Assembly (NCBI RefSeq): GCF_000002985.6
Contig: NC_003281.10
Location: 6,138,001 to 6,202,000 of the forward strand
Reading direction: 5' to 3'
Source of the DNA: Caenorhabditis elegans
Lineage: Eukaryota > Nematoda > Chromadorea > Rhabditida > Rhabditidae
Length of the DNA: 64,000 bases
In this document: piece by piece, positions 1 through 64,000 of the stretch
How the letters are laid out: each line of letters starts with the position of its first letter
How positions within the stretch are numbered: position 1 is the first letter of the stretch
Translations under genes and position numbers: made by a program
The notes under the pieces: generated by a model
Seen by the model: the letters and a program-made list of their open reading frames with translations, nothing else
Databases searched by the model: none
What the model was told of the DNA's origin: nothing

Positions 1-473
1 GAAAAATTATCTGAGCAAACCGCTTCTTCGGATTTTTTAAGCATCTTCGTGTTCGAAGTACTCAAGACAAGAACTTCTAGGTTTTTGTAGCTTCTCAGAC
101 AAGAAAAGTATTCACACATCTTATCGCTTTTCAGAATTTAGTTGTGTTTAAACTACCTAAAAGAGGACGAGGATTCGTTTGTTGAGCATCAACTACTGGA
201 CAAATCCGATTTGCATTTAGACAACAAGAAAACAACAGACGACGAAGAACTTAACGTTTTGAAAGGAGCACAGATTTGTAGTTGGGAAGAACGCCGGAAA
301 TGTCTACACTCTGATACATGACGGAATCTATGTAATAGGTTTTACGTTGAGTTTTTCAATCCCAAGATGGTCAAATACAGAGTATAATTTTAAAAATCCA
401 GGTAGGATTAGTGCGTGCGAAAGAGAGTGCCAACGGAAAAAAGTGTGGGGACCACGGGCAACAGAAAGTGGAA

Positions 474-488
474 GGGGGGGGGGGGGGG
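474..488 (+). repeat. G15 homopolymer tract
   Basis: Fifteen consecutive G, flanked by AA on the left and TA on the right. Runs this long can form G-quadruplex DNA. In C. elegans such tracts are the known deletion targets in dog-1 (FANCJ helicase) mutants. Confidence 0.95.
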
Positions 489-3400
489 TAAAGTTCGAGT
501 TGCCAAGTGGCGAAAAGCATCGTGGTGCTCCCGTGTTGTGGAGGAGCAGAGAGACAAGAAGACAGCTTTCTCGCTCACTTGAAGAGCCAGAGCACAATAA
601 AAGCTGTCGGTGGCACAGAAGGGGCCCTCCCCGTCTCTTCCCCTCATTTCACACCTTATCTCACCTGTCTCCGCTTCTTCCCGAGACTTCCCCCACTACT
701 CGTCGTCGTCTTCTCATCTGTTTCGCCCCCCGTTCGTTTTGTCGTCGTCTCAAGAGTGAGGGAGGAAATGATGAAGGGGGAAAAGGAGATGAAATGAGAA
801 ATGAGCCAAGGAAGAGAGGCGGAAAATGAGGAGTTAACGAGCCGAAGAAGACAGGCAATGAGACGATGAAGTAGTTGTGGAAGAAGTAGGAAAAGACTAT
901 TAAATTGAGCGATGATCCCGCTGAAGTGTGCATGTGTGGCTTCTTAGGCGTTTTCTTTAACGTTAAGCTGTATCTAACCGATTTTTCTGTAGAACTAGTA
1001 GAGCATGAATGTACTCAACGAATTTTATTTCGGTCTACTTGTGATATATGTCTGACAAGATGAGGGGGCCTTGGTCAGTGTTGTCCGAACTTTTGAAACA
1101 TCTCTCGTTGATGTAATTAATTGGGCAACCACTGATTAATTTCGTTTTTAGACATCCTATGTGAATATCTAACCAACTAATTTAGAAATAGAAAAGATTC
1201 GGTGTTTTTTAAACAACAATATTGTGTTCTGCAAATTCGAAGCCCGCAACTTTTGAAGACTGCGCACATGTCATCGTCCGGAAAGTGTGTGAGAAGAAGT
1301 GACAAGTTAAAGCTCACTCTTCACTTTTTGGCTGCTCCGACACCAGCATCACACAGCTCTCAACTCTGCTTTTTCAGAGCTTCCAGTGCGAAAATGTCCA
1401 CGAAACAAATAAGCTGTGGGGGAGCTTAAACGGGAGGACGAGAAGGAGGAGACGGAAACAGCGGGTCTTGATTTCCTCTTTTTTCCTTCTCTTCCCTACT
1501 GGCAAACTCTGCATGAATTATTCATGTTCGGGCGCAGCGGTGTAGTGTGTACGGGCAGGGATGAAATTTCAGAAGGAGCAGAAGATGACAAAAAACTGCT
1601 GTAGGGCAATTTTTTAAACTTTCAGACAAGTCAAGGTTTTTGAAATTTTTCAACGACATCCTTACTGCTAAATATGATAGTGAAAACTATAGCCACTCAA
1701 ACGTTTTCTAGAAAAAAAAATTGAATTCTTAAAAGTCGACGGAAAAAACTTTTCGCTAAAGACATATTTCTGCAAAACTCGTTTTGAAAATAGCTTTGTT
1801 AGCTAAACAGCTCAAACAAATAATAAACTTTTGCACCTTTAAACTATTGTCAATAAATATAAAGTAATATGTCAAACAGCTGACCATCCGCAGTTTTTGA
1901 AGCACACATTTCCAGAACATCAATTTTTCCACTAAACTCATTGAAAACAGGCACACAAAAAGTTGAAAAGTAGAAAAAACTCGTGGGAGCAACAAAATAA
2001 AAGAAAAACGGAGGCCCTTAGAGTAGGCGAAGAAGACGAATAAGAAAAAGAAGACGACTAAGAAGAAGCCGGAGTGGTGGGAGCTGCGGCGGGCAGTCCG
2101 TTGACAAGTCTACCAGAAACGAGAGAGTACCCGAATCGACGAGAGCGAGATTGAAAAGAATGCCGTGGTGCTCTCTGTGCTCTCTTTTTTCATTGATACT
2201 CTCTCTCTCTCCTTTTTTTGGATGTCGCCTTCCTATGCACATTTTGTGTGTATTTGCAATGACACTGCTCCTAATAAGTGATATTTTTCCGCATGCCAAT
2301 TGCCTTCAATTTTTCGATTTTTTTTCACTAGTAACTATCCAGATTTTTTCATTAAATTTTCTATCGCTGATGAGTTTTCGCTCACAACACAAGCTTTCTC
2401 TATTATCTTAAGATACTCATTCTCTAGCTAACACAAAAAAGATAAAAATAACGGCGAGTTGGATGGATATAAATGATAAATGACAAATCGGTTGTGGAGC
2501 AACAGGAGGCACACACACATACACAATCAACTCAATGACGTTAACAAAACGGAAGAAGAGGGGGGATAAAGTGGGAGAAGAATGTATTTTTGAGTGATTC
2601 CTGATGCGTTTACTTGTATTTTTAAAGCTTTCGGTGAATTGCTACTAGCTTTGATGAAATGATGTGATCGACAAGAAAAATTATGTGGATTTTGAAATTT
2701 TGAGCACAAATTATATTATTCTGACCAAAAAATAAAGTATTTGAAAAAGAAAATAGAAAAATCGTGGAGGAAAATAGATTTTCCGCTAGAAAAAAACAAA
2801 ACAAAACAAAAATTCTGCAAAACTGCGTGAGGAATCTTGCGTACGCGGCGCGGGAACTCACGACAATCTTTAATCTCCGGTGGTTTACATCATAAGCCGC
2901 AAAAAGAGTGGTTAAATAATGTCAAACTTTTGAAAATAATTTATTTACGTTTGTCAACATAGAAAATGTCAGTAATTTCATCTGTAAGCCAATTAAAACG
3001 CATTTAAAAACTAACAGTTTCAGAATAGGATTACGGTACAAGAAAATCTGTGCAACCAAATTGCGTACGCCACACTAGATTTAACGAGTGTTGTTTTTTG
3101 TTTTCAACAGATTCAACGCCGGCTAATTATTTAACTTGATAGATTCTTGAATCAAACACATAGAACCTGCGCTAATCATCAAGAATAAAAATATTTTCTC
3201 TTGTGAATAAATGAGAGACTTGCTACTAACGAATATATCGCATGTAACTAATCGGAAACGTCTCGGATTTCATGTTGGCCGCGTTGGCAAAAAAAGAAAA
3301 CGAAGAGGAAGATCTAGATTCAGTGTCGCGGCGGAATGAGCTGAAAGACATGCTGGATTCAAATGTAGGGAAATTGAAAGAGATAGAGAGAAAGTAGCAA

Positions 3401-3752
3401 CTTCTTCCTGGTTTTCTAAAAATAGACTATTGCAAAGGGACTACAGAAATAATAAAAATGAGCTGAGACTGTATTCTTCAAAAGATCTCAACTTTTCATC
3501 GGACAAAAGATGCGCATAATATTAAAAAGTTTGAGAAAACTCGCAAAGAAGAGCAAAATCGGAGCTTTTGGGGCAAAAAAGTAGAAAAGAATGCAATAAA
3601 TGCAAATCCATCTTCTTCGGGTTTTTGGAGCGTTTTCACTCACACAAGTGGCCATCTCTCAATCCGTTTTCACTCGTTTTTGTCTTCTCTATCGCCTCTC
3701 GAAACAATATATCCCATGGGACAAATCGGAGCATCGTTTTTGTTCCGGCTCT

Positions 3753-3759
3753 TCTACTC

Positions 3760-3802
<43 letters not shown>
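3753..3802. repeat. (CT)n simple repeat
   Basis: About 50 bases of nearly pure CT dinucleotides, with two CCT interruptions. It lies in gene-free DNA left of the ABCG gene. Confidence 0.9.
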
Positions 3803-3803
<1 letters not shown>

Positions 3804-4122
3804 TGTCCCTCTCAAAAACTTTTTTTTTGAAAACTCTAAACTCACTCCCGAATGAGGTTTACTACTACAACAACTACCAAGAAAGAAGATTTTGGGTAGT
3901 TGAGGATAAATATAGAAGAAAAGAAAAACGTCTTGGGTGGGGGAAAAAGAAAAACAAAATGGTGTGCCCGGTCACTCGGAAGGCAACTTATTCGTGAACA
4001 AGAGGGACTTTTTTATTCTTCTACATCAGCGTAGATAACATTTATATAACAGACAACAAAAAAGGTGAATTCTAAAATATTCTGTTAAGATTATTTACAA
4101 ATTAAAAATGTTTTTTAAAAAG

Positions 4123-7100
4123 TTATGATCTGCGCTTGACGCGAACGTAGAGTGCCATGAATGCGAGGAATCGAAAGACGAAGATCATAAACGCCATAAC
4201 CGAAATATCAACCCAGAAGTTTGATGGTTTGAAGCTCATCGAATTTAGAACATCCGTTCCATTCCGAGAGCAATGGGCGAGGGAAGATGAACAGCCTGAA
4301 ACTTAATAAAACGTGTGAGATTTTTTCAGATAACCCTACCTGGAATCTCCTCAACATGAGTCCACTGTGCGATTGCTACTGCTTCGTATCCATATCCAAA
4401 ATATGACAAATACTTCATTGGAACAAAATACCACTGAAGTGTGTCTTGATTGATGAAGAATCCTCCAAAAGCCATCATCGGTACGACGAAGATCGGCATA
4501 ACAGCCACCGCCAAGTTGACAGTTCCGAAGATGCAACTGAACATGTAACCAATAGAAATTGCAATATTTTGAACAAGGATTCCAACAAGCATGTAGATTA
4601 AAAATGAGTCAATGATCGGCACGAGACCCGACATCCAGTAAAGGATCGAGGTGAAGATCACAGCGGAGACAATGTAGGAGGGAAGCTCGGCAAGATTTTT
4701 TGAGATGAAATATGCACTGACACGATAGAGACGTGAGCTGGTTTCCCGGTAGAACGTATTCATTTCGAGGCAGAAGTGCTGAAATTTGTAATTTGAAATA
4801 TATTTTTAAACAATGTCTCAAACGTACATGAACCACACTGAACTGAAACATAAATGCCATATTTGAAATCATTTGGTACAGCGATCCATTAATATTCATA
4901 ATTTTCTGTTGATCAACGGGACTATTATTTGTGTAAACGAGACCCGTTAAAATCGCAATAATAATGCTTTGAAAGGTCTGAACCTTGAGAAGAGTTGGCT
5001 CACGGAGCACTGTTTTCGATGCTCTCCAAGTGAGTGCACGAATTTGTTGAAAAAATGATGCTCCGAATCTGGGACGTCCGAACGTTGTTGCATATCTTCG
5101 ACGCCAATCCTCACTGAATGCTCGATCTCCTGAAACGATAAACTACAGTAATCCGACATAGGCTCCGCCCACTTACTCTCATCAACTTCTCGACCACTAG
5201 ACTCTTTGAACACAGACTTTCCGAGCTCTGAATATTTGAAAGTAGTGCAAATTTTTCCGATTTGATTTTTCTTCAAAGTCTCTTCTGCTTGATCACGAAT
5301 TGACATTGTCGCAAGATAATGATCCGATGGATTGAAGTTCATTGGAATCGGAAGTTTCATTTCAGACCACATTTTTTCAGCGCCTGATTGGCTTCCGCAA
5401 AAAGCAACGTCGCCATTTACCATCATGTAGATACTGAAAAAAGATATTGTAGATTTATTATGACTGTATTATGAATGAAATGTACTTTATTCTGAAAAGC
5501 CATTATAATAGGTCGAAATTTTGATTTTTTTTTGTTGAAAATTATACTTAAAATAAAATAGTTAAAAACCTATGCTTATCAGAAGATTTTCTTAATTTTG
5601 GAAAACTTTCTAGAAACAAAATTCTGAAAGAGAAGAAAATTTATTTTTAACAATCGATATTAGAAATTTTTCTCATAGTCAGCAATTTGAGAATTCCAGA
5701 AAACTTTTTAAACCAAAATATGGGTTTCAAACTTTTTTAATGTGATTTTTTCTTGATTGTCTTCATTTTTGTTTCCAGTCGAAATTTAAAAAAGTTGCAT
5801 AATTACCTATCAAAAAGCTGAAAAACTTGAGATGATGGCTGATGAATTGTCAGTAGAATTGTCATATTCCTTGTCTCAGCAAGCTTTTTCAGCACACAAA
5901 CTACTTGATATGCTAGAAATGAGTCGAGACCAGATGTTGGCTCATCGCAGATCAAGATCGGTGGAGATGTGAGAATCTGAAATTATAAAATTAGAAAACT
6001 AAAGATTTAACTACGGATAGTATACCTCGCTGGCAAATGCTAGCCGCTTCTTTTCTCCTCCAGAAATTCCCTTTCGTGTGCGAGTTCCGATAATCGAGTC
6101 AGCAATTTTTTCGAGTCCAAGCTGAAAATACGCAACAATAATTTAAAAATTTATTAAAGACTCCTCACACTTCGCATAACACTCTTGACTCTACGCTCCT
6201 GCTCATTCAAATCATATTCGCTTCCCATTTTCAGTTTTGCCATGAATTTTAGATGCTCTTCTACAGTAAGACTTCCAATGAAACAGTCGTCTTGTTGAAC
6301 GTAAGCGCACACTTGACGCATGTAACTTCTCTCGGCACGGATTCCATTGACCTGGAAAACTCTTGATTAATACAAACTTTGCACAATATCTACAGTAAGA
6401 TTCATTTATATTATCAGGAAGTTTTTTTTTTAATTAAGAAAATGATAAGGCTAAAATAATTAGCAAAACCTGAACCACCTACAGTACCCGCCAATTCTAA
6501 TTGGCAGAGGAAACAGATTGAGAAAAAGGTCTGTCTTCTACAGTAGGCAAATGAAAAACAGGAAAAACCACAGTACTACAGAACTTGGGTACTTTCTCAA
6601 TAGCGGAAAACACGTGAATACGAAAACTTTTCAAGGGGGTCAGGTGGCTGCTGATGACAGAAAAAACGAAGAAAAGGTGGATGATGAAGTTGATTATAAT
6701 TTTCCAAATCGCAACATCACAACCGCAATCAGGGGGAAAGACGGAAAAGATGCGAGATTGTAAAAGAAAAATGATGATGAGAGATGACTTGCATTCTGTT
6801 CATTATTGCATAAGCCAGCTGGTCTGCACCAAGTTTTGAAGAACATTGAGAGAACGTTCGATTAGGAGCATTGCTGATGTAAACGGATGGAATGTAATTA
6901 TCATATGTTAAGCTATTGTTTAAGTCAAACAATTTGAAGAACAAGCTAATCGAACATTTGTAATATGCAAAGGATTCTCGAAGTACATGATAAACAATGC
7001 ATCAAGTGACTTAGAACCTTCTGATTTCTATTTCCAGATGTTATTGCTCAAACTACAGTCCCAATTATTGTATGATGACAAATAGCTACAAAAGGCCTAC

Positions 7101-10100
7101 AGAATGACGTTGGTACATATCTCCAGCAATCTTTTTTCTTTGTTCTATCTTGGTTCACGTGTTCCAATGTAACTGATCTTGTGGAAAAGTGAAAGACTAT
7201 GGCTATATTCTCAAACATTATAAATACCTTTGATTTTCCAACTTTAGACAATTTAACAAAGCTATTACCAAGGAACTTTCCTGTTTTGACGCTTATTTTG
7301 ACAGTAGAAGAACCTGCCAAAATGATAAGCAAACGAAAATTTGCTGATAAAAGTCGTCGACCATAAGTATTGTAACTTTTCGTCCTCTTCGTCACCAATA
7401 AGACCGCCATGACCATCACCGGTGTACAACTTCCTAGCGACTTCTATCATCTTGAAAATCAACCGTCGCGCGACAATCTAGCTCCCTCTCAATCAGTCCA
7501 TGTGTCCGAGGCGTGCGCGATATTGATTACCAGAAAATGGGTAAACTATAGATGTTCTGTGAACTAGACTTTGTTCCCGACCGACATTTCTCTTCCTTTG
7601 CGACCTTCGTCAGCTAATTTATCTTGATTTTGAGAAAGACGGAGAACAAATGAAGAACTGCAGAGGGAGGAGTTTGAGGCAAAGAACAATAGCTGACCAA
7701 AACACCTGTTGCCCTTCATTTTGTCAAATAACTGTTCAGAATTCATATTGTATCTGCCGGGATTTCGATAATTTTTTAAAGTTCTTTGAGTGAGTCCGAT
7801 TGGAAATAATTAAAAGTACTAGTAGTACGTACTCAACTTTTGAACGAAGAACAATTCAGATTAGTCGATTGAACCAAATTAAAATAACTAGATATTGAAT
7901 TCCTCTAGATTTTAATCTTCTCACTGACCATCGAATCGTTTCTACCATTTCAAAAGCTTCTCTAAAAAGTGTACTGTGGTCTCCATAGCTTCAGGTCGAA
8001 CTTTGAAGGAGAATCACACAACCCGACACACTAATTGTCATCAAAATTATTTTTGTCTCTATCACTATGTCTATACCACTCTCATGATCAATGCAGAAAA
8101 GATAGGTGGGAAGATAGAAGAAGGGAGATTCCCATGTTTTCTAGACTCCTCCTTCTCCTCCTCTTTTGAATTATCATCCTTTTTCTCAACACCCCCAGGC
8201 GACACATCTTCTCATAAAACCCCTTATTCCATCTTGTTACATTTCAAAAATTCAATTTTTTGCAGTCTTTCAATACCTGACAAAAAACTCAAAAAAATGT
8301 CCGACACTCCATCAACCTCATCCGTCTTTCTTCCAACCTGGCCGACAAGGCGAACCGACGCCAATTTGTATCCCAACGGGTTAGTTTTTCTGCTTCTTTT
8401 TCATCTGATAGTTTCTGACAGTAGCATGAAAAACCAGATTGTTTCCGATAATCATCTCTTTGTCTTTACTCTTCTATGTATATTCATAGAAAAGTGTTTT
8501 CAGTTTTAGTGCTAGGAACTGTAAAATCTGAGTAAATTTCCGATTGATTTTGTTTGATATATCACACTGTAAATGCGTGTAGAATCACGAACACTGATAA
8601 AAACGGCTGGCAATCAGCTGATATAATGAACCGGTACTTTCAGAAGTACTAAATCCGACGAACTTGTTCTTCATGACTATGGACTTGAAGAAATTCCAAT
8701 GCGGTATCATATTGAGCAGCCAGAAGAAGATTACGATCCACAAAATGTTAAAAAGTTGGATCTCACTCATAACTCTTTCGTGATTCTTCGTGGTCTCACA
8801 ACTTTCAATAATGTCTCGGTTCTTGATGTATCGTTCAATTCACTTTCGGCTTTACCAGAAGATATTGGTACTCTGAGCAGTTTGACGTGAGTACATCAGT
8901 TACCAAGTTAAAATTTAATTGACTTGAGTTGATTTCAGAACTCTAATTGCTCGAAACAACTTGTTGGAACATTTACCAAAAGGATTGCAACTTCTTGAGA
9001 ATTTGGAACATCTTTATCTTTCTGGAAATCGACTTGAATACGTACCACCAGTCATTTTGACTATGAGAAAATTGAAAACTCTTCATCTCGGAGGAAATTA
9101 CATCGACAGTTGCCCATCAAACATTAGTGTTCTTACGTTGTAAGTTTCCTGAAACTGTGTTTAAAAACTGTTAATCATTTCATTTTTTAGACTGAGAGTT
9201 CTATATCTCGGAGGTAATCGACTCCGTGAAATTCCTGCATCCATTGGTTGCCTAGATGAATTGGAAAACCTTGGTCTTTGTGATAATATTCTAGAGACAA
9301 TTCCATCAACATTAGGAGATTTGCACTATTTGGAGACTTTGTCCTTGCATAACAACAGATTGCGAACTCTGCCCACTGATATTTTAAATCTGCGACGTCT
9401 GCAGCAATTATCTCTCCGTAACAATCCTCTGGTTCATTCATTCGTTCATAATATGGATCTTGCACCTCCATCATTGAAAGAATTATCAGGAAGAACTGTT
9501 CGACAGAACTATCACAAAGTACCGAATCTGGACGAAATTTTGCCATCGTAAGTCTTATCAAATCTTTAATTTTATTTTATGTTGGGGACATTCTAGTGAT
9601 TCAAAATTGTATCAAATTGAACCCTGACGTGACCTTGTTTCTGATCAGAGTACGATATTTTTGAATCAAATTGTTTATCGAATGCCTTACAATAACCCTT
9701 TTCAGTGATCTCGTAGCTTATCTAGGATCCGCTTGTCAATGTGTCAACCCTGAATGTCAAGGAGTCTACTTCGATGCTCGAGTTGAGCATATAAAATTTG
9801 TGGATTTCTGCGGAAAGTATCGAGTTCCACTTATGCAGTTCCTGTGCTCACCACGTTGCTCCGCCGGAGTTCCATCAGTCGACTACGATACTTCGTCTGA
9901 ATCAGAAGAGGAGATTGAGCCAATCATGAGAAGAGTCTTGCTTGGTTGAATTTCGTGTTAATGTATTTTAATTCAAACTTAGAATCTCAGTTGTGATCTC
10001 GTTATATTGACATTTTCATGTTTTTTTTTCATACGCCGAGGAATTATATGAACTGTTTTTTGGGTACACTTTCCAACTATAGTTAGAGACGATTAAAAAG

Positions 10101-11585
10101 ACTAAACCAAATCGATTTGTACTAAAACCCGAAGAAGATTAACAAAGGGAGGTCATGACATGGATATTCAATGTGATTTATCGACTCATTCGAAACAATG
10201 CAAACTTTGACATTAATTTTTATATTTTCTGTGATTTTGACTGTATTCCATGTGGAATGTGCAACAAGAGCACCAAAACTTTCGAAACACACAAAGGTGA
10301 GCATTTATTTTCTGGAAAGGAATGAAAGTTGCTATCTTTTTTTCTTGAAACGCGAAACTTTGGTTGCAAAAATGTTTTTCTCAAATTTTTTTAGTTGTGC
10401 AAAATTAATAGCCTTTGGGGTACGGTTACTACATAAGTTCCCTGTTTTTGGTTTTTTTTTTGCTCAAAGTAAAAAAAAACATTTAATTTGTGGAATTTAG
10501 ACAATGTATCATTTATCAAATTTGATTTTCGAACGATGATCTCTGCAAAAGTCCTAAATATCATCTTCTCTAACACCTTGCAATTCTTGTTAACCGGTTT
10601 ACAAGTCTCAATTTGCAAACACAAAATTTAATATAGTTTTAAGGCCTAATCTCTGAATTTTCTGTGTCACAAGGGGGTATTCCCCAGGTTTTTTTTCAGA
10701 AAATGTTCATTGTCCCACCACAACTGATGATATCAAATTATAGAAAACAGTCAACAAGTTGGTCAACTGTCTGACTCCCGTGGACACCGTTTTGGCCGCC
10801 AAGACAGCCGATTGTGAAGACAGTATCTGTGTGTCAAGTGCTAAACAATATGCACAGAGACGATATCCAACACAGTATCATAGTACAGTAGTCCCATGTC
10901 TCTCATCAACAACTACATTGGCTCCTGTCACTGAGAAAATGGAGAAAACCAAGAAAAATGGAACTAAGAACAGGAAAATGAAGGTGGAAGGCGTTGTCAA
11001 CCAAGAATAATTGGAATTGAAGAAATAAATAAATTTTCAGTCTTTTTAAATTATAATTTAGCTCACCTTGACACTTCCGGTAGCTTTCAAATTTGAAAGG
11101 TTTCGCTTTGTAAGCACATTGAGCAGCGTAGTTTTTCCAGCTCCACTGGGTCCAATGATCGCGGTAACCTCTCCGGGTCGAGCCACTCCGAACACTGAAA
11201 GTTATTATAATTTCGTTTCCGATAGTATCAAATTTACCACTATCTAAAATCCGTTTTTCCACTGACATCTTCTCTACATCACCGACTTTGATCGGGCAAC
11301 ATTTTCCAAAAAGTCCACTATTTGAAGAGTAGTCTTCTGAAGAGTCCTGAAAATTCTAAATATTGTTCACAACAAAATTTTTTATTATATACCGAAACTG
11401 AAATATCGTGCCATGTCAGCAGCATTTTTGGTCGAAGCTCTTCCATAAACTGTAAAAATTAAAAATTAATTGAAAACTATGCAAAAATAAAAAATCACGG
11501 ATTTATCAGCTTTATCAATATCAGAAGTTGAATCCACTACACTCATTGACTCGATTGAACCTTGAATAACATTTGATTTGAGCAT
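4123..11585 (-). CDS. ABCG/white-type ABC half-transporter (wht family)
   Basis: Eleven exons assemble in phase into a 666-aa protein: 11585-11499, 11449-11393, 11346-11238, 11194-11067, 6351-6169, 6121-6026, 5976-5807, 5433-5177, 5129-4828, 4778-4340 and 4295-4123. The order is nucleotide-binding domain first, then membrane domain, as in ABCG half-transporters. Visible motifs are Walker A (GPSGAGKTT, exon 4), Q-loop ([10 protein letters not shown]), signature (ISGGEKKR), Walker B (LICDEP) and H-loop (IHQPSSQ). The C-terminal half has several hydrophobic membrane segments, and a short basic tail ends VKRRS. Half-transporters work as dimers; the substrate cannot be read from sequence. C. elegans has several wht genes and I cannot say from memory which one this is. 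Intron 4 (6352-11066) is 4.7 kb and contains two + strand genes. A divergent promoter is shared with the gene starting at 12016. Confidence 0.93.
6352..8296. other. Intron of the ABCG gene / upstream region of the LRR gene
   Basis: No coding exon is supported on either strand. It is intronic for the minus-strand transporter and lies upstream of the plus-strand LRRC58-like gene, so it probably holds that gene's promoter. Open frames near 7048-7462 on the minus strand have no recognisable domain and no convincing splice partners. Confidence 0.5.
8297..9949 (+). CDS. Leucine-rich-repeat protein, LRRC58 homologue
   Basis: Five exons (8297-8379, 8644-8886, 8939-9139, 9191-9547, 9706-9949) join in phase into a 375-aa protein starting MSDTPSTSS. 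Residues about 45-270 are tandem leucine-rich repeats of the LxxLxLxxNxLxxLP type, for example [15 protein letters not shown] and [15 protein letters not shown]. The C-terminal part has a conserved cysteine block ([17 protein letters not shown], then [20 protein letters not shown]) that I recognise from vertebrate LRRC58, followed by an acidic tail. No signal peptide or membrane segment is seen, so it is probably intracellular. The whole gene lies in intron 4 of the oppositely oriented ABCG gene. LRR proteins of this kind act by protein-protein contact; no catalytic activity is implied. Confidence 0.9.
10198..11010 (+). CDS. Small secreted cysteine-containing protein, unrecognised
   Basis: Two exons, 10198-10296 and 10744-11010, give 121 aa. 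Residues 1-21 are a clear signal peptide ([21 protein letters not shown]). The mature part carries four further cysteines ([15 protein letters not shown]), followed by a Ser/Thr-rich stretch and a Lys-rich hydrophilic tail. I do not recognise a family. The gene sits in the same ABCG intron as the LRR gene. Its stop at 11010 and a polyadenylation-like AATAAA lie within 60 bp of ABCG exon 4 on the other strand, so the two transcripts converge or overlap. The second acceptor (TTATAG before 10744) was chosen because it keeps the frame. Confidence 0.7.
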
Positions 11586-12015
11586 TTTTGCTGAAAAAGG
11601 TGAAAAATGAGTATAAATTGATTAAACCGAAGGCGGCGGTAATAAAATTCAAAGAAGCGCGAAAAATAAATCATTGACCCCGCAAACACCGGTACGCAAA
11701 CTTGCACACACAGTTCACCGTACTTGACGACAAATTATCAGAAGAAATGGGTGAATCACCGACGACGGTGAAAATTTTAATCGGACAGAAAAACCGATAG
11801 GGAGTTTTCAATATCGAATAAAAATCATGTGCATCTCACACAAAAATTCATAAACGCAAAGACAAACAAACAGAATCGATTCGACTCGTCATCAACAAGA
11901 GCTCACTTGCGGAGCTCTGTGCACCACGGTCGATGACGATTGTCGGAAATGATAAGTGACATTCTTATCATCCAACACAACAGAAGGGCTCATTGTGTTG
12001 AAAAAATCAACGACG
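11586..12015. promoter_or_regulatory. Divergent promoter region between ABCG gene and the 12016 gene
   Basis: A 430-bp gene-free interval between two start codons pointing away from each other, so it should hold both promoters. I see no diagnostic regulatory motif. Confidence 0.5.
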
Positions 12016-15000
12016 ATGGACGACAGTCAAGAGTCGAGTTTTTCGGTTTCCAAATATGAAACGTAAGTCGAATAGAGTACGGTATTCGGAAAATCTGAAA
12101 TTTAAATTTTTAGAAATGATGATGGATCTATGGGCCAATTCATTTCAATAAATGTAAGTTAAACTTCCATTAACAGTTTTTCAAAAGTCTGAGAAGGTAG
12201 ATCAATATAATTCATTAGAGCGCATTTGCTCGCCTTGGATCAAAAACTTGGAAATCTATAATAATAATTTGAAGGAATGTGAACGGGAAATTCAAATGTT
12301 AGAACGTGACATTCGTCAACAGAAAGAGTCCAGTGCAAATGCGAAAACAGCGATAACATTCGATCAACTTCGGAAAATTCATACGTACGTTCCGGGCCGT
12401 CCGATCAGTTTTCCCGTCGGCCTCAATAGCTCACACAGGTAAAGCGCCAAGTGTGAAAAATGGCTGAATAGTGGGTGAAGGGGCGCTGGCGGGTGAACGA
12501 TGGGGGAAAAATGGGCGAAGGACCGCAAAAAGACGAAGCAATGGGTGAATAAATTGACCAATCCGAAAATCAAAAAAGAAGTAAAAAAGGAGCATAGCAA
12601 AGTATTTCCGAAGTATTCATGCATAACTAGTATACGTGTTTATGGAAGTGTTTATTGTTAACAATGTTACAATCAATTGATTGTTGTAATGTTCACTTCA
12701 TTTCCGAACATCTACTATTAGAGTCATCTGTTGTTGAATAATGTGAAAAACATTTTGTTACTTTTTTAAGGGTTATATTTATAGAAAAAATACCAATTTG
12801 TTATTTCCCACAAGTTTGGACATTCATATTACATTCTCAGTCGAACAATCACCTATATAAGAGTTGATTGAGCATATAGACGTCTTACTTTAAAAGACTC
12901 ATAACTCTGTTGGCATTTGAATTAATAAAATGTGGCCAACTGAAAAGTTGTTGACAATAATGTGAAAAACATTTTGTTAGTTGGTAACTTTTTGTTATCT
13001 TTAGTGACTGCGGAGATGTGGGCTTCAAAAGATAACCAAAATATTCTAGATTTGTACTTAAATATATCTCAGTTCTCGATAAAGATGAAGAGATACTTAC
13101 AACTATCAATATGTTTATTGTTTTAAACTTAACAACGTTGTAGTTGATAACTTTTTGATATCTTGCCTCTAGAATTAGATACATCCATTTTAATACAGGA
13201 GGTTTTAATTTTCAGAGCTCCAAGGAATGTCGGTTTGACTTATCGAAAGCACCGAACTTAGCAAAAAAACTTATAGAAACAAACAATTCAACATATTTCT
13301 ACAATACCTGATAAAAATTTGATAATTTTTGAAAAAAAATTTTTTTTGATTTTTGAAAAAAAAATCCAAAGGGTCCCCCCTTACAAAATTTTTCAAAATT
13401 TTTTTTTTGGAAACTTTTTATAATATGATTAGATGTTATAGAAAAATCCAATGTTTGTAATTATTTCTAGTTTGTATGTTCTGAACACGATTTCGGACGA
13501 AAACCTGAGGTGTAGTAGAACAACTAAGTTCAAAAAACGCGTTCACTTTGGATGCGTATATCTCCGTGGAAAAATTTTTGATGGCAAAGTGATCAACTAC
13601 AAAGTTGTTTATCTTAATCTGAAGTACAACTTTGTAGTTTATTGTTTCTTGTCAAAAAAATTGTTGGTCGAGATAAAGTTGTGTTCATTTTGGCAACTTC
13701 ATGCTTGAATTTTCTTCTTCTTTTTCTATTCCTGTCTCAATCAACAATTTTTTTGACAAGAAACAATAAACTACAAAGTTGTACTTCAGATTAAGATGAA
13801 CAACTTTGTAGTTGATCACTTTGCCATCAAAAATTTTTCCACGGAGATATACGCATCCAAAGTGAACGCGTTTTTTGAACTTAGTTGTTCTACTACACCT
13901 CAGGTCTTCTTCCGAAATCGTGTTCAGAACATACAAACTAGAAATAATTACAAACATTGCATTTTTCTATAGCATCTAATCATATTATAAAAAGTTTCCA
14001 AAAACTTTTTTTTTCAACAATTTTTTTTCAACAATTTTCATCATAAGGGGGGACCCTTATGATCAAAGTAATGATTTATCAAATTGGATGAAGAGGGTCA
14101 TATTTAGAATTTTTATCGAAATTTCATTCGAAACTCTTAAAGTTGAAACGGAAATATCTTACTTAGTACTATTCGATCTATTTTTCAGCGTTTCAATGCG
14201 TTTTTTAACACCAATAAATCATTTCAATTCAACGCTTACTCTCATTATGAGTTTCATAGCAACGACACTCCGAAATAACCCTAGCGCGCCCTCTTTAGCG
14301 AAAATTTTATTCAATTTTTTTTTGCTTTTTTTGCAATTTTTCTCGTTTTTTTTCACGATTACCGCTAATTTTGCGTGATTTTGTGAGCAACATATTTTTC
14401 TTTTTCACATTTTTATAATTTGCAGATAAAAATCGAGAAAATCAACGAAAAGGATCCTTCAAAACGACGGAATAGGAAAAAGATGCCAAAAATCAGGTAT
14501 TTTCAGAAATATTGAGAAACTCTGCGTCTATTCTTCTGTTAACTAATTATAATTGGTTTCTTATTCGAAAAATATAAATTTTTGTCACGAAAAAAAGCGA
14601 GAAATAATCTTCGAATTCAGATATTTCGTCCCGACGCAACTTCGCCGGCTTCGACGAGGAATCCTGCAGCGAGGGACACGATTATGAGCTGTTAAAGTGA
14701 GTTTTAAAGTTTTAAAATGTATTCTCCCGAAAGAAAAATCGTCAAACTAACTCTAAAGCATGATAATTTTTACAGGAGTGTCGCCGGCACCGACTCCGAA
14801 CGAGAAAAGCTCCGACGACCGCAAACGAGAGCCGAAGGAATCTGGAAAGCGAAGGTAATATTTTATTTTCAAATATCGATACTTGTTTCTAACGAGCGAA
14901 AATGTATAATGTAATGTAATAATGATTAATCTTCTTTATTAAACTTCTTTAAAATTAATCATTTGAATTTTTCAGAAAATGGATCGATAAAATCGCTTAC

Positions 15001-16733
15001 TGGAGGAAGACAAAAGGAAGAAAAGCGGAAACGAGTCAATTGCCGATGACACCAGAGGACGATTCATCGAAATCATCAAAAGATGAAATAAATTATTTTG
15101 TTTTTTTTTCGATTTAAAATAAACGATAATACTATAATATACTCGTTTTATGAATATTATTCTTCACTGAAAAGCAAAAGGAGGGGAATGGAAACGATAG
15201 CCTTCACCCATCGCTCACCCATCGCTCACCCATTAGCGAGCCGCTAACATGCGAACGGCGGCCCACCGGTGTGCGCGCTGTTCGTGTGTCGGCGGTTCCC
15301 CCCTCGCCTATATGCGGTCCCCCCTCGCCTATATGCGGTCCCCCCTCGCCTATATGCGGTCCACCGGTGGGCCGCCGCTCGCACTTGGCGCTTTACCTGT
15401 GCAGTTGGGAGAGCGTACGACTGAAGATCGTAAGGTCACCAGTTCGATCCTGGTTTGGGGCAATCTATTTTTACTTTTTTGGTATTCTTATATAAACTTG
15501 GTAATTTTAAGACTCTCTACATTGCTTGGACCACACAAAGAGCTATTCTTTGATAGGATATGTCGGGCAGCCGATATACAAAGGGCATCTTTGAAAAATC
15601 GTTTGAAATCAAATATAAATGTAGGATATTTTTTAAATTCAATTTTCCAATATTTTTGACTAATAGTAAGATTGCAATTTTCCAGAAATTCGAGCCCAGC
15701 ACACCTCTGTCGTTTCAACCGGGATTCGATTCTCAGAGCTCTCTTTCAACGACTTCAGAGAGCCAAAATTTTGTGGTGACCCCAACAACTCTTAGCAGTT
15801 TATTGAACAATCACACAGTAAGTTTTTATGAGATTGTCGTAGTAGGTAGGCCCGTGCCCATATTATCATAACAAGTCTACCTGACCTACCTGACTATTAC
15901 ACATTTTCTGCATTTTGAGGCCACTTTAGATGATAACTTTAGATGTAGATGTAAACCTTTAGATGTAAACCAACTGAGATAATAACAAATAAGTAGGTCT
16001 TGTAGTGTAGCAGTAGGTAGGCACAAGGAAGGTATTATATGCCTACGTCGATGTTATACTGGTTTAATTATCAAATCTTTTAATTTTCAATAAATAATTT
16101 AAGCGGAAGAATCACATTGAAATGCTGGCTCCACTAGCGTCCGAAGAGGAGTTGATGAGATTTCCTGCGGAACGACAGTTTGATCTAATGCAAATTGGAT
16201 TTAGTTACGATGAAGTGAAGCAGTTGCTGGAAATGTTTGAAAAATTCAAGAATGACGTTCAAGAGATTAACAGGCTTCATACATTGACACAGGTGAGGAA
16301 TAACGGTTACTGCAGAGAAACGAGAGTGTATGTATTCTTTGGATTTGGTTGAAGGCACCTAATTCAGATTCTCTGGATTAATTGTTCCTAAAAAATATTT
16401 TTGAGATCCTGAATCAATTTTGCAACTACATCTCAATGTACGCACCACCCAATCTGAAAATGATATCATCGGCGTTCAATTTGCTAGAACTTGGAAACTC
16501 AGCTCATGAAGTGAAAAGGGTTTTACTGAAAGCGGTAATCTAAATATTCCATCAAAAAATATAACTAAATGAAATTTTTATAGCGTCGTCGTGAAGAATC
16601 AGAAGAATCAGATGTTTCATTTTCCAAAAAGCCACGTCCTTCTTCTAGATCTCCTGCATCTCCAAATCGAGATGATCTATTGTTGGGACTCGATCGTTCT
16701 CCGCCCAGCGATGATGGAACTCAGAAAGTTTGA
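12016..16733 (+). CDS. Unrecognised coiled-coil protein; third intron interrupted by a mobile element
   Basis: Seven exons (12016-12062, 12114-12153, 12188-12388, 15686-15817, 16104-16292, 16406-16534, 16584-16733) keep one reading frame and give 295 aa. Residues about 45-85 look like a coiled coil (NLKECEREIQMLERDIRQQ), and a second charged helical region follows around residues 160-190. The C-terminus is Ser/Pro-rich with a basic KKPRPSSRSP stretch that could be a nuclear localisation signal. I do not recognise the family. Intron 3 (12389-15685) contains a tRNA-Phe gene disrupted by a 3-kb element; splicing across the whole insertion keeps phase 0. Exon 3's acceptor (TCAAAAG) is weak and could be misplaced. 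Annotated isoforms might also use exon-like segments inside the element. Confidence 0.65.
12420..12433 (+). pseudogene. 5' part of a disrupted tRNA-Phe gene
   Basis: GCCTCAATAGCTCA matches the 5' end of tRNA-Phe: the 5' acceptor strand plus the start of the D arm. The rest of the tRNA is at 15402-15462. Base 6 (A, where the usual worm tRNA-Phe has G, as I recall it) pairs with a T in the distant 3' half, so the acceptor stem would be fully paired if the halves were contiguous. Confidence 0.9.
12434..12453 (+). repeat. Left terminal inverted repeat of the element
   Basis: A 20-bp sequence identical to the reverse complement of 15382-15401, immediately after the 5' tRNA-Phe fragment. Confidence 0.95.
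13371..14057. repeat. Large foldback (about 300-bp inverted arms) inside the element
   Basis: The left arm runs from the GGGTCCCCCC block at 13371 to about 13663. The right arm runs from about 13742 to the GGGGGGACCC block at 14047-14057. A loop of about 75 bp lies between them. The arms are nearly identical and differ by a few substitutions, so both strands read almost the same 60-residue frame. It may be a second transposon nested in the outer element. Confidence 0.93.
14426..15106 (+). other. Exon-like segments inside the element, unresolved
   Basis: Segments bounded by good splice sites occur at about 14426-14496, 14622-14698, 14777-14854 and from about 14975. One frame of the last two reads a Lys/Glu/Ser-rich peptide containing KWIDKIAYWRKTKG, but no single frame joins all four without a stop. 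They could be a captured gene fragment, alternative exons of the surrounding gene, or chance. Confidence 0.3.
15297..15361 (+). repeat. 21-bp tandem repeat, three copies
   Basis: Three head-to-tail copies of a 21-bp unit containing CTCGCCTATATGCGG, just inside the right end of the element. Confidence 0.95.
15382..15401 (-). repeat. Right terminal inverted repeat of the element
   Basis: A perfect reverse complement of 12434-12453, immediately before the 3' tRNA-Phe fragment. Confidence 0.95.
15402..15462 (+). pseudogene. 3' part of a disrupted tRNA-Phe (GAA) gene
   Basis: Starts CAGTTGGGAGAGCG and contains the rest of the D arm, an anticodon arm with anticodon GAA (ACTGAAGAT), the variable loop, the T arm (AGTTCGATCCT) and the 3' acceptor strand ending GGGGC plus A. 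The 5' acceptor strand lies 3 kb upstream at 12420. Every part of a tRNA-Phe is present across the two fragments, with only CA repeated. Confidence 0.92.
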
Positions 16734-17102
16734 AATTGAAATTGATGAATATGAAACACACTTTTATTATATTTAAGCACTTACCTCGGTTTTGGATGAT
16801 TTCAAACGTTTTTCTACTGATGCTCCACTTTTAATTCAGTTCTCAATTTCTACAGATTTATTATTATTATTATATCAATATTAAGCAAACCAGTAAGCTC
16901 GAAATACAACATGCAGAGGACGGATGAATTCTGACCATTTTACAATTAAAAAGCGAAACATATGAAAAGAATATAGTGCACAATTAAAAAAAGAAGTGAA
17001 AGAGACCTAAAGCCGAGTACAGTACTTTTTTGTTGATATACGCCTAGTGACTTCATCAATACTGACAAATGATCGAGTGGGGAATCTAATTAAACAACAA
17101 GT
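16734..17102. other. Convergent 3' region
   Basis: A gene-free interval between two facing stop codons (16733 on +, 17103 on -), presumably the two 3' UTRs. Nothing else is recognised. Confidence 0.5.
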
Positions 17103-19728
17103 TTAGAGCTTCGTAGCCATTATGAACATGACACCTTCTCCGTCCAAAACGTATTTCTTTGCATTGGCAACATCAAGACCAACAGATACAAGAGCATCAA
17201 GAATCATCTGTTCACTGAGATTGAGGAGATGGAAGATTGTCTGTAAATTTTGATTTTTTTTGTTGGCATATACATACGAGTATTTTGGCTACGAATTTTA
17301 ATGCAGGTCTATTTATACAGTTGGGTCTCGCCGCGCGAAAAAACAATCATATGTTTTTTTTTTAAATTTTGTACAAAGTTTGGAAATATGCTAAGAGCGG
17401 GTAAAAGTAAGAGGAAGTAAAAAGAAAAACAAGAAACATCCTCGAGAAAACGGTTTATCGGTTTTTCCTTTAATTTTAAGTACAGTAACATGTTAGTCTT
17501 GCGGCCCCACTGCTCCGTTTTCGAAGTTAATGTATCGCTTAAACGTCTAATATTTCAGAAAAAAAAAATACTAGCACTGTTTCAAAAAGATATGTTCTAT
17601 CACAAGTCTGAATTTGTATCCTTCAATCCTCATTCCCATCGCCTAAAACCAATAAAACTTCTCTAGCTATCATATATACCTGCATCATTGACGCAATCAC
17701 ACAAACTGACCCCGTTAAAATCGCAAGAGCACAGATCAAATTACCAGATCAATTGGCCCTTTCCTACCTTTCTTCCCGAGTTGTACTCATCGTCCTCGAG
17801 CACCGAACCAAGCACAAAACGACCGCCGGAACGGAGATGTCTCATCTGGAATCACACAAAATCAAAACACATTTTGATTTCACTTTTTCTCATTTCAAAC
17901 TATCAAATCTGGTGCCATTCAGTCGTTGGCTCATTCTCATTTCTTTTTTTTCCGAAAAACGACACACTTTACATCTTGGAAAAGATGAAAGACATCTGTT
18001 TCTAAACTCTTTTTTTTTTCATTTTCTTCGTTGGCACCGTGAAAATTGGATATAAGATAGACAGAGAAATAGAGAACGGGTGTAAAGGGGAAGTGAACAC
18101 TGATTGTGAAGAGATATAGGAATATGAAAAGAAAGTTATGACGAAGTTGTTACTGGAGAATAAAATAGATCGAATTACACTTACAATAACTCTTTGAGCT
18201 AGTAGTTTACTGTAGTTTACAATTTTATTGTTCTCTATTCGAAAGAAATTCGTGTTTTGAACTTAGAAATGGAGAAAAAGAAATGTGAACCAAGATCTAT
18301 CTTCAGTACTGGGATTTCAGAAACTATTTTAGAAGAGACGTGTAAAATAACCTTAATGGCATAATCAAGCTCCTAAAACGAACGATATGCTTAAGCCTAA
18401 GCCTAAACCGCAAAAATCCATTTAGACTTACCATATTAGTGACACATTTACAATACTCTTCATAGTTGCGACAAGCACTTTCTAACGTGAAGATCGACAC
18501 CAGGATATCCACCTTCTTCCCAGCCAATTCAGGGACCACATCCATCTGGTGAACATCTGCGAAATGAATTCCACCAGACTTGACCAATCCGCGGGCTTTT
18601 TCTTCAACATCAATGCATACTTGATCTGTTGGAGTGGGACCTCCTTCCGTTCGGTTGATCACTTTGATAGTTGGCACCCAGTCAATAGTCTCCTCGTGGC
18701 GGATCCATTTTCTCAGAACGTCAAGGTTCCGATCGACAAAATCTGATAAGTGAACACGCTTTGCCACATCACGGAAACAAAGAGCCGAATAGACGGTTGG
18801 TCCTGCTCCAATATCCAGAAGAGTTTCACGTTCAGAAGGTCGCATAGTTTGGAGCATAAGTTGGGCGAAGACAGGAAGTGCGAATAGGGAAACACGGGTT
18901 CCATCTTCAATAGCATCTCTGGAAATGAGAAATGAAATTTTGGATATATATGGAATGTCTGATGTTTATACTCTCTCCCTTGGATTGTTCGTTCCTTGTC
19001 AGACAGGTACTTGACTTGATAGCACCCAAAAATGTGTCGTCTCATTTTCAAAAGTTTAGAGTCTAAGAGCCAATGATGCCTCCCTCCTCTTTTCTCAGTT
19101 TTTTCGATCTCTTGACACAAAAGATCCTCTCCTACTCAAAAAGAGAAAAAGGTAACCGATCTGCGACCGATTTCGTGTGCAGCAGCAACAGGAGCAAAGC
19201 CAAAGCAAGCCGGGGATAAGAGGTTTTGTTTGTGAACAAACCACTCGTTTTTGTGTCAAAAATGAAGTGAACGGTATCGAGAGCGGATAGAAAGTGCAAA
19301 TCGGGATCGAAAGTTCTAGAAATTGAAGCCCGTTATTTATGAAAAATGTTTCTTCCAAGTTTTGTGGCGGCAACCTCGCGCGCAAGATTATAACAACCGA
19401 CATAATACTGGATTCAAAACATTAAAAAATTGCGGCAACCGACATTTTACGGGTTTCATAACCAATTTCTGGAAAATGGTAGCTTGACATGTTTGTTGAA
19501 GCAGCCTACATGATAAGGGGCTCAGAAAGTGTTCATTGGTGGGAGGCCGACATCTCATGGGTTACATCGAACGGTCGTTGCGACATATCAAAGATTTCTG
19601 ACTAACCTGCTGAAATAAAACTGCAAATACTCATCAGGATCGAACTTCTTGACGTAGTCCTCAGGCAAAAGTACAGTATGCTGGGCATCCGATGATTCCG
19701 TAATGGTAGGGTCGATGAGAGTAGACAT
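17103..19728 (-). CDS. NNMT/PNMT/TEMT-family small-molecule methyltransferase
   Basis: Four exons (19728-19607, 18918-18432, 17845-17768, 17240-17103) keep phase and give 274 aa, the usual size for this family. The N-terminus has the family-like KKFDPDEYLQFYFS stretch. The SAM-binding motif I is LLDIGAGPTVYSALCFRD, followed by the acidic motif (LSDFVDRNLDVL). The core strand region reads VDILVSIFTLESACRNYEEY, then SGGRFVLGSVLED, and the C-terminal strands end GVMFIMATKL. The family (nicotinamide, phenylethanolamine and thioether S/N-methyltransferases) uses SAM in the cytosol; C. elegans has several such genes (anmt type). I cannot tell the substrate or which paralogue this is. The first exon starts just after an acceptor-like TTTTCAG about 35 bp upstream. 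Confidence 0.88.
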
Positions 19729-20777
19729 GACGAGGTATAAATAAGAGATTAAACGACACTGAAAATATTTTAATTTTTTTGAGTCCAAATTTTTGAAAAA
19801 AAAAATCAGAAATATAACAAGGAAACAAAGCACTTTTAAAAGTCTATGTATATCTCTATTTTCTTCCGCTTTTCACATGTTTGTTTTTCCCTCAAAATCT
19901 CCAAAATTCTTAAGTTTACTCCTTTTTTCCAGAAAAACTCTAATATTTAAGTGATAACACCCACGCAGAGTGCAATTAAATATCGATACAACAATTCATT
20001 ATCATCATCAAATAACAAACAATTAACAAATGAGGCATCGACACTCTCGAAGTAGCACAAAAATTGAGTGAGGTGGCTCTTGCACAGAGAGCGAGAGCAT
20101 AAGTGTGTGCTCTGGCTCCGCCTATTTTTTCGGAGCTCTGGGAGAGAAGGATAGAGAGAGAGAGAGGGAAGAAGGGATTTCCCGAGGCTCCCGGCAGGAA
20201 GTGTTGGGAGCCAGACAGTGGGAGCAGGCACAGAGTACGAAGAGCAAAGTGGAAAGATGGGAAACAACAAATTATGTTATGAGGAAGTTTTTTGGCAGAT
20301 TGGTTATGAAACTTTGCAGAACTTTAATGCGTTACTGTAAATTTAAGGGAAAGTAGGTTCCATCGAGCGTACTTACGAAAATTGTACTGTAGCTCACTAT
20401 CAGTACACTGTACTTTCGAAACATTTTTCTGGATTTCATCTTTCTGGAATTTTTGAATTTTCAATATGGAAAAAATGTACTTAAACTTCATTCGAAAATT
20501 ATATGACTTCAAAGGAATAGGGAGGTTAATCGAAAAGTTACTGAAGTTTTCGAATTTTTGTTGGCCATTTTGCTTACACAAGTGCGCCCCACTTCACACT
20601 GATGTCTCTTTTGAAAATATAATAATAAGTCAATCGAAAAATACCGATTGTGTGAATTTTTCTATACTGTCCCTATTCCCCCTTTCATCTCCCCCCATTG
20701 ACCACTTCTCCCCATCCCCTCCTCCTATTATGCGTAACACCCGGCATGTCTAGGCCACGAAAGTTGTGGTTCGTCGT
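19729..20777. other. Gene-free stretch upstream of the methyltransferase gene
   Basis: No supported protein gene. It contains an AG-rich simple stretch near 20150-20170 and pyrimidine-rich DNA at 20660-20730 just before the first tRNA-Ser. It probably includes the methyltransferase promoter. Confidence 0.5.
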
Positions 20778-20859
20778 GCAGTCATGTCCGAGTGGTTAAG
20801 GAGATTGACTAGAAATCAATTGGGCTCTGCCCGCGTAGGTTCGAATCCTGCTGACTGCG
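20778..20859 (+). tRNA. tRNA-Ser (anticodon AGA)
   Basis: An 82-nt class II tRNA. The acceptor stem GCAGTCA pairs with TGACTGC near the 3' end, discriminator G. D arm GTCCGAGTGGTTAAGGA, anticodon arm TTGACTAGAAATCAA with AGA, long variable arm TGGGCTCTGCCC, and T arm GTAGGTTCGAATCCTGC. A T-rich run follows (TTAAATTTTTTTC), as expected of a Pol III terminator. All stems pair, so it should be functional. Confidence 0.96.
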
Positions 20860-20950
20860 TTAAATTTTTTTCAATTTTTTCGCACATTTTTTTCGTTGTA
20901 ACTTCGAAATTGTACAAAATGAAAATATACTTGATAATAAACCAAAACGT

Positions 20951-21050
20951 GCAGTCATGTCCGAGTGGTTAAGAATGTCCGAGTGGTTAAGGAGTTTGAC
21001 TCGAAATCAAATGGGCTCTGTCCGCGTAGGTTCGAATCCTGCTGACTGCG
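20951..21050 (+). tRNA. tRNA-Ser (anticodon CGA) with an internal 18-bp duplication
   Basis: The sequence is closely related to the tRNA-Ser at 20778: same acceptor stem, T arm and variable arm, anticodon CGA in TTGACTCGAAATCAA. The unit ATGTCCGAGTGGTTAAG plus A/G is present twice in tandem (20957-20974 and 20975-20992), which duplicates the D-arm strand and the A box. The total is 100 nt instead of 82. Removing one unit gives a standard tRNA-Ser. Either it is a pseudogene, or transcription from the inner A box gives an unusual precursor. Confidence 0.85.
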
Positions 21051-21878
21051 AATCTTTTTGAATCTCGTCAGTCGATGTAACTTTTGTATCGAAACCATTT
21101 GGAGAAAAACGATGGAGGAGGAAAGGGCGTGTTGACATTATTTTATTTATCGAAAAACTGAAAATTCTTGTTCACACGAGACCAGGCCACATATTTTCAC
21201 AATGCGTCATATCAGTTGGGGGCATTGAATCATTGTTCTTCAATATTTTTATCAGTTATTCTTCAATGAATGCACCTGGGATTCCATACCTATCATCATT
21301 ATGAGTGTTGAAATATTGTTTCGTCCTCTCTTCCAATCATCTTCTCTTGTTGTTAGTTCCAATGCCTCTCCTTCCTCTCATATGTTCTAACACTTCTTGT
21401 GAGACAGACAGTTGGCATAGAGTTCCTCGACGCAGATACCTATACAGTTACAACACTATTTGCCCTGGGGCGTACTTACATTGATTTTCTTCACTTTTCT
21501 TAACTATTTAACATACTTTTTTTAAGATGGGCTTCATCTCATTATTGATTTTTCACCCTAGAGAAACCAATTCAGTACTTCGGAGACTATAGAACTTTTC
21601 TAACTTTCCGAAGTTTTAAACGGAAATATTGGAATCCACGTTATTTTCTAATTGCCTCAAACTGAAACTATCTGAAATTTTTATTTTCAAAGAAACTAAA
21701 AAAGCAATTTTAGTATCTGAATTTTTGGATGTTGTTCTTACTTGACGGAAAGAAAATACGTGCAATACGTTCATGTGCAGACAACGGTCTTTTTTCAGAA
21801 ATGAATAATAGTTGCTAGTATTATTTTTTTCTTAAACTTCCAGGCTAATTTCACCTACAAAAATTCCAAAAAATAGCA
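21051..21878. promoter_or_regulatory. Upstream region of nfm-1
   Basis: No coding exon is seen. The interval between the tRNA-Ser genes and the nfm-1 start codon presumably holds its promoter; acceptor-like sequence (ACTTCCAG) ends about 37 bp before the ATG. Confidence 0.4.
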
Positions 21879-24800
21879 ATGGGTGGATTTTCGATATTTT
21901 CGCGAAACACGAAGCCCATTTACGCAAAAGTGAGCACAATGGATGCTGATTTGGAGAAGATTGTAATTGAGAAAACATGGACAGGAAGACATTTATTTGA
22001 AGCAGTTTGTCGAATTATTGGATTACGGGAAACTTGGTATTTTGGACTACAGTTCACAAATAAAAAGAATATTCCATGTTGGTTACAGAATGATAAAACT
22101 GTGAGTTTTTGTTGAATACATTTTTGGGGATACGGTATTTCCAACAATAAAACCAAATTCTAATTATCAAATTAAAATATTTTGGGAAAAATAATTTCTC
22201 TGAAAATAATTAATTTTTGAAATTTTCCAGATCTGTGGCCAAGACATCCAAAAAGACACATCTGATGGAACTTTTAATTTCTTATTTCTTGTCAAATTCT
22301 ATCCAGAAGACGTGGAACCTGAGATTATTCTAGATGCCACTAGACATTTGTTCTTTTTACAAATACGAGAAGCAATACTTTCAATGAATCTATATTGTTC
22401 ACCTGAAGCAAGTGTTTTATTGGCCAGTTTTGCAGTTCAAGCAATGGTAAGATTTTTGTATTTTAACTGGGTTTTACAAAATATGAAAATGCCATTTAAA
22501 TTCCTTTATTGAACTTTTAAAAGATCGTCAGTTGAGAAAGTGTTTAAAATCACTCATAAAATTTTTAATATATTTCTGAAAAATTGAGAATTACAATATC
22601 GAAATTTACCAAAACTTTTGCTGTAAAATTTTGAAAATCTAAAATTTTCAGAAAGGATATTTGAAGAGTATTTGAAAATCCCATTTTCTTCCAGAAAAAT
22701 TGGCAAAACATTTTCAAGTGCCTGAAAATGTTTCTGAAAAACTATCTATATACACTTTATTCAAAATCTAGTAAAAACGAATTAATTTTCAGCATGGCGA
22801 CTGTACAGAAGAAGTTGGTCCAATTGATCTTGACAAGCATTTACCAAAAAGTGTGATTGATCAATATGATATGAGTGCTGATATGTGGAGAGATCGAATA
22901 AAACGATGGTGGTCACGGAATGCAGGACAATCAAGAGAAGAAGCTGAACTTGAGTATTTGAGAGTTGCACAGGATTTGGAGATGTATGGAATATTATATT
23001 ATCCTATTTGTGTAAGTTATTTGAGAGATTCTGTTTGAACGGTTGTGGACATTTGAATTTGAGATACATAATTTTATTTATTTTCAGAATAACAAAGAAA
23101 CTGACTTACATCTTGGTATATCCGCTCAAGGGTTGGGAATCTATAAGGGAGTGAATCGAATAACACCTCGGCCGTTTTTTAGTTGGAGTGAGATTAAGAA
23201 TATTCAATTTAAGAATCGAAAGGTAATTTTTTTAAAATTTTCTTTTCACGATTTCCATTGTACGTTCAGTTTCACATGAAAACCGTCGACAAATCCACAA
23301 TATCATTTCGATCACGAGAGACATCAATTGATTCTTCAATATTGGATCTTTGCATTGGAACACACAATTTGTATTTAAGGAGGAGGCAGCCAGACACGTT
23401 AGAGGTATGTGTCTTTTATAGTAGGGCAACTTGAAAATTTCTATTCAGTTTTCTACGAAATGATAACTGTATATTTCAGGTTCAACAAATGAGATCACAA
23501 GCAAAAGAAGACAAGCAACGTCGAGCAGCAGAACAAGCAAAAGTTGCATTGGAACGAAAAGAGAGGCAGCAAATGGAAAAAGAATATAAGGAAATGAAAC
23601 AAAAAGTTGAAGTGATGACTTTGGAATTAATGAAAGCTCAAGAAAATATACGAAAGGCAGAAGAAGCGAATGATCAATTAGCAGAGAAGGCACGACACAG
23701 TGAACATGAAACTTTGATGTTGTACAAGCAAAAAAGTGAAGTTGAAGCTGAATGTAATCGATTAAGTATGAATAATATGAAGGTAAAAAATCAAATTAAT
23801 TATGAAATTAAAGTTTAATTTTCAGTCCGAAGAAGCTCTGTTGAGAATGGAACGAAAAGCTCGGGAAGCTGAGATTTTGGCAAAGCAGATGTCAATGTCA
23901 CTAGCAGATGTAAGCCTTGACGCGAATCGGAAAATGACACAGTATTCGAGTCAGTCTGCGTTGATTATTGATCCGGTAAGTTAATGGAAAATCTTCCCAT
24001 TTTGAGTAAATCTTGACAAAACCGTAATGGGATTGATAGAGGATATACTCGATTAATACGGTTTAGAAACTTTCAGAATTGGCATCAACAAGTATCTGGT
24101 CATCAATCAGGTCATCCTGGTATGCCATCAACAGGATCATTTCATCAACTGCAATCACTTGACAGTTAGTTTTTTTAAAGGCACAATAAAAAAGTCTATT
24201 CCAAAATAGTATAGAAGTATAATATCTATAGCAACTTTTGCATGATAATTTTGGCAATGGGCGTAAAACTATGTTTAAAAGTTAAGAATAAAAGTTTGCC
24301 GAGTCAAAAAAGTCTAGATCACATAATAAAAACCGACCCCCTAATCAGTTTATCGAATTTTTTTTTGATTATGTAACTTCAACATTTTCTCACAGCCAGG
24401 TATTTGCAAAGTTGCCTCAAAAAAGAGAACACTAAAAAATATTTTGGTAATGATATTATAAATTCAAGATCTTCAAATGAGAATGTGTCTAGTTGTAAAC
24501 TAATTTATTGTTTGTAATGCCAATTTGGGAATGAAATCGCAAGCCAAGTTGCTACTGTTTTTGACCAATCCACGTCTTGTTAGAAATAAGAAATAAGAAA
24601 AATATGATTATATTTATACGGAAACAACATTTTCAGCACACACTCATCCTCAACAAATGATGTCTCGAAGTCTGAATATGCCATCATCTGCATTTTCCTC
24701 CCCAATTCCTTCAAATCAACCACTTTCTCATCAACAACCACAACAAATGTCTCAAAATACTCAAGCTCATCAACAACAAACTCAAGTTCAAAATCAGAAT

Positions 24801-26343
24801 CAACCGCCATATTACGGAGGATCTGGTATGATTATTCCACCACCCGATCCTTCAATTAGTCAGATTTTCGAGCAACAGACTACTCTGATGGAGTTGGAAA
24901 AATCAAGGTTAGTTTGGTAATTAAAAAAAAAGGATAACTGAATTATATGCTAGCAGAGTTGAGCAATGGAGGTACAATCCTAATAGAGAATAGTATGTGA
25001 CATTAGAAATTTTTTCAGGTCAGAATACGAAACACGAGCGCGAATCTTCAAGGAGCACCTGGAAGAATTACGTGGCGATATTGACGGCCTGAAACGAGAC
25101 GGTAATGTACAAAATGGGCAGCATCGAGAGCATGATGCGGTTCATGCACAAAATGTGGCACACGGTTTTGATAAGTTCACGACGATGAGAATGGTAAGTA
25201 GATAATTTAGCAAGTTCTGTTAGCATGCTACCGTTCTGAACGGTTACTAAGCTGATCTCATGATCAGAAGGTCAAAAGTTCAAAAAGTTATTAAATCTCT
25301 TTTTCATCCTATTCTATTATATGTTAAGCTTCTAATTTATTAAAATTTCGCGCGTTTGGCATTTGTAAGTTTGACGCTTAACTTCGGAATATCTCCAGAA
25401 AAAATCAAAAAGCGCAAGCTCAATTGGCTCATCGGGTTCCTCCGATTCCTTGGAGCTCAATACTGTCGCTAGACATGTGGCGGGACGAGGGATTCCACGT
25501 GTCTCTACAGTATCCACTACGAGCTCGTCAAGTATTCTGAGCCACGTCATGATGCTGCATAGACAGCAGTCTTATGATTTGGGAAACACTGAATGGCAGG
25601 AAGCTGACATTTGAATATAGTGAGAAAATAGTGCCAGAGTTTGATTGTTGTGTGGTAGAGCGTGTTTGCATATTGACTAATTTTCCAATTATTGTTTTCT
25701 AACACTTGTTGATTGGTATTTTTGTTAGAGTTGAAAATAAACATTCATGGTTCAAGCGCTCTATGAATAAATTCAATAATATGCACACTGTAATTGTTTT
25801 TTTTTGACTTAAAATTTAAAAATCAGGAATCGCAACAATGAACGCAGCGCGAAAAATATTTCTTAGAGCGCAATCGTTACGTCGGGTACTGACACGAGAT
25901 TATTTTTTCCGCTACAGTATCCAATAGTAGACGTTCCATCGTTTATTTGGAAATTCTTTTTCTTGAGTTTTTATGTTTTTGTAGTAAACCTATTCAGGGA
26001 AAATAAGATTTTCACAACAAAAACTCGAAAAATTTTTAAAAATAGAAAGAAACAAGAAAAAGCAAAACCCAGGGTACGGTATCTGAAAAGTTTCGCTCGC
26101 GCTAAGACTTTATTAATTTTATTAATTGATTCAAAAAATCACACATTTTTTAGTGAAACTATATCTTTGAATTTCACAAACCTGTCCGTCGGTGTATTTT
26201 GTTGTGATTTTTCAAATTTTGAAATGAACATTAGTGTGGTATTGATTGATTATTCTTCTCATTTTCCAATTATAATTTTCTTATAATTTCAGAGTATGCG
26301 AGGAACTCCACGACAACGAGCACAAGCTTTTGATGGAATGTGA
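21879..26343 (+). CDS. nfm-1: NFM-1, merlin (NF2) / ERM-like FERM protein
   Basis: Eleven exons keep phase: 21879-22100, 22231-22446, 22793-23011, 23088-23222, 23270-23404, 23480-23782, 23826-23975, 24077-24164, 24637-24907, 25019-25193, 26293-26343. They give 654 aa. Residues about 18-320 form the FERM domain (DKHLPKSVIDQYDMSADMW is typical of the F2 lobe, LGISAQGLGIYKG of F3). A long charged coiled coil follows (exons 6-7, QRRAAEQAKVALERKERQQM), then a Gln/His/Pro-rich linker, then a C-terminal region ending RQRAQAFDGM. Merlin links membrane proteins to cortical actin and Hippo-type signalling. A second in-phase last exon at 25399-25614 would give about 709 aa with a Ser-rich tail instead. 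The downstream cyclotransferase-like gene starts about 300 bp after the stop on the same strand. Confidence 0.96.
25399..25614 (+). CDS. nfm-1: Alternative terminal exon of nfm-1
   Basis: It opens after a good acceptor (ATCTCCAG), is in phase with the exon ending at 25193, and encodes 71 residues before TGA. The peptide is Ser-rich (SSIGSSGSSDSLEL) and ends NTEWQEADI. It replaces the short last exon at 26293, which ends FDGM. In merlin the C-terminal tail decides intramolecular closure, so the two isoforms may differ in regulation (inference). Confidence 0.75.
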   Translation, partial: KKSKSASSIGSSGSSDSLELNTVARHVAGRGIPRVSTVSTTSSSSILSHVMMLHRQQSYDLGNTEWQEADI

Positions 26344-26651
26344 TAAGAAACTTTATGGCCATTTATGAACCGATTTTCCTTTTTTTTCTTCAGTTTTTCC
26401 CCATCCCGATAAGAGATAACCCCATTTTGTGCTCATTCAGTTTATTGATTTTTCCACACCCTTTTGCCATTTTTCAATCAATAATCTTTCGTGGCAAGAC
26501 AAAAACGCGTATTTTTCTTCTTTTTTCCGAAAGGCATATTGTGTAAATATACATATCGAATGATTGATGAATACAGATTTTTTTTAAATGTTTTTTTATT
26601 AACTTAAAATAATGAAAAAATCTGTAATTTATTAATTCATTTCCAGCAAAA
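26344..26651 (+). promoter_or_regulatory. Possible operon-type intercistronic region (nfm-1 to cyclotransferase gene)
   Basis: The stop of nfm-1 and the next ATG on the same strand are 308 bp apart. An acceptor TTTCCAG ends at 26646, five bases before the ATG, and U-rich sequence precedes it. This spacing fits a C. elegans operon processed by SL2 trans-splicing, though it is somewhat long. No promoter element is evident. Confidence 0.4.
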
Positions 26652-29600
26652 ATGGGCGAAAAATTCAAGGTTTTCGTGTATGGAACCCTGAAAACAGGAG
26701 AGCCAAACTACAAGGTTCTGTCAGAAACTGACGGAGAATATCGGTAAGTTCGGGAGTACTGAAGAATTTTGAGTGTCAAATGTGATGCATTACTTCTTTC
26801 AGATTCATCTCATCTGGAACTACAGTGGAAAAGTTCCCATTGGTAGTTGGAACCAAATATAACATTCCATTTTTGCTTGATGATGCTGGGAATGGAAATG
26901 TGAGTTTTACAACCTGAAGTTTATTTAAACCGACGTACTTTGAAGCATATTGACAAGTAATTAAAAAAAAAGAACGAGAACGGAATCAGCTTTGGCAGGG
27001 AAACAAAGATGAATAAGGAAATTTTAAAGAAAGAAACAGAAAAATGATTATGCGCACGGTTTAAAGGGAGTATAAATGCCAAAAACTTGTTTAGATCCGA
27101 AATTTTTTTGGTATTCAAAATCTTTGAAATTTTTTTCTTTCCTTGAATCCGGGGACTGTGACAGGGGGAAACTAAAAATTGTAGGGGATGGGGATACTAA
27201 CTAATATGAAAAAAAAAACAAACAATAATGTACATTATACCAGAAAAAAGGATATACATTGAGGATTGAAGAAAGGGGAATTCAAGAATCATTCTCCACA
27301 CATTTCCGCTTTTTCATAGTATTTATTTGCGAGCTTTCCATTCATTGCTTCCATTGCTGCTTCAGCAGCTTCATTGAATAGACCATATGCTCGTTCGAAG
27401 TCTTGATTCAGGCCATAACCTCCCTCTTTGTACATTTCAGCCATTTTGGCTAGAATCTCGTGACGAGTCAGTGGAGCAAATGAGGAGAATGTCGTTTTTC
27501 CACAATCAGAGTCAAGTTCTTCTTCTTCTTGGAATCCAACGACGCGTTGATACCTACAAAATTTAGAATATTTCTCAAGTTTATAGAAAAAATGTTAAGG
27601 AACAAAATCATCCAAGAAGTCCAGAATAAAAATCGCAAATAGGTCATATATGATTTTCTTTTTGAAAAATACAACAAGTAGATTTAGTTTTTTCTGAACA
27701 TATTTTTTGAAGGTTCCTAGTTTTTCTGGTTTTTCACAATTTTTCTTATAAAAAATGAATCAGAGACGGGTACTTCTATTCGAATTTTAAAAAATTTTCG
27801 ATTAAAAAATTTCAATTTCAATTTCCAAATTTCCTAAATGTTCAAAAATTCAAATTTCAAAAAATCGAAAATCTTCGTTTTTTGATTTTTTTTTTCGTAA
27901 ATTGAAATTTTTATTTAGAAGAAAAAAAATTTCCATCGAAACAAACAAAGTTTGATGAAATTTCAAATCTGTTAATTACATTCTAAATCTTTTTTTTCGA
28001 TTTTCAATTTTCCGGCTATTCGAAAAAATTTTCAATTAAAAAAAATTAGAAGCTATAGCATCAAACATTTTAGCTTTTTTAGGTTTCTTAAAAGTATTCT
28101 CTATAAAGTCGGGTTACTGTATCTTCACTAGAATCTCATAAATTTCTTACCAATCAATCGATTTCTTATAATCCGTTCTTCGATTCGGTCCGAGATGCTG
28201 ACCAGTTTCATAAGCGTGTGCCATGTACAGCATTGCACCCTTATCACCCATCTCTGCAGCAATTTCCATCAGATCGGAGCCGAACTCTTCTAGGTCTGAA
28301 AATTTTTGAATTTTGATAAAATACGGGATGCTGAGAACACTAGGATTGAATCTTTCAAAAAAGGAAACAACACGAAAGGTTAAATTGGGAAATCACAAAA
28401 TAATTTTTAAAAAGCACACACGAGAAAACTTGATTCTTACCACAAGGTTTTTGTCCTTTATCAGCTGAAAAGTTGGAATTTCAGATTTAAAAGAGAAAAA
28501 TTAACAAAAAAAGCTCACCTCGAATTCCATTTTCCTGTTCTCCAAACCCATTAGGAAACAGATCATCAACGGTGACTTCTTTCAACAATTCATGTGGTAA
28601 TCCGAGAACAATATGAGCCGATGTTAGCACAGCCTCAAGGATTCCACACTTCCGAGCGATATCCAAATGGAAAATTGCAGACTGCTTGTCGTATTTGATT
28701 GGTACACGAGCGTCATTTTCACTTCCCTCAAGCATTTCCTTATGTTCTGAATCAACTTCTACGAACCGCCCGAGCTCATGATATCGTGAGAGATCAATAT
28801 GAATCTGACCGAGGACAGAGAACTGATGCCCGGTGACTTGTGGTACGTCTTCATCATTTTCCAGGTTAGCAGCCATTTGTTGAAGTTGAAGTGATAGAAT
28901 GTTTGCTGGAACTGATTGTTTTCGAAGAACCTTCCAGAATTCATCCTTTTCAGTGTCTCTGGTTTGTCTAGAACTATTCATAGAATATGTCCCAACAGAA
29001 CTTCTGAAGCTATCATGTCTCTGACGAAGTGAGTTTAAATCTACAAATCCGCATTTTCTAGGACGAGATGCTGATTCATCGCCAGAAGATCTCGTTGAAA
29101 TGCTCATTCTACTACGTCGACTTTTCTGACTATTTCCACTTTTTTCACTTCTTGGATAGTCTTCTTCTTCGTCCTCTTCATCTTCGGAGCAAGGCTCACA
29201 GAGTTGCTCAACAACTGGAATACACTCAGGACATACACAGTCTTCGTTGTGACTCTGAAAAATATAAAAATAGAATACGTTAGAACTTTTTTAAATGTTT
29301 CTTTCACCTTTGCTGACAAATCGGTTGACGATTGATTCAACGTCTTCCTTTTTCTCAATTGATCCATCGAAATACCATGCTCGACATGTACACATTCACT
29401 TGAAATTCGATTTCTTCTTGCTTCGAACACAGTTGGAGGAACTATGCATGACTTTTTCTGCTTTGCAGCTACTTCCATCGCAACTTCGGTAGCCTCGATT
29501 TCAGGTGGCGAAAGTTCGAAATTTGATAGATCCATTGTCTCACAAATATCGTTACATCTGTGTGAATGGAAGAAAAGAGCCATTCCACGAGTTCCGAGGT

Positions 29601-32600
29601 TTCCATCTCCATAATCAGTTCCCACAACTGTATGAATCTGAGGATCTGTGTAAAGATCACCAACTCCTTGAATATCGACAACCATCATTTGATGACCAGA
29701 ACGTTCGAAGGTGAAGTGAGAAAATGCTTGTGGTGTAAGACGAGCTGCATTTGATACAAATCCTGAGTTTGAATTGTATTTTATATATTTTCCCTCGATG
29801 AAATGCTCCAAATGATAGAGTGGAGAACCTTTTACATCAATCATCTCAATGACACACATTTGAACAATATCAATTTTCTTCGGTGGATTATACCGATTAT
29901 ATTCTTCAGCCCATAATTTGGCATCCATCTGAAGTCTGACATCATCGAAAAGAACTCTACGATCGACTTGACAAATGTATCTTTTTGCGACATAGTTGCT
30001 GCTCCAATCTTGACTTGTTCCGTGCTTGGAGCACTTTTTGAGTCGGTAGCATTCTCGCATGGCTCCACGTGCAAAACTGTCCGGATGAAGTCTCACATCG
30101 ACTATATCCTCTGTCCATTGCTTTCTGATTGCAGAATACCTATATCGTTTAGCTCGTTGTACTGGATACTCGTGGATGTTGAACTCATCCCATGGATCTA
30201 TATAGTTTGTTCTTGCTCGGCGAGCAGCCTTGCGCCATGTCTCCATAAGTTTTCTAACGTGGAGAGGATCCATACGAGGCTTCTCGATAACGACATCATT
30301 CTGTTCAATGAACACTTCATCTGCGTAGTCGTCGGTTATCCGAACCATTTTTGACGCATTGAGCGAGAATGTCCGAGCCGAGGCCTTGAAAGTAAAAATT
30401 GTAGTTTGTTTAATTGAATTTTAATTAAATAAATTTAATTTTGTTAAAGAATTGTTTTCAAAAATCCCACCTCCAATCCTGGTGAGTTAGTTGGACTATT
30501 GTCGCTCTCATTTGTTGTGTCGATCGTCATTTTGCCCAGTTTGACTACTGAAACAACTATTTTGTAAATAATTAATCCAAATTTTTTCAGAACATTGAAG
30601 GAGAAATGTATGAAGTTTGCGAGAAGAAATTGAAGGTGCTCGATGAGTTGGAAGCCTACCCAACATTGTACGATAGAAAGAAAGTTGAGGTAAGTCAGAT
30701 AAAAAAGGTTCTGTTTGATTTCCTACTGTAGATGTTTTTATTCTTAAAAAACGATATTACCTAGTTGCGAAAAAGATTTAAAGTGTAAAATCTATGAAAT
30801 TGGGAAAAACTGGACGTGGAGAACTACCGTACTTTTTAAAGGCGCACTCTCTTGTTTGCGCTGAAATTTTTTGGTCGCGTTGAGACCAGGTATCGTATCA
30901 GAACTCAAGGCAAGTCAAAGGTCTTGTTTTCTATGTCAGGCCCAGACACTACTCATCTAATCACACCCAACAAAAAACGAGCATGAATTAAAGCGACAAC
31001 GGGGGGAGAACGTGTCGAATGAAAGAATACTTGAAAGCAGATGATAGAGAAAAGAGAAGCAAACAAACATATAAACAGTTTGATTTCTGTTCCATCGAGA
31101 TGCGTCACGTGCTGGTCAGCTGAGAGCTTTTTATGGAAATTTTTGGATGTAATAACAATATGTTTATTATGCATTCGTAAAAAATGGATCCAAAAGTAAA
31201 TTTGATCTCAGTGAAAAGAAATCGATTTTTAAAAATAACATTCTGAAACGACCATTAGAAGTAATAATTGAAAATTATTAAAGGTTTTCCAATTATTTTC
31301 TGAATATTTGTTTCTGATAATTGATAATTGAGATTTATGAAATTCGTATTCACTTTTAGAACAATTTTAAGATTCAAACTGCAGAAGTTTTCTATTTCGA
31401 GCATTTTTAGGTTTTTAGTCTATAATCCAGTGATTTGTGTGTAGAGAAGAGTTGGGTAAATAGAGAATTACGAGGATCGAGAACCAGATTCGGAAGATAT
31501 TATCTTTTTCAATGGAAAACATACGATTTTGGATTAAAGTCCGTAAATTGTGTTTTATAAATCATTTTTATAAATGAGATTATGCATTTTGAAAAGAAAC
31601 AAAAACTATTTCATATTTTGTAAGTATTGTAGGCATTTAGAGGTATCTTCAAAAGTTCTATAAAATTATTTTTTAAAAAATCTAAAATCCTCCCCGATAT
31701 CGGGCCCGATAGGAATAAATAGAGAAAGAAAAAAGCTCATAAATTATAATGGGTAATATTTTTTGAAGGAACATTCGAGAAACGTCGAGGAAAATTTTCA
31801 AGATCAAAGATTAAAAAATCAAAAGAACAAAAAATCGAAAATTACTTTCAATTTTAAGTTTTTCAGTTTTGCACGTTTTTGTACTTACAGTTAGACATTA
31901 AAGATAAAAATGATTTTTTGTGATTTGATAAAAAGGGCAGATGGTGAATAATATATCAATGAGAAACCAATCCTATTATTTTTAATGAACATAATAAATC
32001 ATCTGGTTGAGTAGATTCTTGGAATATAAAAATGAAATATTCTGATTTCCTTGAAACTTCAATCTGACCGAGCCGAATGTAATAGGTCAAATGTGACCAA
32101 TATCTCTCAGACATTTATCACTAGCACTTTAAAATAGAAACAGGAATCAGTAGACTCTCTGAAGTTGAAAAAAGACCGACGGAAAAACTGGGAGAAAACT
32201 ACGTGAAGAAATGGAAAATCGAGAAAGGCCTAGAGGCACCCAGAAGAATGGAGAAAGGAGAAGAAGGAGAGACAATGATGAAGAATGAGAGATTTAGAGA
32301 AACAGACAGAGTGTAAACCGAAAAGAGATGGGTGTGCACATTTGACTTGGATGGATGAATGGTTGGGACCACTTGGTGTTTTTTTTGGCTGAAAAATATA
32401 GAGGAAGTTAAAATAAAGTGTATATGAAGGAACCTATAATTATTGATTTAGGATATTTATGGAATAGATAATATGAATGAGCTCATTCAGACAGCGCGGG
32501 TTACTGTAGAAAGTAGACACGAAATTTTCAAAAAAAAATGTAAACGTCTTCGACCGTTTGTTTTATTTTTCATTGTTGAATCATAACAATACCAACTTAC

Positions 32601-33047
32601 AAAACATATCTGAAAATGGGGAATTTCTCATTCAAAAACATGAAAATTTCAGATCAAACTTCCGTCTGGCACTACTGAGACTGCGTTTATCTATCTGCTG
32701 AAAAGCTGGCGCCCAGATCTACTTTCCACGTCATCCGAAATGATGACCAACTACTCAAGCCTCGGAGCTCATGGTAGACCTTATGTGGACAGGTAAGAGA
32801 AAAATGTGCCTTTTAAAACTAGAGTTAAATTAAATATTTCTTTGAAAAACAAATTCCAGTGATTTATTGAAAAATTACGCGCACGACTGGAATTTTCAGA
32901 TACGTGCGCGCAAAAGAGATGCTTGACGATCTCGACGGCAGTTCGAACCTCTATCATGATATTTTGGGCGCTGAGAACCTGATCTACATCGAGTTGGCTC
33001 AGAGAAAAGCCGAGTTCGATTTGAAAAGTGGGGAAATTTACAAATAA
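26652..33047 (+). CDS. Gamma-glutamylamine cyclotransferase-like (AIG2/GGACT fold) protein
   Basis: Exons 26652-26743, 26803-26899, 30591-30689, 32653-32792 and 32900-33047 give about 191 aa. The N-terminus KFKVFVYGTLKTGEPNY is the family YGTL(K/R) substrate-loop motif. The catalytic acid region is KVLDELEAYPTLYDRKKVE, matching the LDxxEGYP(x)YxR pattern of AIG2/GGCT-like enzymes with Glu in the expected place. Such enzymes release 5-oxoproline from gamma-glutamyl amines or peptides; the substrate here is not known. Intron 2 (26900-30590) is 3.7 kb and holds the complete efk-1 gene on the opposite strand. The last exon can be read through to TAA at 33045-33047; an alternative splice to an exon from 33083 is possible, but its donor is poor in the best frame. 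Confidence 0.82.
27289..30530 (-). CDS. efk-1: EFK-1, eukaryotic elongation factor 2 kinase
   Basis: Six exons (30530-30471, 30384-29308, 29254-28519, 28464-28441, 28295-28151, 27553-27289) give 768 aa. The N-terminal basic amphipathic stretch (RKLMETWRKAARRARTNYID) is where calmodulin binds in this family. The alpha-kinase domain (about residues 90-320) includes VAKRYICQ with the ATP-binding lysine, MVVDIQGVGDLYTDPQIH and the Gly-rich GDGNLGTRGMALFFHSHRC with zinc-binding His/Cys. An acidic linker follows (SEDEEDEEEDYPRSEK), then C-terminal SEL1-like helical repeats (AMLYMAHAYETGQ, ILAKMAEMYKEGGYG). The kinase phosphorylates eEF2 and slows translation elongation under nutrient stress. The gene lies wholly in intron 2 of the oppositely oriented cyclotransferase-like gene. 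Confidence 0.97.
31000..32652. other. Intron 3 of the cyclotransferase-like gene, no other gene seen
   Basis: A nearly 2-kb intron (30690-32652) with AT-rich sequence and no supported exon on either strand. A repeat fragment related to the inverted-repeat element at 57741-57876 lies at about 30871-30900. Confidence 0.5.
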
Positions 33048-33801
33048 CTATTCAATGAACCTACATTTAATTTTTTTTGCAGCGAGAACCTAACCAACGA
33101 GAATGAAATGTACGAAGCAATGTGATCACCGAGTAACAGTTCCTCATCGTTATAATTTGAATAAATGAATAATAATCTGGGATTGAAAACACACATGCAA
33201 GATAACAAAGACGAGCACATTGGGAATGTATAAACGTTTATATGAAAAAGAAAAAAGGGAAACGAAAGAAAAAGACACCATGATTGAATCCGAAAGGGAA
33301 TTGGGCAAAGAGAATATGATAGAGCACTTGTATAAATAGCACAAGTAGAAAAAGAGCAAAGTGCTCATGGGGAAAACATTTTGAAACTTTCTTTCGTTGA
33401 AACCGTAACCGACGACACGCGAAACAGGCGGATTTGAGATTTTTGGCGTGACACCGAAAATAGGAGACGACCTTCGAAATGCATAAGATTTCGAAAAAAG
33501 ATACCAAAATTCGATTCACGTGAATTCTCAAACCACACCGTCCGCTGTCAACTACCCTATAAATTTCACGGGGTATTGTGGGTCGTTCAAGAATTGGTAG
33601 AGCAACAATAAAGAGTGAAGTGCGTTTAAGCACGAAATGATAAGAGAAATTTGGGACATAACAAGTTGATAGGGACGAAATTAATAATGTACTAAATTAT
33701 GAGAATACTAACCAAAAAAAGGATATTATAGAATAAAGAAAAACAATGAATAAGGAAATGGGAACACAGAAAACAGAAGAATAAGAAAATAGTTGGGCCT
33801 A
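33048..33801. other. Convergent 3' region, no gene
   Basis: Lies between facing stop codons of the cyclotransferase-like gene (+) and the CDV3-like gene (-). Minus-strand open frames at 33038-33633 are Phe/Ser-rich and show no domain; I do not accept them. Confidence 0.5.
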
Positions 33802-34771
33802 TTATTGATTTTTCCTCAAATGTGGAGGAACGTACGATCCAGCCTTGGCAGCTCCCGAAGATGCTGGAGCAGCAGCTGCAGGGGCTGGTGCTGGCTCGTT
33901 ACGCGCTGGAGCTGGATTGGCGGCGCTCATCATCTGAAACGTTGAATTTAGACATTTTCAAGAATAATAAAAATGATTTTTGATAGTTTTAAAACCTTGA
34001 AAACTTAGAGTAATTATTTTTCCTTGACACATACCTTGAGAGCTGCAAGAGCACTATCACGTCCACTTCCAGCAGTTGTCGGATACGATCTTGAAGACCC
34101 ACTTGAAGATGGGCCCGAACTTCCTGGCCAAGCTCCACCGGATCCAGCTTTTACCCAACCTCCTGGTGATTTGCTCTCCTCTTTCTTATTCTTCTCAATT
34201 TTGCTTGCATCCGCTAATGATGGGAAGGCAGCGTCACTACCCATATCCAGATTTGCAGCAGCAGCTCTTGGTCTGTACGGAGCTCCTGGTCTTCTCATTG
34301 CAGGTGGCTTGTAAGCGGCAGCCATTGCTTTGTCACTGATCGTCACAGCTTGTTCCGGCTCCTCCGTCGCTTTCTTTTCACTGCTAACTTGTCCCCAAGT
34401 CTTTGTCTCATGAACCTCGCGATCTTCTGGTTCTTCGTTATTTACTTGATCTTGTTCACTTTCAAGACCCATATCTTTGATTTTCAGACCATCTAGTCTG
34501 CAATAAATGAGATATTTAAATGAAATCGGAGCGAATAATCTACTAACCTTCCTTGACTTTCTCCGTATTCAATCCATTCACTTTCTTCGTTAGGATTCAC
34601 GGCCTTCTCCTCTTCTACCCGCTTTTCAGAAACATCCTCCGACTCTTGCTCATACTCCTCTTGACGCTTGGCTCTTCGTTCGAGTGCTTGACCGACTTCT
34701 TCGATTTTAACGGCGGACTTCTTTTTCTTGTCTTTCTTTTTAGCAAAGAAAGCGCTCAAATCGTCACTCAT
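33802..34771 (-). CDS. CDV3 homologue (carnitine deficiency-associated protein 3 family)
   Basis: Three exons (34771-34548, 34497-34035, 33933-33802) give 272 aa. The start was chosen because MSDDLSAFFAKKKDKKKKS matches the N-terminal (L)xxFFAKxxKKKKK of vertebrate CDV3. Further family blocks follow in order: EWIEYGESQGRLDGLKIKDM, a Trp-containing acidic stretch (ETKTWGQ), AAYKPPAMRRPGAPYRPR and SDAAFPSLADASKIEK. The rest is Gly/Ser/Pro/Ala-rich and likely disordered; the C-terminus SYVPPHLRKNQ is a short conserved-looking tail. CDV3's molecular function is not established. The gene is divergent from abcf-3 and may share regulatory DNA with it (34772-35404). Confidence 0.85.
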
Positions 34772-35404
34772 TTTGTGTTGTTGTGAAAAGCGAGTCGGAA
34801 CTGAAACGTGGAACATTTAGAGAGTAAAATTATTTTGAACGGCCTAAAATGAAACGACAATAGCACAGTTTTCTAATATAGTGAAGTTCAAATAACGAAT
34901 ATGACATGTAAAGTTACTGTGCACAAAGAACAAATGATAGGAAGTGGCAAACTAGCTGGAATTTACTGAAAATGAGAAGAAAACGCGACGCAACACGTCA
35001 CGCGCGTATCAGAGATTCATTGCAGTTATTTGGCAGAAGGCTGTCTTGACAATAATGAATTTGCTAATTGGAATAGTTTAGGCTTTTGGAGCTTCTAAAT
35101 ATAACTAACAAAAAATGAACAAAACGTGTAAGTTGAAGAGAAATCCAGCTAAAAATTCAGTTTCGCAACAAAAAAAAGTTAGAGACTGCAAACGCGCCAG
35201 GACGATTACTGGCGTGTATGGCGATTTTGTTGACGCATATCTCGTTTTATTCAGTTTTCTCTCACATTTACAGTATTTTCGGATGAATAAATTGCTTTTG
35301 GTCGAGTTTATAGCAGTTTACATGTATTTATTAAATTAATATTTTAGTCATTTGGATAATGATACAGTTTCCACCACCCAATAAATAAAACCTTACTTTT
35401 TTAG
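34772..35404. promoter_or_regulatory. Divergent upstream region of the CDV3-like gene and the PIG-Y/abcf-3 unit
   Basis: A 630-bp gap between divergent start regions. A trans-splice-like acceptor ACTTTTTTAG ends at 35404, just before the PIG-Y-like ORF. An open frame at 35115-35339 encodes a basic then hydrophobic peptide that I cannot support as a gene. Confidence 0.45.
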
Positions 35405-35416
35405 GACTCGTAGTGT

Positions 35417-35614
35417 ATGCTAGAGGAATCTCACTTGGTGGACGAGCTAACAGCTTCTTTCATCTCCGATCAAACGTATTATCTTCTTCTGATTCCAAGT
35501 CTCATTCCGGTTTTCATCGTCTTTCACTTTTTCAATTGGCTGGGTATGATACGAGAAACGCAACTTATTTACGAGTGTGTTATGAATTTTTTCCAGGTTA
35601 CGAGTTCTTCTTGA
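35417..35614 (+). CDS. Small membrane protein resembling PIG-Y (GPI-GlcNAc transferase subunit)
   Basis: A 65-aa ORF starting MLEESHLVDELTASF. Residues about 22-43 are a hydrophobic segment, LLLIPSLIPVFIVFHFFNWLG, which resembles the signature of vertebrate PIG-Y (LLLP-x3-IPV-x-V-x-FH-x3-W-x-G, then a basic residue). PIG-Y is a roughly 70-aa ER membrane subunit of the complex that starts GPI-anchor synthesis. The worm ORF lacks an obvious first membrane segment; an in-frame TAG at 35411-35413 argues against simple extension upstream. It ends 11 nt before the abcf-3 ATG. A trans-splice-like acceptor precedes it at 35404, and another (TTTTTTCCAG ending about 35595) lies inside its last codons. 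The homology call rests on one motif and needs a profile search. Confidence 0.55.
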   Translation: MLEESHLVDELTASFISDQTYYLLLIPSLIPVFIVFHFFNWLGMIRETQLIYECVMNFFQVTSSS

Positions 35615-35625
35615 ACAATTAAATA

Positions 35626-38052
35626 ATGGCAAATGTTGAAGCAATTCCTGGCTATCTCACGGCCACTTTTCCCACACTTCCAATTGAGATCAAAGACTAT
35701 GTCTCTGCAATTCTCAAAGAGAATTCCGATGAGATCACATCTTTAGATGAAGTTATGGATGCCGTTGGTGAACATCTTCAAGCTTCCGTGGAAAATCTTT
35801 GCGAGGTTGGAGCTAAGAATGCTTGTCAACAACTTCTGAAACTACTTCACGGAGACAACCTTCCAAAGGCTATCAAACAACAGGAAGCAACTACGAAACG
35901 TCTCGAGCAAACTGTTGACATGGCTGCTGAAAATCAAAACTTTGAAGCTCTTCAAAGCATCTGGAAAGTACAAACAAGAGATACTCCAACTACCGTTGAT
36001 AAGAAGAAACTTGCTAAGGCCGAAGATCGTGCTGCAGCGAAAGCAGAAGCTCGTGCAGATGCACCTGTTGAACGGAAGAAGAAGAAGAATGAGCCATCAG
36101 CAACGGCTTCCCAAGCTCCAATTCGTGACTCGGGTGCCCGTGGAGCCAACTCAAAGGATATCAAACTGGAAAGTGTGGATATTTCTATCGGTACGAAACA
36201 ACTTCTCTCATGTGCCGATGTCACAATGGCATTTGGAAGACGATATGGATTGGTTGGAAGAAACGGAATCGGAAAAACGACGCTGCTTAAAATGATTTCA
36301 AGCCAACAGTTGAAGATCCCCGCAGGTATTTCAATGCTGTCTGTGGAACAGGAAGTGGAAGGAGATGATACACTCGTTTTGGATGCTGTTTTGATGTCAG
36401 ATACGAAGAGACAAACACTTCTTGATAGGGAAAAGACGCTGCAAGTGAGATATTCAGAAAATGATATTAATATTCAATGAGAATAATATGACAAAAAAGT
36501 CTGATTTGAATTCATTCCATTCTTGAAATATATATTTTTAATTTGAACAAAAATTAATTCATTTTTCAAAATTAAAATTTCAGAGTCGTATAAACAAGGA
36601 CAATATCAATGACGCCGAGAAAACCAAATGGAATGACGAGCTTTCAAAACTTTACATCGAAATGGAAGCTCTCCAACTTGACAAAGCTCCAGCACGGGCT
36701 TCTTCCCTTCTTTATGGTCTCGGTTTCACTCCAGACGAGCAGAAGCGTCCAACAAAGGAGTTCTCTGGAGGATGGCGTATGAGAGTTGCCCTTGCCAGAG
36801 CTCTATTCGTGAAGCCAGATCTCTTGTTGCTTGACGAACCGACTAACATGTTGGACATGAGAGCGGTTTACTGGTTGGAAGGACATTTGCAAGGTTGGGA
36901 AGGAACTATTTTGACGGTTTCTCACGACCGTAAATTCCTCAACGAAATTTGCACGGACATTGTTCATTTGCACACCAGACGATTGGATCACTACAAGGGT
37001 AATTACGATCAATTTGAGAAGACGATGAAGGAAAAGTTGACGCAACAGCAGAGAGAATACGAATCACAACAGCAATTGAGACAGCATACTCAAGAGTTTA
37101 TTGACAAATTCAGATACAACGCTAAAAGAGCTCCAATGGTTCAATCCAGAATCAAGATGTTGGAAAAATTGTGAGTTTTTATAAAATATTGTCACTAAAA
37201 ATTTTATTATGATTTTCAGGCCTGTTCTTCTTCCTGTCGAACTCGAATCAGACATTCACTTCAAATTCCCAGAATGCGAAGTTCTCAGTAATCCAGTTCT
37301 CCAACTCGATGAAGTATCCTTCCGTTATAACGAAGATTCTCCCTATCTTTTCCGAAAGCTCAATCTCGGAACTCATGCCAACTCCCGGATTTGTATTGTC
37401 GGAGAAAACGGAGCCGGTAAAACTACACTGTTGAAACTTTTGCTCGATGATCTCCAACCATCCGTTGGACTTCGAAATGTGAATCGTCGTATTCGAATTG
37501 CCTACTTCACACAGCATCACGTTGATCAATTGGATATGGAAACATCAGCTATTGAGGTGTTGATGAAGAATCATCCTGGAAAGACTCAAGAAGATTATCG
37601 AGCAGCTTTGGGAAGATTTGGATTAGCTGGTGATATGGCTTTGCAATCTGTTGAGACACTTTCTGGAGGTCAAAAGTCTCGATTGGCATTTGCTAATTTA
37701 GCCTTGATGCAGTGAGTTTTGCTTGAAAATAGCAACATTTTCAAAAAATATTCATTTTTTCCTAGAAAAAAAAATTTATTCAAACTCCGTCTAATTCATA
37801 GTATTTTTCAGGCCAAACTACTTGATTCTTGACGAGCCTACTAATCACTTGGATGTCGAAACGGTTGAAGCTCTTGGAAAAGCGCTTAATGTTTTCAATG
37901 GAGGTGTCGTTTTAGTTTCTCACGACGAGCAACTCATCGAGCTTGTGTGCAAGGAACTTTGGGTTGTGAAGGATCGAATGGTGACAACTTTGGAGGGAGG
38001 ACTCGAAGAATACAGAAAGCAAGTCTACAAGCAGCTTCAACTCACTGCCTAA
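35626..38052 (+). CDS. abcf-3: ABCF-3, cytosolic ABC-F ATPase (Gcn20/ABCF3-like)
   Basis: Four exons (35626-36444, 36584-37170, 37220-37711, 37812-38052) give 712 aa. The N-terminal about 200 residues are helical and charged, with a Lys-rich run (VERKKKKNE), as in ABCF3/Gcn20. Two ATPase modules without membrane segments follow. The first has GRNGIGKTT, the signature EFSGGWRMR and LLLDEPTNMLD; the second has GENGAGKTT, LSGGQKSR and LILDEPTNHLD. The linker between them contains the FIDKFRYNAKRAPMVQSRIK helix typical of ABC-F proteins. Family members act on ribosomes; yeast Gcn20 works with Gcn1 in Gcn2/eIF2alpha control. The gene is divergent from the CDV3-like gene and has a PIG-Y-like ORF directly upstream. 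Confidence 0.96.
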
Positions 38053-38193
38053 ATTTTTCCTGTTTTGTTTCGCATTCGGTTGTTTCCCATATTTCACCCA
38101 GTTTCCACGTTTTGTTACACTATTTAAGAATTCAATTTATAATTTTTGTTGAGAAAAAAGTTTATTGCTTTATTAAATTGTTCACTTCAAAAT

Positions 38194-38861
38194 TTAAGTA
38201 TGAGTGAGAGCTCTAGCCTGGAAAATAATGCAAAGGTCTTCCTTGCTCGGGTCATCATGAAGAAGATACTCGAGTTGGTAAGGCTTATCGTTCTGAAATT
38301 GGGGGTTTAACTTTCGAAGAATACACATCAAAATAACCTTGAGAAGATTGATGATAGCTGGAGTATCAGAGAAGTCGAGTTCCAAATTGATGACCTTGTT
38401 TTTCGGTTCAATTGGGCATGGTACTCCGTTGGTACAAGCATCGATGTTGTTCCTGGAAAAGGTTACTGTAGGTTACTGTAAGAAGCAAAAATCTTACAAA
38501 AGTCCAAAAGTTGGTACTGAAGACCATCCACAAGTAGCCATATTCCATGACCAGACCTTGATAGTTTGTTTAAGTCCAGGAGTAGTATAAGTTGAGGATG
38601 GATCATTGATGGATGTTGCAATGAGAAGTGGTTCAGTAAGACGGATTGGATATTCACTGTTACCTGGATTCAATTATACATTCGTAGAAACTATCAGAAA
38701 ACTTGCGAACCACTCTTATCAGTTGGATTAACATTGGTCACCATAACTGGTCCATTTGAGCATTGCCACCAGTTGACCTTTGTCTCTGTAGTATTCGGCC
38801 ATTGATCGCATGCCGACGAGAGAGCAAGTAGGGCGAAGAGACACAGACAACGAGCAAGCAT
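38194..38861 (-). CDS. Secreted ML-domain (MD-2-related lipid recognition) protein
   Basis: Four exons (38861-38711, 38663-38498, 38452-38338, 38292-38194) give 176 aa. Residues 1-19 are a signal peptide (MLARCLCLFALLALSSAC). The mature part has the features of small secreted ML proteins: WWQCSNGPVMV, EYPIRLTEPLLI, ATCGWSSVPTFGLL, then NNIDACTNGVPCP with paired cysteines, and DKPYQLEYLLHD near the end. ML proteins (NPC2, MD-2, GM2 activator) bind lipids or sterols in extracellular or lysosomal spaces; the ligand here is unknown. An acceptor CCAG abuts the ATG directly, suggesting trans-splicing at the start codon. Its paralogue is at 40015-40677 on the same strand. Confidence 0.8.
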
Positions 38862-40014
38862 CTGGAATTGAAGTAGAATTTTTCGTTTCGAAAGCTAGTG
38901 GATGTGATCTAAGTTGGAATAAAATAGTGAATCTGTAATTGGTTAACTGGGAAATTTGAGAAAATGGAAAACTAAATTGCAAAATGATCATCAAATTCGA
39001 TAGGAAAAACTACGATAAGAGAAATATCAAAGCACATGGCAATTTGAAGAAACCACGCGTTTTAATAGTTTTTTGCATGTAATTGTGATTCTAGAATAAA
39101 AAAGAGGTCACAGAGAACCGGAAATATCCACAGGAAGTACTCATTTTCATTGAAAAAATTTCATATGTATATTGAGTATTCCTGAGAAATGCACCTTTCG
39201 AAGTCTCGCCACGATTGAAAATTTTGCTCACTCGTGCTATGCGCCTTTAAAACTTGGGTACCATACATTTTTATTTTTCATTACTTTGTTCAGCAACTTT
39301 AGCTTTATCAGCGTCTTAATATTACGTAGACGTCAGAAGATGAGAGTTTCCGTCATAATTTACGCAAATGGGTCTCGCCACGCGGAAAGCGGGTTACTGT
39401 AACACGTGTCAATATGAAGGCCGCTACTGCACCATGTTTTTCTAATACAATGAATAACTGATTCCAAGCTTTTTAAAATAAAATTATGATACAATGGAGG
39501 CCTAAGAAATTGACGCGTGGTAAAGTAACTCGTTGTACTCATAAGATATGAAGAAAATTTTCATTTTTGACGTCTATGCGATTTTTATATTCTTCTTCTA
39601 TTTTGATCATTAAATCCGATGAATTGAAGGAAAGACAAAGTTTTAAAAAACCTGTGCAAGCACGTATTCTTCATACTTCCAACTTTAGGTACTTATTGAA
39701 ATTTCTCAGTTTTCAAACTATAACTGAATCGGGAAATTATTAATAATTTCTGATTCCTTGTTTACTTGTTTGATTTTTGGTTCATTGCCAAAATGGCAAA
39801 TATGCAACATTTTCCAGTGCGAATAGTTCTTTTTTATCAAAATGTTATCGCAACTTTAGTTCGATTTCGGAAATTTTTCCTTCAAATTGATAATGAACAA
39901 AAACCAACAAAAAGTCAAGATTATGTACATTTTATTGTTGTTAAAATATACGCCCGTGTTATAGTGCAAATATAATTAGAAATCTTAAAGCCAATCGCCA
40001 AATGGGAAAGCATT
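38862..40014. other. Intergenic between the two ML-domain genes
   Basis: No supported gene. It presumably contains the promoter of the 38861 gene and the 3' end of the 40677 gene. Short repeat-like pieces (GGGTCTCGCCACGCG and GGGTTACTGTA at about 39370-39400) resemble dispersed worm repeats. Confidence 0.5.
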
Positions 40015-40677
40015 TTACTTAAGGAAGGCCCAAGCCTGGACCATCATGCATGAGGTGTCTCCGGATTGGTTGTCGTGAAGGATGTACTCGAGTTGATATG
40101 GCTGATTGTCCTTGAGTAAGGCGATGATTTGGTCGAACTTGGTGAAGTCAATGATGACGTCAAGTTCTTGGTTTCCTGGACGGACTGGGCATGGGACTCC
40201 GTTTGCGCAGGCGTCAAGGTCCTTCCTGGAAGATGAATCGTTATTTATTATTTAGAAGTCGAGAATAGCCTAAACAGTTCACCCATTCTAATCCATTAGA
40301 ATTAACTTAAAGATATAAACTTACAAAAGACCGAGAGTTGGGATTGAGCTCCATGTGCATCCGTTCCATCCTCCATACTTCCAGATATTGACGGTGTTAC
40401 GAAGATTTGGCGACACATATGTGCTCGTTGGGTTATTGATTTGAGTCTTGACAACAATTGGCTGACTCAAATGAATTGGGTACTCGTATTGTTTTCCGGT
40501 AGAGTCGTATGGAGTAGCATTCAAAAATTGAACTGGTCCAGATGAGCACTGCCACCAGTGCATCACTTTGTCGGTTCCATTTGGTGCAGCACAGTCTGCC
40601 AAGTTGTCGACAACTGGGAGAACAAAAGAAGTGGCAGCGATGCAAAGAACTGAGAGAATGACACACCTGAGAAGCAT
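40015..40677 (-). CDS. Secreted ML-domain protein, paralogue of the 38194-38861 gene
   Basis: Two exons (40677-40325 and 40225-40015) give 187 aa. The signal peptide is residues 1-17 (MLLRCVILSVLCIAATS). It shares the layout of its neighbour: HWWQCSSGPVQFL, EYPIHLSQPIVV, NGCTWSSIPTLGLL, DLDACANGVPCPV, NQPYQLEYILHD and a Cys close to the C-terminus. The neighbour's two extra introns are absent. The pair is most simply explained by tandem duplication with intron loss or gain. The start was chosen at MLLRC because a signal peptide begins there and an acceptor-like TTTCAG lies about 10 bp upstream; a longer in-frame start upstream looks non-coding. Confidence 0.82.
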
Positions 40678-43077
40678 TGTGAGAGGCTGAAAGTTCAAGA
40701 ATTCATTGAAAAAAATGACAGTTTTGAATGGTGAAATGGTGATAAGTAGTGATGATAAGGGAGTAGAATGCAAGTAGAATAACTTTGGGGAACTGGTTAT
40801 TAAGAAGCGTAGGATCAGGCTCGGACTTCTGTTTAGACTCGAGCCCAAGTTAAAATGAATCTTGGTGTACATCATGACGATCTGCCTACAGCGTGAGTTC
40901 GGCTAAACTGTATTTTTCTACTGAAACGAATAAATGGTGAAATTATAAAACCGTTCGTGGCCTTAAATAACCAAAAGCGGAGTTTTTTCCCTACTATAGT
41001 CTAACAGAAAATCAGAAATATGACCTTCCACTCCTTCCCAAGCTCCTCATTTATACGTTTCAATTAATCTCCACCCCCTTCAAACATCCCGGGGCTCTTT
41101 CCTTATCAGACATCAACCCATTTTCTCTATTATGCTTGCTCTTCGGTATGTCCGCGACGTTATCAAAAACTTTTCTCTTTTTTTTTCTGAAACTCCCCTG
41201 TGCTTTCTCTAATTACTCCACTTCCTTTGCTCTCCAAATATACTCTATAATCAATTGACGTCGATGGAAAACTTGTTGCAAACACGTGCTGAAAATGACA
41301 ATTTTGGGGCAGAGGGCGAACCGAACTCGATTTTTATTTTTTGGACACTGAAGTGGTAGCAAGAATGTGGTTTGAAAAGTTGTCCGGTTTAGAAAAAATG
41401 ATAACGAATTTCGTAGAAGATTTGGGAGGATTAAAAAGTTTAATTTCCGCAATTCTTGCAAACCTGTCAAGTAAAACATGAATCGGTTCCGTTATCATTT
41501 GAAACTTGATCACTGATTGAAATATGAGTTTCACATAAAATATATATTTAGTCGATCATTTCCTGTTAGAATATTTGTTTATTGAGTTGCATTTTTGACA
41601 ATTTGCACAGTTCCTGTTATGCGGCATTAAACCTATTTTGAGAGAATGTACGTACACAACTTTTTAATTATTTCGTTGAAACCAATTTACGTCTTATTGG
41701 AAAAATCTTTTCGTTTAATTAAGTTGGTCGGTAAAATGATGATAACTTTACAATCAGTTAAAGGAGAAGCAGGAAGAACGTACACATCCTATAGGTTTGA
41801 GGTTTTAAATCTTTCCAGAGCGAAATTTATATTGTTTAAGTTGCAAATAAATGTATGTATGGAAATTTATTTAATCAATCATGTTCTTTCAATTAAAAAT
41901 ATTTTAAAATTTCTCTGATAACCCAAAGTACCCTCTATGTAGAATACGAGACTATATAGTTATAATGGGTAGATTTTATTTTTTTTTTGTTGCACGAAGC
42001 GTTGTTGAAATACATTAAAAATCTGAGGAAAACATACGAAGACAATTGCGTAAAGCTATAAATAAGCCTATAATATTTGTAATTTACTCGATCTGTAATT
42101 GACGGGTTACTCTCATATTGATTTGTTCTATAATGGTAATTTCCATTTGAAACTCTACAAAAGTTCGAATGGATTTGTAGATGTTTCCTATAAGAACATT
42201 TTGGCAGTACCATTTCACCATTTACTTTGATAACCTGGGAACTTTATAAGAAACTTTTTTCCCAATTTTGGCATTCTTCGCATAACTAATTAAACCAAAA
42301 ACTTTAGTCGATCATAGACTAGTTGATGGGTGTTTCCTCTCTGAAACATAATAGACCCTATGTTTTACAAACTATGTTCTATTGACTGATAACTTTTTCT
42401 TCTTTGTTCTTTTCCCCTTACAAACCGGTTCTGATAAGGGTAGTAAAATTCAGGAGCACCGCTAGCAGAAGTAGTAGCAACAACAGTATAAAGTACACGT
42501 TTCCTCCATGTGACCTATACTGCAATTTTCGGATTATTTGAATGACCTAGAACGAAACTACTTTCGATGACATTACAATTTTTAGTGTGTGATAATAAAA
42601 AAGTGATAGATAAACGTTTTTCGAGCAGAGCAGACATCAAAAGATTGAGAGCAAACAAGAGTAAATGCGCAATAGATTTCGGCGATATCCGGTTCAGAAA
42701 ATAGGATGATATTTGTTTATTGGATTGTGATAAACATAGACTACAAGTTAGCCATTGTCATTTCTGAGCTAGGTGGTTTAAAAACTTGTATCAGAATTAC
42801 TGTTTAGGTTTTCATTAGGTTTTCAACAACTTCAAATTTGTTTTTAAGCTTTCAAAACTTTCACCTAAAGTTGAATGTAAATAGATTTGTATTGGTGGTA
42901 ACTTCACAAACACACTACACACAACATCATATTTTGAAGTTGACTTTTTTAGCACATTTTGGATTTAGATAACACAAAAATTCATTTCAAGTGGAAAGAT
43001 CAAAGTAAACATGAGACCCTTGATTAAGATATAAAAGTCAATAAATTAATAAATTAGTATTCCCAATCCCAAAAAAT
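40678..43077. other. Gene-free AT-rich interval
   Basis: 2.4 kb with no supported exon on either strand. Frames such as 41646-41918 (+) have no recognisable domain and no start or acceptor context that convinces me. Confidence 0.5.
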
Positions 43078-45218
43078 TCACTGGTTCAAGCAAGCATTGG
43101 TTGAAGCAGGCTTCGAACTTGGCACTGCTCGATATTGAATGCTAAACGTCAACTGATTGTAGCGAATTATTCCACGAAGAGCAATCATATTAAGCTCAGA
43201 GGTGAACACTTGGTTTAGGATTGTGTCACAGCAGGTTCTGGAAAATAATTTTCGAACTGAAAATTCAATAGTATACCCTAAACTCACATCATTCCAAATA
43301 AGTCAAACTTTCCAAGATTAACTTCAATCGATTGCCATGGACATTCTTGCATACATATTGCTGCCAATGGAGTTTTTGTCATTTTGAATTCAATTTGTTG
43401 TCCTTCTGGAGCTTTGATATGCCAGTAACAATTGGTCGAATTGTCTGTGGAAGAAGAGAAGCTGGATGGGTCTCCGGCTTTTGCGTCGAAGGTTTCCCAA
43501 GAGGATGTAGCCTGAAAGCATTATGTTCTGTTAGTTCTCAAAAAGTTGTTTCAATCTACCTGAAGCACGGCTCCATTACAATTTGGAGCAGTACCAGATG
43601 GTAAGCTATCGCAGCTAGCTCCTGTGAAATAGCGCGGACATTTGCATTGATTACAGTTACGGGAGTCTGTGATTCCACAATTTGAACACTTCATTTGTAT
43701 CTTGCATTGGCCTGGAAAAAATGAAAAGTGCTTAATGGCTAAATGAATAGTAATAAAATTTGGCTTGGTAATAGCTACATTTTACAGTCTACAGTCCGTC
43801 TACAGTAAGTTTATCCAATTTTGAACCCTACAGTACCCCATCAAAGAGTATATTACAAGACACATCACCCAATTGTGCTTACTTGTGCAATTGTACAACT
43901 TGTTCACTCCGATAATATCTGAAAATGCTGGTGCCTCTCGTTGTCCCATACTATTCTGGAATCCATTCTCCTTTGCCAAAATTGTATACTTCGATGAGTC
44001 AACAGCAAATGCATCTGTAATATTTTCATTACCAATTCAAATTAATTTTTGCTCTTACATGGGTAATACTGCATAACACTTCCATAATCATATGGCAAAT
44101 TCAACAGCTGTGCCTGATCCACTGCCATTTTTTGAAAATTGTATGCCTGACTTGGAATGATATTGCTAAAGTCCACATAGACGTAGTTATCCCGATCGGC
44201 GCGTGATTGTTGGTGCCAGAAGCCAATGGCATGCATGAGCTCGTGGGTTGCAGTACCAAACTGAAAATAAATTGTTTTTAGAGCTCTTCATAGGAAGACA
44301 TAAAACACTTGAATGTTTTCTGTAAAAATGTCTAAATATGAATAAAAATTACCGTATCACAGTTTGGCCCAACTGAAACCATTTGGTATGGCATGTCAAC
44401 TTGCTTTCCGACATATGACCAACATCCTCCTGCAGATGATAAAAAGAGACGGTTTTTAGCATTATTGTCTTCCTGAAAAATTATAATTTGAAAAAGGAAC
44501 CAATAGATTGTTGGAAACCTTGAAGCTCAGACAGCTGTTATCATTCCAAAATTGAATTGCTTTTCTGACATTGGCTATGTTGGTGGCGGCTGGAATATTT
44601 TTTCCCAGTTTAAACAAAAAATTTACTAGAACTTACATAATTTAGTATCAAATTGATAAAAGATCGGAACACTGACACTCCAAAAATTGGTAGTATCTAC
44701 AATCGCTTGCCTCTTTGATCGATAATTTCCATTTTCAATTGCAGTTGCAATGTGTTTGGCTTGTTTCTCATTCAGCATGATGTCAGATTCAAATGTGTAT
44801 TCTACAAAACACAGTTTCTTTTAACTCAAAAAATCGAAGAAACTTGCCGTTGATATCTTGATTCAGTTCTTCAAATTTCTTTGTCTGATTGTTCTTTGGA
44901 CCGTAGTTTAAGGCAGCCTGGAAATATAACCTTTACAATTTACTATTTGGATAAAAATTTCATTGAAGGTTGGAGTATTTTTGATACCTACATTTAATTG
45001 TAAGTTAAACTAAAACCTACGAAAGTAACAGGAGGAGCAACACCTTGTCTTCCTTGAACCCTCGGAACACGATTCTCAAACGCCTTATCGATAATTCCAC
45101 GAATCTTCTCTCGATTTGTAACTGAATCAGGATTATTGTCCACCAGAATCTTTTCCAGGGCCTTTTGAGTCGGGGCACCCAGCACGAAAGGGATGAAGAA
45201 TACAACGGGGAAGAACAT
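43078..45218 (-). CDS. nas-28: NAS-28, astacin-type zinc metalloprotease with EGF-like and CUB domains
   Basis: Exons include 45218-45021, 44917-44848, 44801-44637, 44589-44519, 44472-44353, 44260-44059, 44014-43883, 43711-43560, 43511-43288 and 43237-43078. Order: signal peptide (MFFPVVFFIPFVLGA), propeptide, a dibasic processing site (RSKRQA), then the astacin catalytic domain. Its zinc site is HELMHAIGFWHQQSRADRD, and the Met-turn is in DYGSVMQYYP with the Tyr ligand. A Cys-rich EGF-like module follows (CSNCGITDSRNCNQCKCP) and then a CUB-like C-terminal domain. Secreted astacins of this layout act on cuticle and other extracellular proteins in worms. The intron after 44848 begins GC instead of GT (ACG/GCAAGT). 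The symbol is from recognition of the protein. Confidence 0.9.
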
Positions 45219-46001
45219 GTTTTGAATATGGATAACTAATTTTAGGCACTGTTTATATACGGGTTATCCATAGTGGTCCCAATGGTTTGTTGTTGTTATT
45301 CGAGAATGGAGGTTTATGAAAGTTTTTGAAAGAACAGGAACATCACAGCTTGAGTCATCATGTCAATAATAATAATGGTCAGTTAAAATGGATCCAGTTA
45401 TTAAAATTTTGTAAAAATTGAATACGCCCTGTCAGTAACGGAAATAATCTATTGTGCTCATTCTCAGGTCATAATTTTATTTGCAAGTAGAGTTTGATCA
45501 CGGATTTTTCTCAAAGTTCAAAAGCTCTTTTAACAATAATTATTGACTAAAGATTCTAGTAATAAAAAGTAGAAAAAAACTTCTCACGTTTTACTTGACG
45601 GTTTTAGCTCTCAAAACTTCAAAACGTATGAAGTTTGGAATCAAACGGGGATTTCAACAATACCAGGTAGTTTAAAATGAGTGGATAGTTTTTTATTTGT
45701 TTTTCCTGATAAATTACTTTGCTTGGAAGCTCCGTCAATTTGTTTTGTGAATCAACAAAATTTAAGTTTATATGAAGGTCCCAATACTAAGTTTATTCAA
45801 TAATAAGCCAATAAAATTTAAAAAACCGTTTGCAATACAATACTATACTATAATAAAGTTATCTAAAATCTCCTAATTAAATCAAAAAAACAATGGGCAT
45901 GCGTTATAATAAAAGTTGAAATTAATAAAATAAAATCAATGAAGTATTCACTTAAATGTCCATATAAACAATGCAATCCAATCCATCTAAACATTTTTTT
46001 T
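45219..46001. other. Upstream region of nas-28, no gene seen
   Basis: AT-rich, no supported exon. It presumably contains the nas-28 promoter and ends at the 3' end of the LINE fragment. Confidence 0.5.
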
Positions 46002-47035
46002 GACCCACAAGTGGATTTATTGTTTAATCAAAGTTAATCAAAACAATAAAAAAGTCGGGACCCTCACGAGTCCGACAACGAGAGGAAAAAAATAGACCGG
46101 CATTGAGAGAAGAAAGGGAAAAAAAGACTTTTTGGGAAATTAGAGATCATAGAATTAATTATAACCGACAAACAAAATTATTCAAAACCGTGTTATGGAG
46201 GAATCAATAACTTTAACAAATTCACGGGGAGAAAGGAAATGGGGAGTATTATGAAAAATAGCATTCCAGACGGGGACAGTTGAGGTGAAAAAATCAGTAA
46301 TTTTTGGTTTTGTACATATAATAATCATAGGCCTTCTTTTAGACTCTGTAATTCTGATCAGATCGTTTAGATTTGGGAAGTAAGAGGTACCGCTTATAAA
46401 TTTATAAAGAAGTAGAAGCTTTGCCTTAAGCCTTCGATGACGAATCGAGTAGATATTAAGAATTAGAAGACGGTTTTCATAAGAAGTAAATGAGATATTG
46501 CATCTTTGTAATACTTGTCGAGAGAATGATCTAAGAGGTTTTTCAAGATGAGCAGAGAGTTTAGAGTTAGGAGAGGGAGAGTAGACGACTGAGCAATATT
46601 CGATTATAGGGAGTACATAAAAATTAAATAAATAAGCGTAGAATGAGGGGGAACTAGATTTGAAGCTTTTGAGTAGTTGTTTTGATCTCAGGAGAGCAAG
46701 AGCTACAGTTCTATTGATATGGGCTTTGAAGTTCAGAGAGGAGTCCGTAATGAGACCAAGGTCACGAACGGTAGAAGTTTCATGTATAAGTTTATTTTGA
46801 ATTAAGTAGGGATGAACTGGGTTTTTTGATCCCAGCCTTAGAAGAGCAGTTTTGGCGTGAGCAAGAGGAAGGGAGTTAGATATAGACCATTCAATAACAG
46901 TGTCGATGCCTTTTTGTAAAACAACGTGATCATTAGAGTACAGCTTAATGTCGTCAGCAAAAGCACCAAAACAAAGTTCGGTGGGTAGGCTGAGTAGAAG
47001 GTCATTTATAAAGACCTTTTTTTTTCCTTTTTTTT
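46002..47035 (-). mobile_element. 5'-truncated non-LTR (LINE) retrotransposon fragment
   Basis: An open frame of about 285 codons (to 46182) encodes the C-terminal part of a LINE reverse transcriptase. It contains FINDLLLSLP followed by GAFADDIKLYS, the catalytic FADD box, then the usual post-catalytic region (RDLGLITDSSLNFKAHI, with conserved Leu-rich helices and EYCSVVYSP). The endonuclease and the N-terminal RT motifs are missing, so it is dead on arrival. A 3' UTR-like tail with GGGTCCCGACTTTTTTATTG reaches about 46002. The frame is otherwise open, so the copy is fairly young. The first residues are contributed by the flanking repeat at 47036-47080. The family (jockey/CR1-like) is not settled. 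Confidence 0.88.
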
Positions 47036-47190
47036 GGGATGAAAAAATTCGCAAAACATTTCCCCGTGGTGTAGAGTTGAGTGGATCGGTGACTGCGACA
47101 AAAATGTTTGTTTGTTTTTTCTGGACCTTTTTTTTCTTTTTTTTTGGGATGAAAAAATTCGCAAAAAATTTTCCCGTGGTGGAGAGTTGA
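47036..47190. repeat. Duplicated 45-bp block, 110 bp apart
   Basis: Two near-identical copies at 47036-47080 and 47146-47190, each containing GGGATGAAAAAATTCGCAAAA and CCCGTGGTG followed by AGAGTTGA. They lie between the 5' break of the LINE and the minisatellite. Confidence 0.9.
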
Positions 47191-47203
47191 ACTCATCATG
47201 AGT

Positions 47204-48105
47204 TTGTTACACGAAAAATAGATTGTTACACGAAAAATAGATTGTTATACGAAAAAATGCATTGTTACACAAAAAATAGATTGTTACACGAAAAATAGAT
47301 TGTTATACGAAAAAATGCATTGTTACACAAAAAATAGATTGTTACACGAAAAATAGATTGTTACACGAAAAATAGATTGTTACACGAAAAATAGATTGTT
47401 ATACGAAAAATAGATTGTTACACGAAAAATAGATTGTTATACGAAAAAATGCATTGTTACACAAAAAATAGATTGTTACACGAAAAATAGATTGTTACAC
47501 GAAAAATAGATTGTTATACGAAAAATAGATTGTTACACGAAAAATAGATTGTTATACGAAAAAATGCATTGTTACACAAAAAATAGATTGTTACACGAAA
47601 AATAGATTGTTACACGAAAAATAGATTGTTACACGAAAAATAGATTGTTACACAAAAAATAGATTGTTACACGAAAAATAGATTGTTACACGAAAAATAG
47701 ATTGTTACACGAAAAATAGATTGTTACACGAAAAATAGATTGTTACACAAAAAATAGATTGTTACACGAAAAATAGATTGTTACACGAAAAATAGATTGT
47801 TACACGAAAAATAGATTGTTACACGAAAAATAGATTGTTACACGAAAAATAGATTGTTACACGAAAAATAGATTGTTACACAAAAAATAGATTGTTACAC
47901 GAAAAATAGATTGTTACACGAAAAATAGATTGTTACACAAAAAATAGGTTGTTACACGAAAAATAGATTGTTACACAAAAAATAGGTTGTTACACGAAAA
48001 ATAGATTGTTACACGAAAAATAGATTGTTACACGAAAAATAGATTGTTACACGAAAAATAGATTGTTACACGAAAAATAGATTGTTACACGAAAAATAGA
48101 TTGTT
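47204..48105 (+). repeat. Minisatellite, about 47 copies of a 19-bp unit
   Basis: Tandem array of TTGTTACACGAAAAATAGA. Variant units are TTGTTACACAAAAAATAGA (one A for G) and a 20-bp form TTGTTATACGAAAAAATGCA. The variants recur in a fixed order in the left third (about 47221-47580), giving a higher-order repeat, while the right part is more uniform. Confidence 0.97.
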
Positions 48106-51100
48106 TGTTGAAAATTTCAATACTGAATTCTGATTTATTTATTTTCAGAGAAAGTCTGTAGAGATCCCGATTGAATTCCTTCACGGTTTGACGCGCCTTC
48201 TTCGAGCAGAATGACATTTCCAGTATGTAAAAAGTGAATTTGAGAACAAAATATAGGATTGATTTTTTGGCAATTTTTTTTGTAAATAAAAAGTTTCAGA
48301 TAAATTTAGTGACCGTTTAAAGTGCAATTTGTATTCACAATGTACGGTTTCCTAAGAAGCATTGGGCAACTGGTGAATGAAATATTAACTATGTAAAATC
48401 TGTTTACTATGCTCAATTGTTAACTTCTATGAAATTCTAAAAAGTTTCGAATAATTCGATTTCCAAAGACCATTCAAAATTTCTAAATGCTGCTAAACTC
48501 TTTTTTTAAACTTACACTTCAATCGGTTCCAAGGAAATAATCACTTGTTTGAGCGCAACGTATGGAAGACGGAGAAGTTGAAAAGGAGTGGAAGAAATGT
48601 TCTGATCCATGACGGAACTATGGAAATGAGTGATGGAATGTGCAAATTGGGGGAGATATGAGATCGTGACTCGCCGCTAAAATTTTTGTGGTGATCTAGG
48701 CTAAACATATGCTTTCAAATGACATACGTCTCGATTCGAAGTCCGGGACTAGATTGACTTCCTTTCCTTGTGAGAAAGAGAACCAACTAGGAGGAGAAGG
48801 AGGTGACCTCTTCCCGGTTGTAAGAGTATCAAAAGAACGCGGTCCACTCACGGTCTCCTCGGGTGGAAATTGTGATAGGGCGCGCTTGCTGCACCTTCAT
48901 TGCGTCCATCGAGATTTCACCATTGATAAGTGATTTCCCTCGTTTTTTATTAGTTTTTCGCCGATTTTTCTATTTCAAAAATAGTAACAATTATAAAGTA
49001 GACTGAAACGAGAGTGGAGAAACAAAAATTATCGGAAACCGTTCGGTGGAAATGCATAACGAACTGTTTGAAAATATCAACTGAATTTTCGGATTTTTTG
49101 AAATAAAATTTTTATTTAAGTTTTTCTCATAACCTGCAATAGTAACGTTTATAGAGCAAACTTTTGTCGTCATTTTAAGATATAATTCGTCTATGTACCT
49201 GTTGAAAGAACTCAGATCGAACTCTTTTTGTGAAATCCAGTTATAATTTTTCGTTAAAAAGAGGAGCTAAAAGTTATTAATCTGAATTAAACGAGTCGAG
49301 ACAGTGAATCTAGTTGATATTTGGTATTTTATTGAAGCAATACACGTATAAAACATTTTATAATGGGTTTTTCGGCTCCAATTTTGTTGGCACAATATTT
49401 TATTTCTTGCCACATACTATTGTACGTTTGGGCTCAAATAAGCCATACAAAGTGCTGAACTATGAAGAATAATGTTTCAACATTACATTACTTACAAAAA
49501 ATCAGGTTGAAAGCAATATTTACAGTCTTTCTTGGCTCTATTCAACATAACTTAGTATTACCATCTTATTCTGTGCCTCAACTTAATCGTTACAAGTTTG
49601 AATTCTTGAGGAAACTGTATTTAAAACCTATTACGGCCTTTCAAAACTCAAATTATTTTTTTTTTTGGAAGCTCCACTGCTAGTTTCCCACTTCACGATT
49701 TTCCAATTTCAACTTGTTAAAAACTGACAAGATCACAGAAAAAGCCACACTTCCATGATAAAACCACAGAAAATTAAAGAAATTGGGCTGAATGTCACAG
49801 ATTTGGTGATTCTGGCACATGATCATTTCTCAAAACTTCAATTCAAAGATAATATTGTTTGTGACCAAACCTTCATTTCTTATTTGACTTTCAGGCTATA
49901 TATTTAATTTTATTTCTTAATTGTCTTCAAATTTTTTGAGATTTCCCCACTTTATGTAGTGAAAACAAAGATAAACTTCTTATTTTCTCAATGTTTCAAT
50001 AAATTTAACCTTTTGCAGCAAGGTATTCTTTTTAACTGAGAAAACTATTTCAAAAATTCATTTCATCTTCTTTCCTTTTTTTTCTCAAGAAAAATTCATA
50101 AAAGAAATGCATTTTTTCCGCAAAAATAATTCAATATTCAGAAGTGCGCCAGCACGCGAAAGGCGCATCGGTGAAACGCGCAAGCAATCTCCCTCCCCCT
50201 TCGTTTCCACCCGAGGAGACCGTGCCACTAGGAAGATCAAAAATAAATGTTATGAAATACATACTACAATGTATCTAAGAAACATTCAAAATTATTGATG
50301 AAACATTTTCACAGAGAAATATTTTTTGAATAGAAAAGTTGTCCAATTTCAAGACACAATCACTTCTATTATTTATAGGAACACTTTACTTCGCCTCTTC
50401 TGTAAACTGTTGCTAGTTTTGAATATCTGAAATTTTCAGTTTAAATCTTGAATTCTGCAGTTTCTGCGACAAATCTTTAAAAAAACTAATGAATTAATTC
50501 CGTGGTACAGTGCATCCAGCTAATATTAAAACAAGTATTTCTTCAACTTCTGTAGTCCTACTTAAATAATTTCCAAAACTCTGTAAAATACTATATGTAA
50601 ATTCATGAGAGTCAAATGCTACAAATATTTGTATTAATTTCAAATTTTAAATAAATAAATAATGCATTTTCCAATAACCCGCTTTTGAATAGGTCTTTTG
50701 TCACAGCCAGAGACAGTTAGAAAAATGAAATATTGCTTATCATAAAGTACAATAAAATTTGGACTAGTCGTATATGGCACTCGTTTGAATAAAACATCTG
50801 TGCAACCATTTTTCAACATTCATAGTAAATTTTTAAGGTTTGACACTTCATGCTAAATGCACAAAGATTCATGAAGGTGGTCGAATCAATTTTTGAATAT
50901 TGAATTTTGTTAATTTGTTGACTGTCATTTTTTCCTTGATTGTTTACGATTTTTTTATGAATTGAAAAATAATTGATAAAACCCAAAAAGCCAAAAAAAA
51001 CAGTCATCGAAAAGATAAAAACATTAACATAAAAACATTTTTCGCGGCGGGACCCAGTGTGCGCCTTTTGCCAAAGATCTCAGAAATTTGCAAAATCACT

Positions 51101-51311
51101 AACATACTCGAAACTTCTCTAAACATTTTGGCAATTTACCAAAACTGGCCGAATATTGTGAAAAATCTGAAAAGTTCTGAACTGCCTAACTATTTATGAT
51201 AAGGTCATGTCAAACTTTAACAATTTTTTAAAACACCGTCTTCAATGTCGATACTCTAACTTTTGCTACAATGACCGATCAAAATATCAACAAAATCTAT
51301 TTGCAGGTACT
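48106..51311. other. Gene-poor interval with one long-range inverted repeat
   Basis: No supported protein gene. A perfect 21-bp inverted pair (48849-48869 and 50204-50224) marks two related GC-rich patches of about 90 bp facing each other, 1.3 kb apart. Both are more GC-rich than the surrounding AT-rich DNA. Confidence 0.55.
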
Positions 51312-51966
51312 ATGAATGAACATTCTTCGTCATCCTCTTTCTCACTGCTTCGTCAATCTTTACTATCAGTGGATTTGAAAAATGCGTAAGCTCATTTTTA
51401 AGCAGGAACTATGATAAATTAAAGTTTTGTAGCGTGGAACTTTCTCTGAGCTCCAAACATTTTCACGATCATATAAAAGAGCTATTCAAAGATCGTGTTT
51501 CTTTGTCCGTTCATATGGATGAAATGGATAAATTCATAAGATTGCCCCGAAAGGATCAAGAAGATGTTAGAGAGGATATTTATACTGTTGAAAATGGATT
51601 TAGAAGATCCGAGTTTTGAAGAAAGAAATCCTGAGACGTTGATCAAACTGACCATCGGAGATGTTGCTGTATCTACCTTTGGAATTACGAGCACCTATTG
51701 GGAAAATGAAATGGAAGGAGTTTCGAAGATGACAGATTATCTTTTGTAATTGTTTGGAGGCCCAATTGAAGAAATGTCAATTACAGAGATAAATTTTGAT
51801 GATGAGTATGCTACTTTTGTCAACTGGATCGAAGCGAAAAAGCCACCAATGATATTTATCGTGTTCAATTGAAACTTCCAACAATTATTTGTTTGATTTT
51901 GACAGACAAAACGAAGATGGATACTACGTTTCGTACACAAAAGTCTTGCTTGACAATTTGAATGTC
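51312..51966 (+). pseudogene. Decayed copy of an F-box-associated-type gene
   Basis: It starts ATGAATGAACATTCTTC after a TTTGCAG acceptor, like its neighbour at 52577, and is alignable to that gene through residue about 200. It carries at least two frame changes (around 51580, and after 51850) and an in-frame TAA at about 51747, where the neighbour has a GAA codon (FLELF). Homology stops near 51966, so the C-terminal half is missing. No single frame gives the full protein. Confidence 0.8.
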
Positions 51967-52576
51967 TGCGGACAATCTGTCACATACAAACTTATGTAAA
52001 ACGTCTGTAAACAGGCTGGTACAGTCTAGCAGAATACCAAATCTGGAAAAACACTTCAGCGTTTACGATTTCACCTTTTCAAACCTAATAAATAAATCCT
52101 GTTTATTAATTTTCACACCTATTAACTTTGGATGTAAATGTCGCTCCATTGAACTTTTCGGGCATGGCCGCGCCAAAACGGTGACCCATACGCATTAGAC
52201 ATCTGTTGCCACGATTTCTCCTTTGTTCTAACTACCCTTCTATTATTTGAAAAAAGAGAGAATAACGAAGAAGTTTGTTGTGTGTGGAAAATCTGTTCCT
52301 AATGTCAATATATAGAAATTTGCCACAAAATTTTGTAGCTTTTAAGAATGAGTTCGAACAACTTTACAAGTTCTGTCAGAACGAAAAATTTGAAAATTGT
52401 AGTTCTTTTTTTTAATTAGGAAAAGAAACTAACAGACTTGATGTGATACTTGAGTACACTTGTCAAACTTCATTCGTCTGAACTGATTAAATATAAGTCT
52501 CTACGTTTTTTTCTTCTTGTTTTCTGTGAACTTGTACATAAGTTTCATAAAATAACAAAACATTTTTGCAGGTACT

Positions 52577-54081
52577 ATGAATAACCATTCTTCGTCATCC
52601 TCTTTCTCACTGCTTCGACAATCATTACTTTCAGTGGATTTGCAAAATGTGTATGTTTATTTTGAAGTTTTAAAAGTGGGGTTGCATAAGCCGGAGATTG
52701 AAGAAAACCACTCATATAGTGGATATACTTATCATAATTTTGGCAGTCGCCCAAGAAACTTTTTTTCGGATTTTAAACAATTATATCTGAAAGTTCTAGA
52801 TTGTTTACTCTGAGTTTTTACAAAAAAAACCTACATTTTTCGTGAATTTCTCATTTTTCCAAAACTTTAACTAAAAGTGTTACAAAATTTGAAACATGTA
52901 AGGCGTTTAGTTATGATGTTCGGTTATATTGGATTATTTAATGCAAATTCAGACAAATGTCTCAGTGACCAACCCTGTTTCTAAATGTATTACTATATTT
53001 AGTTAATTATAATTGCAGGGTGAAACTTTCCCTGAGCTCCAGCCATTTTTATGATCATGTGAAGGAACTATTCAAAGACCGTGTCACTTTATCCGTTTAT
53101 ACGGATGACATGAATAAATTCATAAGTTTATCCCGAAAAGATCGAGAAGATGATGAAATAGATATTTATATAAATAAAATGGATTCGTTAAAAGAGGATT
53201 TAGAAGATCCGTATATAGATGAGATAACTCCTGAGACTCGATTTGATTTCACAATCGGAGATGTAACTGTACCTTCATTTGGAAGTGAGAATACTCTTGT
53301 TTATTGGGAAAATGATATAGAAGGTTTTTCGAAGATGACGGATTATTTTCTGGAATTGTTTAGAGGCCCAATTGCAAAAAATGTCCATCTATGAGTTTGA
53401 TTCTGAAGAAGAATATGCGACATTTGTCAATTGGATTGAAGCGAAGAAACCTTCAATAACAGATTGTTCAATTGAAACATTCAACGACGATTTAGAGGAT
53501 TTTGATAGATTAGATGAAGATGGATTATACATTGAATATACAAGAGTTCTGTTGGATAACCTAAATGTCACTAAATCCATGGATTTAATGATTCCTACTC
53601 ATTCGAGTTTCGAGTTCTCGCAAGATTTTCATCTCGACGCTGTGAGGCTCCGTTCTTGTTTTGGACGAAATAACCTATTCAACTTTCATTGTAAAGAAAT
53701 TGAAGTTAGCGATTCGGAAATTTCATCGGAAAATGTAAATCAATATCTACGTGCATGGGCTGCTGGCTGCTATAATGAACTTGAAAAACTGGAAGTTCTT
53801 TTCTATGGAAATGAGAATAAATTTGATTGGAAACCATTGCTGCAAGGTTTAAACCGAAAACGTACTATTTATGAACACAATATAATTGACCCAGAGTAAG
53901 TGATTGTTTTGATTCTACAATTTATTACCATTCACATTTCAGAGTGACCGATGAAACCACGGAAGTGAAAATTGAAACTGAACATCCTGGAGAGTTTGAT
54001 TACTACTATTACAAATGGGCCAAAATTCACAGAAAAGTTGATTCCGAAGGAAACTTTTACATGGGAATGATTGTGAATTAG
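52577..54081 (+). pseudogene. F-box-associated (FBA_2-like) protein gene with a single-base frameshift
   Basis: Three exons (52577-52650, 53019-53895, 53943-54081) cover an intended protein of about 360 aa. The start MNNHSSSSSFSLLRQSLLSV is a weak F-box-like segment. The C-terminal part (NQYLRAWAAGCYNELEKLEV, then LLQGLNRK and KIHRKVDSEGNFYMGMIV) fits the pattern of the nematode F-box-associated domain 2. In the large exon the frame breaks at the A6 run near 53376-53381. The upstream frame stops at 53394 and the downstream frame continues from there. The tandem copy at 51312 has one base fewer there and stays in frame, so an extra A is the likely cause. Either it is a recent pseudogene, or annotation bridges it with a spliced or truncated model. 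Confidence 0.7.
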
Positions 54082-54180
54082 GATAATTAATTCTGATTTT
54101 AATGTTGTTTGAAAAACTGATATGAAATTATTTATTCACTGAAATCACCCGTTTTAATTTTAACAATTGAATAACTGAAA

Positions 54181-56544
54181 TTAGAGATCTTTCTTCGCCT
54201 TTTTCACAAGCTTAATCGAGAATTTCGATAATAAAAATTTCAAAATATTAAATGAAGCCGTTGCAAGTATGAAATAAGTGAACACCACAGCAGCATGGAT
54301 ATCGAAAAGATTTCTGGTGAAAAAGTTCAAACTGCGGCCGTATGGATCCATTTTTGGGAAGGGGCCAAATCTGAAAATATAAAGATGTAACCGTATCCAT
54401 TATTAAGACTAAAGAAATGAAATGTTCTTGTATTGCTTGAGCACTGGTTTAGAATAACCGAAAGCATTTTCTAATAGCTGCCAAAATTTAGATTTCAGAA
54501 AAAACTGAAAATAATCCACTCACTTTGCCAAAAACTCTGTATGCTTCACCACCAAATCCTTTGGTTGATGTGGTTGATTCTCCAGTATATCCGCCAAATA
54601 CTTGGCATTCCTCTTGTATTTCTCATTATAAAGAATTTGATGAACTGCTTCCTTGACAATTCCATAGTTTCCCAAATCATTTTTCCATACGAAAATAGCT
54701 CCATTGTGTCTTGTAAGCATATTTGCATTTCTGACTTGATCTCCAAATATTGGAACTGTGACTGCTGGTTTACCCCAGTGAGCCAATTCATTAGTACTTC
54801 CTAGTCCTCCATGAGTCAGGAAAGCGGTGAGACGATCGTCATTTAGTAAGGCTGTTTGAGGAACCCATTTTGAAAAATGAACATTATCAACTCCATCGGC
54901 GAATTTTGTGTCATTGGTTTCATATTTCCAAATAAAAGTGACATTTGGCTCTGATTTGATTACTTTTAAAATATTCATTTTCCAATCAATTGGCATTGTA
55001 GATGATTTGACCATTGAACCGAAAGAAATTAGCATATTATTATTTCTTTGATCCAATATTACATCCCAATGGTCATCCAACTTCTGAGATTTAATTTTTC
55101 CCATATTAACAGAAATTCCTCCGATTGCAACGGTCTTTTGGATTACTGGACGTGGAAAATCAAGGTATGGATTGGAATTTGTAAAGAATAATGAAGCAGA
55201 TGGGAGAAGCACTCGCCAGTCGGGAAGATCCTTTCCAAGGTGTGCCCGGTATATTGCCGTTTCACGGTCAAACATTCTATCCATTGTTACCTTTGTGTCC
55301 TAGAAAATTAAATAGGTAATACATGCAAACTTTGGGAAGCACCGTTACCCTTGAAAATCTATAATTCTTATAGCGCTCGTAGAAGCTCATCTGATCTCCA
55401 GATTGGGACGATAGAGCTGAAAATGCATCAATTGTAAATTACCAAGTAGATTAGAATTTTGAAATATGAAAAAGAAATTATGAAACTTGAAAACTGACGC
55501 TTGCTGATTGGTCGGAACTCTCTTCGCAAATTTAAATTTAGCACTTTTAATATAAAATTGACTTTTTAAATAAACATTTTATAATGTTTAAACAAAGGAA
55601 TATCCTCTGACTTACATGGTACATAACTATGATCCTCTGGCTCCCCAATATCCGGTAAAATGAAATCATAAAGTGAGCATGACGAGGCAAGAATCGTCTT
55701 TTCGATTCCCAATTTCTTGAAAAATCCAAGACCACAAACTGATAATGGTTCAAGAATTGCAACATCAAAGTTCCGACTCTTCATCAACTCGAAAACTTCC
55801 GTGTTCCGTAAAAAATTGGCACATGACAATTCCATGATCTTATTGAACCATGAAAACATCTGAAATTAAAGAGTAATTGTGAATGATTGATAAGATTTAA
55901 AAAAGAGAAAACTAGATTTATTTGATGAATTACCTCTTCAAAGTTAGGTTCATGTGTATCCAGAGTCCACATCATATCCATGTGATCGTCAACAATTAGT
56001 GTATCTCTTGACATTATTTCGTCTTGCTGTAAAATATAAAAAAATTAATCAAACGAATACAGCACCGAATTTACCTCCACGAGGACCACATCTTTGGTAA
56101 TTTTAACACCAAGTTGGTTTTTCCGAGTCTCATCAGCCACGGGGATAAGGAATGTCTGAAAAGTCCACAAGTTACAACTACTTCGGATTTCTGAACTTTA
56201 TCTGTAAGATTTAAACAATAGTTTCCAGATTTTCAATCAAAATGTTCGCTAGAAAAGTGATCGGATATCCTCGACTTATTTGAACCAAATATTTAGAAAA
56301 CTAGTATTCTAGAGTAAACCTTCTAATATGAAATATGCATGCAAATAAAAAAATAAAAAAAAGAAAGCTAACCTCAGTTAATAATGTTCAAACTAACCAC
56401 ATTATGTCCAGCTTCAGTAAGTGTATCTGCCAAGTGAGCCATGAAATTCATATGACTTCCTCCAAATGCTGGAGAAAGTACGAGGACATTGATAGTCAAT
56501 GTTTGATTGATCAGAAAAAGGAAAAGCAAGTGCAATCGGATCAT
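54181..56544 (-). CDS. UDP-glycosyltransferase (UGT family)
   Basis: A multi-exon gene; the first exon is 56544-56398 and the largest about 55284-54520. A signal peptide begins MIRLHLLFLFLINQTLT and runs into INVLVLSPAFGGSHMNFMAH, typical of UGT N-termini. The donor-binding signature is present: FSKWVPQTALLNDDRLTAFL, then THGGLGSTNELAHWGKPAVT and VPIFGDQVRNANM. The C-terminus has a membrane anchor (AAVVFTYFILATASFNILKF) followed by a Lys-rich tail ending KKAKKDL, an ER-retention-like dilysine context. Worm UGTs conjugate lipophilic small molecules and xenobiotics with sugars in the ER lumen. I do not recognise which ugt number this is. The start was set at the signal peptide; an upstream in-frame Met is in sequence that looks like 5' UTR. 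Confidence 0.92.
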
Positions 56545-56845
56545 CTTATACCCAATGATTACTTTTTCAGAAAGTCGTTCTTCTTCATTTATACCTTCAA
56601 AATCAGTCCCCGCCCATTTAACAGACCCCTGAAAGTCATCGAAAAAAACAAATAAAAAGATCATAACACGATGATAGTTAAGGGATGATAAGATGATGAA
56701 GTCGTTCTGAAAATTCGTAGTTTGCGTAGTGACTGACAGGGAGGTGTCACAATTATTTGTGTCCTGACTTTGACAGTCAAAAAATCAAAAAATCACTGGA
56801 AGACGATTCATCCTGCCACAAATCTCTGAAGTTCCATATCGATAG

Positions 56846-56911
56846 GCTCCTATAGAATGTAATCTGAAATCCCGAAAAATAATGTGATTTCAGATTACAT
56901 TATATAGGAGC
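56846..56911. repeat. Short perfect-stem hairpin
   Basis: Left arm 56846-56871 (GCTCCTATAGAATGTAATCT...) pairs with right arm 56886-56911 over 26 bp with one or two mismatches, across a 14-nt loop. Upstream of the UGT gene. Confidence 0.85.
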
Positions 56912-57740
56912 ATCAACGAGCTCAACGTTCAAGTTGTGACATGACCGAGTTCTTCTATTCCGATTTTCGAGCAAATTTTTCAGAAACTTCGATATTCCAT
57001 GAAGCGGATAATTTGAGAAAATTCGTATTATTTTTAACTTTGAACCAGAACTGTACAAGGTACAATAATGATCTCCTTGTATCGTCCATTTGAATGTCAT
57101 CCAAAGCCGCCACAAAATTCACTACAAAACACGCTTAATAATCAAACCAGAAAACTTGTATAGATCATAAGAAAAGATGAGAATTACTCGACAGACAGTG
57201 ATCGATCAAAAATAGTATTCTCCCCTTGCAAGAAAAGATGAGCGAATTAAGGCATTCATTTCATAAGAACCGAATCACAGAAACTACGACAGATTGTTCA
57301 TGTGAAAATATTATGGAAAACGATAGTACGAACAATGATCAATTCACCTGAGAAATTCCATTGGAAGAACTTCAAAAGGAATCTAGTATTCAGAAGAAGT
57401 TTAGAACTTTGGTTTCATATATTATTGATAAATAAAGAAAAAATAAGTGCACTTTACCTGAACCTAGACAGTTTTTTTTCAAGTTTACGTAACTTGTCTA
57501 CTTTATGAAACTTTTTGGGATTGAAAATCTAACAATAAGATGTTAGGATAAACAAAAGTGCAACATAGACTGTGTTAGAGATCAAGTTTCATTTTAGTGT
57601 GAAACTGTCTGTCTGGCATTTGAAGATGTTTGACGTCTTTTTTTTTCTTGCGCGCGGTTTTTTGAAAGTAGTATAGATTTTTATATGAACGAAAATGCTC
57701 CATATGAAAAACTTATATTATCCAGACGCAAAATTTTGCT

Positions 57741-57876
57741 CCGAAAATACGGTAGCCGGTCTCGGTACGACAAATTTTTGAGAAATACAAATGAGTGCGC
57801 GCCTTTAAAGAGTACTGTAGTTTTGAACTTTTAAGAAAAAGTTGTCGTGTTGAGACCAGGTACTGTATTTTTGGCG
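57741..57876. repeat. MITE-like imperfect inverted repeat
   Basis: Left arm at about 57741-57773 (ATACGGTAGCCGGTCTCGG, then TACGACAA) is complementary to the right arm at about 57842-57876 (TTGTCGTGTTGAGACCAGG...). The core GAGACC and ACGACAA match a widespread C. elegans dispersed repeat. A related half-copy lies at 30871-30900. Confidence 0.75.
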
Positions 57877-58181
57877 CAAAATTTGAAAATTCTTCAATTT
57901 ACAATTTTGAAATCGAATGTTTTTAATACTTTTTTTTAATACTAGGTGTTTTCTCGTATCTAACACAACCAGAATGGTACTTTCTGCAACAACGATTTAT
58001 GAAACAGTCAGACAAAATGGGACAGATGACATAAGATGATTATCATATAGGAGAGGGGAGGGGATAATATAAACTTTGAAAAAAAAACCGGCAAACTTTT
58101 GAAATGGAAGCAAATAAATAATAACTAAACTCATGGTAACACAACAAACAAAAAATCAACGATAATAAAATAAAGGAAATG

Positions 58182-60407
58182 TTAATGTTCATAACGACAA
58201 GCTTCTTGTCCAACTGGACAACCATCTGGATGATGAAGTGACATCCAGCATGGTGCTTTTCTGATCGTTTCCGCCTTTTTTGGCTTCCAGGATTGACGTT
58301 TTTGAACAACTGGCTGACGGAAATCACGAAGACGAGCAGTGGCTTGGTATACCTGAAAAACAAGAAATAAACATAAATGTTCTGTACACCAAATATGCTT
58401 AAGAGTAAAATAAAAATGTCAAAACATCGACTAATCTTCTTATCTATTGCCGTAGTGCTCACGTGAAAGATTTGATGTTGATTTCGAAGAAAAGTTTGAA
58501 GTCCTCCGTCCTGATCTTTCATTAGTTTTTTGTCTTCTTCTGTGAGAAGCGCAGCAAGCTGGGCCAAAGGAACTTCACCTCCACAACGCCATCCACTGAA
58601 AAAATGAAACAATATTTTCATTTCTAGAGGCGGTTGAATTGAAACTAACTCTCTGACTGCATCAGAATAATTCAAAACAAAATCAAATAATTTCTTGGCG
58701 ATTCTTTCACGATCAGTCACAGGAATGTTCATACAATTCGTTGTTTTGATTTCCTTTGGTCTTGCAATAAACTTTTGTCCTTCAGTCATTGAATTGATGG
58801 TTTCGTCCACATTTGGGCATAGTCCTCCTTCTGGAACACGTCCGATAATGCAAAGCTGAAAATATTGAAATTGTTCAGGAGGAAATAGGAAAAATAAAAC
58901 ATACTCTTTTCGTGCTCGGAATCGCCAATCTGTCAATTTTAACATCAAATCCAAGTCGTTCAGCAACTGAAACGGTCCACTCGAAGAATGACTCATACTG
59001 TGAAACTATTCTTTTTGGTCCTAAGTGGCTTCCGTTGTTGGCATACTTTCCGAAAAAGTTGAATGGGCAACATGGAATCAAGAAGAAATTGCAGTTGAGT
59101 CTGAAAAATAATTTTTTGTAAAGGATTTTGAAAATTTTATGATCTTCTCACTTAGCAGCCATAACTGGAATCCATGGAGTTAACTCGTCACTGTGATTTC
59201 CAATGAGCAAATCCACATCTAAATCGAAGTGCGGTTCATTTTGAACGACAATTTGAGGATCGACAGGCATTTCGCGTAGGTCCACATCTTTCAGAGTGGT
59301 CTTCCAAATGTTTCGATGACGAACGTCAATTCCGTATCCAGACATCTAAACATTTATTTTTTTAAATCTAAAGTTAAATCAAATGAATTTTATAATTAAA
59401 TCAATTTTCGATTAAAAAAAAAATCTTACTCCGATTTTGTTCAAAAGATGAACAAGAAGACCATTTCCGCATCCAATATCCACGAATTTATTCGGCTTTG
59501 GTAGGAGATCAGAATTGACAAGCTCCTAAAAATATTTTGAAAGATGGGAATTTTATTGAAATAGATAAATTTTACATTTATATATGAAGCAATCCCACAA
59601 TCCTCGAAAATTGATTTTTGTGGATTAGAGTTTTCTGTCCATCCTTTGATCATTCCTCTGCCATAATCCTCTCGAATATGACGATATGTCTTGATGTAGG
59701 ACTCTTTGTCGAGTAGAGAATTTGTCTTTCGAGATGATCTGCAATAAACGTTTAGACTTTGTTAAATCATAGCGTTCTCACTTTGAAAGATCAATTCCTT
59801 TCAACCAAGTGTACAATTGTTTGAATGCTTGTTTCTTCATAAATTCAAAATGTTCTTGAGAGGAATTAGCTTGCTTCAAAAACTGAAGTTGAATGGATGT
59901 ATCTGTTGGGATTTTAATGGCAATTGAATACGGGCTCTCGAAATGTGGGTGTTGCATTCCATCGAGAGTAATTGGGTAGAATCGTACAAGGAGTTCTTCT
60001 GAAAACAAAAACATCATTTCAAAAGAAGACTAACTTCGAAACAAACCTTCATAGTAAGAAACTTCAAACGCATTATCTGAGAATTTATTATTAGCGAGAT
60101 CCTTGTGTATGATTTTCGTAATAGCTATTTCGCTGCAATCTCTCGGGCAAAATTTGTAATGTGTTTCAAATGTTCTTAAAACTTCATTCCATAAATCTGA
60201 ATCTGTATCCACTGAAACTGAAGTTGTAATTCTGTTACTGATAGCGTTTGGATATTCCTTCCAAAGACTGATAATCTGAATTTTTCTTTCAATTACAATA
60301 TTCCAAATTACAATAACTACCTTATCAAAAAACGCTTTTGGATCAATAACCTCTTCGTATTCGGCGATTTGTTCTACAATAACTGTCCATGTTGAACCAG
60401 GAAACAT
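58182..60407 (-). CDS. TRMT44-like tRNA (uracil-2'-O)-methyltransferase
   Basis: A multi-exon gene starting MFPGSTWTVIVEQIAE and ending at TAA 58182. The SAM-binding motif is KFVDIGCGNGLLVHLLNKIG. It is followed by GYGIDVRHRNIW and an acidic and aromatic stretch, then LLIGNHSDELTPWIP and FFLIPCCPFNFFGKY, which carry the conserved NHSDELTPW-type block of the TRM44 family. The C-terminus CWMSLHHPDGCPVGQEACRYEH is a CCCH-like zinc finger, as in fungal and animal Trm44. The family methylates the 2'-OH of U44 in tRNA-Ser in the cytoplasm; this same window holds two tRNA-Ser genes. Exon borders in the middle are approximate. I recall this as C. elegans C23G10.7. Confidence 0.88.
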
Positions 60408-61185
60408 AAAACGCCTAAAAACGTAAAATTTTAATTGAATATATTGGTAAACTAGTTTTTCAAAGGAAAAAGAAAATTATTCAATAAACTTTTATTGATT
60501 AGTTCGGCCGAAAATATCCAACACGCAGAAAGGTAAGCTTTTCGAAGATATAGAAAGTTCTAGAAAATTCGGAAATGTTCCTCTGAAAACTACAAAAACT
60601 AAGTCAGACTGAAACCAATGTCATAACTATGTGCAATGAGCCTTTAATACAGTAACCACCGCATAGCTTTGAGACGATCAGTGAAAAATTAAGCATTAGA
60701 GCGGTCAAACTAGACACCAATACACTTTTATCTGATTTTAAAAATTAAAATATGCTATTTTTATCGGAATTGCTGGGAAAAATATTGTCTAAAAATAAGA
60801 AAACAACTTTGAAGAAAATGCGCCAACACCCATGTGCTGGCGCAATTATCGATTAGTTGACGCACATCGCGGAGGATGACAATTCTGACCACAGCGGGAA
60901 ACCGCGAAATTGTCAGCTTTTATCTGAAAATGTATGTGTTTTTGGACGAAATTTGTCATTCGCAATCATTCTTTTCGTTCGGTTCATCCATTGTTGGTGT
61001 TTGAGTAATTTTATGATTTTCTAAAACGCCTGATTTATTTTTAGACGTTTTCTAATTTGTCTTTTAAGACGAGAAAGCTGTTTTTCTGATAACCTAGAAA
61101 AACATTTTATAATAAACTATGCTTCGCAACTATCTTCTCCTAGCTGCTCTCATTTCGGATTGTTTTTAATTTTGATTTCTTTCAG
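60408..61185. promoter_or_regulatory. Divergent promoter region between TRMT44-like gene and rpn-2
   Basis: A 780-bp interval between divergent starts. It contains two short GC-rich hairpins: 60819-60844 (TGCGCCAACAC / GTGCTGGCGCA) and about 60878-60914 (TGACAATT / AATTGTCA with an inner CGGG/CCGCG stem). A 16-codon ORF at 61119 (MLRNYLLLAALISDCF) precedes the rpn-2 acceptor and is probably removed by trans-splicing. Confidence 0.5.
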
Positions 61186-64000
61186 ATGTTGACATTGTTG
61201 AACAGATGGAGATCTCAGCCAGGAGGCGCTTCAAACGCAGGTATCAAAACTAATATCTATCAAGAAACGTTGTGAATTGTTCATTTTCAGCCGCATTCAT
61301 TCGTGTTCTCGAGTCACCGAAATCAGCAGTGACCGACAAAGTGCTCGTTCTCAAAGCATTTAACGATTGGGATGTTCTTGTGAACACATGGTTTGAGGTC
61401 GCTGACGCCCTTCCAGCTGTAGAGCAGCTCCTTGACAACAACACGTTCCCAGAGCATTCATCCGCTGCACTGCTCGTCTCCAAAGTTTATTTCTGCTTGG
61501 AGCAGTATGAACGTGCTTTGGAGTTTGCTCTTCGTGGTGATTTCAACGTCGTTCCTGCTACAAGAACCGGTCTTGGAAACGACGCAGAATATGTTAACAA
61601 GATCATCGAGACGGCCATTGACACGTACAAGACGCTGAGCAAGCAAGGATCTGGAATTCCTCAGAAACTCCGAGATTTGATCGACCGAATTGTTGCTAGA
61701 AATCTGGATAAACGAGAGATATGGTTTGTCATCTCGTTAGGATTTGAGACGACCAATCTGGCTATGATCGACAGGGCCATTAGCGCGATGCCTGCAGATT
61801 TGACCATCAAGAATCAGAGTAAGTCAATAATAACTAAGCTGAAACGTCATTCTTTTTTGTGCAGCTACACTTGTCGAAACGCTCAACCGTGTTGTCAATG
61901 GCGCGTTCGATCGTTCATTCCGATTCCAAGTTATCGATACAGTCATCAAGACGTACTTGAAGTGCCCATCGCCGGACATGTCCAAGATTTGCGAGGTATG
62001 ATTTATACAAATATCGAAGTAAAATTACAAAATAAACATTTTCAGTGTTACGTGCTCACGGATAACGCCGAGGCCGCTGCTGACACGATTACGAGTTTGA
62101 TCGCGAAGTCTCTCAGCACTCGTGCATATCAGATCGCATTTGATTTATATGAAACAGCGAGTCAAGGATTCCTCGATCGAGTTTTGAAACGTTTCCAACA
62201 GCAGGATGCTCGTGATGAGAAGTCGATGGAAAAGATTCATTCAATTCTCAAAGGTCATGAAACTGTCAAGGCTTACCTCGACTTCTTTGTCCGTCATAAT
62301 CACACTGATTCTGTTCTAATGGAAGAGATCAAGGAGAACATTCGAACAGCCTCTGCCCACAATGCTCTTCTCATCTCAAATGGTCTTATGCAATATGGAA
62401 CTACTTGTGACGATTTCCTCCGTAACAACTTGAACTGGGTTTCCAAAGCTACGAACTGGAACAAGTTCAATGCGGTCGCTTCACTTGGACTCATTCATCA
62501 CGGACAAGAATCGTCTGCAATGAAGGTACTTGAGCCATATTTGCCAAAGGAATCTGTCGAAGGATTTGGATTTAAAGAGGGAGGAGCAATGCTGGCATAT
62601 GGATTGATTCACGCCAAACACGGAGATGCAACTGCCATGAGCACTCTGGCTCAGTGGCTCAAAACCGCCGAAAACGAGCCAGTGAGACACGGAGCTTGTC
62701 TTGGATTTGGAGTTGCTGGACTTGGATCGTCTTCTGTTTCGAATTACGAGAAAGTTCGGGAAGTTCTCCAACGTGATGAAGCAGTTTCCGGAGAATCCGC
62801 AGGAATCGCCATGGGCCTTATCATGGCTGGACATCTGAATCAAGAGGTGTTCAATGAGCTCAAGCAATACACTGTTGACACACAGCATGACAAAACTCAA
62901 CGTGGTATCCGAACTGGACTTGCCTGTGCCGCATTCGGACTCCAAGGAGATGCTGAGCCTTACATCAAAGAAGCAATCGGAGCTAAGAGCAATCCAATGC
63001 TCCGTTCCACTGGAATCTGTATGCTGTCGATGGCTTACGCCGGAACCGGATCTCCAGATGTAGTACGCCGTCTTCTCGAGAAAGTAGCCACCGATCCAAA
63101 TTTGGATGTCAAGAGATACGCTACAATTGGTATCGGATTCGTTCTCTCCAAGGATCCATCAACCTGCTTATCCTACGTGGCCATGCTCACCGAACATTTC
63201 AATGGACATGTCAGATACGGAGCAGCTATGGCACTGGGAATTGCTTGTGCTGGAACAGGAAACATGGTAAGATACTTTTTTCTGAAACCGGGGTTTGATA
63301 TAATGAATTGTTTTTCAGGAAGCTATTGCTCTGATTGAGCCAATGATTTCTGATAAGGAAGGTTTCGTTCGTAAAGGAGCACTTCTTTCACTTGCTCTCA
63401 TCATGTGCCAGCAGACAGACTACACTTGTCCCAAGGTGAACGGTTTCCGTAAGCAATTGCTCAAAAAGGTAACTCTATAAGAAAACAATCAAGTTTTTCA
63501 ATAAATGTTTGTCAGATCGGAGAGAAGAACGAGGACTCTCTTGTCAAATTTGGAGCAATTATTGCTCAAGGACTTCTCGACATCGGAGGGCAGAACGCTG
63601 CGGTCACAATGCAAAATTCTGACAAGCAGCCAGATATGGGATCAATGGTCGGAATGATGTGCTTCCTTCACGGATGGTTCTGGCACTCGATGCATTTCTT
63701 CATCGCCCTTGCTGCTAAGCCATCATGCCTTGTGATGATGAACGAGAATCTGAAGATTCCAGTACTTGACTACATCTGCCATGCCAATAGTCAGAAGTTT
63801 GCCTATCCACCACGAGCCGAATCAAAGAAGGATAAGGATGTCAAAAAGATTGAGACTGTTGTTCTGTCCATCACCGGAAAGAAGAATGCGTCAAAGAAGC
63901 TGATCGCTGAGGAGAAAAAAAGACGAGAAGCTGCAGCTTCCGCTTCTAGTGCTGCTGCTGCCCCATCATCATCGTCCACTTCAGGAACAGCACCAGCTGC
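61186..64000 (+). CDS. rpn-2: RPN-2, 26S proteasome regulatory subunit (PSMD1/Rpn2), 3' end outside window
   Basis: Exons seen: 61186-61240, 61291-61818, 61865-61995, 62046-63265, 63319-63468 and 63516-64000 onward. The protein is a helical-repeat scaffold. The N-terminal rod ([14 protein letters not shown] onward) is followed by the ring of PC (proteasome/cyclosome) repeats, each with a Gly-rich turn, for example [50 protein letters not shown] and [15 protein letters not shown] Lys/Ala/Ser-rich linker follows before the window ends. Rpn2 organises the base of the 19S particle and contacts Rpn1, Rpn13 and ATPases. The start at MLTLLNRW directly follows a TTTCAG acceptor (trans-splicing). The last intron-exon junctions and the stop lie to the right. 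Confidence 0.96.

Follow-up and report, generated by a model that had tools for sequence, protein, structure and literature searches.

A split tRNA-Phe gene in Caenorhabditis elegans and a set of DNA transposons found recurrently inside tRNA genes

The split tRNA-Phe gene and its insert

The window, a 64,000-bp stretch of the C. elegans genome analyzed here as a whole, carries a tRNA-Phe(GAA) gene in two pieces on the forward strand, the 5′ piece (tRNA positions 1-14) at 12420-12433 and the 3′ piece (positions 13-73) at 15402-15462. An earlier note made from this DNA alone had described both pieces, the 2,968-bp insert between them, its perfect 20-bp inverted ends and the dinucleotide CA at both junctions, and all of these are present in the sequence. 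The duplicated CA, which corresponds to tRNA positions 13-14, is located at 12432-12433 and again at 15402-15403 on the same strand, confirming the 2-bp target-site duplication. When run on the whole window, ARAGORN did not call the split gene; with the insert taken out, the joined flanks were called as tRNA-Phe(GAA). The rejoined 73 nt match at 100% an uninterrupted copy on another chromosome (C6:5319385-5319457). The earlier proposal that a transposon inserted into a formerly contiguous tRNA-Phe gene is borne out.

Among the 17 matches listed for the joined gene, 13 are full-length (one at 100%, 10 at 97% and 2 at 95%), and three of these 13 (L117, L118 and L119) were compared base by base. 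One is identical to the joined 73 nt, a 97% copy differs at positions 6 and 67 only, with G-C replacing A-T, and a 95% copy differs at the same two positions plus two further bases. The earlier note gave G-C as the usual pair at this position of the acceptor stem and, on that condition, read the A-T pair of the split gene as a sign of selection. The A-T pair is as it described; the reading was dropped as proof of selection at the split locus, since an intact paralogue elsewhere carries the same A6-T67 pair.

The tRNA gene and the element are enclosed by a candidate protein-gene intron (12385-15556, forward strand), the flanking exons of which join in phase. With borders placed by eye, the two candidate exons and the next exon yield a single predicted open frame of 120 codons, in line with the earlier suggestion that a host gene stays in phase across the insertion. 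The part of the host gene that was compared with Pfam and NCBIfam gave weak matches, all below curated cut-offs.

The element itself spans 12434-15401, without assigned orientation, and was placed in subfamily A. Its left terminal inverted repeat, CACAGGTAAAGCGCCAAGTG, lies at 12434-12453 (forward) and the right one at 15382-15401 (reverse); pairing of the ends is perfect over 20 bp and 96% over 23 nt. The 20-bp ends recur as element termini genome-wide (10 exact). Three subterminal direct repeats with a 21-bp spacing (15297-15365, forward) adjoin an inverted pair at 15250-15271/15362-15383, and an internal palindrome with 289-nt arms, 94% complementary and separated by a 61-nt spacer, occupies 13385-14023. 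Sequence similar to this palindrome is also found in some subfamily B copies. A putative reading frame of two possible exons, with borders set by eye, is located at 14776-15116 on the forward strand and has no Pfam match; as noted before, no transposase was recognized in this copy.

Related elements and their insertion sites

The end 13-mer CACAGGTAAA(G/C)CG occurs exactly 78 times in the 100.3-Mb genome, compared with 6 times for the reversed pattern. From these ends 25 elements were paired, and a 26th (C6:8409554-8412765) combines a single end with an end differing by one base; as this element used one of 28 single ends, 27 single-ended sites were left. By construction of the search the ends read CACAGG..CCTGTG; these inverted ends are flanked by short duplications in 24/26 pairs. 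An exact 2-bp duplication is present in 21 of the 26 (44/650 for mispaired ends) and a 3-bp duplication in 3 others (9/650 for mispaired ends), whereas duplications of 4 to 9 bp were found in 0/26 at each length. One pair, C4:1462948-1463839, has neither a duplication nor an A or B box. The duplicated dinucleotide takes 11 forms, with no strong consensus at the cut. An alignment of 18 sites shows a slight bias toward G at the third base before the duplication and toward G directly after it (12/18 each). Subfamilies were assigned by eye, provisionally so for the 5 pairs for which 15 bp of each end were compared.

A tRNA spanning the joined empty site was detected by ARAGORN at 10/26 sites, compared with 0/1,040 shuffles and 3/945 random window stretches, and these ten sites represent the isotypes Asn, Ala, Phe, Arg, Val, Thr, Ile, Gly, Pro and Leu. 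Mispaired flanks yielded a tRNA in 53/650 cases, a control that is not independent, because mispaired tRNAs are expected if many cuts share one part of the gene. At default settings ARAGORN found no tRNA at 16/26 joined sites; as many targets are degenerate, decay and old targets are mixed into these misses. With thresholds fixed after the flanks had been inspected, a Pol III A or B box was found at 21/26 paired sites, compared with 30/1,911 random window stretches and 0/10 flanks of a look-alike family, and 5/26 pairs failed this test. Single-ended sites carried a box in only 7/27 cases, compared with 20/1,911 random 70-nt stretches; some of these sites are 13-mers that arose by chance, members of another family or copies that have eroded, but genuine ends located elsewhere than in tRNA genes may be among them.

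Uninterrupted copies were searched for three joined sites. Besides tRNA-Phe, these were a tRNA-Thr site, for which 15 intact copies at 100% were found, and a dispersed tRNA-like repeat, for which 35 of the 40 matches listed are full-length (88-100%). For the paired elements, the ARAGORN calls, the boxes and the uninterrupted copies thus confirm insertion inside multicopy small RNA genes. The window contains one split tRNA gene, and a single chance hit by an ordinary transposon would be the natural reading of it; set against the genome-wide ARAGORN and box counts, however, such an accident becomes extremely improbable, and this reading was dropped. The initial interpretation, made from the window alone, missed that the element belongs to a set repeatedly hitting tRNA genes.

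Insertion could also have been random, with copies elsewhere purged. Redundant tRNA genes can bear a loss, as the 15 intact identical tRNA-Thr copies illustrate, but the look-alike family argues against such survivorship. These CACAGGCAAAGCGG-ended elements of the same genome share 12 of the first 13 end bases and show a 3-bp duplication at 3/4 sites checked, the fourth having 4 bp. The 10 flanks tested, out of 45 CACAGGCAAA(G/C)CG ends implied genome-wide, are all free of tRNA boxes. As these elements persist at such sites, non-tRNA sites are not generally purged, and we regard survivorship as very unlikely. That the elements have repeatedly entered different tRNA genes in their front half argues for an aiming system rather than a chance hit.

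Insertion points could be mapped for 24 elements, 2 being unmapped. At 22/26 sites they lie between tRNA positions of about -1 and 45; C1:13220124-13225680 and C4:1462948-1463839, with both boxes poor, were left out of this range. Within subfamily B alone, landing extends from positions 3-4 to about 44. Recognition by the transposase itself of a conserved stretch of tRNA genes, for instance the A box, as has been proposed for Dada transposases and their sites, would agree with the A box commonly lying near the sites and with the weak G preferences described above. The spread of landing points, also within subfamily B, and the 11 duplication dinucleotides speak against it, however, and we consider direct recognition rather unlikely. 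Taken together, sequence comparison of these elements reveals shared ends, recurrent landing in many tRNA isotypes, a short variable duplication and a landing zone from about position -1 to 45.

Affiliation of the elements

Retrotransposons are known to use tRNA genes as safe havens, and one superfamily of DNA transposons, Dada, follows the same strategy. Our elements resemble Dada (PMC3706591, PMC8869645) in that both insert within tRNA genes, often close to the A box, and in that isotype choice is not always strict, some Dada families such as Dada-tV hitting several isotypes too. These reports describe 6-7-bp duplications and set sites within the target gene for Dada, whereas the elements studied here have 2-3-bp duplications (6 or 7 bp in 0/26), a variable dinucleotide and a landing point that varies within one subfamily. 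The size of the duplication and the variability of the site led us to reject membership of Dada, which we judge highly improbable. The retrotransposon TRE5-A of Dictyostelium (PMC3706591) lands near rather than inside tRNA genes and is believed to rely on host proteins for guidance, with no fixed site; association with tRNA genes without a fixed site is shared, whereas our elements are DNA transposons inserted inside the gene. Their 20-bp inverted ends and 2-3-bp duplications likewise differ from the structure of tRNA-associated retroelements (TRE, Ty).

For the CMC/CMCT group (CACTA/EnSpm, Mirage, Chapaev, Transib and kin), the part of PMC12730594 used here gives CA..TG termini and 2-5-bp duplications, and makes no mention of tRNA-gene targeting. 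The CAC..GTG termini found here fit, and the duplications (2 bp in 21/26, 3 bp in 3/26) lie inside that range. A strict CACTA/EnSpm assignment would call for 3-bp duplications, which are seen in just 3/26.

Subterminal repeats, typical of CACTA, are also present in the 2,968-bp element. A multi-exon transposase-like gene is carried by the 6.7-kb element C2:2018651-2025348, and its exons have paralogues at C1:2651177, C2:2277287-2278248 and C4:5961977. NTDG and DGYDGLH stretches resemble CACTA motifs. CMC/CMCT elements feature a DDE transposase with C(2)C and H(3-4)H motifs; comparison of the gene with Pfam and NCBIfam gave no convincing model and no transposase match, including to tnp2-type transposases in Pfam. 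Matches of the transposase-like exons and element-borne frames were weak and below curated cut-offs, except for Cyclin_N in the 6.7-kb copy, and a genome search with PF02992 (Transposase_21) gave no match here and none in its controls either, and is therefore uninformative. Termini and duplication size thus fit the CACTA-Mirage-Chapaev group, with no Pfam family matching the gene. We infer that this gene encodes the transposase and that it would be of CACTA-Mirage-Chapaev type.

A model for targeting and its implications

The 2,968-bp insert is very probably a non-autonomous member of a set of related DNA transposons aiming at tRNA genes, with a looser aim that is probably guided by protein. 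In our model, full-length relatives, for example the 6.7-kb element, would supply a DDE-type transposase that binds ends of the CACAGGTAAAGCG type together with the subterminal repeats. This enzyme would excise the element and insert it, within the 5′ half of a tRNA gene or of a tRNA-like sequence, at a cut staggered by 2 bp or sometimes by 3 bp. The aim would be set by a feature common to tRNA genes rather than by a fixed sequence, the simplest guide being the Pol III factors (TFIIIC, TFIIIB or Pol III itself) or the open DNA that they make. Loss of a tRNA gene would be tolerable for the cell because identical copies remain.

The differing duplication size and variable landing point suggest that the strategy emerged anew, along a different path. 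We lean toward the reading that DNA transposons evolved targeting of tRNA genes a second time, independently: a CMC-like lineage would home to the Pol III machinery and insert at a variable point in the 5′ half of any tRNA gene, as a DNA-transposon counterpart of Ty and TRE targeting in a standard laboratory animal. In the titles and abstract openings surveyed, we recognized no report of tRNA-gene targeting by transposons in Caenorhabditis; an entry for these elements may exist in Repbase or Dfam. The elements reveal a recurrent way in which tRNA genes die and split tRNA pseudogenes arise. Such pseudogenes can escape a tRNA scanner, as the split tRNA-Phe gene escaped ARAGORN, and the link to Pol III factors is open to direct test in C. 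elegans.

The split tRNA-Phe gene and its insert

Within the window, which lies at C3:6138001-6202000 of the genome searched (100,286,401 bases, 7 contigs), an element with 20-bp perfect inverted ends and CA at either side occupies positions 12434-15401. Fusing its flanks minus one CA yields a 73-nt tRNA-Phe(GAA) that is accepted by ARAGORN, and an intact copy at C6:5319385-5319457 is identical over the same 73 nt. The reading of the earlier note, a tRNA-Phe gene split by an inverted-repeat element with a CA duplication, thus holds: the gene is indeed split, and the cause is accounted for. Full-length copies of the joined tRNA make up 13 of the 17 genomic matches listed; in a comparison of three copies, one matched exactly, another departed by the G6-C67 pair alone and the third by G6-C67 plus two other bases. 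In line with the further claim that the surrounding protein gene stays in phase across the insertion, candidate exons flanking intron 12385-15556 fuse into a single open frame; Pfam provided no identification of this host gene.

No transposase-like gene was recognised in the element. It contains a 289-nt inverted repeat (13385-14023), possibly a nested palindromic element in its own right; similar sequence occurs in copies L042, L043 and L049 of the related subfamily B. An intact tRNA-Ser(AGA) gene is located ~5 kb downstream, at 20777-20860.

A clan of elements in tRNA genes

In the genome-wide search that the earlier note proposed, the terminal repeats recur: the 20-bp end has 10 exact occurrences and, these included, 50 at ≤3 mismatches, a set that includes a look-alike family whose ends read CACAGGCAAAGCGG. 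The 13-mer CACAGGTAAASCG occurs 78 times, versus 6 times for its reversed control. From these 78 ends, 25 elements were paired (opposite ends, <9 kb apart), and a 26th via an end with one base different, giving a clan ranging from 543 to 6,698 bp. By their ends, three belong to subfamily A, that of the window element, 12 to B, four to C and two to two other types, while five, judged on 15 bp per end only, were left unclassed. At C1:12755295 (locus L057, near position 1531), two element ends lie in tandem, 11 bp apart.

These DNA transposons very probably target tRNA genes. With default settings, ARAGORN detected a tRNA across 10 of the 26 joined sites (Asn, Ala, Phe, Arg, Val, Thr, Ile, Gly, Pro and Leu), compared with 0/1,040 dinucleotide shuffles and 3/945 random window stretches. 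Mispaired flanks gave a tRNA in 53/650 cases, which we read as a sign of a shared landing zone, so that this control is not independent. A box test, requiring a B box with ≤1 mismatch or a perfect A box and having thresholds picked after the flanks were read, was passed by 21/26 paired sites versus 30/1,911 random 138-nt stretches, and by 7/27 single-ended sites versus 20/1,911 random 70-nt stretches. Several failing single ends resemble chance 13-mers or another small family; others are tRNA-like by eye.

Moreover, paralogues bear out the empty site in all three cases tried: tRNA-Phe, tRNA-Thr (15 identical full-length copies elsewhere in the genome) and the joined site of C3:55365-58931. The last belongs to a dispersed repeat that starts with tRNA-like sequence (35 full-length among 40 matches listed), has been struck several times by clan elements and may be tRNA-derived.

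In the look-alike family (L027, L033, L034, L063/L075), three of four sites checked carry 3-bp duplications, the fourth reading CTGC, and none of ten flanks tested has tRNA boxes. A paired clan element with tRNA-like flanks, C5:12373143-12376995, sits between two look-alike ends, as if a look-alike element had carried tRNA-like sequence and was later struck. In a small family starting CACAGGTAAAGCGGGA (L120, L125), both flanks fail the box test, indicating that the 13-mer end alone does not set the target.

A transposase-like gene in the longest copy

The 6,698-bp element (C2:2018651-2025348; L045/L059) has B-type ends and a GT duplication; its flank is A-box-like with one mismatch, yet failed the box test. 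It carries open exons with paralogues at C1:2651177-2651449 (67% identity) and C2:2277791-2278063 (42%); a further exon has them at C2:2277287-2277469 (43%) and C4:5961977-5962174 (41%, one internal stop). The exons contain the stretches NTDG, WPVFLAPND and DGYDGLH, which we take to resemble catalytic-region motifs of CACTA-type transposases. Searches of Pfam and NCBIfam returned no convincing family match for these exons, so the gene is called only transposase-like and its group assignment a lead; a Transposase_21 profile search of the genome gave no match, its controls being likewise blank. We lean slightly towards a CMC-type (CACTA-Mirage-Chapaev) transposase for the clan. Additionally, this copy has on its minus strand (element coordinates 4224-4655) an open frame resembling Cyclin_N (Pfam E 1e-12), apparently a piece of a host gene that was captured; the frame overlaps a stretch that DNA alignment finds common to this copy and subfamily B copy L042.

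The CACTA-Mirage-Chapaev-Transib clade is described as having mostly CA..TG termini and 2-5-bp duplications (PMC12730594). For N2, 1,679 CMC copies are reported, and the term tRNA is absent from the main text of that paper (PMC12239620).

Landing pattern and comparison with Dada

Exact 2-bp duplications, comprising 11 different dinucleotides, flank 21/26 elements, and three more have 3-bp duplications (TTC, ATG, TTA); two have none, and duplications of 4 to 9 bp occur in 0/26. Mispaired-end controls match over 2 bp in 44/650 and over 3 bp in 9/650 cases. Insertion points, mapped on the tRNA for 22/26 and in some cases good only to several bases, spread from ~-1 to 45, upstream of the B box. 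Base preference at 18 aligned 2-bp sites is weak, with G at two places only. These varied dinucleotides, spread positions and weak G preference are unlike a site-specific enzyme. They fit better with guidance by a feature that tRNA genes share, a step we infer, for which a tether to a Pol III factor would be the likeliest guide.

Dada transposons are described as lying within tRNA and snRNA genes at set sites with 6-7-bp duplications, some targeting several isotypes, in contrast to TRE5-A and Tf1, which rely on host proteins for guidance and insert near their targets (PMC3706591, PMC8869645). The clan differs from Dada, so described, in its 2-3-bp duplications and variable position. In the literature searched, we recognised no report of such tRNA-gene targeting by transposons in Caenorhabditis. 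The interest of the clan is that its members, DNA transposons lacking two of the features that define Dada, have inserted into tRNA genes repeatedly.
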